In this document: positions 1 through 39,265 of the stretch, one piece after another
How positions within the stretch are numbered: the stretch's first letter is position 1
Layout: each line of letters starts with the position of its first letter
IMG/VR virus record: IMGVR_UViG_3300005577_000017
Coordinates: 1 to 39,265 of that record
Strand: one strand, 5' to 3'
Length of the DNA: 39,265 nucleotides
From: a virus
Notes under the pieces: generated by a model
What the model saw: only the letters and a program-made list of their open reading frames with translations
The model's database searches: none
What the model was told of the DNA's origin: nothing
Made by a program: the position numbers and the translations under genes

Positions 1-60
1 GCCCAGGCGCTTCAAGAACACACCGAAGCCAACAACAAGGCCACGACCGCAACGCGGGAA
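1..60. repeat. Terminal redundancy, left copy
   Basis: These 60 bases are identical to the last 60 bases of the window. The repeat lies inside an open frame that continues from the right end into the left end without a stop. This is the overlap expected when a circular molecule is assembled as a linear contig. A true direct terminal repeat is possible but less likely inside a gene. Confidence 0.9.
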
Positions 61-1440
61 CTCATCTTGAAGGCGAAGCAGGATCCCGATTACCGCAATT
101 CGGACAAATACATCCAGGAGCTTTCGGCCATCAAAGCGGACGCCTCAAAGGGCTTGACGCTCCGGAAGTCAAAGGCCGACTTCGACACGGATTTCGCCAC
201 GCTTTCAAACGCCGCACTTTTGGACATCAAGCAGGATTCGCGCACGAAGATGGTTAACAAGGGAATCGCGGATCTCAACATGGCGCTGGATCAGAACCAG
301 GATCTTTACGTTGCCGAGGGAAACCCAATCCGCCAGGCCCAAATTATGAAGCGCATGGATTCCTTGATCGACGCGCACATCCAGCGCGGCTATATCACGC
401 CGGAATCGGGCTACAAGCTGAAACAGTCGCGCATCGAGAATTTGGGCGTCAAAAAGTTTTATGGGGATCTCTCCGCCATCACGACTTCGGCCCAGGCCGA
501 CGCCATGCTGAAAGGGCTTCAAGAAGGCCATTACGAGCAAAACGGCGTCACCATCGATCCGCAGAAAAAAGAATCGATGTATAACACCATCGAAAAATAC
601 AAGGCCAAGCTGGAAACCGAGCAAGTCAAGGCGATGAAGGTCACGCAAAACAAGAACGAAACGGAATGGTCAGTCGCCATATCGCGCGGCGAAGCGAACA
701 AGCTGGGCGGACTGAACGGCTTACAGGAAGCGGCCTTGCGCGGCGACATCGACACGGCCACTTTCGAACGCCTGGAAAAAGCCATGACGTCCACCGAGAA
801 AGCGCCGGCGTCGCAGAAGTCGGCCGCGTTCGTGAAGGTCAACGAAGATTTCTATTCTTTGAAGCTCGACGACGACGGCATCGCCGAAGGAAATAGCATC
901 GATCAGCTTCGCCGCTTCCGGAACGGCGTCATCGAGGAATACAACGCCGGCCGCCTCGACGCGGCGGACTTTCAGGCTTTCATCCAGAAGACGACGCCGG
1001 ACTACCTCAAAGCCCAGGCGCCGAAATTCGACTATATCCGCGCCGGCCTGGATCTCGTCAAGAAAGCCGCGATGTCCATGTTCGGCGGATCGGCCGCGAT
1101 GTCCGCGCAGATGGCACGGGATTTTGTCGTGCGCGCGGATCAGGCGCCGGCGGAAGAAGTTTCCGAGGAAGCGGCCGCTGTTGTGCGTGAAGCCAGGGTC
1201 AAGGCGGATCCGGAACTGTCTTTGGTGAACGAAAAATCGGGCGGCACGGCCGACAAGAACGGCATCGCGCGCCGGACGTATCAGCCGAAGACCGAAACGA
1301 AACAGCTTTCCGTCGGCGACGTCTACACGAACAAGAAGGGCCAGCAAGCCGTTGTCGTTGGCTTGGATAAAGATGGCACACCGCTTTTGGAACCGATGAA
1401 GACGCCCGAGAAGAAAGGCAAAAATGCCGATCAGACTTGA
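1..1440 (+). CDS. Internal virion protein B-like, C-terminal part (gene spans the contig join)
   Basis: This is the continuation of the gene starting at 39059. Joined across the 60-base overlap, the protein is 528 residues. It is highly charged and mostly helical with long coiled-coil-like stretches, and its C-terminus is Lys-rich. No enzymatic motif is visible. Its place between a small Gly/Ala-rich internal protein and a 1585-residue ejection protein matches the gp14-gp15-gp16 order of T7-like phages, so a role in the internal core and DNA-ejection channel is inferred from position. A TTG at 67 could be mistaken for the start, but it has no ribosome-binding site and the frame is open upstream. 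The stop overlaps the next gene's ATG by 17 nt, suggesting translational coupling. Confidence 0.75.
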   Translation, partial: AQALQEHTEANNKATTATRELILKAKQDPDYRNSDKYIQELSAIKADASKGLTLRKSKADFDTDFATLSNAALLDIKQDSRTKMVNKGIADLNMALDQNQDLYVAEGNPIRQAQIMKRMDSLIDAHIQRGYITPESGYKLKQSRIENLGVKKFYGDLSAITTSAQADAMLKGLQEGHYEQNGVTIDPQKKESMYNTIEKYKAKLETEQVKAMKVTQNKNETEWSVAISRGEANKLGGLNGLQEAALRGDIDTATFERLEKAMTSTEKAPASQKSAAFVKVNEDFYSLKLDDDGIAEGNSIDQLRRFRNGVIEEYNAGRLDAADFQAFIQKTTPDYLKAQAPKFDYIRAGLDLVKKAAMSMFGGSAAMSAQMARDFVVRADQAPAEEVSEEAAAVVREARVKADPELSLVNEKSGGTADKNGIARRTYQPKTETKQLSVGDVYTNKKGQQAVVVGLDKDGTPLLEPMKTPEKKGKNADQT

Positions 1441-4400
1441 CGATTTCGACGCGGCCGAACAGGAAGCGCAAGCCGCGCCCAGCGGCCCGATGCGCCTCGA
1501 TGAATTCGAGGAAGGCAAGAAGACCGTATTTTTGCGCGATCAGAACACCGTCATCGACGCGCCGCCTGGCACTCCGGACGAAGACATCATGGATTTTGCC
1601 GATCGGGAGATCTACGCCAAGCAGGGCGGCCGCCTCCTGGGGACGCTCCGCGCGGCCGTCACGGGCGGCCCCGCCGCTGTCGCGGCCGAGATCGCCACTT
1701 CCGAACCCGTCCAGAAGGCCGGCTGGAACGCTTTGAAGGGCGCTGGCGCATTCTTCGGGACGCTCCCAGGCGTCGCCGGCTCCCTGCTTCAAGAGGAAGG
1801 CGAACGCATGGCCGAAGGCCCGACGCTGAACGAGTATTTCGGCGGCGGCGCGCATTCCCTTTACGATCCCAATTTGAAGGCTATCGACCGCATCCTTTTG
1901 TCCGCGAAGGCGGATCCCAACCTGGCCGGCGTCGCAAACGCCTTCATCGCCAGCCGCGTATTGAAGCGGGAGCTTGCGGACAGAACTAACGTTGACGAAC
2001 GCTTAACGGCGCTGGGCCTTGAAATCCAGGCTTCGAACCGCGATTGGGCCGAGAAGAACAACCTGAAAGCCGATGCTGGGTATGGGGCTTTCTTCGACAT
2101 TGGGGGCGCTGGGGCGACGGTGCTTACCTCTTTGGGAATCGGCTACGCCACGCGCAACCCCGCGCTTGTGGCGGGGCTTTTTGGAGCCTTGCAGAAGGGC
2201 CAGCTTTACCAGGAAGCCAGGGCCGCCGGCAAGTCGCCGGAGGAAGCCGGCAACCTCTCCACGCTGGGCGGCGCGGCCGAAGGCGCTCTCGAAGGGCTTG
2301 GCCTCGAAATCTTTATGAACACGCTTCGCGGATCCAAGACCATCGGCCGGATCCTGCTTCGCGCCGGCGAAGAAGCACTCCAAGAGGGGCTTCAACAGAC
2401 CGCCGAAGAAACGATCGCAAAGCTGGGCTGGGATCGGGAAGGCACGACGTCCGAGATCGCCAAGCGCATCGGCTATTCGGCCATGATCGGTTTCGTCGTC
2501 GGCGCGCCGGCGGCCGTCACCGCGACCGCGCTCGAAAACAAAGGCATCATCGGAGAGCTTCGCCGCGCCGGAATGAACGACGAAGAAGCCCACAAATTTT
2601 TGACGACCGTCACCGAGAAGATCACGGCCAGCGCCGCCGAACACGTCGTCCAGGAAGTCCGCTTGGACGTCAGCGATGAAGCAAAGGTGGAAACAGAACA
2701 AGAAAAAGTGGAAATAGCCCAGGAACAAGCCATCTTGGGAGCGGTCGACGTCGTGGGATCCACGCAGGAAGGCGTCGTCGAAATCGACCGCGACAGCGTG
2801 AAGTCCATGTCCGACGAAAAGGGATTCGTGGATCTTGGGCGCGCGGCCGACATGATCGTGAAACAAGTCGGCGACGGGCTGGCCGGAGGCGCATCGGTGA
2901 AGCTTGAAATCGACGGGAAGGAAGTCGAGATCGTCAAAGTGGATCGCGGCATGATGGCCGACGCGAAGGGCCAGCGCTGGGGAATTATGAACGTCGCGGC
3001 CGGATCCGCCAAGATCACGATCACGCATCCGACGATCAACGAAACGATCGAACCCGACGCGCCCATGCCGGAGAAAGCGGCCGAATCGCCGGCCGAAGAT
3101 GAATCCAAGCCGGAAGGCACGGAAGAAACGCTTTCGAAAGAGGACAGAGATTTCATCGCTGACGTCATCCGCCAAGCCAAAGAGGACGAAGAATTGGACG
3201 CGATCTTTGGCGCGGAGCAAGAAGCCCAGCTTTCCATCGAGGAAGCCAAGAAAAAATCCGAAATCGAAGCGGCCGAAAGTGCCGTCGTCTCTTTCATGGC
3301 GAAGAAGGAATTTATGGATCGTGTCGGCAAGATGCGGCGATTCGAAAAAGGCGACTTAAAAGATCGGATGAAGGGCTTGTCCAGAATCTTTTTGTCGAAC
3401 AAGGCCGACGCGCCGACGATTTACGAAGTCTCGGAACGGCTCGAAATGCCGGTCAACGAACTGCTGGGCCGGCTTTTGGATCTCTCCTATTCCTGGAAAC
3501 AGGATCTTGCCCAATTCCGAGAGGCAAAGGAAAAGCTCGTCGCCGCCTACAAGCAAAAGGGCGCGCGCGAAAGCTCGTTGCGGAACAAGGTGTCCGAGCT
3601 TGGCCGAAATCTCCGTTCGCGTGAAGGCTTGAATTTCAAGAAGATCATCCGCGAATCCACCGGCCAAGACTTCCGGAAGACCGGCGAAAAGCTTTACGAA
3701 TCCCAGGCGCTTCGCGCGGCCATGCAAGCCCAAGTCCGCGCGGCACTCACGGCCGAGAAGGTCACGAAGCAAAATCTCCGCGACTTGAAGCGCGGCCTCG
3801 TCGAAACGGTCAAGAAACACGTTCCGCCGGCCGGCCAGCGTCGCTTCCTCGGGCTGATCGCCAACGCCGAAAACGGGGCCGACATCCTCCGCGCCGTGAC
3901 GCGCATCGAAAAAGTGGCCGAAGAACTTCACCGGAAGGAACTCGTCGGCGACATCAAGAAGACGCTTCAAAAAATCGAGGAATCGAAATCGATCGCCATC
4001 GATTACGTCCAGAAAGTCCGTGAACTTGTGGACGGCCTGGATCTGACGAAGCGCACGATGCCGACGCTTGAACGCCTTTTGGAGATCCGGAAATTTATCG
4101 ACAGGAAGCGCGCCGCCGGCGAGGAAATCGCCATGCCGCAAGCGATCCTGGAAAAGCTCGAAATCCTCACTTCGCGGCCGCTGAACGAAATCCCGACGCA
4201 GACGTTGGAGAACGTGCTTCGGGATATGGCCGTTCTGATCGAGGCCGGCAAGAAAAAGCTGGAACGTTTCCAGGAGATCGAAGAACTCCGGAAGCAGATC
4301 GCGCTGGACGAACTCCGCGCGAAGTCGAAGAAGCTCGATGAAAAAGACATCATCCTCGCCAAGCCTGGGGAAACTCTCACGCGCGAACAGATTTTGAAGA

Positions 4401-6181
4401 ATAAGGCCGCGCAGATGATGAATTGGGCGATGCGCCTGGATCTTTCTATCACACCGATGGACGTCGTTTTCGATTCCCTCGACGGGATCGCCGGCTACCA
4501 AGGCGCGAACTTCCGCATCTTTAAGAAGTCCGTCGACGACGCCTATTCGCGCTATATCCAGAAGAAACACGAAATCGGCGACGAGATCAGCAAACTTGCC
4601 GAGGATTTAAAGCTGGACGACGCGGACTTCGAATTGATCGGATTCTACGCGGCCGGCCAGCAGGAAGGCGGCGCCGAGAAGCTTCAAGCGCTGGGCTTCA
4701 CCGAAAAAGAGATCGAGGACGCGAAGCTTTCGCCGGATCAGAAAAAGCTTTACGACGCCATGCGCGCGAAGCTGGACGCCATGCGGCCGGAGATCGCCGA
4801 AGTGATGCGCGTCGTCTACAACGAGGAATTGGGCGAAGTCAAAAACTATTTCCCTTTTATGACGGACTTCGAAGCGATGTCGGACAGCGAGATCCGCGAA
4901 CGTTTTGGAAACAGCGTCGAACAATTCGGCCAAGCTCCGAAAAAGAACGTCCAGCAAGGCTTCACGAAAAAGCGCGTTGGCGGCGCGCAGAAGATCAAGC
5001 TTCACGCTATGAGTATTTTCATGGGCCATGTGGACAACGCGGCTTACCTCGTCACCGTCGGAAAAGAGACGAAGCGCCTGGGCGAGATCGCGGCTTCCCC
5101 GCAATATGCGGCCGTCGTCGGGGAACTCGGGCAAGAAGTCGTCCGTAATTGGGTTGACATCGTGGCGCGCAAGGGCAAGGCCCAGGGCCAGCGCGACAAC
5201 ATCCTCGACGTGATGCGCCGGCATACGGGCGCGGCGACGCTCGGATTCAAGCTTTCGTCAACGATTATTCAGCCGACGGCCCTTCTGGACGGCGCGGCAC
5301 TCATTGGCGGGAAAGCGTTTGAAGGCGCGTCGCTTATCACGAAAAAAGAATGGCGCGAATTCGTCGTCAACAATATGCCCGAAATCAAAGAGCGTGTCGG
5401 CGATGACGTGGCCTTCACAGAATTTGGATCCAAGACCGCGCTTGAAAAGGCGACAAAGGCCGGTTTTTGGGCGCTCCAACAGCTTGATGCGCTCACGGCG
5501 TCCAGCGTCGCGGCCGGCGCCTATGTGAAATTTATGGAAGAAAACAAACGCGTGGTGGATTTGTCGAAGCCGGACGCCGAAGCCATCAGCTACGCACAGA
5601 AGATTGTCCGCAGAACCCAGGCGTCGAGCTTCTTCAAAGACGCGCCCAGCGCGTTGACGCGCGGCACGATCACCGGATCAAAGAGCATGGATAGAGCGAT
5701 GCTTCAATTCCAGACGTTCATGCTGAACCGTTGGAGCTTAATCAAGCACGACCTTTACGGCGCCGGCATTCGCGGAGAGAACAAGGCCCAGGCGGTCAAC
5801 ATCGCGTCTTGGCTGACGCTGGCGGCCGTTGCGGAAACGGGCCTCCGCCGGCTTTCGAAAGAATTTATTAACGCCGTCACAGGCGACGATGACGACAAAA
5901 AAGATGATGACGGATTCGGCGAACAGGTTGTCCAAACGATTCTTTCGAACATCCCGTTCGTGTCTTCGGCGATTTCTTTTTCGCAGTATGGATCTATTCC
6001 GATTCCGACGCTGGCGATGATGCAGAAGATGGGTCAACGCGCAGAAGCTTTGTCGCGGTCAAAGAAAAAGAAGGCGGTTGCTAGAAACCAATCACGCTTT
6101 TTAGTCAGCTTTATTGGATGGATTTTTGGAATCCCTGGAACGGTGCAAGTCGATCAGCTTATTGGAAAGGCGATGTCTTAA
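1424..6181 (+). CDS. Giant internal virion / DNA-ejection protein (gp16-like position)
   Basis: The 1585-residue product is the largest in the genome. The N-terminus has two copies of a short motif (PIRLDDFD and PMRLDEFEE), followed by Ala/Gly-rich hydrophobic segments around residues 80-130 and 230-290 that could insert into membrane. The middle is a very charged helical region (about 430-1000). The C-terminal third resembles the 'large polyvalent protein-associated' domains found in podoviral ejection proteins, including a motif NYFPFMTDFE. An acidic patch (DDDDKKDDD) precedes a hydrophobic C-terminus. No clear lytic transglycosylase domain like that of T7 gp16 is visible. By position it is a capsid-internal protein ejected with the DNA. 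The stop TAA is shared in antiparallel with the convergent gene at 6178. Confidence 0.75.
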   Translation: MPIRLDDFDAAEQEAQAAPSGPMRLDEFEEGKKTVFLRDQNTVIDAPPGTPDEDIMDFADREIYAKQGGRLLGTLRAAVTGGPAAVAAEIATSEPVQKAGWNALKGAGAFFGTLPGVAGSLLQEEGERMAEGPTLNEYFGGGAHSLYDPNLKAIDRILLSAKADPNLAGVANAFIASRVLKRELADRTNVDERLTALGLEIQASNRDWAEKNNLKADAGYGAFFDIGGAGATVLTSLGIGYATRNPALVAGLFGALQKGQLYQEARAAGKSPEEAGNLSTLGGAAEGALEGLGLEIFMNTLRGSKTIGRILLRAGEEALQEGLQQTAEETIAKLGWDREGTTSEIAKRIGYSAMIGFVVGAPAAVTATALENKGIIGELRRAGMNDEEAHKFLTTVTEKITASAAEHVVQEVRLDVSDEAKVETEQEKVEIAQEQAILGAVDVVGSTQEGVVEIDRDSVKSMSDEKGFVDLGRAADMIVKQVGDGLAGGASVKLEIDGKEVEIVKVDRGMMADAKGQRWGIMNVAAGSAKITITHPTINETIEPDAPMPEKAAESPAEDESKPEGTEETLSKEDRDFIADVIRQAKEDEELDAIFGAEQEAQLSIEEAKKKSEIEAAESAVVSFMAKKEFMDRVGKMRRFEKGDLKDRMKGLSRIFLSNKADAPTIYEVSERLEMPVNELLGRLLDLSYSWKQDLAQFREAKEKLVAAYKQKGARESSLRNKVSELGRNLRSREGLNFKKIIRESTGQDFRKTGEKLYESQALRAAMQAQVRAALTAEKVTKQNLRDLKRGLVETVKKHVPPAGQRRFLGLIANAENGADILRAVTRIEKVAEELHRKELVGDIKKTLQKIEESKSIAIDYVQKVRELVDGLDLTKRTMPTLERLLEIRKFIDRKRAAGEEIAMPQAILEKLEILTSRPLNEIPTQTLENVLRDMAVLIEAGKKKLERFQEIEELRKQIALDELRAKSKKLDEKDIILAKPGETLTREQILKNKAAQMMNWAMRLDLSITPMDVVFDSLDGIAGYQGANFRIFKKSVDDAYSRYIQKKHEIGDEISKLAEDLKLDDADFELIGFYAAGQQEGGAEKLQALGFTEKEIEDAKLSPDQKKLYDAMRAKLDAMRPEIAEVMRVVYNEELGEVKNYFPFMTDFEAMSDSEIRERFGNSVEQFGQAPKKNVQQGFTKKRVGGAQKIKLHAMSIFMGHVDNAAYLVTVGKETKRLGEIAASPQYAAVVGELGQEVVRNWVDIVARKGKAQGQRDNILDVMRRHTGAATLGFKLSSTIIQPTALLDGAALIGGKAFEGASLITKKEWREFVVNNMPEIKERVGDDVAFTEFGSKTALEKATKAGFWALQQLDALTASSVAAGAYVKFMEENKRVVDLSKPDAEAISYAQKIVRRTQASSFFKDAPSALTRGTITGSKSMDRAMLQFQTFMLNRWSLIKHDLYGAGIRGENKAQAVNIASWLTLAAVAETGLRRLSKEFINAVTGDDDDKKDDDGFGEQVVQTILSNIPFVSSAISFSQYGSIPIPTLAMMQKMGQRAEALSRSKKKKAVARNQSRFLVSFIGWIFGIPGTVQVDQLIGKAMS

Positions 6182-6441
6182 CCGAAATGTTTTTGGAGGA
6201 TTAGAAGGGCCGCCCAGCCCCAAATCCCGATGAACAAGGCGAACCAAAGGACATTATAAGATTTCGGGAATTTCTTTTGAAGATATTGGGTAGTCGCAAC
6301 GCCGACGATTCCAAGAGGAATGAAAGAAGCGGCGACGAAGAAATTTAAAACGGAGGGCGCTTGAATCATGGTCACAACGACAAGAAAGACCGTTATTCCG
6401 CCCACAGCAAAAAGAATGTTTTTTGAATCTTTATCGTTCAT
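6178..6441 (-). CDS. Small membrane protein, minus-strand moron
   Basis: The product is 87 residues with two or three hydrophobic helices: residues about 9-28, about 34-50 and about 67-81, the last ending in a Trp-rich segment (WFALFIGIWGWAALLIL). The start ATG at 6441 is preceded by a G7 run (GGGGGGGCAG), a strong if unusual ribosome-binding site. This is the only well-supported gene on the minus strand. It sits between two late genes and has its own extended -10 promoter, the classic layout of a moron expressed from the prophage. Superinfection exclusion or another membrane effect in the lysogen is a reasonable inference, but the family is not recognised. Its stop codon overlaps the stop of the plus-strand neighbour. 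Confidence 0.7.
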   Translation of the reverse strand: MNDKDSKNILFAVGGITVFLVVVTMIQAPSVLNFFVAASFIPLGIVGVATTQYLQKKFPKSYNVLWFALFIGIWGWAALLILQKHFG

Positions 6442-6463
6442 CTGCCCCCCCTTATTTTTAGGG

Positions 6464-6488
6464 AGTATAGCACGCCAAAAAGGGCGTG
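6464..6488 (-). promoter_or_regulatory. Extended -10 promoter with adjacent dyad for the minus-strand moron
   Basis: Reading the minus strand, TGCTATACT gives a near-consensus extended -10 (TATACT at 6469-6464) about 23 nt upstream of the ATG. No good -35 is visible. Directly upstream is a 6-bp dyad, CACGCC-N6-GGCGTG (6471-6488), placed where a repressor could occlude polymerase. Confidence 0.55.
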
Positions 6489-6519
6489 TGGGTAATTCAA
6501 AGAAAAAGGAGATTTGACC

Positions 6520-7350
6520 ATGCCGGCTACCCAGGAACAGAAGAACGAACTCGAAAAGATTTGCGCCGATCTGGACGCCAAAATCGCGGCAAAAAATCAG
6601 GAGTTTTCCGATCTGAACAAGCAGATCAAGGCGCGCATCGATGCGGCCGAGGGCGACGTCCACATGGCTAAGTTGGTGCTGGAAAAGGACATACACGAAC
6701 TCGAAACCAAGAAAGCCGATCTCGCCGGCACGGTCACGGCGGCGCTTGCCGAAGTCACGGCCGAGAAGATCCGGCTGGCCGGTGAAGCCGAGCGCCTTAA
6801 AACGGCCCAGGCGAATTTGTCAAACGATCAGAACGAGATGGTCAATAAGATTCACGACGTCCAGCGGCGCGAAGCCAAGCTGAAAACGCTGGAATCCGAC
6901 GTCGCGGCGGCCGCCTCGAAGATCCTTCAGGCGGAAGCCGATAGAGAACACGCGGACAAGGTGCTTGCCGAAGCGAATAGAAAAATCGCCGAGGCCAACA
7001 GACTTTTCAAAGAGGCCCAGGAAAAGCGCGCGGAGGCCGAAACCGCCCTCGCGGATCTCACGCAAAAGGCCGTGACGAAGCTCAACGAAGCCGAACAGAT
7101 CAAAGCCGAGGCCGAGCAGATACGGACATCCGTCACGGCGCAGATCGAGGAAGTGAAAAAGCTCAAAGAGGAATACACGAAAAAGCTTGAAGAAAGCCAA
7201 TCCTTCGCGTTGGAGAACTCCAAAGTGTCGGACAAGCTTTCGTCGTGGGAAGCGGCGCTTCAAAGTGAACGCCGGCGGCTTCAAGAGGACAAGGCAAAAC
7301 TGGCGATCGCGGAGAAGGCTTTCGCGGCAAAACAAAAGGGGGAAAATTAA
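6520..7350 (+). CDS. Long coiled-coil protein, unknown function
   Basis: The product is 276 residues, almost entirely alpha-helical heptad-like sequence rich in Ala, Glu and Lys (AEANRKIAEANRLFKEAQEK and similar). There is no signal peptide or membrane segment. I chose the ATG at 6520, preceded by AAGGAG at 6506-6511, over the in-frame TTG six bases earlier. It opens the accessory late region after the ejection genes. The next gene's ATG follows its stop directly. It could be a structural rod or chaperone for the fibre-like proteins downstream. That is inference, as the family is not recognised. Confidence 0.7.
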   Translation: MPATQEQKNELEKICADLDAKIAAKNQEFSDLNKQIKARIDAAEGDVHMAKLVLEKDIHELETKKADLAGTVTAALAEVTAEKIRLAGEAERLKTAQANLSNDQNEMVNKIHDVQRREAKLKTLESDVAAAASKILQAEADREHADKVLAEANRKIAEANRLFKEAQEKRAEAETALADLTQKAVTKLNEAEQIKAEAEQIRTSVTAQIEEVKKLKEEYTKKLEESQSFALENSKVSDKLSSWEAALQSERRRLQEDKAKLAIAEKAFAAKQKGEN

Positions 7351-7776
7351 ATGGACAACGTTAGACCGATTGATCTTTTAAAGGCGGCCGGCATTACGCA
7401 GTTGGCTTGCGTGAATACCGACAACGCTTGGACGCATTCTTTCAAGCTGGAAGGCGGGATGTCCTTCGGCTTGGAACTGCAATTCGCCACCGACAGCGGC
7501 AATCCGGACGTCAAAGTTGAACTGGAAGCCGGCGGCACGGAACTTTCGGCCGCCGAAGAAGGTTTGACGAATCTCAATTATACCGTTCCGAAAGCGCTGG
7601 GCGGCGGAACCAACAATGACACGCTGATCGATTCGGGCGCCAACACGGTGCTTGTGCGCTTCTACCCGCTTCCGCCGGTTGTCGCGCCCTTCCAGCGTTT
7701 GAAGCTCACGGGCGGCGGAGCGAACCAAGCAACGACGAGGCTTACCCGCGCGATCGTGCATCAGATCCCGAATTAA
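7351..7776 (+). CDS. Beta-rich decoration-like protein
   Basis: The product is 141 residues, predicted beta-rich, with many Gly, Thr and Asn and few charged residues, and it has no export signal. Its ATG is immediately after the TAA of the coiled-coil gene, with GGGGGAAAA as ribosome-binding site inside the upstream gene. In size and composition it resembles the cement-like protein at 32044 (alternating strands, C-terminal hydrophobic strand), but I see no clear sequence identity. A minor virion protein such as a head decoration or tail-associated subunit is inferred from position. Confidence 0.6.
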   Translation: MDNVRPIDLLKAAGITQLACVNTDNAWTHSFKLEGGMSFGLELQFATDSGNPDVKVELEAGGTELSAAEEGLTNLNYTVPKALGGGTNNDTLIDSGANTVLVRFYPLPPVVAPFQRLKLTGGGANQATTRLTRAIVHQIPN

Positions 7777-7786
7777 AGGGGCATCC

Positions 7787-9532
7787 ATGAAAAAGCTACT
7801 ATCTTCGGTTTTAGTTTACTTCCTGCTGGCAGGACAGCCGGCGGCATTCGCGGACAATCTTTCTTACGGATCCAGCTATCAGGGATCCCAGCCGTCCGCG
7901 ATGAACGTCCGAACGGATACCGACGATTTCAACGGGAATCTTTCGGCGGCCGATCTCACCGTGCAGGAAGCGCTAAACACGATCGACGACTTAGTTTTAA
8001 GCGGTGCGCCGTCCGACGTGCAATATCTTGTGTCGGCGTCAAACGCCACGCTTTCGGCCGAAGACGTAGTGACGGAAGGGTATCTGATCGATTACAGCAA
8101 CGGCGCGGGAACCGGCACGTTTGCCGTTGACTTCACCGAAGCCAACAGCACGGACACCTGGGGCGCCGGTGGATCCGCTTCAATCGCCTGGACGTTCAAC
8201 CTCTCCGGCACGGATCCGGTTTTGACGGCCGTTTCGGGAGGCTTTGACGTAACCGGCGATTTTGACGTGTCCAGCACGATCGAGGCGGGATCCGGAAACA
8301 TCACGATCACCAATGCGACCGGCAACCTGGACGGGACGAAGATCGCCAACGCGGATCTTGGGGACTTCACGTTTTCCAGCGGATCCGCCACGATTGACGC
8401 GAACGCGATTGCGCTTGCAACGGACACAACCGGAAATTACGTCGCCGACCTCACGGCCGGAACAGCGATCGACGTGTCGGGCGGCGCGGCCGAAAACGCG
8501 ACAATTACGGTGGATTGGGATTCGACCGAAGTTGAAGCGACGACATGGGGCGCTGGCGGCAACGCCTCGAATATCTGGACTTTCAATCTTTCGGGAACCG
8601 ATACGAACATAACTTTCGGATCTGGCCTCGTCACCTTCTCGCACGACATCACGGTGACGGGCGGGGACATCACTCTTGGAACACAGTCGATCTTTTCCGG
8701 CGGCGACACAGCCAGCTTGAATAATATCGACGCGATCGATGCGACGACCGAAACCACGCTCGAAGCGGCGATGGACACGCTTTCCAACGTGACGACCGTT
8801 GGCGCGCTGAACGCTGGATCCATCACAAGCGGATTCGGTGCAATCGACACCGGCGCGGACGGCGTTTCGGGCGGAACTTTCACGACGACTTTACTCCAAA
8901 TTGACACGAATACGACGGGCGTTTCGCTCGACAGCGACGGCGACGGAATGGCGATCCTGGCCGGCACGGGCAACGGAAACGACGAAGACATTCGCTTCAA
9001 TATGGACGACGGTATCGGCGGAGCCAACAGCATCGAAATCACAAGCGGCACGTCGGCGACGGACATCGACACGGCTTTAAACATTCGCCTTGAAGAAAAC
9101 GCTTCGCTTGTCTTGGATCCGGCGGGATCCGCTGACGGCAAATATAGCGGCATCACCGTAACGGCGACGTCCGGCTACACGCAAGCTTTCGGGGATCTCG
9201 TTTACCTGGATCCTACCGACAGCCGTTGGGAAGCGGTTGACGCGAACTCGGCGGCCGCCGCTGACGGCGACGGACGCGGCATCATCGGGATGGTTGTCTC
9301 GACCGGCACGGACGGGAACTCTTGCAAAATTCTTTTAAGAGGCATCATCCGCGCGGACGCGAAATTCCCGACGTTCACGATCAACAATCCGATTTATGCT
9401 TCCGAAACGGCGGCGGCGGTCACTCAAACCCAGCCGACCACGACGGACGTCGTGATAAGGGTTGTCGGATTTGCGATCACGGCCGACGAAATGTATTTCG
9501 ATCCTTCTGGCGATTACATCACTCACACTTAA
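7787..9532 (+). CDS. Fibre-like repeat protein with Sec signal peptide
   Basis: The product is 581 residues. Residues 1-22 form a textbook Sec signal (MKK, a hydrophobic core, then AAFA before D). Next comes a segment common in phage fibres (DLTVQEALNTIDDL), then Thr/Gly/Asn-rich beta sequence. An internal duplication carries WGAGG-x-AS-x2-WTFNLSGTD twice, about 129 residues apart (DNA 8159 and 8547). The last 120 residues resemble C-terminal domains of phage surface proteins that carry YLDPTDSRW and a GRGIIGMVV motif. The gene is tightly followed by another signal-peptide gene. An adhesin or fibre is the best guess. The export signal is unexpected for a virion component, which is assembled in the cytoplasm. 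Confidence 0.7.
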   Translation: MKKLLSSVLVYFLLAGQPAAFADNLSYGSSYQGSQPSAMNVRTDTDDFNGNLSAADLTVQEALNTIDDLVLSGAPSDVQYLVSASNATLSAEDVVTEGYLIDYSNGAGTGTFAVDFTEANSTDTWGAGGSASIAWTFNLSGTDPVLTAVSGGFDVTGDFDVSSTIEAGSGNITITNATGNLDGTKIANADLGDFTFSSGSATIDANAIALATDTTGNYVADLTAGTAIDVSGGAAENATITVDWDSTEVEATTWGAGGNASNIWTFNLSGTDTNITFGSGLVTFSHDITVTGGDITLGTQSIFSGGDTASLNNIDAIDATTETTLEAAMDTLSNVTTVGALNAGSITSGFGAIDTGADGVSGGTFTTTLLQIDTNTTGVSLDSDGDGMAILAGTGNGNDEDIRFNMDDGIGGANSIEITSGTSATDIDTALNIRLEENASLVLDPAGSADGKYSGITVTATSGYTQAFGDLVYLDPTDSRWEAVDANSAAAADGDGRGIIGMVVSTGTDGNSCKILLRGIIRADAKFPTFTINNPIYASETAAAVTQTQPTTTDVVIRVVGFAITADEMYFDPSGDYITHT

Positions 9533-9547
9533 AAAGGAGAACTGAAC

Positions 9548-9835
9548 ATGAAGCGTTTATTTTCAATATTTGTTTTGGCGATGCTCGTCGCGTCGCCGGC
9601 CTTCTCGATGACGGACAGCGAGATCGCCGAGAGCATCAAGACGATTTACGAGAAGCGCGCGGAATTGAAGGAATTGGCCGCCCAGCGCCAGGCCGAAGAA
9701 GCGGCCCTCGTCGAAGAATACAAGGTCAAGGAATGCAACGAAAAAAGGAACGCCATGATTCAGCGATACGCGACCCAGGGTAATGCGCTGATGCAAGAGA
9801 TCCAGGCGCTAGAGGATTCTTTGGGAGAAAAATAA
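9548..9835 (+). CDS. Small exported coiled-coil protein
   Basis: The product is 95 residues. Residues 1-20 are a Sec signal peptide (MKRLFS, a hydrophobic core, then AFS before M). The rest is one charged coiled coil with a single Cys near the middle. The ribosome-binding site is AAAAAGGAG. It lies between two other genes that encode export signals, with no gap before the next start. A periplasmic partner of the neighbouring proteins is possible. A spanin-like role is less likely, as there is no membrane anchor after cleavage. Confidence 0.65.
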   Translation: MKRLFSIFVLAMLVASPAFSMTDSEIAESIKTIYEKRAELKELAAQRQAEEAALVEEYKVKECNEKRNAMIQRYATQGNALMQEIQALEDSLGEK

Positions 9836-10651
9836 TTGAAGAAATTCTTTTCCCTTCTATTATCCGCGCTTCTTCTCGTCGGGCCAATCCAGCCGGCTTT
9901 CGCCAGCGGCTTGGATTCGTTCTGCAAGCTCCTACTGCATGGCGACGGGGCCGACGCTTCGACGACGTTCACGGATTCAAGCTCCGCCGCCCACGCAACG
10001 ACAAGTGTTGACGGCAACGCGCAGATCGACACCGCGCAATCGAAATTCGGCGGTGCTTCGATGCTGTTTGACGGATCCGGCGATTCGCTCACTTACAACG
10101 ATCACGCGGATTGGGATCTTCCTGGCGATTTCACGATCGACTTTTGGATTCGATTTAACTCGCTCGGAATTGGTCATGGAATCGTAAATCGAAACGATGG
10201 GGGCGCGAACGGCTGGCAAATCTGTTGGTCATCGGCGGCCGGCGGTCAAATCTTTCTTCAAGCAGGATCCGCGACCTTTAACTTTTCGCGGGCCTGGGGG
10301 CCGTCAACAGCGACATGGTATCACGTCGAATTCGACCGAAGCGGATCGACTAACTATATGTTCATCGATGGCGTCCAGCAGGGAGCGACTTATAGCAATT
10401 CGCTGGATATGTCCTATACGTCTTCAATGGTTGTCGCTGTCGGTGACGGCGGACGATACCTTGATGGATGGCTAGAAGAATTCAGAATTTCGATCGGTGT
10501 CGCGCGCCACACCGCCGGCTTCACGCCGCCGACGGCCGCTTATTCTCCGGACACTTTTATTAAGACGGTGAACGGCCTCGCCGTCGCAAGCGACAAAACG
10601 GAAAACGGTCTAGCGATCGCGTCGCGCAAAACAAGAAACGGGCTGTCTTAA
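9836..10651 (+). CDS. LamG/concanavalin-like lectin protein with signal peptide
   Basis: The product is 271 residues from a TTG start directly after the preceding TAA, with GGGAGAAA upstream. Residues 1-22 are a Sec signal. Residues about 25-235 form a LamG-like jelly roll with the family signatures: KLLLHGDG, GGASMLFDGSGDSLTY, a DFTIDFWIRF strand, HVEFDRSG and a terminal EEFRIS strand. The same module is inserted in the tail protein at 35622. The C-terminus has short repeats (VNGLAVASDK, ENGLAIASRK, RNGLS) seen at ends of phage surface proteins. Glycan binding is the likely activity. Whether the protein is in the virion or exported from the cell is open. Confidence 0.75.
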   Translation: MKKFFSLLLSALLLVGPIQPAFASGLDSFCKLLLHGDGADASTTFTDSSSAAHATTSVDGNAQIDTAQSKFGGASMLFDGSGDSLTYNDHADWDLPGDFTIDFWIRFNSLGIGHGIVNRNDGGANGWQICWSSAAGGQIFLQAGSATFNFSRAWGPSTATWYHVEFDRSGSTNYMFIDGVQQGATYSNSLDMSYTSSMVVAVGDGGRYLDGWLEEFRISIGVARHTAGFTPPTAAYSPDTFIKTVNGLAVASDKTENGLAIASRKTRNGLS

Positions 10652-10667
10652 CAGAAAAGGGAAAGGT

Positions 10668-11072
10668 ATGGATCCAGAGAAGGCAATCGCGGCGGCGAAT
10701 CAATACGGAATTGCGACGGTGCTTTGTATTTTGATGATCGGTGTTTTGTGCTGGGTCTTGAAGTGGGTTTTTGACACATCTTCACGGCGCGAAACGGCAC
10801 TCGCCAACATCATCAACACCGGATTAACCAGCCTCACCGCCTCGATTAGCGACCTCTCGAAGAACATCCAGGCCAATACCTTGATGATCCAGGAAGTCGC
10901 GCGCAACATGAAAGACGGCTTCGATGCCGTCCATAAGCTTGCCGGCTATCAGCGCGACGAACACAAGGAGATTCTGGAAAAAATGACTGACGGCGAAAGA
11001 GCCGCAGAAGCCGCCAGGGAAAAAATCATCAATGCAATATCAGATGGTGAATGCCGAGCGCCAGGAAAATAG
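10668..11072 (+). CDS. Single-TM protein with coiled-coil tail (holin/spanin-like)
   Basis: The product is 134 residues. One hydrophobic helix (about 14-35, GIATVLCILMIGVLCWVLKW) is followed by a long charged helical region with heptads. There is no cleavage site after the helix, so it is probably anchored. The layout fits an inner-membrane spanin (Rz-like) or a BhlA/UviB-type holin-like protein. The ribosome-binding site is AAAGG. It opens a run of small membrane genes ending at 12286. The family is not firmly recognised. Confidence 0.65.
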   Translation: MDPEKAIAAANQYGIATVLCILMIGVLCWVLKWVFDTSSRRETALANIINTGLTSLTASISDLSKNIQANTLMIQEVARNMKDGFDAVHKLAGYQRDEHKEILEKMTDGERAAEAAREKIINAISDGECRAPGK

Positions 11073-11230
11073 AGGCATCGCACGCTGGGAAAAAGAAGTC
11101 GATTGCAGGAACCGCCGGCGCGCTTATAAGAAACGCCGTCGAGACGCTTCAAGATGGCGAACGCCGCGCGCCTTTAACAGCGGTAAAAACAAGGAGGAAT
11201 AAAAGATGGATCAATTCGCAAATCTCTTGA
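11051..11230 (+). other. Possible 59-codon ORF or frameshifted remnant
   Basis: This ORF fills the 133-base gap between two membrane genes and overlaps both. It is very basic (many Lys and Arg). Its segment LQDGERRAP echoes ISDGECRAP at the end of the preceding gene, in a different frame, as if the 3' end of that gene had been duplicated and shifted. No ribosome-binding site precedes its ATG. It may not be expressed. Confidence 0.25.
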
Positions 11231-11499
11231 TCGGCCCTGTCGCCGACTACCTCGCCGCCCATCCTAAGTTGATGGCGGCACTCGTCGCTTTTCTCGTTTT
11301 CAATACGGCGGTAAAAGCGTTCGTGGATTCTCTCGTCTCGTCTCGCGCCCAATGGGACAAGACGCCTCTTACCGATGACAATTGGTATGAAAAAGCGCTG
11401 ACGTGGGCGGTGCGGATCCTCGGCTTGACCGGCAAGGCGGCCGCTTACATGGCCGGCTTCCGTCCGAAGTCGAAGGCCGAAATCAAGACGGGGAACTGA
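11206..11499 (+). CDS. Small membrane protein
   Basis: The product is 97 residues with a hydrophobic helix at about 20-40 (LMAALVAFLVFNTAVKAFV) and a second weaker one near 65-82. The ribosome-binding site AAGGAGG is ideal. The stop overlaps the ATG of the next gene (TGATG), so the two are probably co-translated. The family is not recognised. Its place in a run of membrane genes next to a lipoprotein suggests a lysis accessory or holin-like role. Confidence 0.65.
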   Translation: MDQFANLLIGPVADYLAAHPKLMAALVAFLVFNTAVKAFVDSLVSSRAQWDKTPLTDDNWYEKALTWAVRILGLTGKAAAYMAGFRPKSKAEIKTGN

Positions 11500-11690
11500 T
11501 GCAAACCTGGCTGGCCGTCATCGGATCGCTTTTTGCGATGATTATCGGCCTCTGGAAATTCTTCGGCCGAAAAGCCAAAGAGAAACGCGAACGCATCGAA
11601 AAGGCCAACAACCTTTTCGAAGAAGGGATAAATGAACGTGACCCGTCTAAAATTACCGCTTCTAATTCTCGCCTCAATAACGATATTTAG
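11499..11690 (+). CDS. Short TM protein overlapping a lipoprotein gene (candidate i-spanin)
   Basis: The product is 63 residues: one N-terminal helix (WLAVIGSLFAMIIGLWKFF) and then a charged tail. Its last 59 bases overlap the start of the lipoprotein gene in another frame, the nested layout typical of Rz/Rz1 spanin pairs. It is short for an inner-membrane spanin, so the assignment is tentative. The longer TM-plus-coiled-coil protein at 10668 is an alternative partner. Confidence 0.55.
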   Translation: MQTWLAVIGSLFAMIIGLWKFFGRKAKEKRERIEKANNLFEEGINERDPSKITASNSRLNNDI

Positions 11691-11862
11691 CGGTTGCGCG
11701 TCACAGCGCGCGATCACTCTTTATCCGATCGAGAAAAGCGACATCCAATCCATGAAGAAGGGCGAAGCCTACACGCCCGAAAAGGATGGATGGTTTCTGT
11801 CCGATCTCTATATGCGGGAAGTCCAAAACGCGAAAGTCCAGCAAGCGAAGAAAGGATCTTAA
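11632..11862 (+). CDS. Lipoprotein, candidate o-spanin (Rz1-like)
   Basis: The product is 76 residues. It has a lipoprotein signal with the lipobox FSGC (Cys about residue 22) after the hydrophobic stretch LLILASITI, and the mature part is about 55 residues. Size, lipobox and out-of-frame overlap with a TM gene fit an outer-membrane spanin subunit that fuses the two membranes at lysis. The mature part is not Pro-rich as in lambda Rz1, so a non-lytic lipoprotein is possible. The ribosome-binding site is AGAAGGG. Confidence 0.6.
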   Translation: MNVTRLKLPLLILASITIFSGCASQRAITLYPIEKSDIQSMKKGEAYTPEKDGWFLSDLYMREVQNAKVQQAKKGS

Positions 11863-11863
11863 A

Positions 11864-12286
11864 ATGCAGGAATTCATCGCGGCGTCGGCCGTGCTTTGGT
11901 GTTCGGTAACTTATTGGCTTGGAGGCCAAGAGATCCCGATCGCCAAGCGGGGCTTTAAGTGGATCCGGCGCTTCGTCATGCCGGCCGGCCTCGCGGTGTT
12001 CTTGATGGTCTTGGGCGCGGTTTGGTGGAAGGCGCTTCTGGCTTGCGCGCTTCTCTCGGCCGCGACGCATATCGGCTATCAGTCGAAGCTTTGGAAATAC
12101 ACCTTCTCGGCCGTCTGCATGGCGGCGCCGTCTTTGATCCTGGGCTTCCATTGGACGGTTGTCCTGCCGATCACCTACCACACCGCTTACGGCGCGATCA
12201 GCCTTCACGACAACAAATTCCGCTGGGCCTACGTCGGCCTTCTCATGGGAACAGGAATCGGCATCGCCTACGTCTCGGCGCTCTAA
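11864..12286 (+). CDS. Multi-spanning membrane protein
   Basis: The product is 140 residues with about four hydrophobic helices (near 3-18, 37-58, 60-72 and 84-105) and a weaker C-terminal one. His and Trp are frequent. I start it at ATG 11864, right after the lipoprotein stop, with AAAGGAT as ribosome-binding site. It is the last gene of the late transcript before the lysogeny module. The family is not recognised. Confidence 0.6.
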   Translation: MQEFIAASAVLWCSVTYWLGGQEIPIAKRGFKWIRRFVMPAGLAVFLMVLGAVWWKALLACALLSAATHIGYQSKLWKYTFSAVCMAAPSLILGFHWTVVLPITYHTAYGAISLHDNKFRWAYVGLLMGTGIGIAYVSAL

Positions 12287-12398
12287 CCGTCCGGATTCCA
12301 CTTTCCATTGTCCAAAAGCTACATTTTTGCACGGGGAAGCCGCGCGCTCTCCGTCTGAAAAGGTGGAATTAGGACAGTTTTACAATCCCTTTTGCCCA

Positions 12399-12427
12399 TT
12401 GACAAAAGCCCTTGCTTTTGATTACCC
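12399..12427 (+). promoter_or_regulatory. Integrase-proximal promoter with operator-like dyad in the spacer
   Basis: A perfect -35 TTGACA (12399-12404) is followed after 17 nt by a weak -10 TTACCC (12422-12427). The spacer holds a perfect 7-bp dyad, CAAAAGC-CCTT-GCTTTTG (12403-12420), placed exactly where a repressor would block polymerase. The rest of the 286-base gap before the integrase gene holds only the inverted repeat listed next. Confidence 0.5.
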
Positions 12428-12513
12428 TTGCTCAATCATGCTACGGGAAGCTTAACTGCACTCAATCAAAACGAAAGCCGCTAAGTTTTCCCTTCGTCGT
12501 TCTCTCGCCCAAG

Positions 12514-12554
12514 CAAATTTTTTCGGCCGAATTAACCGCAAGGCGAAAAATTTG
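12514..12554 (+). repeat. Inverted repeat upstream of the integrase start
   Basis: The arms CAAATTTTTTCG (12514-12525) and CGAAAAATTTG (12544-12554) are complementary apart from one T. They lie 18 bases apart, ending 18 bases before the integrase ATG. This could be a hairpin in the leader RNA or a protein-binding site. Confidence 0.5.
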
Positions 12555-12572
12555 TGGTAGAAAGGGCGAACT

Positions 12573-13493
12573 ATGAAGACGTTATTCGAAGACAAAATCG
12601 ATCAATTTCTGGAATACCTTGAACGCCAGCGTTGCATGACGAAGCGCTCCGTCTATAATCACGGCCTTTATCTTCGCCGGACGGAAAGGGAATTGAAGAA
12701 GCCCCTGCTTAAAGTCCTGCGCGGATCCGAGATTGAAGCGGCTATTTGGGAAGCCTCGAAGCATAGAAAGCGGACGTGGAACGGCGGCAACATGAAAGAC
12801 GAGGGCGCCGGCTGGCGGAAACGGTGCGCGTCGAAGATCGTCAATTTCTACGTTTGGGCCTTCCAGGAACTTCACATCCAAAGAAACCCCTACCCGAAGA
12901 ACACCTTCAAATCCGTCTACACGCCGGAAGCCGACTTCCTCACCGAAGAAGAATACGAGCTTCTTATAACGTGCGACCGCCTGGACATCCGCGACATGAT
13001 GATGATCCGCTTTTTCTACGACACCGGATTCCGAATCAGCGAATCCGTCAACGTTCCGATCGAGGGGATAAATTGGGACACCAACATCGCTTCGGCCTAT
13101 TCCGTCAAGGAACACCGGATGAAGTATCAGCCATTTACGGACACGACGAAATATTGGATCCAGATCGTCGTCGGAATGCGCCGCGTCCGGAGTAAGTGGC
13201 TTTTCTGTCACCCTGAAACCGGCGAACAGTCAACCGACAAATCCCTGCGCGATCGCTTTGTCGAGATCTCGAAGATAGTCGGCTTCCGCGTCCATCCGCA
13301 TATGCTCCGGCACACCGTCGGCACACACATGACGAAGCACGTCGGGCTGGAACAGGCGTCAAAACACCTGGGGCATTCTTCGCTGGAAATGACGATGCAT
13401 TATGACCACGTTACCGCCGAGAGGAAAAAGGAAAACCAAAAGATCCTTGTCAGCGAAATTAAGACCAAAAAAAATATTTTAATCGGGTCTTGA
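12573..13493 (+). CDS. int: Tyrosine recombinase, phage integrase
   Basis: The product is 306 residues, usual for XerC/D-like phage integrases. It has an N-terminal SAM-like core-binding domain (about 1-105) and a C-terminal catalytic domain. Catalytic residues are visible: the first Arg in TGFRISE, the beta-hairpin Lys in SVKEHRMKY, HMLRHT with the His and second Arg, LGHSS with the third His, and the nucleophilic Tyr in MTMHYDH. The start ATG has GAAAGGGCG upstream. The attP region lies about 400 bases downstream, so it very likely integrates the phage at a tRNA-Glu gene. An excisionase-like protein is encoded at 24168. Confidence 0.92.
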   Translation: MKTLFEDKIDQFLEYLERQRCMTKRSVYNHGLYLRRTERELKKPLLKVLRGSEIEAAIWEASKHRKRTWNGGNMKDEGAGWRKRCASKIVNFYVWAFQELHIQRNPYPKNTFKSVYTPEADFLTEEEYELLITCDRLDIRDMMMIRFFYDTGFRISESVNVPIEGINWDTNIASAYSVKEHRMKYQPFTDTTKYWIQIVVGMRRVRSKWLFCHPETGEQSTDKSLRDRFVEISKIVGFRVHPHMLRHTVGTHMTKHVGLEQASKHLGHSSLEMTMHYDHVTAERKKENQKILVSEIKTKKNILIGS

Positions 13494-13518
13494 CATTTAC
13501 AAAATCACAATGTAACAT
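13471..13518 (+). promoter_or_regulatory. Strong sigma70-type promoter with AT-rich upstream element
   Basis: A perfect -35 TTGACA (13490-13495), a 17-nt spacer and -10 TAACAT (13513-13518) precede the small ribbon-helix-helix gene. The AT-rich block 13471-13484 just upstream could act as an UP element and recurs at two other promoters of this genome. Confidence 0.7.
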
Positions 13519-13542
13519 TTAAACAGAAAACGGGAGACAGCC

Positions 13543-13686
13543 TTGAGCAAGACAATTCGTATAGATGACGACGTAGAAGCGCACCTGGCGAAGAACGCCA
13601 AGCCCTTCGAATCGCCCAACGAAGTTTTAAGGCGCTTGTTCAAGCTGGATCCGAAACAAGTTGACAAGAAAAAAATTAAAGGGTAG
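13543..13686 (+). CDS. SeqA N-terminal-like ribbon-helix-helix protein, candidate regulator
   Basis: The product is 47 residues from a TTG start with GGGAGACA upstream. The N-terminus (TIRIDDDVEAHLAKNA) followed by SPNEVLRRLFKL matches the beta-strand plus two-helix plan of the SeqA N-terminal domain and short ribbon-helix-helix antitoxins. The SeqA GATC-binding domain is absent. Such proteins dimerise or bind DNA. It is the first gene after the strongest promoter near int and just before attP, so it is the best candidate for a lysogeny regulator. No CI-like repressor is present. No toxin gene is adjacent, which argues against a toxin-antitoxin pair. Confidence 0.6.
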   Translation: MSKTIRIDDDVEAHLAKNAKPFESPNEVLRRLFKLDPKQVDKKKIKG

Positions 13687-13794
13687 GGTTTTGGACATCA
13701 TGCATCCGAGAACTTGGCGTATCAAATCAAACGAGAGAATCCAACAGCCTTCGGCACTTTCCGCTGGCGTGTCGCTTTTCGTATCCTCTCGGGG

Positions 13795-13812
13795 ACGCCA
13801 AGCCCTTCGGAT
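13795..13812 (+). repeat. Direct repeat of an 18-mer inside the upstream small gene
   Basis: This site (13795-13812) matches 13595-13612 at 17 of 18 positions, exactly 200 bases apart. The first copy is coding and the second is in noncoding DNA next to attP. It may be an integrase arm site or a remnant of a partial gene duplication. Confidence 0.5.
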
Positions 13813-13837
13813 GATAGACACGTCCAGCTTTATCTTC

Positions 13838-13954
13838 ACTCTAGGGCTTCGCGCCCAGCTTCCCATTTCCGCTTAATCGGCAACACGGGTTCGAATCCCC
13901 GTGGGGTCGCCATTTAAGCAGGAAACAACGAAGTAAACGCGAAAGCCCTAGAGT
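13838..13954 (+). promoter_or_regulatory. Long-range inverted repeat around attP, candidate anti-terminator
   Basis: The left arm 13838-13853 and right arm 13938-13954 are complementary over 16 pairs with one bulged base. The right arm is also most of the 5' strand of the terminator at 13943, so pairing with the left arm would prevent that terminator from forming. The arms enclose the attP core. On DNA they could instead be recombinase sites. The wider interval 13687-14069 holds no convincing gene. Confidence 0.5.
13878..13912 (+). other. attP: attP core: 3' end of a tRNA-Glu gene
   Basis: Bases 13890-13896 read TTCGAAT, a canonical T-loop, followed by a T-stem 3' strand (CCCCG), an acceptor 3' strand (TGGGGTC), discriminator G and CCA ending at 13912. 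The variable-loop region (CAACA) and overall pattern resemble bacterial tRNA-Glu, as in the E. coli gene ending CCCCTAGGGGACGCCA. The 5' half of a tRNA (GACCCCA and the D and anticodon arms) is absent upstream, so this is not a tRNA gene. A tRNA 3' fragment about 390 bases from a tyrosine integrase gene is the normal signature of attP, allowing integration to restore the host tRNA. Confidence 0.75.
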
Positions 13955-13986
13955 GGCCGAATGGCCTCTTTAGGGCTTGCTTTTTT
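13943..13986 (+). terminator. Rho-independent terminator after the regulator/attP region
   Basis: The stem runs AAGCCCTAGAGTGGCC (13943-13958), loop GAAT, then the complementary strand to 13978, with one T:T mismatch and one wobble, followed by GC and six T. It would end the transcript from the 13490 promoter. Confidence 0.75.
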
Positions 13987-13991
13987 GTATC

Positions 13992-14030
13992 GCCTCGAAG
14001 TGCCTTTCGGCGCTTCGGGGCTATTTTTTT
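13992..14030 (+). terminator. Second, tandem rho-independent terminator
   Basis: A 13-bp stem with wobbles (GCCTCGAAGTGCC, 13992-14004), loop TTTC, and its complement to 14021 is followed by TA and seven T. It lies only 5 bases after the first terminator, and 40 bases before the first early gene. Confidence 0.75.
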
Positions 14031-14069
14031 GCCCCTAAATCGCAATCGCGGAGCAGGAGGTTAATACGA

Positions 14070-14309
14070 ATGAAAGCCAGAAGGGGGCCGAAGTTACAGC
14101 CCGAAAGCATGATCGAGGAATTGGCGATGGAAATCGAGGCGACGGCCGAACACGCGGACAGCGTGGAAGTGAATCCGGCCCAGCGCTCCGAAAAGCTCCA
14201 AAAGATAAGGCGCGCGGCGGTGGTTTTGATCTCCGTCAACAACGGGCTTCGGAAGCCTAGCGACGCGCAAAACCCGAAGTTGGTCGAAATTATGGGGGAT
14301 GTCGCATGA
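14070..14309 (+). CDS. Small hypothetical protein, first gene of the early operon
   Basis: The product is 79 residues from ATG 14070, preceded by AGGAGG (14055-14060). It is helical and charged, with a basic N-terminus (MKARRGPK). No family is recognised. The stop overlaps the next ATG (ATGA). It follows two terminators and has no obvious promoter of its own, so its expression needs read-through or anti-termination. Confidence 0.65.
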   Translation: MKARRGPKLQPESMIEELAMEIEATAEHADSVEVNPAQRSEKLQKIRRAAVVLISVNNGLRKPSDAQNPKLVEIMGDVA

Positions 14310-14458
14310 AGATTGGCAACCTAGAAATCGGCATTAACTTTCGGGCAGTTGGAATCATCCGGCACTTGGCGGGAGCGCGGCAGTTTGTCCTTTTTGGCTG
14401 GCTGGACGGCCGCTTGCGCTTCATCAAATGGAGGGAATCCGATGCGAATCTGGCATGA
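14306..14458 (+). CDS. Small hypothetical protein
   Basis: The product is 50 residues, joined to the previous gene by ATGA and overlapping the next by 17 nt. It is a compact mix of hydrophobic and basic residues with a central QFVLFGWLDGRLRFIKW segment that looks like two beta strands. Its reading frame is supported mainly by coupling and spacing. Confidence 0.5.
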   Translation: MKIGNLEIGINFRAVGIIRHLAGARQFVLFGWLDGRLRFIKWRESDANLA

Positions 14459-14666
14459 CTGGACGCACGAAGAAAAAGAACTGTTTACGCGGTTTCACCG
14501 CGAAACGAATCAAAGCCTTTTGACGCCGGAAGAACTTTCGGTGTTGAAGGCGACGATCGACATTGATCTTTATTGTCAGCCGTTGAGCGACAAGCAGATC
14601 GAGAAAGCGAATCAGATTATGGATTCGGTCGACGCCGCCGTTCTTTCAAGGGAATCCGGATCGTGA
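14442..14666 (+). CDS. Small helical hypothetical protein
   Basis: The product is 74 residues, acidic and helical, rich in Trp and His at the start (MRIWHDWTHEEKELF). GGAGGG precedes the ATG. The stop overlaps the next GTG (GTGA). No family is recognised. Confidence 0.6.
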   Translation: MRIWHDWTHEEKELFTRFHRETNQSLLTPEELSVLKATIDIDLYCQPLSDKQIEKANQIMDSVDAAVLSRESGS

Positions 14667-14764
14667 AGCGGCCGGCCCATATCCCGCAATTCGTTTGGGA
14701 TGGTCTGAACGATTGCGGGAAGTTTTACCTATCACAAAAAGGAGCGACAACAAATGGACGATAA
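14663..14764 (+). CDS. Very small hypothetical protein
   Basis: The product is 33 residues from a GTG start overlapping the upstream TGA, and it ends inside the start of the annealing-protein gene. It contains HIPQFVWDGLNDCGKFYL. The coupling fits the style of this operon, but it is short enough to be only a translational bridge. Confidence 0.4.
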   Translation: MKRPAHIPQFVWDGLNDCGKFYLSQKGATTNGR

Positions 14765-15617
14765 ACAAAAAGGCGGGGCGTTGGTCGAAGCGTCTTATCC
14801 GGATCCGAGGACGCCGCAACCGTTGAGCTTTACCGACATCCGGCGCAACACGAAGTTGGTCAAGCAAGCCCTTCAAGAAATCATGGTGAAGGACGTTGAC
14901 TACGGCACGACGCCAGGATGCGGCGACAAGCCAGGCTTGAAGAAGCCAGGATCCGAAAAGCTGTCGCTCCTTTTCAAGCTGGCGCTTTTCCCCCAGGTCG
15001 AGGACAAATCCGAGAACGGCGAATTTACCTATATCGTCCGGACAAAGGTCATCCATCAACCGACTGGAATCGAGCTTGGCGAAGGCGTCGGCGCCGCGTC
15101 CACGCTCGAAGATAAATACGCCTGGCGCGCGGCCGTGTGCGACGAGGAATTCGAATCGACGCCAGAGGAACGCCGTCGTATCAAGTGGGAAAAAGGCTAC
15201 AACGGCGGCAAGCCCACGTCGAAGAAGCAAGTCCGCGACAATCCCGCCGGCAAGCAGAACACCGTTCTAAAAATGGCGTCGAAGCGTTCGAAGGTCGATG
15301 CCGTGATCCAAGTTACCGGCGCGTCGGACATATTCAACCAGGGCGAGGACGACATCATCATTGATGAAAATCAGTCCCGCAATCCGTCGAAGCCCAAAGA
15401 AAAAGCGCCCACGCCGGCGGCCGGACAAACCAGGCAAGAAGCCCAGCCGTCAGAAGCCGAAGCCAGCCAGGAAAAGAAGCCCGTCGTCGCCGATGGCGTG
15501 AAAATGACTTCCAAGCGCGACGGCATTTGTAAGGGTTGCTCGAAGGAAATCAAGATCGGAAGCGAAATCGTTTGGAGCAAAGCGGCCGGCGCCTTCCATG
15601 CGGGGTGTGTCGCGTGA
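14754..15617 (+). CDS. Candidate ssDNA-annealing/recombination protein with C-terminal zinc knuckle
   Basis: The product is 287 residues. The N-terminal half has the conserved phage motif DYGTTPGCGDKP (about residues 49-60) followed by KKPGSEKL, found in a widespread family of phage DNA-metabolism proteins of Rad52-like or single-strand-annealing character. I recall the motif but cannot verify the fold. A middle Pro/Lys/Glu-rich linker (about 205-250) leads to a treble-clef-like zinc site with CKGC and HAGC. The ribosome-binding site is AAAGGAG. It is directly followed by a RecB-like nuclease gene with GTGA overlap, the usual pairing of an annealing protein with an exonuclease, as in the lambda Red or RecET systems. 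Confidence 0.6.
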   Translation: MDDKQKGGALVEASYPDPRTPQPLSFTDIRRNTKLVKQALQEIMVKDVDYGTTPGCGDKPGLKKPGSEKLSLLFKLALFPQVEDKSENGEFTYIVRTKVIHQPTGIELGEGVGAASTLEDKYAWRAAVCDEEFESTPEERRRIKWEKGYNGGKPTSKKQVRDNPAGKQNTVLKMASKRSKVDAVIQVTGASDIFNQGEDDIIIDENQSRNPSKPKEKAPTPAAGQTRQEAQPSEAEASQEKKPVVADGVKMTSKRDGICKGCSKEIKIGSEIVWSKAAGAFHAGCVA

Positions 15618-16240
15618 CGAAGCCCCAAGCGGTTGACTTCTTCGAATCGACGCATCGTTACTTCCTGAAAAAAAACGGGAAGGAATTGGTGGCCGTTTCG
15701 AAGGCGCTGGAAATAACCGGCGTCGTCAACTTCGACATGGTTCCTTTCGAGCAAAGAGAACGGGCGGCTTACATGGGCGAATGCGTCCATGAAGTCGCTC
15801 GTCTCTACGGCTTGGAAAGGCTGGACACCGACAACCTGGATCCCCTTCTCGTCGGTCATTTTGAAGCGATCAAAAAATATTACGCCAAGCAAGTCGCGCG
15901 AATTCTTTTTATCGAAACGATCGTCTACGACGAACGGCTTGGATACGCCGGCACGATCGACATCGTTTACCAGGATCACAAAAACCGCGTTTGTCTCGAC
16001 GACTTCAAGACCGGCGAGATCCTTCCAGGCGCGCGCTTTCAGCTTGCCCTATACAAACACGCTTTCGAGAAAAATTACGCCATCCCCGTTGATGAACGGG
16101 CATCGGTGTATGTGAACGGCGACGGAACTTTCGATCCGGCAAGGGATCGTGTCGTCTACAAAGAGAGGCAGGACTTCCACGATGCGATGAACATCCTGGG
16201 GACGGCCTACATCAAAATGAAATACAAGATCAAAACGTAG
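15614..16240 (+). CDS. PD-(D/E)XK nuclease, RecB-like
   Basis: The product is 208 residues from GTG 15614, overlapping the upstream stop. Motifs of the RecB/Cas4 nuclease core are visible: His59, Glu101, Asp116 in AGTIDIV, Asp130-Phe-Lys132 in LDDFKTGE, and Gln143 with Tyr147 in QLALYKHA. Mg-dependent DNA exonuclease activity is expected. It lies directly after the annealing protein, consistent with resection for recombination. No Fe-S cysteines are seen, unlike the nuclease at 16960. Confidence 0.8.
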   Translation: MTKPQAVDFFESTHRYFLKKNGKELVAVSKALEITGVVNFDMVPFEQRERAAYMGECVHEVARLYGLERLDTDNLDPLLVGHFEAIKKYYAKQVARILFIETIVYDERLGYAGTIDIVYQDHKNRVCLDDFKTGEILPGARFQLALYKHAFEKNYAIPVDERASVYVNGDGTFDPARDRVVYKERQDFHDAMNILGTAYIKMKYKIKT

Positions 16241-16250
16241 CGAGGCTCAC

Positions 16251-16946
16251 ATGATAAGCACAGCAGAGAACGGGAATCAGGTCGTAATCCAGGTCAAGGA
16301 CGACAAACAGCATTTAAGCCGCGCGGCGAATTTGGTCACGGCGGCCGATGCCCTCAAAGTCACTTCGGATCTCGAACAAGACCAGGCCGCCGAGCTTGGT
16401 CGGGATCTCAAAACGTATTTGGAGGAAGCGGAGAAATACTTCGCCCCCGAAATCGAAGCCGCCCACAAGCTCCATAAGAGCCTTTGCGCGAAGCGGAACG
16501 CGGTCATCGATCCGTTGAAGGCCGCGCTTCAACGCCTGGGTGGAAAGCTTGGCATCTATCAGGACGCCCAGCGCCGCAAGAAGGCCGAGGAAGAAGAAAA
16601 GGCTCGTCTGGCGGCGGAGGCGGCCGAGAAGAAAAAACAGGATGAACTTCTCGAAAAAGCGGCCGATGCGGACGCCGCCGGCAAGACCGAAAAAGCCGAA
16701 GAACTTCTGGAAAAGGCCGAGAACGTTTACGTCGCGCCGCGTCCGGTGGCGCCGGTGTCGAAGCCGGCTGGCGTTGCGCTTCTTTTCAACGTCGAAGTGA
16801 TCGTGAAGGACGCGAAGAAAATCCCCGATCAATACAAGATCGTCGACGAAGCGAAGCTCAAAAGGCACTTCAAGGAATCCAAATACACGATGGAAATCCC
16901 TGGCGTCGTGTTCGTCAAAAAACCAGTTTCAAGTTTCAGAGCATAG
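16251..16946 (+). CDS. Coiled-coil recombination-operon protein
   Basis: The product is 231 residues. A helical N-terminal half is followed by a Lys/Glu/Ala-rich coiled coil (about 100-160) and a compact C-terminal domain (about 180-231). Similar proteins often lie between recombination genes in phages, but their role is unknown. The gene sits between two nucleases of the same superfamily, so a structural or regulatory role in the resection complex is an inference. Confidence 0.65.
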   Translation: MISTAENGNQVVIQVKDDKQHLSRAANLVTAADALKVTSDLEQDQAAELGRDLKTYLEEAEKYFAPEIEAAHKLHKSLCAKRNAVIDPLKAALQRLGGKLGIYQDAQRRKKAEEEEKARLAAEAAEKKKQDELLEKAADADAAGKTEKAEELLEKAENVYVAPRPVAPVSKPAGVALLFNVEVIVKDAKKIPDQYKIVDEAKLKRHFKESKYTMEIPGVVFVKKPVSSFRA

Positions 16947-16959
16947 GAGAGCAAAAACA

Positions 16960-17652
16960 ATGCAGTTATCGACAAGCGCTTTGAACGTGTTCGCGGATTG
17001 TAAGCGGTGCTTTTATCTCGACAGGAAGATGAAGGCGGCGCGGCCGCGCGGGATCTTCCCCTCGCTTCCTGGCGGCGTCGACGGGATCCTGAAAAGCCGT
17101 CTTACCGCCTTTCGCGGCCAGCTTCCGCCGGCGTTGAACGTCCCCGAACTCGGGGGCTGGACGCTTTTCAAGGACGCGGACAAGCTCGAAAAATACCGCC
17201 AATGGAACAGCAAGGGCGCGCTGAAATACACCGACGATGCCGGCAACGTGCTTGTTGGCGGCCTGGACGACATTCTGCAAAACTCCGCCGGCGATCTTGT
17301 GGCCCCTTTGGACTACAAGACGAAGGGCGCGGAGCGCGAAGACGCGGCCGGATGCCCCGCCTACTATCAGCGCCAGCTTGACGTTTACGCGCTTCTCCTG
17401 TCGACGGAATACGACGTCGCGGACTTCGGCGTTCTCTTTGACTTCTGGCCGGTTGAATGCAAAAGCGGCCTCGTCAAATTCGAGTGCAAGCCCACGATCG
17501 CGGACGTGTCGGCCGCGCGCGGCAAGGCTCTTTTCGAAGAAGCCCTGGCCCTTCTGGAAAGCACGGAGCTTCCGGACGCGGATCCCAAATGCGAATATTG
17601 CCGGACTTTTTCCGGCCGGTCGGAGGCGATGAAAAAATGCCTGATCGGATAA
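16960..17652 (+). CDS. Cas4-like PD-(D/E)XK nuclease with four candidate Fe-S cysteines
   Basis: The product is 230 residues. The core shows Asp103 in GGLDDIL, Asp118-Tyr-Lys120 in LDYKTKG, and Gln139 with Tyr143 in QRQLDVYALLL. Cysteines lie as in Cas4/AddB-type [4Fe-4S] nucleases: Cys14 and Cys17 at the N-terminus (ADCKRC) and Cys211 and Cys214 at the C-terminus (KCEYC). The ribosome-binding site is TAGGAGA. No cas genes or CRISPR repeats are nearby, so a recombination role is more likely than spacer acquisition. Confidence 0.8.
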   Translation: MQLSTSALNVFADCKRCFYLDRKMKAARPRGIFPSLPGGVDGILKSRLTAFRGQLPPALNVPELGGWTLFKDADKLEKYRQWNSKGALKYTDDAGNVLVGGLDDILQNSAGDLVAPLDYKTKGAEREDAAGCPAYYQRQLDVYALLLSTEYDVADFGVLFDFWPVECKSGLVKFECKPTIADVSAARGKALFEEALALLESTELPDADPKCEYCRTFSGRSEAMKKCLIG

Positions 17653-17831
17653 TCCTCGTCGTCAAGAACGGCGTCGTTTACTACAGCGGCAAGGAACAGG
17701 TCGTCGGCGTCGGCCTTGTGGACAAGATCGCCCAGGCCAACGGTTTCATCTACGCCGAGCAATTCGTCCAGAAGTATGCCGGCCAGACGGTTGAACTCGA
17801 CGACAACTTGGAGGTTATGCCCATGCCGTAG
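17637..17831 (+). CDS. Small hypothetical protein
   Basis: The product is 64 residues from ATG 17637, overlapping the end of the Cas4-like gene by 16 bases. It is beta-rich at the start (RIILVVKNGVVYYS) and then helical. No family is recognised. It is the last gene before a new promoter. Confidence 0.55.
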   Translation: MPDRIILVVKNGVVYYSGKEQVVGVGLVDKIAQANGFIYAEQFVQKYAGQTVELDDNLEVMPMP

Positions 17832-17841
17832 CTATATTTTT

Positions 17842-17870
17842 TTGCCTTACCCGTTAAAAAATTTTAATCA
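17842..17870 (+). promoter_or_regulatory. Promoter for the replication operon
   Basis: The -35 TTGCCT (17842-17847), a 17-nt spacer and -10 TAATCA (17865-17870) form an AT-rich island in GC-rich DNA. The block 17856-17869 matches the motif AAAAANTTTTAATC also seen at 27253 and, with one change, at 13471. Confidence 0.55.
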
Positions 17871-17899
17871 GGATTCAACCGAAACGAATAAAGGAACCG

Positions 17900-18748
17900 A
17901 TGGCAAAGCAACGTAATACCGACACCGAGATATGGAAAGACCCCTGGTTTCGGAAGCTTCCCCCCCTTTATAAAACATTTTGGCGTTACCTTTGCGACAA
18001 CGTGGACGATGCCGGCGTTTGGAAGGAAGACTTGGATTTGGCCGCTTTTTTGATAGGCGAAAGCCTGGATAAGAAGCGCGCCTTTTTTTTGTTCAACGAG
18101 ACTAAAGAACGCCTGAAAGAATTTAAGCCTGGTTACTGGTGCATTTTAAGCTTTATTCCCTTCCATTATGGGGAGCTTCAAGACACCAATAACTTCCATA
18201 AAAAGGTGTTGTCTCTTGTCCGTCATCACGGAATCCAGGGGCTAGTTAGCCCCTCACCAGGGGCTAAAGACACAGACAAAGGCAAAGGTAAGGGTAAAGA
18301 CACCGAAGGGGATTCCAAAGGGGAAACAACCCTCGCGGCGTTTGAAGTGTTCTGGAATGCCTATCCCGCACGAAATGGGAAAAAGCTCCTCAAAAGCAAG
18401 GCTCTTATCGAGTTTCAAAAGCTCGACCAGGGGGAGATTCCAGCGCTTATGCAAGCCGTGAAGAACTACGCCGACAGCGGCCAATACCCGAAGGATCCGC
18501 CCCGCTTTTTCAAAGACGGTTATTGGCGGGATTGGATCGATAAGCCGGCCGCCCCGCAGAAGAAAGAATCGCCTGTCACCTGCCCCGTGCCTGGGTGTAT
18601 GAAGCAAATGCTCCAAGCCGAATACCTACGTCACCGCGAAGAATGCGAAAAGAAATTCCGCGCGGAGAATTCGAAGCCCTTACCGCCGGAGATCCGGACG
18701 ATGATTGACAGCATCACCGGCAAGAAGCCGGTAAAGGGCGCCGCATGA
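17900..18748 (+). CDS. Replication organiser, lambda O/DnaT-like
   Basis: The product is 282 residues. The N-terminal domain (about 1-105, with DPWFRKLPPLYKTFWRYL) resembles the winged-helix domain of phage replisome organisers. A low-complexity Lys/Gly linker (KGKGKGKD) follows, then a helical domain (about 145-205, AFEVFWNAYPARNGKKL) like the C-terminal part of DnaT/phage O-type proteins that load the host helicase. Near the end a CPVPGC-x13-HREEC pattern could bind zinc. No helicase, loader or polymerase is encoded elsewhere, so it likely recruits host DnaB. The DNA for the linker holds a palindrome, as lambda's origin lies inside O. Confidence 0.7.
   Translation: MAKQRNTDTEIWKDPWFRKLPPLYKTFWRYLCDNVDDAGVWKEDLDLAAFLIGESLDKKRAFFLFNETKERLKEFKPGYWCILSFIPFHYGELQDTNNFHKKVLSLVRHHGIQGLVSPSPGAKDTDKGKGKGKDTEGDSKGETTLAAFEVFWNAYPARNGKKLLKSKALIEFQKLDQGEIPALMQAVKNYADSGQYPKDPPRFFKDGYWRDWIDKPAAPQKKESPVTCPVPGCMKQMLQAEYLRHREECEKKFRAENSKPLPPEIRTMIDSITGKKPVKGAA
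18235..18303 (+). other. ori: Candidate replication origin inside the organiser gene
   Basis: CCAGGGGCTA occurs at 18235-18244 and 18257-18266, and its core is inverted at 18247-18254 (TAGCCCCT), giving an 8-bp palindrome with a 2-base loop plus a direct repeat. A purine-rich stretch with repeated AAAGG/AAGGG units follows to 18303. Location in the linker-coding part of an O-like gene is the main reason for calling it an origin. Confidence 0.45.
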
Positions 18749-18999
18749 AGGCAAAGATCACCAAGATTGACGAGAAGCCGTCAAAATTCGGTGGTCTTTT
18801 TTATTTTATTTTTTTCAAGCTCGAAGACGGACACAGCGCCAAGACGTGCATTTACCCGAACTATGGGAACGCGCGGCGCTGGCTTCCGGAAATCGGGAAA
18901 TGGAAGGCCGCATTGAAAGAGGGGCGCGAAGTTTGGCTTGACGGCCTCATGCTTCGCGGAAATCTCGTCGATGCGGATTCGCAATTCAAGACGACGTAA
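18745..18999 (+). CDS. Small hypothetical protein
   Basis: The product is 84 residues with an ATGA overlap to the replication organiser. It is beta-rich with a hydrophobic core (GGLFYFIFFKLEDG) and a central Trp/Lys region that could form an OB-like barrel. No family is recognised. Coupling to the replication gene suggests a role in DNA replication. Confidence 0.6.
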   Translation: MKAKITKIDEKPSKFGGLFYFIFFKLEDGHSAKTCIYPNYGNARRWLPEIGKWKAALKEGREVWLDGLMLRGNLVDADSQFKTT

Positions 19000-19016
19000 A
19001 AAAAGGAGTTAAACGA

Positions 19017-19526
19017 ATGACCTCAAAGAGCGAAAAAAAGAAGCGTGATGTCCAGACGGCGGCCGCGAACGACAACACCGAAGGCGCGGAAGTGAAAGAG
19101 CCGTTCAATAACGGCTTGAAGGAAGGCGTCGAAAAAGTCATGGGCAAAATCAAAGAGAAAAAGAAAAAACTCCCGAACATCGTCGAGACGGACGAACACC
19201 GCGTCGTCCAGGTGCGCTATGACTTCACGAAGCCGGAACTCGAAAAGATCGGCCAAGATCTCGCCCAGCGCCAGATCGATCTTGTCGAGATCGAGGACGA
19301 AAAGAAAGCCGTCGTCGCCAGCTTTTCGGAGCGCATCAAAGCCAAGAAGATCGACATCAACCGTTTTTCCCGCCAGATGCATGACGGATGGGAAAAGCGG
19401 GATCACAACTGCACTTTGGTGCTGGACTTCAAGAAGCGCGAAAAGCGCTGGAAGAACGTGGACACGAAAAAGATCGTCAAGGTCGAAGCGTTCGGGCCTG
19501 GCGACGATCAGAGAAGGTTTTTGTAA
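19017..19526 (+). CDS. Charged helical hypothetical protein
   Basis: The product is 169 residues, with a basic disordered N-terminus (first 60 residues, KEKKKK), a central coiled coil (about 75-115) and a C-terminal beta segment (NCTLVLDFKKREKRW). The ribosome-binding site is AAAAGGAG. The stop overlaps the next ATG (TAATG). No family is recognised. Confidence 0.6.
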   Translation: MTSKSEKKKRDVQTAAANDNTEGAEVKEPFNNGLKEGVEKVMGKIKEKKKKLPNIVETDEHRVVQVRYDFTKPELEKIGQDLAQRQIDLVEIEDEKKAVVASFSERIKAKKIDINRFSRQMHDGWEKRDHNCTLVLDFKKREKRWKNVDTKKIVKVEAFGPGDDQRRFL

Positions 19527-20020
19527 TGGGATTCGGGGGCGGATGGAATCGACAGCCGAAAACGTGTCCGGAATGCAACGGTCAGCGAACCGTTGACGGC
19601 CGGCCGTGCGCGCGGTGCAAGATGCGCGGCGTCGTCTATCCGCCCCGTATTTCGACGAAGCATGGCCGGACGGAATGCGCTGGCGGATGCGGCCAATCGA
19701 AGACCGGCGGCGCGAAGGCGCATCACTCGAAAGAGGAAGCGCAGTATTGCAATCAGCTTCGGCTTCTCGTTAAAGCCGGCGAGATCCGGAGCTATCGCGG
19801 CCAGGTGCGTTACGACATCCGCGATCGGCTGGGGAAGCCGTGCGGGTATCTGGCCGTCGATTTCGAAGTCACGCGCGCCGACGGACGGATCGAGATTCAC
19901 GAATACAAGGGATCCGGCTTTATGAATTCGCCGGAGTTTCGCCACAAGCGCGCGCTTTTTACATGGTGTCATCCTCACATCGAATATCACACGGTTGGCC
20001 GGAGGCAAATAGTCGCATAA
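19526..20020 (+). CDS. DUF1064-like nuclease with N-terminal zinc ribbon
   Basis: The product is 164 residues from ATG 19526. Residues 14-31 form a zinc ribbon (CPEC and CARC), with a further CAGGC. Residues about 66-155 match the DUF1064 pattern: SKEEAQY, then QVRYDI, Asp112 in AVDFEV, Glu126-Tyr-Lys128 in HEYKGS, and a final FTWCHP strand. DUF1064 proteins are PD-(D/E)XK-like and thought to act on branched DNA, perhaps as Holliday-junction resolvases. This is the third nuclease of that fold in the early operon. Start and stop overlap both neighbours (TAATG). Confidence 0.75.
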   Translation: MGFGGGWNRQPKTCPECNGQRTVDGRPCARCKMRGVVYPPRISTKHGRTECAGGCGQSKTGGAKAHHSKEEAQYCNQLRLLVKAGEIRSYRGQVRYDIRDRLGKPCGYLAVDFEVTRADGRIEIHEYKGSGFMNSPEFRHKRALFTWCHPHIEYHTVGRRQIVA

Positions 20021-20895
20021 TGCCGAGAATCAAATATCAGGAATTTCGTTTTTCAACGTCGTCACGCTCCATCATCCACAAAGCGAACGAGATCATCGAA
20101 GAATATCGCAAGCAGGGATTCGAGTTGACGCTTCGCCAGCTTTATTACCAATTCGTCGCGCGAGATCTGATCGCTAATTCTCAAAAAGAATATAAGCGCT
20201 TGGGATCGATCGTGAACGATGGCCGCCTGGCCGGATACATCGATTGGCTGGCGATCGTCGATCGGACGCGGAACCTTCAAGGGAACACGCATTGGAATTC
20301 GCCGGCCGAGATCATCCAAACAGCCGCGCGGACTTTTCGCTTCGATCTTTGGGAAGGCCAAGAATACCGGCCCGAAGTATGGATAGAAAAAGACGCGCTC
20401 GTTGGCGTCATCGAAGACGTTTGCCGCGAAAACGACGTGGACTTTTTTTCGTGTCGCGGTTACACGTCGCAATCCGAAATGTGGGTTGGCGCTCAAAGGT
20501 ATTTAAAAATGGCGAAGGCCGGCCAGACGCCGATCGTAATCCACCTGGGCGATCACGATCCTTCTGGAAAAGACATGACACGCGACATCGGCGATCGTAT
20601 GCGTCTTTTTATGGGCGGCGTCCAGGTGATCCGGATCGCGCTTAACTTCGATCAAGTGAGGAAATACAAACCGCCGCCAAACCCAGCGAAGATCACGGAT
20701 TCCCGCGCGCACGGATACATCCAGGAATTCGGTCGGGAATCTTGGGAGTTGGACGCGCTGGAACCGTCCGTAATTTCTAGGCTGATCTCGAAGACCATCG
20801 AAGATTACAGAGACGAAAATCTTTGGGAAGAAGCTTTGAAGCGCCAGGCCGAAGCCAGGACAAAGCTTGAAACGGTGGCAAAGAAAATCAAATGA
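20020..20895 (+). CDS. Spo11/Topo VI-A-like Toprim protein (mini-A type)
   Basis: The product is 291 residues. Residues about 35-85 look like the winged-helix CAP domain of Spo11/Topo VI A with a possible catalytic tyrosine in TLRQLYYQF (Tyr42 or Tyr43). Residues about 117-200 form a Toprim domain: Glu123 in VWIEKDAL and the DxD pair Asp178/Asp180 in GDHDPSG. There is no B subunit gene. Stand-alone 'mini-A' homologues of Topo VI A are known from mobile elements but their function is unknown. DNA cleavage by a 5'-phosphotyrosine link is the expected chemistry if the Tyr is active. It lies next to a resolvase-like nuclease, which suggests a joint role in replication or recombination intermediates. 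Confidence 0.7.
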   Translation: MPRIKYQEFRFSTSSRSIIHKANEIIEEYRKQGFELTLRQLYYQFVARDLIANSQKEYKRLGSIVNDGRLAGYIDWLAIVDRTRNLQGNTHWNSPAEIIQTAARTFRFDLWEGQEYRPEVWIEKDALVGVIEDVCRENDVDFFSCRGYTSQSEMWVGAQRYLKMAKAGQTPIVIHLGDHDPSGKDMTRDIGDRMRLFMGGVQVIRIALNFDQVRKYKPPPNPAKITDSRAHGYIQEFGRESWELDALEPSVISRLISKTIEDYRDENLWEEALKRQAEARTKLETVAKKIK

Positions 20896-21119
20896 CATCA
20901 CCAAACTGGTATTCGTTCGCTTTGAAGGAGATCGATCGCGCTATCGAAAACGGCCGCCGCTTAAAGCCTTTCGAAGACGAGTTTTTGAACGGCGACGGCA
21001 AGAACAGCGCCGGCATCCGGCGGCGTGTCGGCGTAGGCTTCTCGTTGAGCGAGGCACAGGAAAAGACGTTGCTTAGAATCCACGAACGCATGACCGAAGC
21101 CAAGCGGATTAAGTGGTGA
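20892..21119 (+). CDS. Small hypothetical protein
   Basis: The product is 75 residues with ATGA overlap to the Toprim gene. It is helical and basic, with WYSFALKEIDRAIENG at the start and a Lys/Arg-rich C-terminus. The stop overlaps the next GTG. No family is recognised. Confidence 0.6.
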   Translation: MTSPNWYSFALKEIDRAIENGRRLKPFEDEFLNGDGKNSAGIRRRVGVGFSLSEAQEKTLLRIHERMTEAKRIKW

Positions 21120-21283
21120 GCCACACGCCGGAAACGCACAAGTTTGTCGCCTATCGCAAGCGCAAGACTAAGGGAGTTTGGGCGAATCAATTTTATTCGA
21201 AACGCATCTGTCCAGTATGCGGGATCGCGGAAAAGATCTGGACGCCGATAAATAAAACCAAAAAGGAGAAGTCGAAATGCTGA
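21116..21283 (+). CDS. Small basic protein with CxxC motif
   Basis: The product is 55 residues from GTG 21116, overlapping the upstream stop and ending 7 bases inside the cold-shock gene. It is very basic, with one CPVC pair, half of a possible zinc knuckle. It may bind nucleic acid, perhaps as a dimer. Confidence 0.5.
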   Translation: MSHTPETHKFVAYRKRKTKGVWANQFYSKRICPVCGIAEKIWTPINKTKKEKSKC

Positions 21284-21483
21284 AAGGCAAAGTGAAGTGG
21301 TTTGATCCGAAAAAAGGTTATGGCTTCATCACGCCGGAAGACGGCTCGGACGACGTGTTCGTGCATCACAGCGGCATCGTGATGAACGGATACAAGACGC
21401 TGGACGACGGCGCGACAGTCGAATTCGAAACCGAAACCGGCAAGCGCGGCCTGAAAGCGATCAACGTTAAGGTGGCGGCATGA
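21277..21483 (+). CDS. csp: Cold-shock domain protein
   Basis: The product is 68 residues, the normal length for CspA-type proteins. Both RNA-binding motifs are intact: KGYGFIT (RNP1-like) and DVFVHHS (RNP2-like), with the conserved KWFDPKKG start. It is a five-stranded OB fold that binds single-stranded RNA or DNA and melts structure. It could act as an RNA chaperone for phage transcripts or as an anti-terminator, a known activity of CspA-family proteins. The ribosome-binding site is AAAAGGAG. Confidence 0.92.
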   Translation: MLKGKVKWFDPKKGYGFITPEDGSDDVFVHHSGIVMNGYKTLDDGATVEFETETGKRGLKAINVKVAA

Positions 21484-21848
21484 AGTCCAAAGCCAAAAAG
21501 CCGGCGACGTCTCTCCCGCCATCGCTGAAAAAAACGGCCGGAAAAACCAAGCCCACGCCCCCGCCGGCGCCGGCCCCGAAGCCGTCCGTCCGCGTCAACG
21601 TCCATCCCATCATCCAGGCCAGGGACAAAGGCGTTCTGAATCCGGAGGAATACAACGTCGGCGCTTTCGGCATGAGCGAGAGAACGCGCGCGGCGGTGCT
21701 GGCGCATCTGGAAGTCAAGGTCGAGGAATACGAGGGCTATCTTTACGGCGTCCGCGTTTTCCCGTCGGAGAGTATCCCCTTCGGCAAAGTCCATGTGTGC
21801 GATCCGAAGGCCAAGATCATCGACACCTTGACCGTGATCGAGGCGTAA
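21480..21848 (+). CDS. Hypothetical protein with Pro/Lys-rich N-terminus
   Basis: The product is 122 residues. The first 40 are disordered and rich in Pro, Lys and Ala, and the rest is a compact mixed fold (GAFGMSERTRAAVLAHLEVK). It has ATGA overlap with the cold-shock gene. No family is recognised. Confidence 0.6.
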   Translation: MKSKAKKPATSLPPSLKKTAGKTKPTPPPAPAPKPSVRVNVHPIIQARDKGVLNPEEYNVGAFGMSERTRAAVLAHLEVKVEEYEGYLYGVRVFPSESIPFGKVHVCDPKAKIIDTLTVIEA

Positions 21849-21851
21849 GAC

Positions 21852-22199
21852 GTGGACTTCATCCCGAAGAAAGTCGTTTGCGAACCGAGGCATCCCGATT
21901 TTTTTCCCGTGATCGGCCTCGAAATGAACGACAAAAACGGCAAGGAATACCACGACGGCGACGTTGTGCGCGTGTTCTACAAGATCGACGGCTTCAAGTA
22001 TCCGATGCTGGGCTTCATCCGGTATTCTTACGGCCGATTCGAAATCGTTTGCCCCTGGAAGCAGGGAAACGGCGTCCATCTGTATCACCTGGGCCTTAAC
22101 CCCGATCACGAAATCATCGGCCATATCTACAACGACGACAAGCTGATCGGCGATCAATTGAAACGAGAATTCAAAAAAGAAGGAGCAATTAAGGCATGA
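21852..22199 (+). CDS. YopX-like protein
   Basis: The product is 115 residues from GTG 21852. The segment GLEMNDKNGKEYHDGDVVRV matches the signature of the YopX family (a Gly-Leu, Asp-Lys-Asn-Gly, then Asp-Gly-Asp-Val pattern), small phage proteins of unknown function. The stop overlaps the next ATG. Confidence 0.6.
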   Translation: MDFIPKKVVCEPRHPDFFPVIGLEMNDKNGKEYHDGDVVRVFYKIDGFKYPMLGFIRYSYGRFEIVCPWKQGNGVHLYHLGLNPDHEIIGHIYNDDKLIGDQLKREFKKEGAIKA

Positions 22200-22552
22200 A
22201 GAATCTTTGGAAAAATTACAACGGCCTTTTCATTCTTGCCGCCATGATCGGCGGATTTTGTTTGACGCTGGCGATGGCGAACGCGGCCGAAAAGATCGAA
22301 GACGCGAAGGCGGCCGGCGAAGCGAAGAAGATCGAAGACCAGGCGAAGACGTGGCTTCAAAAGCGAGGCCAGGATTACGCGAAACAGCTTCAACAGGTCG
22401 CTTCCCAGCGCCGGCTTTTCGAAGAAGCGCTCGAAGAACAGAAGCGTTCCGAAGTCGAGATCAAAGGCAAGATGGACGAACTCGAAGCCGTCTATAAACA
22501 GATGCAGAAAGACGGCCTTTGGATCGTGGATTCGAAAGCGGCCGCCAAGTGA
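22196..22552 (+). CDS. TM plus coiled-coil protein, spanin-like architecture
   Basis: The product is 118 residues. One N-terminal helix (about 10-30, GLFILAAMIGGFCLTLAMAN) is followed by a long charged coiled coil. AMANA could be a signal-peptidase site. It looks like an Rz-type inner spanin but lies in the early operon, 2.2 kb before the endolysin and with no lipoprotein partner beside it. It is coupled to genes on both sides by overlaps. Confidence 0.6.
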   Translation: MKNLWKNYNGLFILAAMIGGFCLTLAMANAAEKIEDAKAAGEAKKIEDQAKTWLQKRGQDYAKQLQQVASQRRLFEEALEEQKRSEVEIKGKMDELEAVYKQMQKDGLWIVDSKAAAK

Positions 22553-23226
22553 ACGGAATAGCCAGAAAAACCTTTATCGGGATCCCGTCGCACAACGGCC
22601 AGGTTTACGGCGACATCATCAATTCGATCTTGGATGCGGCCATCGCCGGCGAACCGATCGTTTTCCGGCATCAACCGTTTTCGCTCCTGGCGCGGAACTT
22701 CAACGATCTGCTTTCGATGGCGATCAATCGCGGGGATTGCACGCATTTTCTTCTTCTCCACGCGGACATGATCCCCACTCCTGGCTGGCTGGGGAAGCTC
22801 CACGAAGTCATGGAAGAAAAAAAGTGCGACGTGCTTTCCGTCGTGGCCCCCATCAAGAGCAACAAAGCCGAAACGTCGACGGCGCTTAGGCTGTCTTTCG
22901 ACAACGAACAGTTTCGGGCAAGACGGCTTTCAATGAAAGAGATCGCCGAAATGCCGGAAACGTTCGAGCATAACAACCTTCTCGTCAATTCGGGCTGTCT
23001 TCTGCTCGATCTTCGCGCGCCCTGGATCGGGAAAGCGTGGTTTGAGATCAAGGACGAAGTGATCGTGAAGCCGGACGGAAAATACAAGGCCGTCGGGATC
23101 TCCGAGGATTGGCTTTTCTCGATGCGCGCCAGGGCCGCCGGCGCCAAGATCTTCGCCACGCGCGCCGTGAAAGTCTTCCACGTCGGAACCCACGCCTTCA
23201 CGAACGATCCGAAGGATTGGCTATGA
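22549..23226 (+). CDS. GT-A glycosyltransferase-like protein
   Basis: The product is 225 residues from GTG 22549. The fold markers of family-2-like glycosyltransferases are visible: the opening strand TFIGIPSHNG, the metal/nucleotide region LLLHADMIP (Asp73), a middle strand LLLDLRAPW, and a late GISEDWLFSMRARAAGAKIF with the Glu-Asp pair often used as catalytic base. The classical DxD is reduced to HADM. It may modify phage DNA, virion proteins or host surface glycans. No base-modification genes are seen, which makes the DNA option less likely. Confidence 0.65.
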   Translation: MNGIARKTFIGIPSHNGQVYGDIINSILDAAIAGEPIVFRHQPFSLLARNFNDLLSMAINRGDCTHFLLLHADMIPTPGWLGKLHEVMEEKKCDVLSVVAPIKSNKAETSTALRLSFDNEQFRARRLSMKEIAEMPETFEHNNLLVNSGCLLLDLRAPWIGKAWFEIKDEVIVKPDGKYKAVGISEDWLFSMRARAAGAKIFATRAVKVFHVGTHAFTNDPKDWL

Positions 23227-23402
23227 AGCATCTTAAAGTCTCGGAAAACGCGATCGTCAATTTGGAATACGTCGCGGCGACAATGTTCAACGTCAACCGC
23301 GAAGAAGTCGTCTTCTCGATGGCGAACGGCGTCAAGGTCGTTTGCGATTTTACGAAGATGCTGATAACCCGCGATGAATTGGAAAGGAAGCTTCTCGAAT
23401 GA
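23223..23402 (+). CDS. Small hypothetical protein
   Basis: The product is 59 residues from ATG 23223, overlapping the glycosyltransferase stop. It is a mixed alpha/beta protein with a KVVCDFTKML segment. It ends in an ATGA overlap. No family is recognised. Confidence 0.55.
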   Translation: MKHLKVSENAIVNLEYVAATMFNVNREEVVFSMANGVKVVCDFTKMLITRDELERKLLE

Positions 23403-23608
23403 ATATCCTCGACAGAATGCAGAAGGCAACCGCGCAATTCGCTTTCGAGAAAGTTTTTAAAAAGCACACGACGATCGACTTCAAAAGACAGCGCGGCGGC
23501 CAAGAGATCATCGCCCAAATTCGGATCTTCGGATGGCTCGTCGGAGAACAAACGGTTTTGAAGAAGAATCCGAACAGCGGCCCACAGGCGCGGAGGGTCG
23601 GCCCGTGA
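23399..23608 (+). CDS. Small basic hypothetical protein
   Basis: The product is 69 residues, rich in Lys and Arg, with ATGA overlap upstream and GTGA overlap downstream. No motif is recognised. Confidence 0.55.
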   Translation: MNILDRMQKATAQFAFEKVFKKHTTIDFKRQRGGQEIIAQIRIFGWLVGEQTVLKKNPNSGPQARRVGP

Positions 23609-23823
23609 AGATTCTCGATCTGGCCGTAAGCGCAACGAAGGTTTTGGACAGGGATTCGATCGTCATCGACGGCGGCAAAGAAAAAATGATTATCACCGTC
23701 GATCCGATGGAACCGCCGCAATACATTTTAAGCCGCGTAGATGCGCGGGGAATGATGGTCGTCGTGGAATACGGCGAATTGACAAACGAAGGCAGAAAGC
23801 AAAAAGGGGGACGTCGTGATTGA
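23605..23823 (+). CDS. Small beta-rich hypothetical protein
   Basis: The product is 72 residues from GTG 23605, with alternating strands (DSIVIDGGKEKMIITVD) and a basic tail. It overlaps the next GTG by 8 bases. No family is recognised. Confidence 0.55.
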   Translation: MKILDLAVSATKVLDRDSIVIDGGKEKMIITVDPMEPPQYILSRVDARGMMVVVEYGELTNEGRKQKGGRRD

Positions 23824-24166
23824 ATTGACCAAAGAGGAATTCCAGCAGTTGAAGCAGAAACACATGGAAAAGATGACGAAGCTTACCGACACGCTGGAAG
23901 GAACGACGGACGGCGAAGTCGGAAAGATTATGAACATCGAAGCGCCGTGTCTCTTGCGCCAAGTCGTGCGCCTGGACACCGAATCGATGCACATCCTGAA
24001 TCTGGCCGAAGACCGCGCCGCGCGCGCCGGCAAGATCAACAAGGAAGAACCGAAGAAGCCGGAAGCGCCCAAAGAACCGCAAGCCCCGAAAGAGCCGAAG
24101 GCTCCGAAGGAACCCAAAGCGCCGAAGACCAACATCACGCCTGGCAATAAAAAAGCCGGAAAATAA
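23816..24166 (+). CDS. Helical protein with Pro/Lys repeat tail
   Basis: The product is 116 residues from GTG 23816. The first 75 residues are helical. Residues about 78-104 are repeats of KEP-x-APKEP-x-APKEPKAPK type, a flexible charged tail like those of DNA- or RNA-tethering proteins. No family is recognised. Confidence 0.6.
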   Translation: MIELTKEEFQQLKQKHMEKMTKLTDTLEGTTDGEVGKIMNIEAPCLLRQVVRLDTESMHILNLAEDRAARAGKINKEEPKKPEAPKEPQAPKEPKAPKEPKAPKTNITPGNKKAGK

Positions 24167-24167
24167 A

Positions 24168-24362
24168 ATGTCGAACAACCCAGCGCCCCTTTTGACCACG
24201 AAGAAAGCGGCCGCGTATCTCGGCGTCCATGAAATGACGGTTTACAGATGGGCCAAGAAAGGCGCGATCCCCATGTTCAAAATCGGGGGGCGCTGGCGTT
24301 GCCGGCAGGAAGATCTGGAAAAGATGGCAATCGGAACGAGCGAAGCGAGGGAAAGAGAATGA
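24168..24362 (+). CDS. Excisionase/MerR-like helix-turn-helix protein
   Basis: The product is 64 residues. Residues about 9-54 match the HTH_17 excisionase family: TTKKAAAYLGVHEMTVYRWA, then GAIPMFKIGGRW and an EDLEK helix. Such proteins bend DNA at attachment sites or regulate promoters. It is the only Xis-like protein in the genome, though it is 10 kb from int at the end of the early operon, so control of late genes is also possible. Confidence 0.75.
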   Translation: MSNNPAPLLTTKKAAAYLGVHEMTVYRWAKKGAIPMFKIGGRWRCRQEDLEKMAIGTSEARERE

Positions 24363-24631
24363 CGATCCATATTGCATTAAGCGGCTGGCAGATGGCTTTT
24401 CTTGTGGCTTACGCCGGATCGGTGGCGCTGGCCTTCCTGCTGTTTATGATCCAGCCATTCGGCGGTGGGCCTGGGCCTTTTGGCGCGCTCCTGATGGCGA
24501 TCTTCTGGCCTTTGGTTTTCTTTTTGGCTTTTATGATGATCCCCTGGGGGATGTTTCAGGATTGGCTAGGAGAAAGAAAATCGAAAAAGCGCCTCGAAGC
24601 CGAAGACAAACGCCACTTTTGCGATCATTGA
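24359..24631 (+). CDS. Two-TM membrane protein
   Basis: The product is 90 residues with two hydrophobic helices (about 9-28 and 38-62) separated by a Gly/Pro turn (GGGPGP), and a charged C-terminus. It has ATGA overlap with the HTH gene. A holin or antiholin role is possible because the lysis genes follow. The protein at 25204 is the better holin candidate. Confidence 0.6.
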   Translation: MTIHIALSGWQMAFLVAYAGSVALAFLLFMIQPFGGGPGPFGALLMAIFWPLVFFLAFMMIPWGMFQDWLGERKSKKRLEAEDKRHFCDH

Positions 24632-24647
24632 GAACAATAGAAAAACA

Positions 24648-24800
24648 ATGAACGAAATTTTATCGGCGGATGATGCCGATTGGAGCTTTGGCGATGGAGA
24701 TTTTACGATAGAAGGCTTTTTCAGAATTGACACGCGGCCGCTGGCGCTTTGCCGATCGACGATTTATTTCCAGGTCTTGCGATACAGGGAAAATCAATGA
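24648..24800 (+). pseudogene. LamG lectin fragment, 50-codon ORF before the endolysin
   Basis: The ORF begins at ATG 24648 and its stop overlaps the endolysin ATG (ATGA). Residues 10-28 contain DWSFGDGDFTIEGFFRID, which matches the central strand of the LamG modules in this genome (HADWDLPGDFTIDFWIRF at 9836 and the equivalent in the 35622 gene). The rest of the lectin fold is missing, so this is most simply a leftover of a third copy. It may be translated as a coupling ORF. Confidence 0.55.
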
Positions 24801-25207
24801 AGCCAATAATCGATTTGCAAGCCATCATTCAAATTGAATCCAGCGGGAACCCGAAAGCCTTCAACGAGAAATCGGGTGCGCGCGGCCTTTGTCAGATCAC
24901 GCCGGTTTGCTTGGAAGAATTCAACCGCTTCCATGAGAGGGTGGATTTTCCAGAAGAAGCCACGAAAATTAGAATTGATCAACTTTTCGACCCTCGATTA
25001 AATCGTTTGATCGCGGATTGGTATTTGAATACGCGGATCCCTTCAATGTTGGAGGCTTACGCGATCCCCGTCACGGTGGACAACATCCTGATCGCCTACA
25101 ATTGGGGCATCGGGAATCTTTCGAAGCTTTTCCGTAACGAGCGTCATAAATCGATTCCGGAAGAAACCGTCAACTATTTGAAAAAATACAAGGAGCTTGT
25201 GAAATGA
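24797..25207 (+). CDS. Endolysin, SLT lytic transglycosylase
   Basis: The product is 136 residues from ATG 24797. The SLT/lysozyme-like core is clear: catalytic Glu in IIQIESSGNP, then GARGLCQITP, and AYNWGIGNLSK near the C-terminus. It cleaves peptidoglycan between N-acetylmuramic acid and N-acetylglucosamine. There is no signal peptide, so it needs a holin, and the two-TM gene that overlaps its stop is the natural partner. It could also be virion-associated, but the position favours lysis. Confidence 0.85.
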   Translation: MKPIIDLQAIIQIESSGNPKAFNEKSGARGLCQITPVCLEEFNRFHERVDFPEEATKIRIDQLFDPRLNRLIADWYLNTRIPSMLEAYAIPVTVDNILIAYNWGIGNLSKLFRNERHKSIPEETVNYLKKYKELVK

Positions 25208-25455
25208 CGGCCATCGTGTTGCTGTATTTGCTGGGCGTGGTCTTGGTTTTTCTTCTCATGCAAGGGATGTCTTCGATCGGATCGGCCGTCGGATGCGGCG
25301 GCCCTGGCTTTCCGATCGCCGTCATGCTGGGATTGTCGGCGCTCTGGCCGGTGCTGGCCGCAGGGCTTATCTTTATGCTGGCGATTGCGGCCGTGATGCA
25401 AATTATCGTGGCTTTAGTGGAGGGCTTTTATCGATGCCGTTCGAAAAAGGTGTAA
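25204..25455 (+). CDS. Holin-like two-TM protein
   Basis: The product is 83 residues with two strongly hydrophobic segments (about 3-22 and 36-70) and a basic C-terminus (RCRSKKV), the plan of class II holins. It has ATGA overlap with the endolysin gene, and its 3' end overlaps TerS by 22 bases. Confidence 0.65.
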   Translation: MTAIVLLYLLGVVLVFLLMQGMSSIGSAVGCGGPGFPIAVMLGLSALWPVLAAGLIFMLAIAAVMQIIVALVEGFYRCRSKKV

Positions 25456-25757
25456 GCGGGAATCCAGGCGGTCGGCCGAAAGGCTTGGCTGAACTCAAAG
25501 AAGCGTGTCAGCTTAAAACCGACGACGCTTTGAAAGTCGTTCTGGCGATCATGCGAAACAAGAAGTCGAAAGACACGGACAAAATTAAGTGCGTCGAAAT
25601 AATCCTAGAAAGGGCTTATGGTAAACCGCTCCAAGAAGTTAAAGGCGTCCAAAGCGATCCCCTCACGCGCGCTTGGACAAGACTTGTCGAAAAATCCGCC
25701 CATATTGGACGCGATGGAAAAGTCCATTTTGGAAGCAAGGGAAAAGGCAAGGCTTAA
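25434..25757 (+). CDS. terS: Terminase small subunit
   Basis: The product is 107 residues. The opening FEKGVSGNPGGRPKGLAELK is the signature of phage DNA-packaging/terminase small subunits with a GNPGGRP motif, followed by helices for oligomerisation. It recognises phage DNA for packaging. It overlaps TerL by 44 bases. Confidence 0.75.
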   Translation: MPFEKGVSGNPGGRPKGLAELKEACQLKTDDALKVVLAIMRNKKSKDTDKIKCVEIILERAYGKPLQEVKGVQSDPLTRAWTRLVEKSAHIGRDGKVHFGSKGKGKA

Positions 25758-27225
25758 TCTCGTCGCTTTTCGCCACATCGTTTTAAACAACGAGGAAGGC
25801 GAAGTCGAGCCGGCATATTTTCATTACGATTGGAGCGAATCGCTTCTTGAAGGCACGGGCCACGAATGCTTCGAGGCGTTCCGCGAATCCGCGAAGGGCC
25901 AGATCATTCTTCGATCCTTCCCGCTTTATCAAATCTGCTTCCCGCAAGAGAAATTCGATTACATCCTTCTGATAAAAAACAACGCGACGCTGGCTTCCAA
26001 CAAGCTGAAAGAACTCGCGGAAGAATACCTGGCGAACAAAACCCTTTCGGCAAATCTCGTCCAGATCCTTCAACAGTCCGGCGACGTCTTCCACGTCAAA
26101 ACGAAGAATGACCAGGGCGAGATCATCGAAACCCGCATCGAAGCTTACGGTAAGGGCGCGTCCATTCGCGGCGTCGCCTATCAAGACAAGCGCCCGAAGG
26201 TTTGCGTTCTGGACGATCCCCAGGACGTCGCGGACATGAAATCGGACAAGATCCCCGAAGACGATTGGAATTGGTTTTTGGGCGACGTCATCTTCCTGGG
26301 AAAAAAGACACGCATCTTTTTGATCGGGAACAATCTCGGCGACAAGTGCATCGTGGAAAGGGTTATGACCAACGCGAAGTCGCTTGGCTTCACGGCCCAC
26401 AGGATCCCGATCGAAACGCCGGAGAACGGCCCGACGTGGCCGGCGATGTTCTCGAAGGAATTCATCAAGAAGGAAAAAGAATCTTACCGCCTTTTGGGAA
26501 AGCTCGACATTTGGCTTCGGGAAAGAATGTGTCAATCGACGTCGGAGGAAACGCGAACGTTCAATCTCAAAGACTTTCCCCGCTTCTCGTTTCACCAAGC
26601 CAACGCGATCGCGCAAGGATGCCGGTTGTCCGCGACGCTGGATCCGGCCGCGTCAACGGAAGCCGGCGCGTGTTTCCGTGCGATCGTCATCAACGCCGTC
26701 ACGCCGGAAAATTATTGGATGATCCTCGATATTCTTTACGGCCGCTGGGATTCGACGAAGCTCATCGACAAGATCTTCGAAGCCGTGTCGCGCTGGGGCT
26801 TAAAATTCTTCGGCATCGAAAAGGGAATGCTCTATTCGTTCATGGAGCCAATTCTTCGCGCGGAAATGGTGCGCCGGCAAATCTTTTTCGAATTGATCCC
26901 GCTGGAACACGGCAAGAAAGGGACGAAGCTCGAACGCATCAAGATGCTGGCGCCGCGCTCGAAGGCGAAATCGATCTGGCTTCCGGACTATGCGGATCCC
27001 GTTGACGATCTCCCGTCATGGATCACCGAATTGGAATTGGAATTGAACGGCGTCACGAATACCGAAATCAAATCCGCTTACATCGATCTCGTCGATGCGC
27101 TGGCGATGCAGGATCAAATCGCGTCCGCGCCGACGGCCGCCGGCCATCAAGTGCGGCCTGGGCTTCCAGGCTACAGACAACGCGAAGGCATTCAGCGAAC
27201 TTACGACAATCGCCCCAAGTTTTAA
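25714..27225 (+). CDS. terL: Terminase large subunit (ATPase/nuclease)
   Basis: I start the gene at ATG 25714, giving 503 residues. The frame is open to 25618, but that would overlap terS by 140 bases. The ATPase domain shows a Walker B acid pair in VCVLDDPQD. The Walker A region appears degenerate: RESAKGQ (Arg57, Lys61) where RGSAKST is usual. The nuclease domain starts with LSATLDPAAS and continues to the Asp in IDLVDALAMQD. The order terS-terL next to the portal and head genes supports the call. It packages DNA into the prohead. Confidence 0.85.
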   Translation: MEKSILEAREKARLNLVAFRHIVLNNEEGEVEPAYFHYDWSESLLEGTGHECFEAFRESAKGQIILRSFPLYQICFPQEKFDYILLIKNNATLASNKLKELAEEYLANKTLSANLVQILQQSGDVFHVKTKNDQGEIIETRIEAYGKGASIRGVAYQDKRPKVCVLDDPQDVADMKSDKIPEDDWNWFLGDVIFLGKKTRIFLIGNNLGDKCIVERVMTNAKSLGFTAHRIPIETPENGPTWPAMFSKEFIKKEKESYRLLGKLDIWLRERMCQSTSEETRTFNLKDFPRFSFHQANAIAQGCRLSATLDPAASTEAGACFRAIVINAVTPENYWMILDILYGRWDSTKLIDKIFEAVSRWGLKFFGIEKGMLYSFMEPILRAEMVRRQIFFELIPLEHGKKGTKLERIKMLAPRSKAKSIWLPDYADPVDDLPSWITELELELNGVTNTEIKSAYIDLVDALAMQDQIASAPTAAGHQVRPGLPGYRQREGIQRTYDNRPKF

Positions 27226-27243
27226 CACCTGTCAACATTTTTC

Positions 27244-27272
27244 TTGCAAATTAAAAAGTTTTAATCTATTCT
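27244..27272 (+). promoter_or_regulatory. Promoter after terL
   Basis: The -35 TTGCAA (27244-27249), a 17-nt spacer and -10 TATTCT (27267-27272) form an AT-rich island. The spacer contains AAAAAGTTTTAATC (27253-27266), shared with the 17842 promoter. Confidence 0.5.
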
Positions 27273-27308
27273 TGCGATAGGTTTTCGGATCCCCCAGCAG
27301 GAGAGAAA

Positions 27309-27383
27309 TTGTTTTTCCCAGGGGCCGCTATCGTTGGGGCCGTATCAACAACGATAGAAAAGTCCGGACTTCCCCGTGCTTAA
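27309..27383 (+). CDS. 24-codon leader ORF coupled to the GNAT gene
   Basis: The ORF starts at TTG 27309 with AGGAG 8 bases upstream, and its TAA (27381-27383) overlaps the first codons of the GNAT gene, whose GTG (27376) has no ribosome-binding site of its own. The peptide (FFPGAAIVGAVSTTIEKSG in the middle) resembles the N-termini of the virion proteins at 27876 (FTGAAIFGAASSIG) and 38534 (FIGSSIAGATTSIAG). It may be a coupling peptide or the stub of a third copy. Confidence 0.45.
   Translation: MFFPGAAIVGAVSTTIEKSGLPRA
27328..27357 (+). promoter_or_regulatory. 9-bp hairpin inside the leader ORF
   Basis: CTATCGTTG (27328-27336) pairs perfectly with CAACGATAG (27349-27357) across a 12-base loop. 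There is no T run, so it is not a terminator. It is likely a translational control or RNA-stability element for the leader ORF and GNAT gene. Confidence 0.55.
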
Positions 27384-27876
27384 ATTCCAAAAAGAAGCGC
27401 TGAACGACGCTTTCTTCGCGGAAATCAAGCCGCTTATCTCCGCGCATTGGGAAGAAATCGCCCACTTCAAAGACATCCCTCTCGATCCCGACTTCGCGCT
27501 TTACCAAAAAATCCAAGACGCCGGCAACATCCGCGTTTTCACCGTGCGCGATCACGAAGATCACGCGCCGGATCCGTCATGCCCGATGGATGGGAACGTG
27601 TGCGAAGTGAAAAAGCTCGTCGGCTACGCGCTTTATTTTACGAAGGTCAATCTGCATTACAAATCCTCGAACCAAGCCGTCCAGGATATTCTTTTCATCC
27701 ATCCCGATCATCGCGGCGCCGGCCGGAAGTTTATCGCCTGGTGCGATGAACAGCTTCGCGCCGAAGGAATCCAAGCCGTTTATCAGCACATGAAAGCCAA
27801 GCACAACTTCGGGCCGATGCTCGAACGAATTGGCTACGAACTGCAAGATCTCGTTTACGTCCGGAGGTTAAACTAA
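27376..27876 (+). CDS. GNAT-fold acetyltransferase-like protein
   Basis: The product is 166 residues from GTG 27376. The second half has GNAT features: strand VGYALYFTKV, then DILFIHPDHRGAGRKFIAWC with the acetyl-CoA P-loop (H-RGAGRKF), and a closing strand. Similar proteins lie between terminase and portal in many podoviruses and are called GNAT-family proteins. Their substrate is unknown, and some are structural. The start lacks a ribosome-binding site and depends on the leader ORF. Confidence 0.7.
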   Translation: MLKFQKEALNDAFFAEIKPLISAHWEEIAHFKDIPLDPDFALYQKIQDAGNIRVFTVRDHEDHAPDPSCPMDGNVCEVKKLVGYALYFTKVNLHYKSSNQAVQDILFIHPDHRGAGRKFIAWCDEQLRAEGIQAVYQHMKAKHNFGPMLERIGYELQDLVYVRRLN

Positions 27877-28229
27877 TGGCATTCACAGGAGCCGCTATTT
27901 TCGGAGCCGCATCATCCATCGGCGCGGCCGCCGCTGGTGCAGGGGCCGCCGTTGCCGGCGCCGCGTCAGCACTCGCGCCAATCATCACGGCCGGATCCGG
28001 CGTTGCCGGCATCTTCTCCGCCGTCAAAGGAGTTTCCCAGCCGGCCGCCATGCCCCAGCTTCAACAGGCGCCGCGCGTCCCCGACTACGCCGCGATTCAG
28101 TCCGCCGAGAAAACAAGCATTCTCCGCGCCGCGCAGAAACGGACAAAGACCGTTCTTACGAATCCGATGGGCGAAACCGACGGCGCCATCATCAAGACGA
28201 AGCAACTCGTCGGCAAGCTGGGCCAATAA
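27876..28229 (+). CDS. Gly/Ala-rich virion-type protein
   Basis: The product is 117 residues. Residues 1-55 are almost all Gly, Ala, Ser and Ile, hydrophobic enough to insert in a membrane, and the rest is basic and helical. GGAGG precedes the ATG, which overlaps the GNAT stop. The N-terminus resembles the internal protein at 38534. A small virion or ejection component is inferred. Confidence 0.55.
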   Translation: MAFTGAAIFGAASSIGAAAAGAGAAVAGAASALAPIITAGSGVAGIFSAVKGVSQPAAMPQLQQAPRVPDYAAIQSAEKTSILRAAQKRTKTVLTNPMGETDGAIIKTKQLVGKLGQ

Positions 28230-29888
28230 ATGCCGCTTCTATCCGCCCAGGATCTTTGCCGTCGCGCCGAGGAATTGAAGAACGAGAAATCCAATTGGGA
28301 AAATCTCGCCCAGGTTTGCGCGAAGTATTGCCTTCCCGCCAAAGCGCAGATCACCACGATCAAATCCGAAGGCGAACGTCTTTCGTCGGAGATCTACAAT
28401 TCCACGCCGATCGAAGCCGCGCAGATCGCGGCGGCCGGCTTCCAAAGCTATGTAGCGTCGGGCCGATACTTCGCGCTTGAATTCGCGGATCCCGAACTGA
28501 ACGAAGACGACGAAGCGTCCGAATGGCTCTATGAAGAACAGGAAGGCATTTACGACACTCTGAATAATTCCAACTACGACGAGAAGAACGGCCCATTTTT
28601 TCAAGATTTCGTCGTCCTGCCTGGCGCGACAAAGTATTCCGAGAGCGATCCCGAAGACATCATCCGTTTTGAAAATCTCCCGTTCGAAGAAGTCGTGATC
28701 GGCGTCAATGCGCGCGGCAAGGTGGACGAGCTTCATCGGACATTCAGCTACACCGTGCGGCAAGCGTATACGCGCTGGCCGAAGACTTGCGGCCCCACGA
28801 TCACGGAGCTTTACCAAAAGGGCAAGTGGCAACAGCGCTTCAAATTCCTTCACAGCGTCGGGCCGCGCCATGAGCGCGTGATCGGAAAGAAGGGCGTTTT
28901 GGACATGGCCTTTTATTCGTGCTACATCCTGCTGGACGACAAGCACAAGCGCAAGGTCGAGGAAAAAGGCTACAACGATTTTCCTTTCAACGTTGGCCGC
29001 TGGGCCACGACGACCGGCCAGACATGGGCCTACACGCCGGCATCGATCGGCATCGCCGACATCCTTATGCTGAACAATATGGATATGTCGGTTATCATGG
29101 CCGGCCAGCAAGCCGTTGGCCCGTCCTGGCTTTTCCCGCACGAAGATTACGTCGCGCCGCTGAACTTCAACCAAAATTATCTGAACTTTGCGATCCCTCA
29201 AAGTGTTCCAGGCGGCGGCGTCCGCGATTGGAAGCCCTTCCCGATGGTGTCCGGCGCGAATATGCCCATCGGGTTGGAACTTCTGGAAGCGCGCGAGAAC
29301 CGCATCAAGCGATATTTTTTCAACGATCTTTTCCTGCCGCTTCTCGAAAAAAACGCGACGGCCTATGAAGTGGCAAAGACGATCGAAAAGCGAATGGGGA
29401 TCTTGGGCGGCGTCATCGGCGGCATCACGAAAAACAATCTGGCCCACGACATCAATAGAACACGCATCATTCGCCGCGCCCATCCCTTGCTTCAAGGGAA
29501 GCTGAAACCGCCGCCGAAACAAGTCCAGGAACAGAACGTCAAGATCAACTTCATTTCCCCGCTTGTCATGGCGCAGAAGGCGGCGCAGGAGCAGAACCTA
29601 GAAGGCTTCCTCGCGGCCGTCGCCCAAATAATGCAAGTCGATCCGTCCGCGCGGCACAAGGTCAAATGGGATAAGGCTGTCGACAAGATGGCGAAGAACC
29701 GCTCGATCGATCCCGACGTCCTCACAAGCGACAACCAATTCAAGGAGCTTGTCGAAGCCGATCGCCAGGCCGCCGCCAACGCCCAGGCAATTATGATGGC
29801 GAACGCCGGCGGACAGGCCGCGCAGGAAGTCGGCGCCGGCCGCGAAGCGCTGAACCCGACGAAGGACAGAAAGAAGGCAAAAAAATAA
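28230..29888 (+). CDS. Portal (head-to-tail connector) protein
   Basis: The product is 552 residues, typical of T7/BPP-1-type connectors (about 530-560). Family features include the early NEKSNWENLAQVCAKYCLP segment, IEAAQIAAAGFQSYVASGR with aromatic follow-up, and INFISPLVMAQKAAQEQNL in the C-terminal part, ending in a basic tail. It forms the dodecameric vertex through which DNA is packaged and to which the tail attaches. ATG 28230 follows the upstream TAA directly, and the next ATG follows its own stop directly. Confidence 0.88.
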   Translation: MPLLSAQDLCRRAEELKNEKSNWENLAQVCAKYCLPAKAQITTIKSEGERLSSEIYNSTPIEAAQIAAAGFQSYVASGRYFALEFADPELNEDDEASEWLYEEQEGIYDTLNNSNYDEKNGPFFQDFVVLPGATKYSESDPEDIIRFENLPFEEVVIGVNARGKVDELHRTFSYTVRQAYTRWPKTCGPTITELYQKGKWQQRFKFLHSVGPRHERVIGKKGVLDMAFYSCYILLDDKHKRKVEEKGYNDFPFNVGRWATTTGQTWAYTPASIGIADILMLNNMDMSVIMAGQQAVGPSWLFPHEDYVAPLNFNQNYLNFAIPQSVPGGGVRDWKPFPMVSGANMPIGLELLEARENRIKRYFFNDLFLPLLEKNATAYEVAKTIEKRMGILGGVIGGITKNNLAHDINRTRIIRRAHPLLQGKLKPPPKQVQEQNVKINFISPLVMAQKAAQEQNLEGFLAAVAQIMQVDPSARHKVKWDKAVDKMAKNRSIDPDVLTSDNQFKELVEADRQAAANAQAIMMANAGGQAAQEVGAGREALNPTKDRKKAKK

Positions 29889-30158
29889 ATGGCGAAAACT
29901 CCACAAGAACGGATCGAAGCGAAGCGGAAGGTCATCACCGCCTATCAAAATTTATTCAAGGGCAAGGACGGCCAGATCGTTCTTGAAGACATGAAAAAAA
30001 GATTCTACGCGGAATATCCCACCTACACCGTCGGGATGCCCGAGAGAATGGAAGCCGAAAACGCCGGTATGCGCCGCGCGTGGCTTCACATCAACAGGAT
30101 GATCAACGCTAACACGAACGACATCAAACTAACGACCGACGAACTTCAAGGGGAGTAA
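29889..30158 (+). CDS. Bbp19-like head protein
   Basis: The product is 89 residues. The pattern AYQNLFKGKDGQIVLEDMKK, a MEAENAGMRRAWLHI helix and a short C-terminus match the Bbp19 family, small proteins next to the portal gene in BPP-1-like podoviruses. The role is unknown, presumably head assembly. The ATG directly follows the portal stop. Confidence 0.7.
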   Translation: MAKTPQERIEAKRKVITAYQNLFKGKDGQIVLEDMKKRFYAEYPTYTVGMPERMEAENAGMRRAWLHINRMINANTNDIKLTTDELQGE

Positions 30159-30163
30159 ATCGA

Positions 30164-30961
30164 ATGCCTAAAGAATGGATGAAAGTTTTACCGGAAGAAT
30201 TGCAGAACGAACCCACGATCCAGAATTTCGAATCCGTCGCCGATGTCGTCAAAGGCTACAAAGAAGCGACGGTCAAGATCTCCCGCAAAGGCGTGATCGT
30301 TCCGCCCGAAGGCACGAAAGACGACGCGCCCGAAATGGCCGAATTCTACAAATCCCTCGGCCGGCCGGAAAAGCCCGAAGAATACGACTTGCCGGCGAAC
30401 CTTCTCGTTCTCCCCAACGGCCAGAAAGTGCCGCAGGAAGCCGTCGACGAATTCCGCAAGATGGCGCACGGCCTCGGCATGACGAAGAAGCAATTCCAGA
30501 AGGCTTTCGGATGGCGCATCGAGAAGACCATCAAAGAGGCCGAAGCCGCCAACGCCGCCGCGCTCAAAGACCGCCAGGAAACCGAAACCGCGCTCCGTGC
30601 GAAATTCGGCGCGAAATACAACGAGCGCATCCAGGGCATCCAGAAACTTATCTCCGCCTACGGTGAAGGCGCGACGCAGGAAGACATCAACGACACGCTG
30701 AAACGGCCTGGCATGGTCAATCTGCTTTCGAACATCCTCGACAATTTGAGCGAAGCGACGCTCGAACAGTTGGGCCACGTTCGCGGCGGGGAACTCACGC
30801 CGGACGAAGCGAAAGAAGAAATTCACCGCATCCGCACGGACAAAGATCATCCCCTCAATGCGGCGTTTCTCAATCCCAAGCTGGGAGAGAAACACAAGGA
30901 AGCGCGCGCCCGTGTCGAAAAGCTTTATGAAATGGCGCATCCTGGTAAAAAGAAAATATAG
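30164..30961 (+). CDS. Scaffolding protein
   Basis: The product is 265 residues, highly charged and helical. EEYDLPANL and the segment AVDEFRKMAHGLGMTKKQF are typical of podoviral capsid-assembly scaffolds. Position just before the capsid gene supports this. It guides prohead assembly and is lost on maturation. The stop is directly followed by the promoter for the capsid gene, so scaffold and capsid levels can be set separately. Confidence 0.8.
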   Translation: MPKEWMKVLPEELQNEPTIQNFESVADVVKGYKEATVKISRKGVIVPPEGTKDDAPEMAEFYKSLGRPEKPEEYDLPANLLVLPNGQKVPQEAVDEFRKMAHGLGMTKKQFQKAFGWRIEKTIKEAEAANAAALKDRQETETALRAKFGAKYNERIQGIQKLISAYGEGATQEDINDTLKRPGMVNLLSNILDNLSEATLEQLGHVRGGELTPDEAKEEIHRIRTDKDHPLNAAFLNPKLGEKHKEARARVEKLYEMAHPGKKKI

Positions 30962-30962
30962 G

Positions 30963-30991
30963 TTGACAAATAAATTAGTAAAAATTAATCT
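30963..30991 (+). promoter_or_regulatory. Strong promoter for the capsid gene
   Basis: A perfect -35 TTGACA (30963-30968), a 17-nt spacer and -10 TAATCT (30986-30991, five of six bases agreeing with TATAAT-type sites at key positions) start 2 bases after the scaffold stop. A GTTTTAATC element follows at 30993-31001. Confidence 0.7.
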
Positions 30992-31167
30992 TGTTTTAAT
31001 CGCTGTCTAATCTTTGACATGATTTAAAAATTCGTTTCGGACATCCGGCCTCTCGCCGATCCAACCAAAATGTCCTTGACGTTAGATCCTCCGATTAGAG
31101 GGGACATCCTAACGACCAAGAAAAGTCGTTAACGATGTGAACCCTTTTAACCGGAGGATTTTTATTT
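30992..31167 (+). promoter_or_regulatory. Structured capsid-gene leader with anti-Shine-Dalgarno
   Basis: The leader is about 170 nt, long for a phage gene. Bases 31086-31093 (ATCCTCCG) are perfectly complementary to the ribosome-binding site at 31152-31159 (CGGAGGAT), and the helix extends to 10 pairs with 31084-31085. The anti-SD lies in the loop of a hairpin closed by CGTTAG (31080-31085) and CTAACG (31109-31114). A second hairpin, AACGAC (31111-31116) with GTCGTT (31125-31130), shares bases with the first. So at least three mutually exclusive pairings can expose or hide the start site. Confidence 0.65.
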
Positions 31168-32025
31168 ATGGGCGACGAATCCACAATTTTTACGATTCAA
31201 TGGGGCGATGAACTCCGTCCCCTGGCACAGCAGATGCAGGAAAAGCTGGCCGGCACTTGCGAAGAAAAGCACGGCGTAGTCGGCGAACGCACCACGATGG
31301 AACAAGTCGCCGCGCGCTCCATGAAACGCCGCACCCAGCGTCATGCCCCCGTCGTAGCGACCGATCCGGATCTCCGTCGTCGCTGGATCACGATGGTGGA
31401 CTACGACGATTACGTTCTTTTCGACAAGCAGGATCAGCTTAAAACCCTGCTCGACCCGAAGAACGCCTTCAACCGTTCGCTTATCATGGGCGGAAACCGC
31501 TTGAAGGATCAGGTGCGTATCGACGCGCTCATCGCGGACACCTATTACGGCAAGGACGGCACGTCCACCGTTTCCATCTCCACCCCGATCGCCAACGGCG
31601 GCGTCGGCCTTACCCAGGCCAAGATGCGCCAGATCAACGAGAATTACGACACCAACAACGTTGATCCCGAGGAAGAAAAATTCCTCATCATCGGCCCGAA
31701 AGATCACACCGACCTTCTGAAACTCTCGGAAGTCGTGTCGAAGGATTTCAACGACCGCCCCGTTCTCGTTAAGGGCCGCGTGGAATTCTGGATGGGACAC
31801 AAGATCATCGTGTCCAATCTGCTTTCGACGACCGCCGGCGTGACGAAGTGCCTCTCGTATGTGCGTTCCGGCCTCGGCATCGCGTTTGCGATGGATTTCA
31901 ATTTGAGCGTCGACCAGCGCGTTGACCTCACCGGAAAGCCCTGGCAGGCTTCGGCCAACATTTCAGTAGGTGCGGCTCGCTTGGAAGAAACCAAAGTCCA
32001 AGAAGTCGACACTTACCACGCATAA
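31168..32025 (+). CDS. Major capsid protein
   Basis: The product is 285 residues, from ATG 31168 after GGAGG. It has an N-terminal TIQWGDELRPLAQQ segment, then FNRSLIMGGNRLKDQVRIDALIADTYYG split around the middle, and a C-terminal domain of HK97-fold type, as in BPP-1 Bbp17-like capsid proteins. Its place after the scaffold with a strong promoter and special leader supports the call. It is probably the most abundant virion protein. Confidence 0.85.
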   Translation: MGDESTIFTIQWGDELRPLAQQMQEKLAGTCEEKHGVVGERTTMEQVAARSMKRRTQRHAPVVATDPDLRRRWITMVDYDDYVLFDKQDQLKTLLDPKNAFNRSLIMGGNRLKDQVRIDALIADTYYGKDGTSTVSISTPIANGGVGLTQAKMRQINENYDTNNVDPEEEKFLIIGPKDHTDLLKLSEVVSKDFNDRPVLVKGRVEFWMGHKIIVSNLLSTTAGVTKCLSYVRSGLGIAFAMDFNLSVDQRVDLTGKPWQASANISVGAARLEETKVQEVDTYHA

Positions 32026-32043
32026 GGGAGGGAGAAAAAGACC

Positions 32044-32484
32044 ATGACGACCTATAAAGGCGCGGTGAAAACCATCGCCGATTCAAATTCCACCGATCAC
32101 ACAGTCGCTTCGGGCAAAGGCGAAGGCGCCCTCGTCCACGTTCAATTCGACAGCTACGAGGCGGCGACCCTCGTCCAGGGATCTTTGATCGAAATCGGAT
32201 CGAAGCTTCCCCTCGGCGCGTATGTTTTCGAGACAAAGATCGCTTACGACGCGCTCGGCGCTTCGACGTCGATCTGTCTCGGCGACGCGGAAGACGACGA
32301 CCGTTACATCACGAACACGGTCACGACTTCGGCCGGCGTGACGCGCGGCAACACCGTTGACGGATTCGGCTATTACGTCGACGAAACCGACACCACGAAC
32401 ACCGATCGCCAGATCCTCGCCAAAGTGGTTGATTCCGGCTCCATGACCGGAACGATCAAGGCGATGGCTCTCTGGGCAAAATAA
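32044..32484 (+). CDS. Cement/decoration-like head protein
   Basis: The product is 146 residues, beta-rich and acidic with no export signal. It sits directly after the capsid gene, the position of the BPP-1 cement protein Bbp16, and size and composition agree. It probably stabilises the capsid shell. The ribosome-binding site is GGGAGGGAG. Confidence 0.65.
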   Translation: MTTYKGAVKTIADSNSTDHTVASGKGEGALVHVQFDSYEAATLVQGSLIEIGSKLPLGAYVFETKIAYDALGASTSICLGDAEDDDRYITNTVTTSAGVTRGNTVDGFGYYVDETDTTNTDRQILAKVVDSGSMTGTIKAMALWAK

Positions 32485-32543
32485 ACCAGGCGTTTCCGGC
32501 GGGGGCCACAAGCTCCCGTCGGAAATCCAATTAGGGGGAGAAA

Positions 32544-34679
32544 ATGAAAAAGAAATTCTTGATTCTTCCGATCCTGGCGGCTTTTCTCCTGTCCAGCGTT
32601 TCGGGTTTCGCCAGCGTCGGCGTCTATGATGACGGCGTTCTTGTCGGTCAAGCAACGGATCTCAATTTCAGCACGGGCATTTCGGTAACGACCGACGGAT
32701 CGACGATGACGCTTTCGGGCGGCTCCGTCGGCTCTGACGGCAATTTCACGTCCGACGGCCTCGCTCTCACGGCGGACATCGCTCCGTCGAAATTCGTCTT
32801 TACCGCTTCAAGCGGCAATCTCGCGGTGACGGGCCTCACGGCCGGCACGGGGGACGTCACGCTCGAAAACGGTCAAGTCGTGGACGGCGGCACGAATAAC
32901 GTCGTGAAGCTCACCGAAAACAGCGATTCGCTGTCATTCGGCTTCACCGGCTCGACGATCACGCTTGATTCCTCGGACGGCGGGTTTCAGTTTAAGATGA
33001 CCGACGCCGGCGAAGGCCAGGTGGACTTCCTCACCAGCAACGACGCCGACGATTACATGAGCGTGAAGACCGTCTCGGACGTTCCCACGATCATCACCAC
33101 CGGAACCGCGAACCTCGCCATCGTTCCGGACGGCGGCACGGTTGCCGTGACCGGCATCGTGTCGGCTTCACTCGGCTTAACCTCGTCCAGCACGATCACG
33201 CTTCAAAACTCGGAAACCATCGTCAATTCGACGAACAACACCGTCGAAGTCGGCGGCGGAACGAATACCGTTCTTTCCGTTCTCGACGTCGGCACGTCGG
33301 ACAGCGACGCGATGCTTCTTTTGCGCGCGGACGCCTCGGCCGACAACGGCGACGATTGGCGCATCACCTCGGACGGCGGCACGAACTCGATTTTCTTCGA
33401 GAACGACACTTCCGGATCCCAGGCAACGAAGCTGACGCTGGACAAAAACGGCATCATCACGACCACCAACGACATCATCATCGACGGGACAACCCCGCAG
33501 TTGACGATCGGTGACGCGACAGGCCAGGCTTCCCCCATCATCTTTGAGGGCGCCACAGCCGACGGCTTCGAAACAACCCTCGCGGTTGCGGATGCGACGG
33601 CTGACGTCACGGTTACGATTCCGGCCACGACCACTTCGGCCGGCGTCATGCTGACGAGCTTGACCACCAATCAGGTTGACGTCGCCAATTCTGTTACCGG
33701 CACGTCAAACGGCCTTCTTTTTGAAGGTGCTACTGCTGACGGCTTCGAAACCACTCTGTCGCCTGTCGACCCGACGGCCGATCAGACGGTTTCTATCGCC
33801 AATGCCGGCGTCGCCAATGCGCTGATGTTCACCACGTTGACCACGAATACGATCGACGCGGCGAATAGCATTTGGGGCATTTCCAACGGCGTCGTATACG
33901 AAGGTGCGACGGCAAACGCTTTCGAGACAACCGTAAGCCCCGCAGATCCTACGGCAGACCAAACCGTGACGATTCCCAATTTCGCGGTCAACTTTGCTTA
34001 TATGGGATCCACCTTGACCACGAACACCGTTGATGCCGCGAACTCTGTTTGGGGCATTTCAAACGGATTGGTGTTCGAAGGTGCGACGGCGGATGCGTTT
34101 GAATTGACGCTTTCGCCGGCTGACGTGGGCGCGGACGTCGCCGTGACGCTTCCGACTTCCTCGGCGGCTGTCGGCGTGTTTTATACGTCGCTGACGACCA
34201 ACTCCGTCGACGTGGCGAATTCAGTCACCGGAACTTCCAACGGCTTCATCGCGGAAGGTGCGACGGCGGATGCGTCGGAAACGAGCATCACCGTTACCGA
34301 CCCGACAGCGGATCGCACCGTCACCGTGCCGAATCAGTCCGGCGTGGTAATGCTGACGGATAGCACCGTCACAGCGTTGACGCCTGGCGCGGCAATCACA
34401 CTTACCGTCGCCCCTGGTAATCGCGTCTATACGCTGACACAGACCGACAACGCCGATGGAACGATCACGTTCTCCGGTGCTGGCGCGGCTGGCGACATCA
34501 CGACGATCATCTTCACGACAACCGGCGCGGCGGACGAAGTAATCACGTTCCACGCGACGCTTTGCTCCTCTGTCGGGACGCTGACGCTCGGCACGACCGC
34601 TTCCCACTACATGACCGCCCGATTTATTTCGGACGGCTCCAAGTGGCATGAGCTTTCACGGACGGCAGATCAGACTTAA
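32544..34679 (+). CDS. Large repeat fibre-like protein with Sec signal peptide
   Basis: The product is 711 residues. Residues 1-23 are a Sec signal (MKKKFLIL, a hydrophobic core, then GFAS). The rest is Thr/Ser/Gly-rich beta sequence. Five tandem repeats of 59 residues (about 334-600) each carry EGATADGFE-type and TADQTVTIP-type motifs followed by a TSLTTNxVDVANSVTG-type segment. The C-terminus (ITFSGAGAAGDITTIIF and YMTARFISDG) resembles ends of phage surface and fibre proteins. It lies between the cement and tail tubular genes. The ribosome-binding site is GGGGGAGAA. A terminator follows. Confidence 0.7.
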   Translation: MKKKFLILPILAAFLLSSVSGFASVGVYDDGVLVGQATDLNFSTGISVTTDGSTMTLSGGSVGSDGNFTSDGLALTADIAPSKFVFTASSGNLAVTGLTAGTGDVTLENGQVVDGGTNNVVKLTENSDSLSFGFTGSTITLDSSDGGFQFKMTDAGEGQVDFLTSNDADDYMSVKTVSDVPTIITTGTANLAIVPDGGTVAVTGIVSASLGLTSSSTITLQNSETIVNSTNNTVEVGGGTNTVLSVLDVGTSDSDAMLLLRADASADNGDDWRITSDGGTNSIFFENDTSGSQATKLTLDKNGIITTTNDIIIDGTTPQLTIGDATGQASPIIFEGATADGFETTLAVADATADVTVTIPATTTSAGVMLTSLTTNQVDVANSVTGTSNGLLFEGATADGFETTLSPVDPTADQTVSIANAGVANALMFTTLTTNTIDAANSIWGISNGVVYEGATANAFETTVSPADPTADQTVTIPNFAVNFAYMGSTLTTNTVDAANSVWGISNGLVFEGATADAFELTLSPADVGADVAVTLPTSSAAVGVFYTSLTTNSVDVANSVTGTSNGFIAEGATADASETSITVTDPTADRTVTVPNQSGVVMLTDSTVTALTPGAAITLTVAPGNRVYTLTQTDNADGTITFSGAGAAGDITTIIFTTTGAADEVITFHATLCSSVGTLTLGTTASHYMTARFISDGSKWHELSRTADQT
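33543..34340 (+). repeat. Five tandem 177-bp repeats in the fibre-like gene
   Basis: Repeat units start at 33543, 33720, 33897, 34074 and 34251, exactly 177 bases (59 codons) apart. Identity between units is partial. The fifth unit is incomplete at its end. Tandem exact spacing suggests recent growth by unequal recombination or replication slippage. Confidence 0.75.
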
Positions 34680-34716
34680 TAATTCGGCCGTTCTATAGAA
34701 ATCTAATCTAGCGAAG

Positions 34717-34748
34717 CGGCCGGAGGGAAACCCCTTCCGGCCGTTTTT
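34717..34748 (+). terminator. Rho-independent terminator after the fibre-like gene
   Basis: An 11-bp stem (CGGCCGGAGGG, 34717-34727, with 34733-34743) with one wobble and a 5-base loop is followed by five T. It is 17 bases before the tail tubular A ATG, so tail genes need read-through. Confidence 0.75.
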
Positions 34749-34764
34749 GCTTGTAGGGGGAAAA

Positions 34765-35622
34765 ATGTCGGCATCCGCAATTCCAACGACCGAACTCGGC
34801 ATCGCCAATATCGCGCTGAATCACCTGGGCCAGAAGAAGATCGCGGCCATCGACACAACGACCGAACTCGGCCGGAAGATCGATCTCGCCTATATGCCGG
34901 CTGTTTACGAAACGCTCCGCGACATCAAGCCCAACTTCGCCAAAAAGCGCGCCATCTTTCACCACGTCGTCCAGGCAGAAAAAACCATCAGCGGCGCAAC
35001 GGCCGCAAGCCCCGTCGTAATCACCGTCGCGGCGCACGGCTTTTCGACCGGCGACACGATCGCCATTTGGGACGTCGGCGGAATGACGGACTTGAACGGC
35101 AAGCGTTACAACGTCACGGTTTTATCATCCAGCACGTTTTCGCTGGCCGACGAGAGCGACAACGACGTTGACGGATCGGAATTCGACGCCTACACGACCG
35201 GCGGAAAGTGCGGCCTTGTCGCGGCCCCGCCGGAATTCGGCTTTTCCTATCGCTATGCCCTCCCGTCGGATTACATCGTCATGTGCGAGATCAACGGCAA
35301 CGACAAGCTGGACATGGATCATTCGATCGAAAACGGCGAACTTCTAATCAACGACGCCGAAGTGAAGGCGCGTTATATCTACGCCAACACCGATGTTTCG
35401 AAATGGGACATCGACTTTTTGACGCTTTGCACGTTCAAAGTCGCCGAGTTTATCGCGGTTGCGGTGACGAACCTTAGAAGCATGGCCGGCGATATGCAAT
35501 CCAAATATGCCGGCAAGAAGGCCGAAGCCAAAGGCACGAAATCCCAGGAATCCGGCACGAACTCTGGCCCCCAAAGAAAAGCCGTTTGCGATCAATGGAC
35601 GTCTTCAAGGAACGGTAACTAA
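34765..35622 (+). CDS. Tail tubular protein A-like (gp11-type)
   Basis: I start at ATG 34765 after AGGGGG, giving 285 residues. The N-terminus (TELGIANIALNHLGQKKI) and the AYMPAVYETLRD helix match the tail tubular A/head-completion family. An inserted domain (about 78-150) with VVITVAAHGFSTGDTI and NGKRYNVTVLSSSTFSL is also present in the next gene. It links the portal to the tail nozzle. The stop overlaps the next ATG. Confidence 0.8.
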   Translation: MSASAIPTTELGIANIALNHLGQKKIAAIDTTTELGRKIDLAYMPAVYETLRDIKPNFAKKRAIFHHVVQAEKTISGATAASPVVITVAAHGFSTGDTIAIWDVGGMTDLNGKRYNVTVLSSSTFSLADESDNDVDGSEFDAYTTGGKCGLVAAPPEFGFSYRYALPSDYIVMCEINGNDKLDMDHSIENGELLINDAEVKARYIYANTDVSKWDIDFLTLCTFKVAEFIAVAVTNLRSMAGDMQSKYAGKKAEAKGTKSQESGTNSGPQRKAVCDQWTSSRNGN

Positions 35623-38534
35623 TGGCGCGGGAAGCCGTCGCAAAAACGAATTTCAATTCGGGCGAGCTTTCCCCGCGCGTCTTTGGGCGGACGGACGTCG
35701 ACAAGTTTTACAACGGCGTCGCCAGGATGCAGAATTGGCTTCCGCTTCCATTCGGCGGCGCCCAGCGCACACCAGGAACCATGTTCGCGGCCGAAGTGCG
35801 GGATTCCGCGAAGCCGGCGCGGATCATGGATTGGGTCTTCGGCGCGCGCCAAGCCTACACCATCCTTTTCAATGACAGCAAAATCCGCTTTTTCAAGGAT
35901 CGCGGCCAGGTCTTCGGGGCCAGCCCGATAAGCGTCACCGGCATTACGAACGCCAATCCTGGCGTCGTGACAGCGCCCTTGCATGGCCTTTCGAACGGCG
36001 ATCACGTCATCCTGAACGGCATTGACGGCATGACCGAAGTCAACGGCGTGGAATACATCGTCGCCAATAAGACGGCCAACACATTCGAGCTTACCCACAA
36101 GGACACCGGCGCCAACATCAACACGACGAGCTTCGGGACGTTCATCGCCAATTCCGCGACGGTGCTTCTGCTTCACCTGAACACGAATTTCGAAGATTCA
36201 TCGGCGACGGGCCACACCGTCACAGCAAACGGCGGAATTTCGATCAGCACGACGACGTATAAGTTTGGCGGCGGTGCAATTGTATTCGACGGATCGGATG
36301 ACTATCTTTCAATTCCTGACCACGCGAATTTCGACTTTGCGGCGGATTTCTGTATCGATTTACAGCTTCAATTTGACACGCTCGGCATTGGACACGGGAT
36401 CATTCACCGCGACAACGGCGGCGGCAACGGCTGGCAATTGGCCTGGTCTTCAGCGTCCGGCGGTATCCTTTTCTTTTCGGCCGGCGGCGGAACGCTTATC
36501 AGCCGTTCTTGGACGCCGGTTGTCGGGCAGAAATACCACGTCGCAATTTACCGAAGCGGCTCGAATATGTGCTTGACCGTAGATGGCGTCCGTCTCGGCG
36601 CGATCGAAAGCAACAGCACGAATTTGACCTATACCTCGGCGCTTGAAATCGGCGTCGGCGATTCTGGCCGGTATTTCAACGGAATGATCGATGAAGTCCG
36701 AATCACAAAGGGCAACGCGCGCTTTTCAACCGCCGGCTTCACGCCGCCGACGCAGGAATCACCGATCGACGACGGAACGACCGTCCAGGGCATCTATGAG
36801 ATCACGCATCCTTACGGTGACGACGAGATCTTCGACATCCAGACCGCGCAGAAGCAAGACGTCATGTATTTGGCGCACGGCGACGTTTTTCCGCAAAAGC
36901 TTTCCCGCTTCGACGATGACGATTGGACGATCGCCGACGTTGAATTCAAGGATGGCCCTTATCTGGACGAAAACACCGAGGCGACGACGCTCGATCCGGA
37001 CGGCACTTCCGGAAACGTCACGATTACAGCATCCAGCACGACCGGCATCAATGACGGCGACGGCTTTTTGTCGACAGACGTCGGCCGGCTTATCCGTTAC
37101 CACGACGGGACAGATTGGTTTTGGATGACGATTACGGCCGTCAACAGCACGACCGAAGTCGAAGCCGACATCGAATACGAGGCCGGAGATCCTACGGACA
37201 CCACAATGACCGGCCACGCGGCAACGGCACGCTGGCGCCTGGGCGCTTGGAGCGAGACGACCGGCTATCCGCGCGCGGTTGCGTTCTTCGGCGGCGCGCT
37301 TTGGTGGGCGGGAACCCGCTATCAGCCGAACGTCGCTTGGCGTTCCGTCGTGTTTGAACTCGAAAACATGGACGAAGGCGCGGCCGACGCCGCCGACGCT
37401 TTGGACGTGCCTTGCAATTCGGACAACGGGACGAACATCATTCAATGGCTGGCCGCCGGCAAGCGGCTTGTCGCCGGCACGGAAGGCGAGAATTTCACGA
37501 TTTGGTCAGGATCCACGACCTCAACCGCCATCACGCCGGAGAACGTCAAGGCGGATCCGGAAACGAATTATGGATCAAGCGGCGTCCGGCCGGTGAAGAT
37601 CGGATCCTATCTCTATTATGTCCAGGACGACGACGTGACCTTGCGCGAATTCTATTACGATTTCGGCATCGACAGCTTCCGATCGGTGAATAAGTCAATC
37701 CTTTCCGAACACATCACGCGCGGCTTGATCAAGCAGATTGCCTATCAGAAGGCGCCCTTTGGGATCGTCTATTGCGTCCTGGAAGACGGCAAGCTTGCGA
37801 CGTTCACGCGCGAGATCGAGCAGGAAGTCAACGGCTGGGCCGATCAGACGCCGCGCTCCGGCGACACTTACGAATCCGTCGCGGCGATCCCCGTCTCGGA
37901 AGGATACACCGAAGTTTGGTTTGTCGTGTCGCGCGAGATCAACGGCGAGACGAAGCAATACGTCGAATATCAGGTCAACCCGCTTCAAGATGTCAACGAA
38001 GATCTGGAAGACATGGTGTTGATGCAATCGGCCCTTAAATTCATGGGCGCGGCGACCGTCATTTCTGGCTTAGAACACCTGGCCGGCGAATCCGTTCAAG
38101 TCATGGTGGACGGCTTGCAAGTTACCGGAAAGAGCGTCGCGGCGGACGGAACCTTGACGCTGGATGAAGCTTCGGAGCGCGTCGTCATCGTGGGCCTGTC
38201 AAATCGCTCACAGATCAAGCTTCTGCCGCTAGAAGCCGGATCGCAGATCGGATCCTCCCAGGGAATGATGAAGAAGACGGGGCCGGTCATGGTGCGCGTT
38301 TACAATTCTTTGGGCCTCACCGTTGGGGAAGATGGCGGCGACATGGAAGAACTTTTCCGCGACGGCAACGGGGATCTTTTGACGACGCTTCAAACCGGCG
38401 ATTTCGAAGTGCCGTCGACGCTGGGCTGGGACGACCGGCAACAGATTTTATTTGAGAACGATACGCCTTACCCGTCGACGCTCTTAATGGCCGTTCTGAA
38501 CGAATACACCGCCGAAGAAAACGTGGGGAAATAA
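35622..38534 (+). CDS. Tail tubular protein B-like nozzle with inserted LamG lectin
   Basis: The product is 970 residues. The N-terminus (ELSPRVFGRTDVDKFYNGVA, MQNWLPLPFGGAQRTPGT) is the family signature for podoviral nozzle proteins. Residues about 100-175 contain the small beta domain shared with the upstream gene. Residues about 182-382 are a LamG-like module (TVLLLHLNTNFED, GGAIVFDGSDDYLSI, HVAIYRSG, IDEVRITKG), the same kind as in the 9836 protein. The remaining 590 residues form the rest of the nozzle. The gene is longer than usual because of the insert. It would put a glycan-binding domain at the tail tip. Confidence 0.85.
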   Translation: MAREAVAKTNFNSGELSPRVFGRTDVDKFYNGVARMQNWLPLPFGGAQRTPGTMFAAEVRDSAKPARIMDWVFGARQAYTILFNDSKIRFFKDRGQVFGASPISVTGITNANPGVVTAPLHGLSNGDHVILNGIDGMTEVNGVEYIVANKTANTFELTHKDTGANINTTSFGTFIANSATVLLLHLNTNFEDSSATGHTVTANGGISISTTTYKFGGGAIVFDGSDDYLSIPDHANFDFAADFCIDLQLQFDTLGIGHGIIHRDNGGGNGWQLAWSSASGGILFFSAGGGTLISRSWTPVVGQKYHVAIYRSGSNMCLTVDGVRLGAIESNSTNLTYTSALEIGVGDSGRYFNGMIDEVRITKGNARFSTAGFTPPTQESPIDDGTTVQGIYEITHPYGDDEIFDIQTAQKQDVMYLAHGDVFPQKLSRFDDDDWTIADVEFKDGPYLDENTEATTLDPDGTSGNVTITASSTTGINDGDGFLSTDVGRLIRYHDGTDWFWMTITAVNSTTEVEADIEYEAGDPTDTTMTGHAATARWRLGAWSETTGYPRAVAFFGGALWWAGTRYQPNVAWRSVVFELENMDEGAADAADALDVPCNSDNGTNIIQWLAAGKRLVAGTEGENFTIWSGSTTSTAITPENVKADPETNYGSSGVRPVKIGSYLYYVQDDDVTLREFYYDFGIDSFRSVNKSILSEHITRGLIKQIAYQKAPFGIVYCVLEDGKLATFTREIEQEVNGWADQTPRSGDTYESVAAIPVSEGYTEVWFVVSREINGETKQYVEYQVNPLQDVNEDLEDMVLMQSALKFMGAATVISGLEHLAGESVQVMVDGLQVTGKSVAADGTLTLDEASERVVIVGLSNRSQIKLLPLEAGSQIGSSQGMMKKTGPVMVRVYNSLGLTVGEDGGDMEELFRDGNGDLLTTLQTGDFEVPSTLGWDDRQQILFENDTPYPSTLLMAVLNEYTAEENVGK

Positions 38535-39046
38535 TGGGATTCATCGGATCTTCAATCGCCGGCGCGACGACATCGATCGCAGGGGCCGCAAAGACCATCC
38601 AGCCGCTTATCAGCGTCGGAAGCCAGATCGCCGGCGGCTTGGGCGTCATGGGCGGCCAGAAACAGCAATACAACGGCGCGGCCGACGTCATGGTTTACAA
38701 CCAACAGGTTTTCGATCAACACGCGAAACTTATCGAGGCGGCCGCCGTCTCGAACAAAGCCGTCGCGGAGAAAAAGAAACGCTCTTATCTTTCGGCGATG
38801 AAAGCCGACATCGGCGCGCGTGGGCTGGACTTGTCCGGATCCCCGCTTCTTCTCATGGCGGAATCGGCCGCCAATCTCGAATTGGACATCCAGAACGAGG
38901 AATTCGATTCGTTCGTCGACGCCAGCCGCGCCAGAAGCCAGGCGGCCGTTTACGGCCTCGAAGCGGAAAACTACAAGAAGGCTGGCCGGACAGCCACAAG
39001 AAGCACGGGCATTTCGACGGCCTTCAAAATCGCGTCACAGTATTAA
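38534..39046 (+). CDS. Internal virion protein A-like (gp14-position)
   Basis: The product is 170 residues. It has a Gly/Ala/Ser-rich hydrophobic N-terminus (about 1-45) and then helices with KADIGARGLDLSGSPLLLMA, a motif I associate with podoviral gp14-like internal proteins. The N-terminus resembles the 27876 protein. It likely forms part of the ejection channel. The ATG overlaps the nozzle stop. Confidence 0.7.
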   Translation: MGFIGSSIAGATTSIAGAAKTIQPLISVGSQIAGGLGVMGGQKQQYNGAADVMVYNQQVFDQHAKLIEAAAVSNKAVAEKKKRSYLSAMKADIGARGLDLSGSPLLLMAESAANLELDIQNEEFDSFVDASRARSQAAVYGLEAENYKKAGRTATRSTGISTAFKIASQY

Positions 39047-39058
39047 CGGGGAACCGCC

Positions 39059-39265
39059 TTGAAAATAGAAAAATACGAATCGAAAACGAAAGCCAGACCG
39101 GAGCGCGCGTCCGCGCTCATGGACACGTCGTCGGTGACGGCCGTCGGCCGCGAAACAGCCGGCGCCGGCCAGGTGCTTGCGGACATCGGCGACACGATGA
39201 TCAAGGCCCAGGCGCTTCAAGAACACACCGAAGCCAACAACAAGGCCACGACCGCAACGCGGGAA
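39059..39265 (+). CDS. Internal virion protein B-like, N-terminal part (continues at position 1)
   Basis: The gene starts at TTG 39059 with GGGGA upstream and continues in frame through the end of the window into position 61 of the unit genome. The first 69 residues are encoded here (basic start KIEKYESKTKARPERASALM). See the entry at 1-1440 for the function. Confidence 0.75.
   Translation, partial: MKIEKYESKTKARPERASALMDTSSVTAVGRETAGAGQVLADIGDTMIKAQALQEHTEANNKATTATRE
39206..39265. repeat. Terminal redundancy, right copy
   Basis: These bases are identical to 1-60 of the window and mark circular closure of the assembly. Confidence 0.9.

Follow-up and report, generated by a model that had tools for sequence, protein, structure and literature searches.

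In the virus contig IMGVR_UViG_3300005577_000017, the Shine-Dalgarno (SD) sequence of the major capsid protein gene is predicted to be buried in a long hairpin of its own leader RNA. Both the fold and the compensatory changes seen in phages whose capsid genes are related give this sequestration strong support. The translational switch proposed in an initial annotation of the same DNA goes one step further and is supported indirectly, through competing hairpins here and in relatives: the block on capsid synthesis is probably a switch because the competing hairpin carries the anti-SD. With moderate confidence, we read this leader as an element that controls translation of the capsid gene in cis. 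Its predicted ground state buries the SD, and a mutually exclusive predicted hairpin at 31080-31114 holds the anti-SD instead.

Genome context of the capsid leader

The window analyzed here is the whole contig of 39,265 bases, which is probably a complete phage genome because a 60-base direct terminal repeat is found at its ends (1-60 and 39206-39265). Its head genes are of the HTVC010P/VP5 type and encode a connector (phrog_332), a capsid assembly protein, a capsid protein (phrog_3437), and the large terminase. Protein comparison placed the major capsid protein gene (285 aa, phrog_3437) at 31168-32025 on the plus strand; its product is about 33% identical to the capsid proteins of Pelagibacter phages HTVC010P and HTVC035P, and its best identity to any sequence found is about 36%. 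An AT-rich leader of 206 nt (30962-31167, plus strand) separates it from the capsid assembly gene located directly upstream (30164-30961). No close relative was found by capsid and connector protein among viral contigs or by capsid protein among species genomes, and a DNA search with the leader in phage records returned a sole match that was AT-rich and unrelated.

Two other features of this genome were noted along the way. A possible weak sigma-70-type promoter lies at 30963-30991 (TTGACA, 17-nt spacer, TAATCT), from which transcription would start near 31000. On the plus strand, 13941-14020 folds more stably than any other 80-nt stretch of the genome (-48 kcal/mol); it lies downstream of an integrase gene (12573-13493) and might represent a terminator or a structure of an attachment site.

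Predicted folds of the leader

The SD region CGGAGGAU (31152-31159, plus strand) contains a GGAGG core and lies at a 10-nt spacing from the AUG at 31168. As the initial annotation had observed, the anti-SD AUCCUCCG (31086-31093, plus strand) is its perfect 8-base complement, and the AUCCUCCG/CGGAGGAU pairing is extendable to 10 pairs, G-U included; among 20,000 dinucleotide-shuffled leaders, 0.69% contain an 8-nt anti-SD by chance. Both strands are engaged at the base of a predicted OFF hairpin at 31084-31161 (plus strand), which counts 31 pairs in full context, reaches -38.7 kcal/mol for the hairpin alone, and is predicted for the leader alone as well as in contexts of 115 to 401 bases. From the base upward, its helices are the SD helix, AUUAGAGGGG/CCCUUUUAA, ACAUC/GAUGU, and a 7-bp tip hairpin at 31110-31131 (UAACGAC/GUCGUUA, plus strand) with the loop CAAGAAAA, the tip being the likely nucleus of the fold.

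The stability of this structure was compared with that of shuffled sequences. The 199-nt segment 30992-31190 folds with a z score of -5.4, none of 200 shuffles being equally stable, and a duplex as strong as that of the SD region with the upstream leader (-28.2 kcal/mol) arises in 1 of 2,000 shuffles. A partition-function fold gave the opposite of an SD pairing near zero: the SD is predicted to be unpaired with a probability of about 0.001 only (~0.1% of the time), the lowest value among the 54 candidate starts of the phage (median, 0.45). At all modelled temperatures from 15 to 70°C, the core of the SD remains in paired form; the response to temperature that had been suggested earlier was thus rejected, and an RNA thermometer appears unlikely from the modelled fold.

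The alternative hairpin at 31080-31114 (plus strand), obtained by nascent fold prediction, has an outer stem CGUUAG/CUAACG and an inner stem CCUC/GAGG and contains the anti-SD. It and the OFF hairpin are mutually exclusive. It is weaker, at about -8 to -11 kcal/mol versus -38.7 for the OFF hairpin, and a 6-bp outer stem around the fixed anti-SD arises in 4.3% of shuffles. A further hairpin upstream (31039-31075, plus strand; predicted nascent fold), with an outer stem GGACAU/AUGUCC, an inner stem CGGC/GCCG, and a one-sided 3' internal loop AUCCAACCAAA, is compatible with the blocked and the alternative states. The two hairpins described in the initial annotation are indeed present, with arms 31080-31085/31109-31114 and 31111-31116/31125-31130, the latter being in fact of 7 pairs (31110-31116/31125-31131). 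Their assignment as competitors was only partly right because the second one belongs to the blocked state: hairpin 31080-31114 does compete with the OFF hairpin, whereas 31110-31131 is the tip of the OFF hairpin and not a competitor. Likewise, the anti-SD, which had been placed in a hairpin loop, is not mainly a loop element: it lies inside the 31080-31114 alternative, but the predicted ground state puts it at the base of the OFF hairpin.

The order in which these structures become available was followed in partial transcripts. For transcripts from 31036 to 31114-31126, the best fold has two separate hairpins, 31039-31075 and 31080-31114; in longer nascent chains, the tip hairpin appears from 31130 and the SD is closed by 31158. 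In the model, the SD block is favored by about 18 kcal/mol over the best fold that leaves the SD open and by about 22 kcal/mol over the fold with the alternative hairpin. With a block of this size, passive opening is therefore not expected, in line with the general knowledge of translation initiation. Since the alternative hairpin is more than 20 kcal/mol weaker in the complete RNA, any switch would have to be kinetic, binder dependent, or one way. The direct repeat GGACAUCC (plus strand, 31039-31046 and 31102-31109) was dropped as evidence, as 24% of shuffles have an 8-base direct repeat.

Capsid leaders of related phages

Base changes that preserve the SD block were sought in the capsid leaders of phages whose capsid genes are related to this one (about 30% identity). 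Compensation was seen in these distant relatives, and the search for close relatives returned none. In a swap test on 106 non-redundant leaders, each SD region was paired with its own upstream strand, with strands of other leaders, and with shuffles. The own strand beats at least 98% of the swapped partners in 16 of the 106 leaders and beats 95% of shuffles in 28 of them (about 5 expected), the window leader ranking third strongest. According to the leader folds, the SD is not strongly hidden in many relatives.

Two types of SD block were recognized. In the first (L130, L135, L191, L156, L195, L235, L256, and others), an upstream hairpin of the form CUC-loop-GAG is followed by ACAC or ACAA, and the entire apex of this hairpin can pair with the SD strand by full complementarity. 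In a set of 14 leaders of this L130 type, with pairs counted on hand-set gaps because MAFFT misplaced the loop gaps in A10, 141 of 149 cells are paired between apex and SD strand, none of 10,000 permutations matches the true partners, and both-sided changes occur at three loop positions (A-U, G-C, C-G, and U-A). In the second type (L004, L089, L091-L094, L204, L245, and others), the last hairpin has a 3' strand, usually GCC, that runs on into the anti-SD, so that this hairpin and the SD block exclude each other. Here too, own partners win in the swap test (0/20,000), a figure that is supportive only, since the strands were chosen by eye. The helix that hides the SD in relatives is often of just 9 to 12 pairs, formed around a second hairpin. 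The window hairpin 31080-31114 (CCUC-CGAUUA-GAGG, then GGACAU) resembles the L130 type by eye; a profile of that type run against the window did not find it.

Moreover, many relatives carry a structured, covarying RNA of ~100 nt directly 5' of the capsid gene, which is a finding in its own right. It was located in HTVC010P-like podoviruses (L002-L112 and L114-L193; e.g., L034:1349-1446, L003:1348-1450, and L093:1366-1461). In the 14 leaders of group C, it comprises a loop pseudoknot and two hairpins that have a one-sided internal loop (GG-GUA-GC opposite GU-CC) and flank two further hairpins; pairing holds in 94.8% of cells, both-sided changes affect 15 of the 26 pairs, and none of 500 shuffles is as good. 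A covariance model built from group C alone matches Pelagibacter-type leaders at the same place, and the joint alignments reach covariation scores of 0.58 and 0.56, versus 0.22 and 0.18 for shuffles. The last covariance model recovers leaders outside its building set (L060, L005, L058, L004, L080, L087, and L053; L091-L093) and, in a further set, 12 of 46 at E values below 0.002, all on the coding strand at the capsid leader. In Rfam 15, neither a match of the window at the gathering score nor a leader match in the capsid loci, L001 among them, at an E value of ≤1 was found; the capsid loci gave one sub-threshold isrP match, away from the leader.

By visual inspection, the capsid genes of Vibrio phages VP5, K292, and CKB-S2 are preceded by these same paired hairpins with internal loops (GGGUAGC or AUAA; approximate positions, L110:1380-1450, L111:1330-1400, and L112:1375-1450); the covariance model gave no match on these three leaders. 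In L118 (approximately 1376-1430), the loop CUCUUACAG of the first hairpin is a perfect 9-base complement of the downstream CUGUAAGAG, possibly forming a long pseudoknot in that leader.

The window itself was not assigned to this family of leader RNAs, as covariance models R1-R3 and the profile HMM miss it. The match at the capsid leader (30965-31064), which is not significant, scores 10.6 bits with the best of these models (E value of 0.9 over the genome); it ranks fifth over the genome, among chance-level matches, and its right position makes it a lead only. By eye, hairpins 31039-31075 and 31080-31114 look like the twin one-sided internal-loop hairpins that relatives carry upstream of the SD.

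Discussion

We propose a model in which the capsid leader would fold in two stages. In the nascent RNA, hairpins 31039-31075 and 31080-31114 would form first, the latter holding the anti-SD. Once about 31130 has been transcribed, the 7-bp tip hairpin would form and zip down over the SD, and the free message would therefore be OFF. Capsid production would then need either the nascent state to be held or the block to be opened. By analogy with the conserved internal-loop hairpins of relatives, the likeliest agent would be a phage protein or complex binding the upstream hairpins, and the likely purpose would be to time or limit capsid production relative to the scaffold and portal, whose genes lie just upstream. 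The capsid protein, the scaffold, and the phage cold-shock protein, all suggested in the initial annotation, would be candidate regulators, although no result obtained here speaks for the cold-shock protein.

Other explanations of the same fold were weighed. The host RNase III might cut the long hairpin and remove the anti-SD arm, thus freeing the SD, in which case the block would be opened by default in infected cells. The very stable fold, with 31 pairs of nearly continuous duplex, falls in the known range of phage RNase III processing sites. However, the SD of relatives is often hidden by a helix of only 9 to 12 pairs, which is little for RNase III, and processing would not require the competing hairpin in which the anti-SD is found. 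We consider a processing site unlikely.

Ribosome coupling would open the block in another way, by translation of a possible short upstream ORF (MSLTLDPPIRGDILTTKKSR, 31070-31132, plus strand) melting the 5' arm of the OFF hairpin. This frame of 20 codons, read from the sequence, starts with an ATG, spans the 5' arm, and ends shortly before the SD-bearing 3' arm. Nevertheless, it has no evident SD of its own, its start is within a predicted stem, and a frame of such length is likely to occur by chance, all of which makes coupling quite improbable. A similarly low probability is given to transcription attenuation, where the hairpin followed by UUUUUAUUU would be an intrinsic terminator and hairpin 31080-31114 the antiterminator. 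A U-rich run (31159-31167) does follow directly on the GC-rich base of the hairpin, but the stem is far longer than those of usual terminators, SD-hiding relatives mostly have no U run, and stopping transcription just 5' of the capsid gene would be costly. Finally, a chance or neutral stable hairpin on a capsid gene translated by another route, a reading helped by the covariance models and profile missing the window and by the lack of close relatives found, is the least credible, given the shuffle odds of about 1/2000 for the duplex, an SD accessibility that is the lowest in the genome, and the selection expected against a useless block of -38 kcal/mol on the most abundant virion protein.

Within our favored reading as a translational control element, a more specific and still tentative hypothesis, which we consider rather doubtful at this stage, could be that the leader belongs, as a divergent case, to an RNA family not yet described that precedes the capsid gene of many HTVC010P- and VP5-like podoviruses. 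The twin internal-loop hairpins would then be a binding site for a structural protein of the phage, so that translation of the capsid gene would respond by feedback to the state of capsid assembly.

Tailed phages have to coordinate the production of hundreds of capsid subunits with that of scaffold and portal. The covarying leader RNA and the compensating SD blocks occur 5' of capsid genes in marine, freshwater, and soil phages, and the fold of the present leader together with the compensating changes of relatives suggests a control of capsid production that has not been described so far. The question is therefore directly testable, including in the cultured phages HTVC010P and VP5. In the literature searched, from which subscription papers, including a 2017 list of 224 candidate RNAs, were mostly out of scope, we found no report of a capsid leader of this kind, nor of capsid synthesis in double-stranded DNA (dsDNA) phages being regulated by a structured mRNA.

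Several known systems share part of this architecture. As in SD-sequestering translational riboswitches of the adenine or preQ1 type, the anti-SD strand that hides the SD is predicted to be shared with an upstream helix, and the candidate ON and OFF folds are mutually exclusive; unlike them, the present leader has no identified ligand pocket and no Rfam match, and the gene that it precedes encodes a virion capsid protein and not a metabolic function. The MS2 coat-protein operator and other translational repressor sites of phages are likewise structured RNAs that cover the start of a virion or replication gene, and a virion protein might read the present structure too, whereas our case concerns a tailed dsDNA phage and has a far longer sequestering helix. 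RNase III-activated leaders (phage T7 sites and E. coli adhE) also hide a ribosome-binding site in a long hairpin; the leaders of the relatives described here differ from them by their competing hairpins and short SD helices. The control of the H. pylori aapA1 type I toxin mRNA by metastable structures (PMC6733600) comes close to the folding path proposed above. There, transient nascent hairpins reportedly precede a stable SD-blocking fold. That message is a toxin mRNA under antisense control, in contrast to a capsid gene for which an antisense RNA is not known. Altogether, control by SD blocking is itself known, and its use on the capsid gene of a tailed phage did not turn up in the literature searched.
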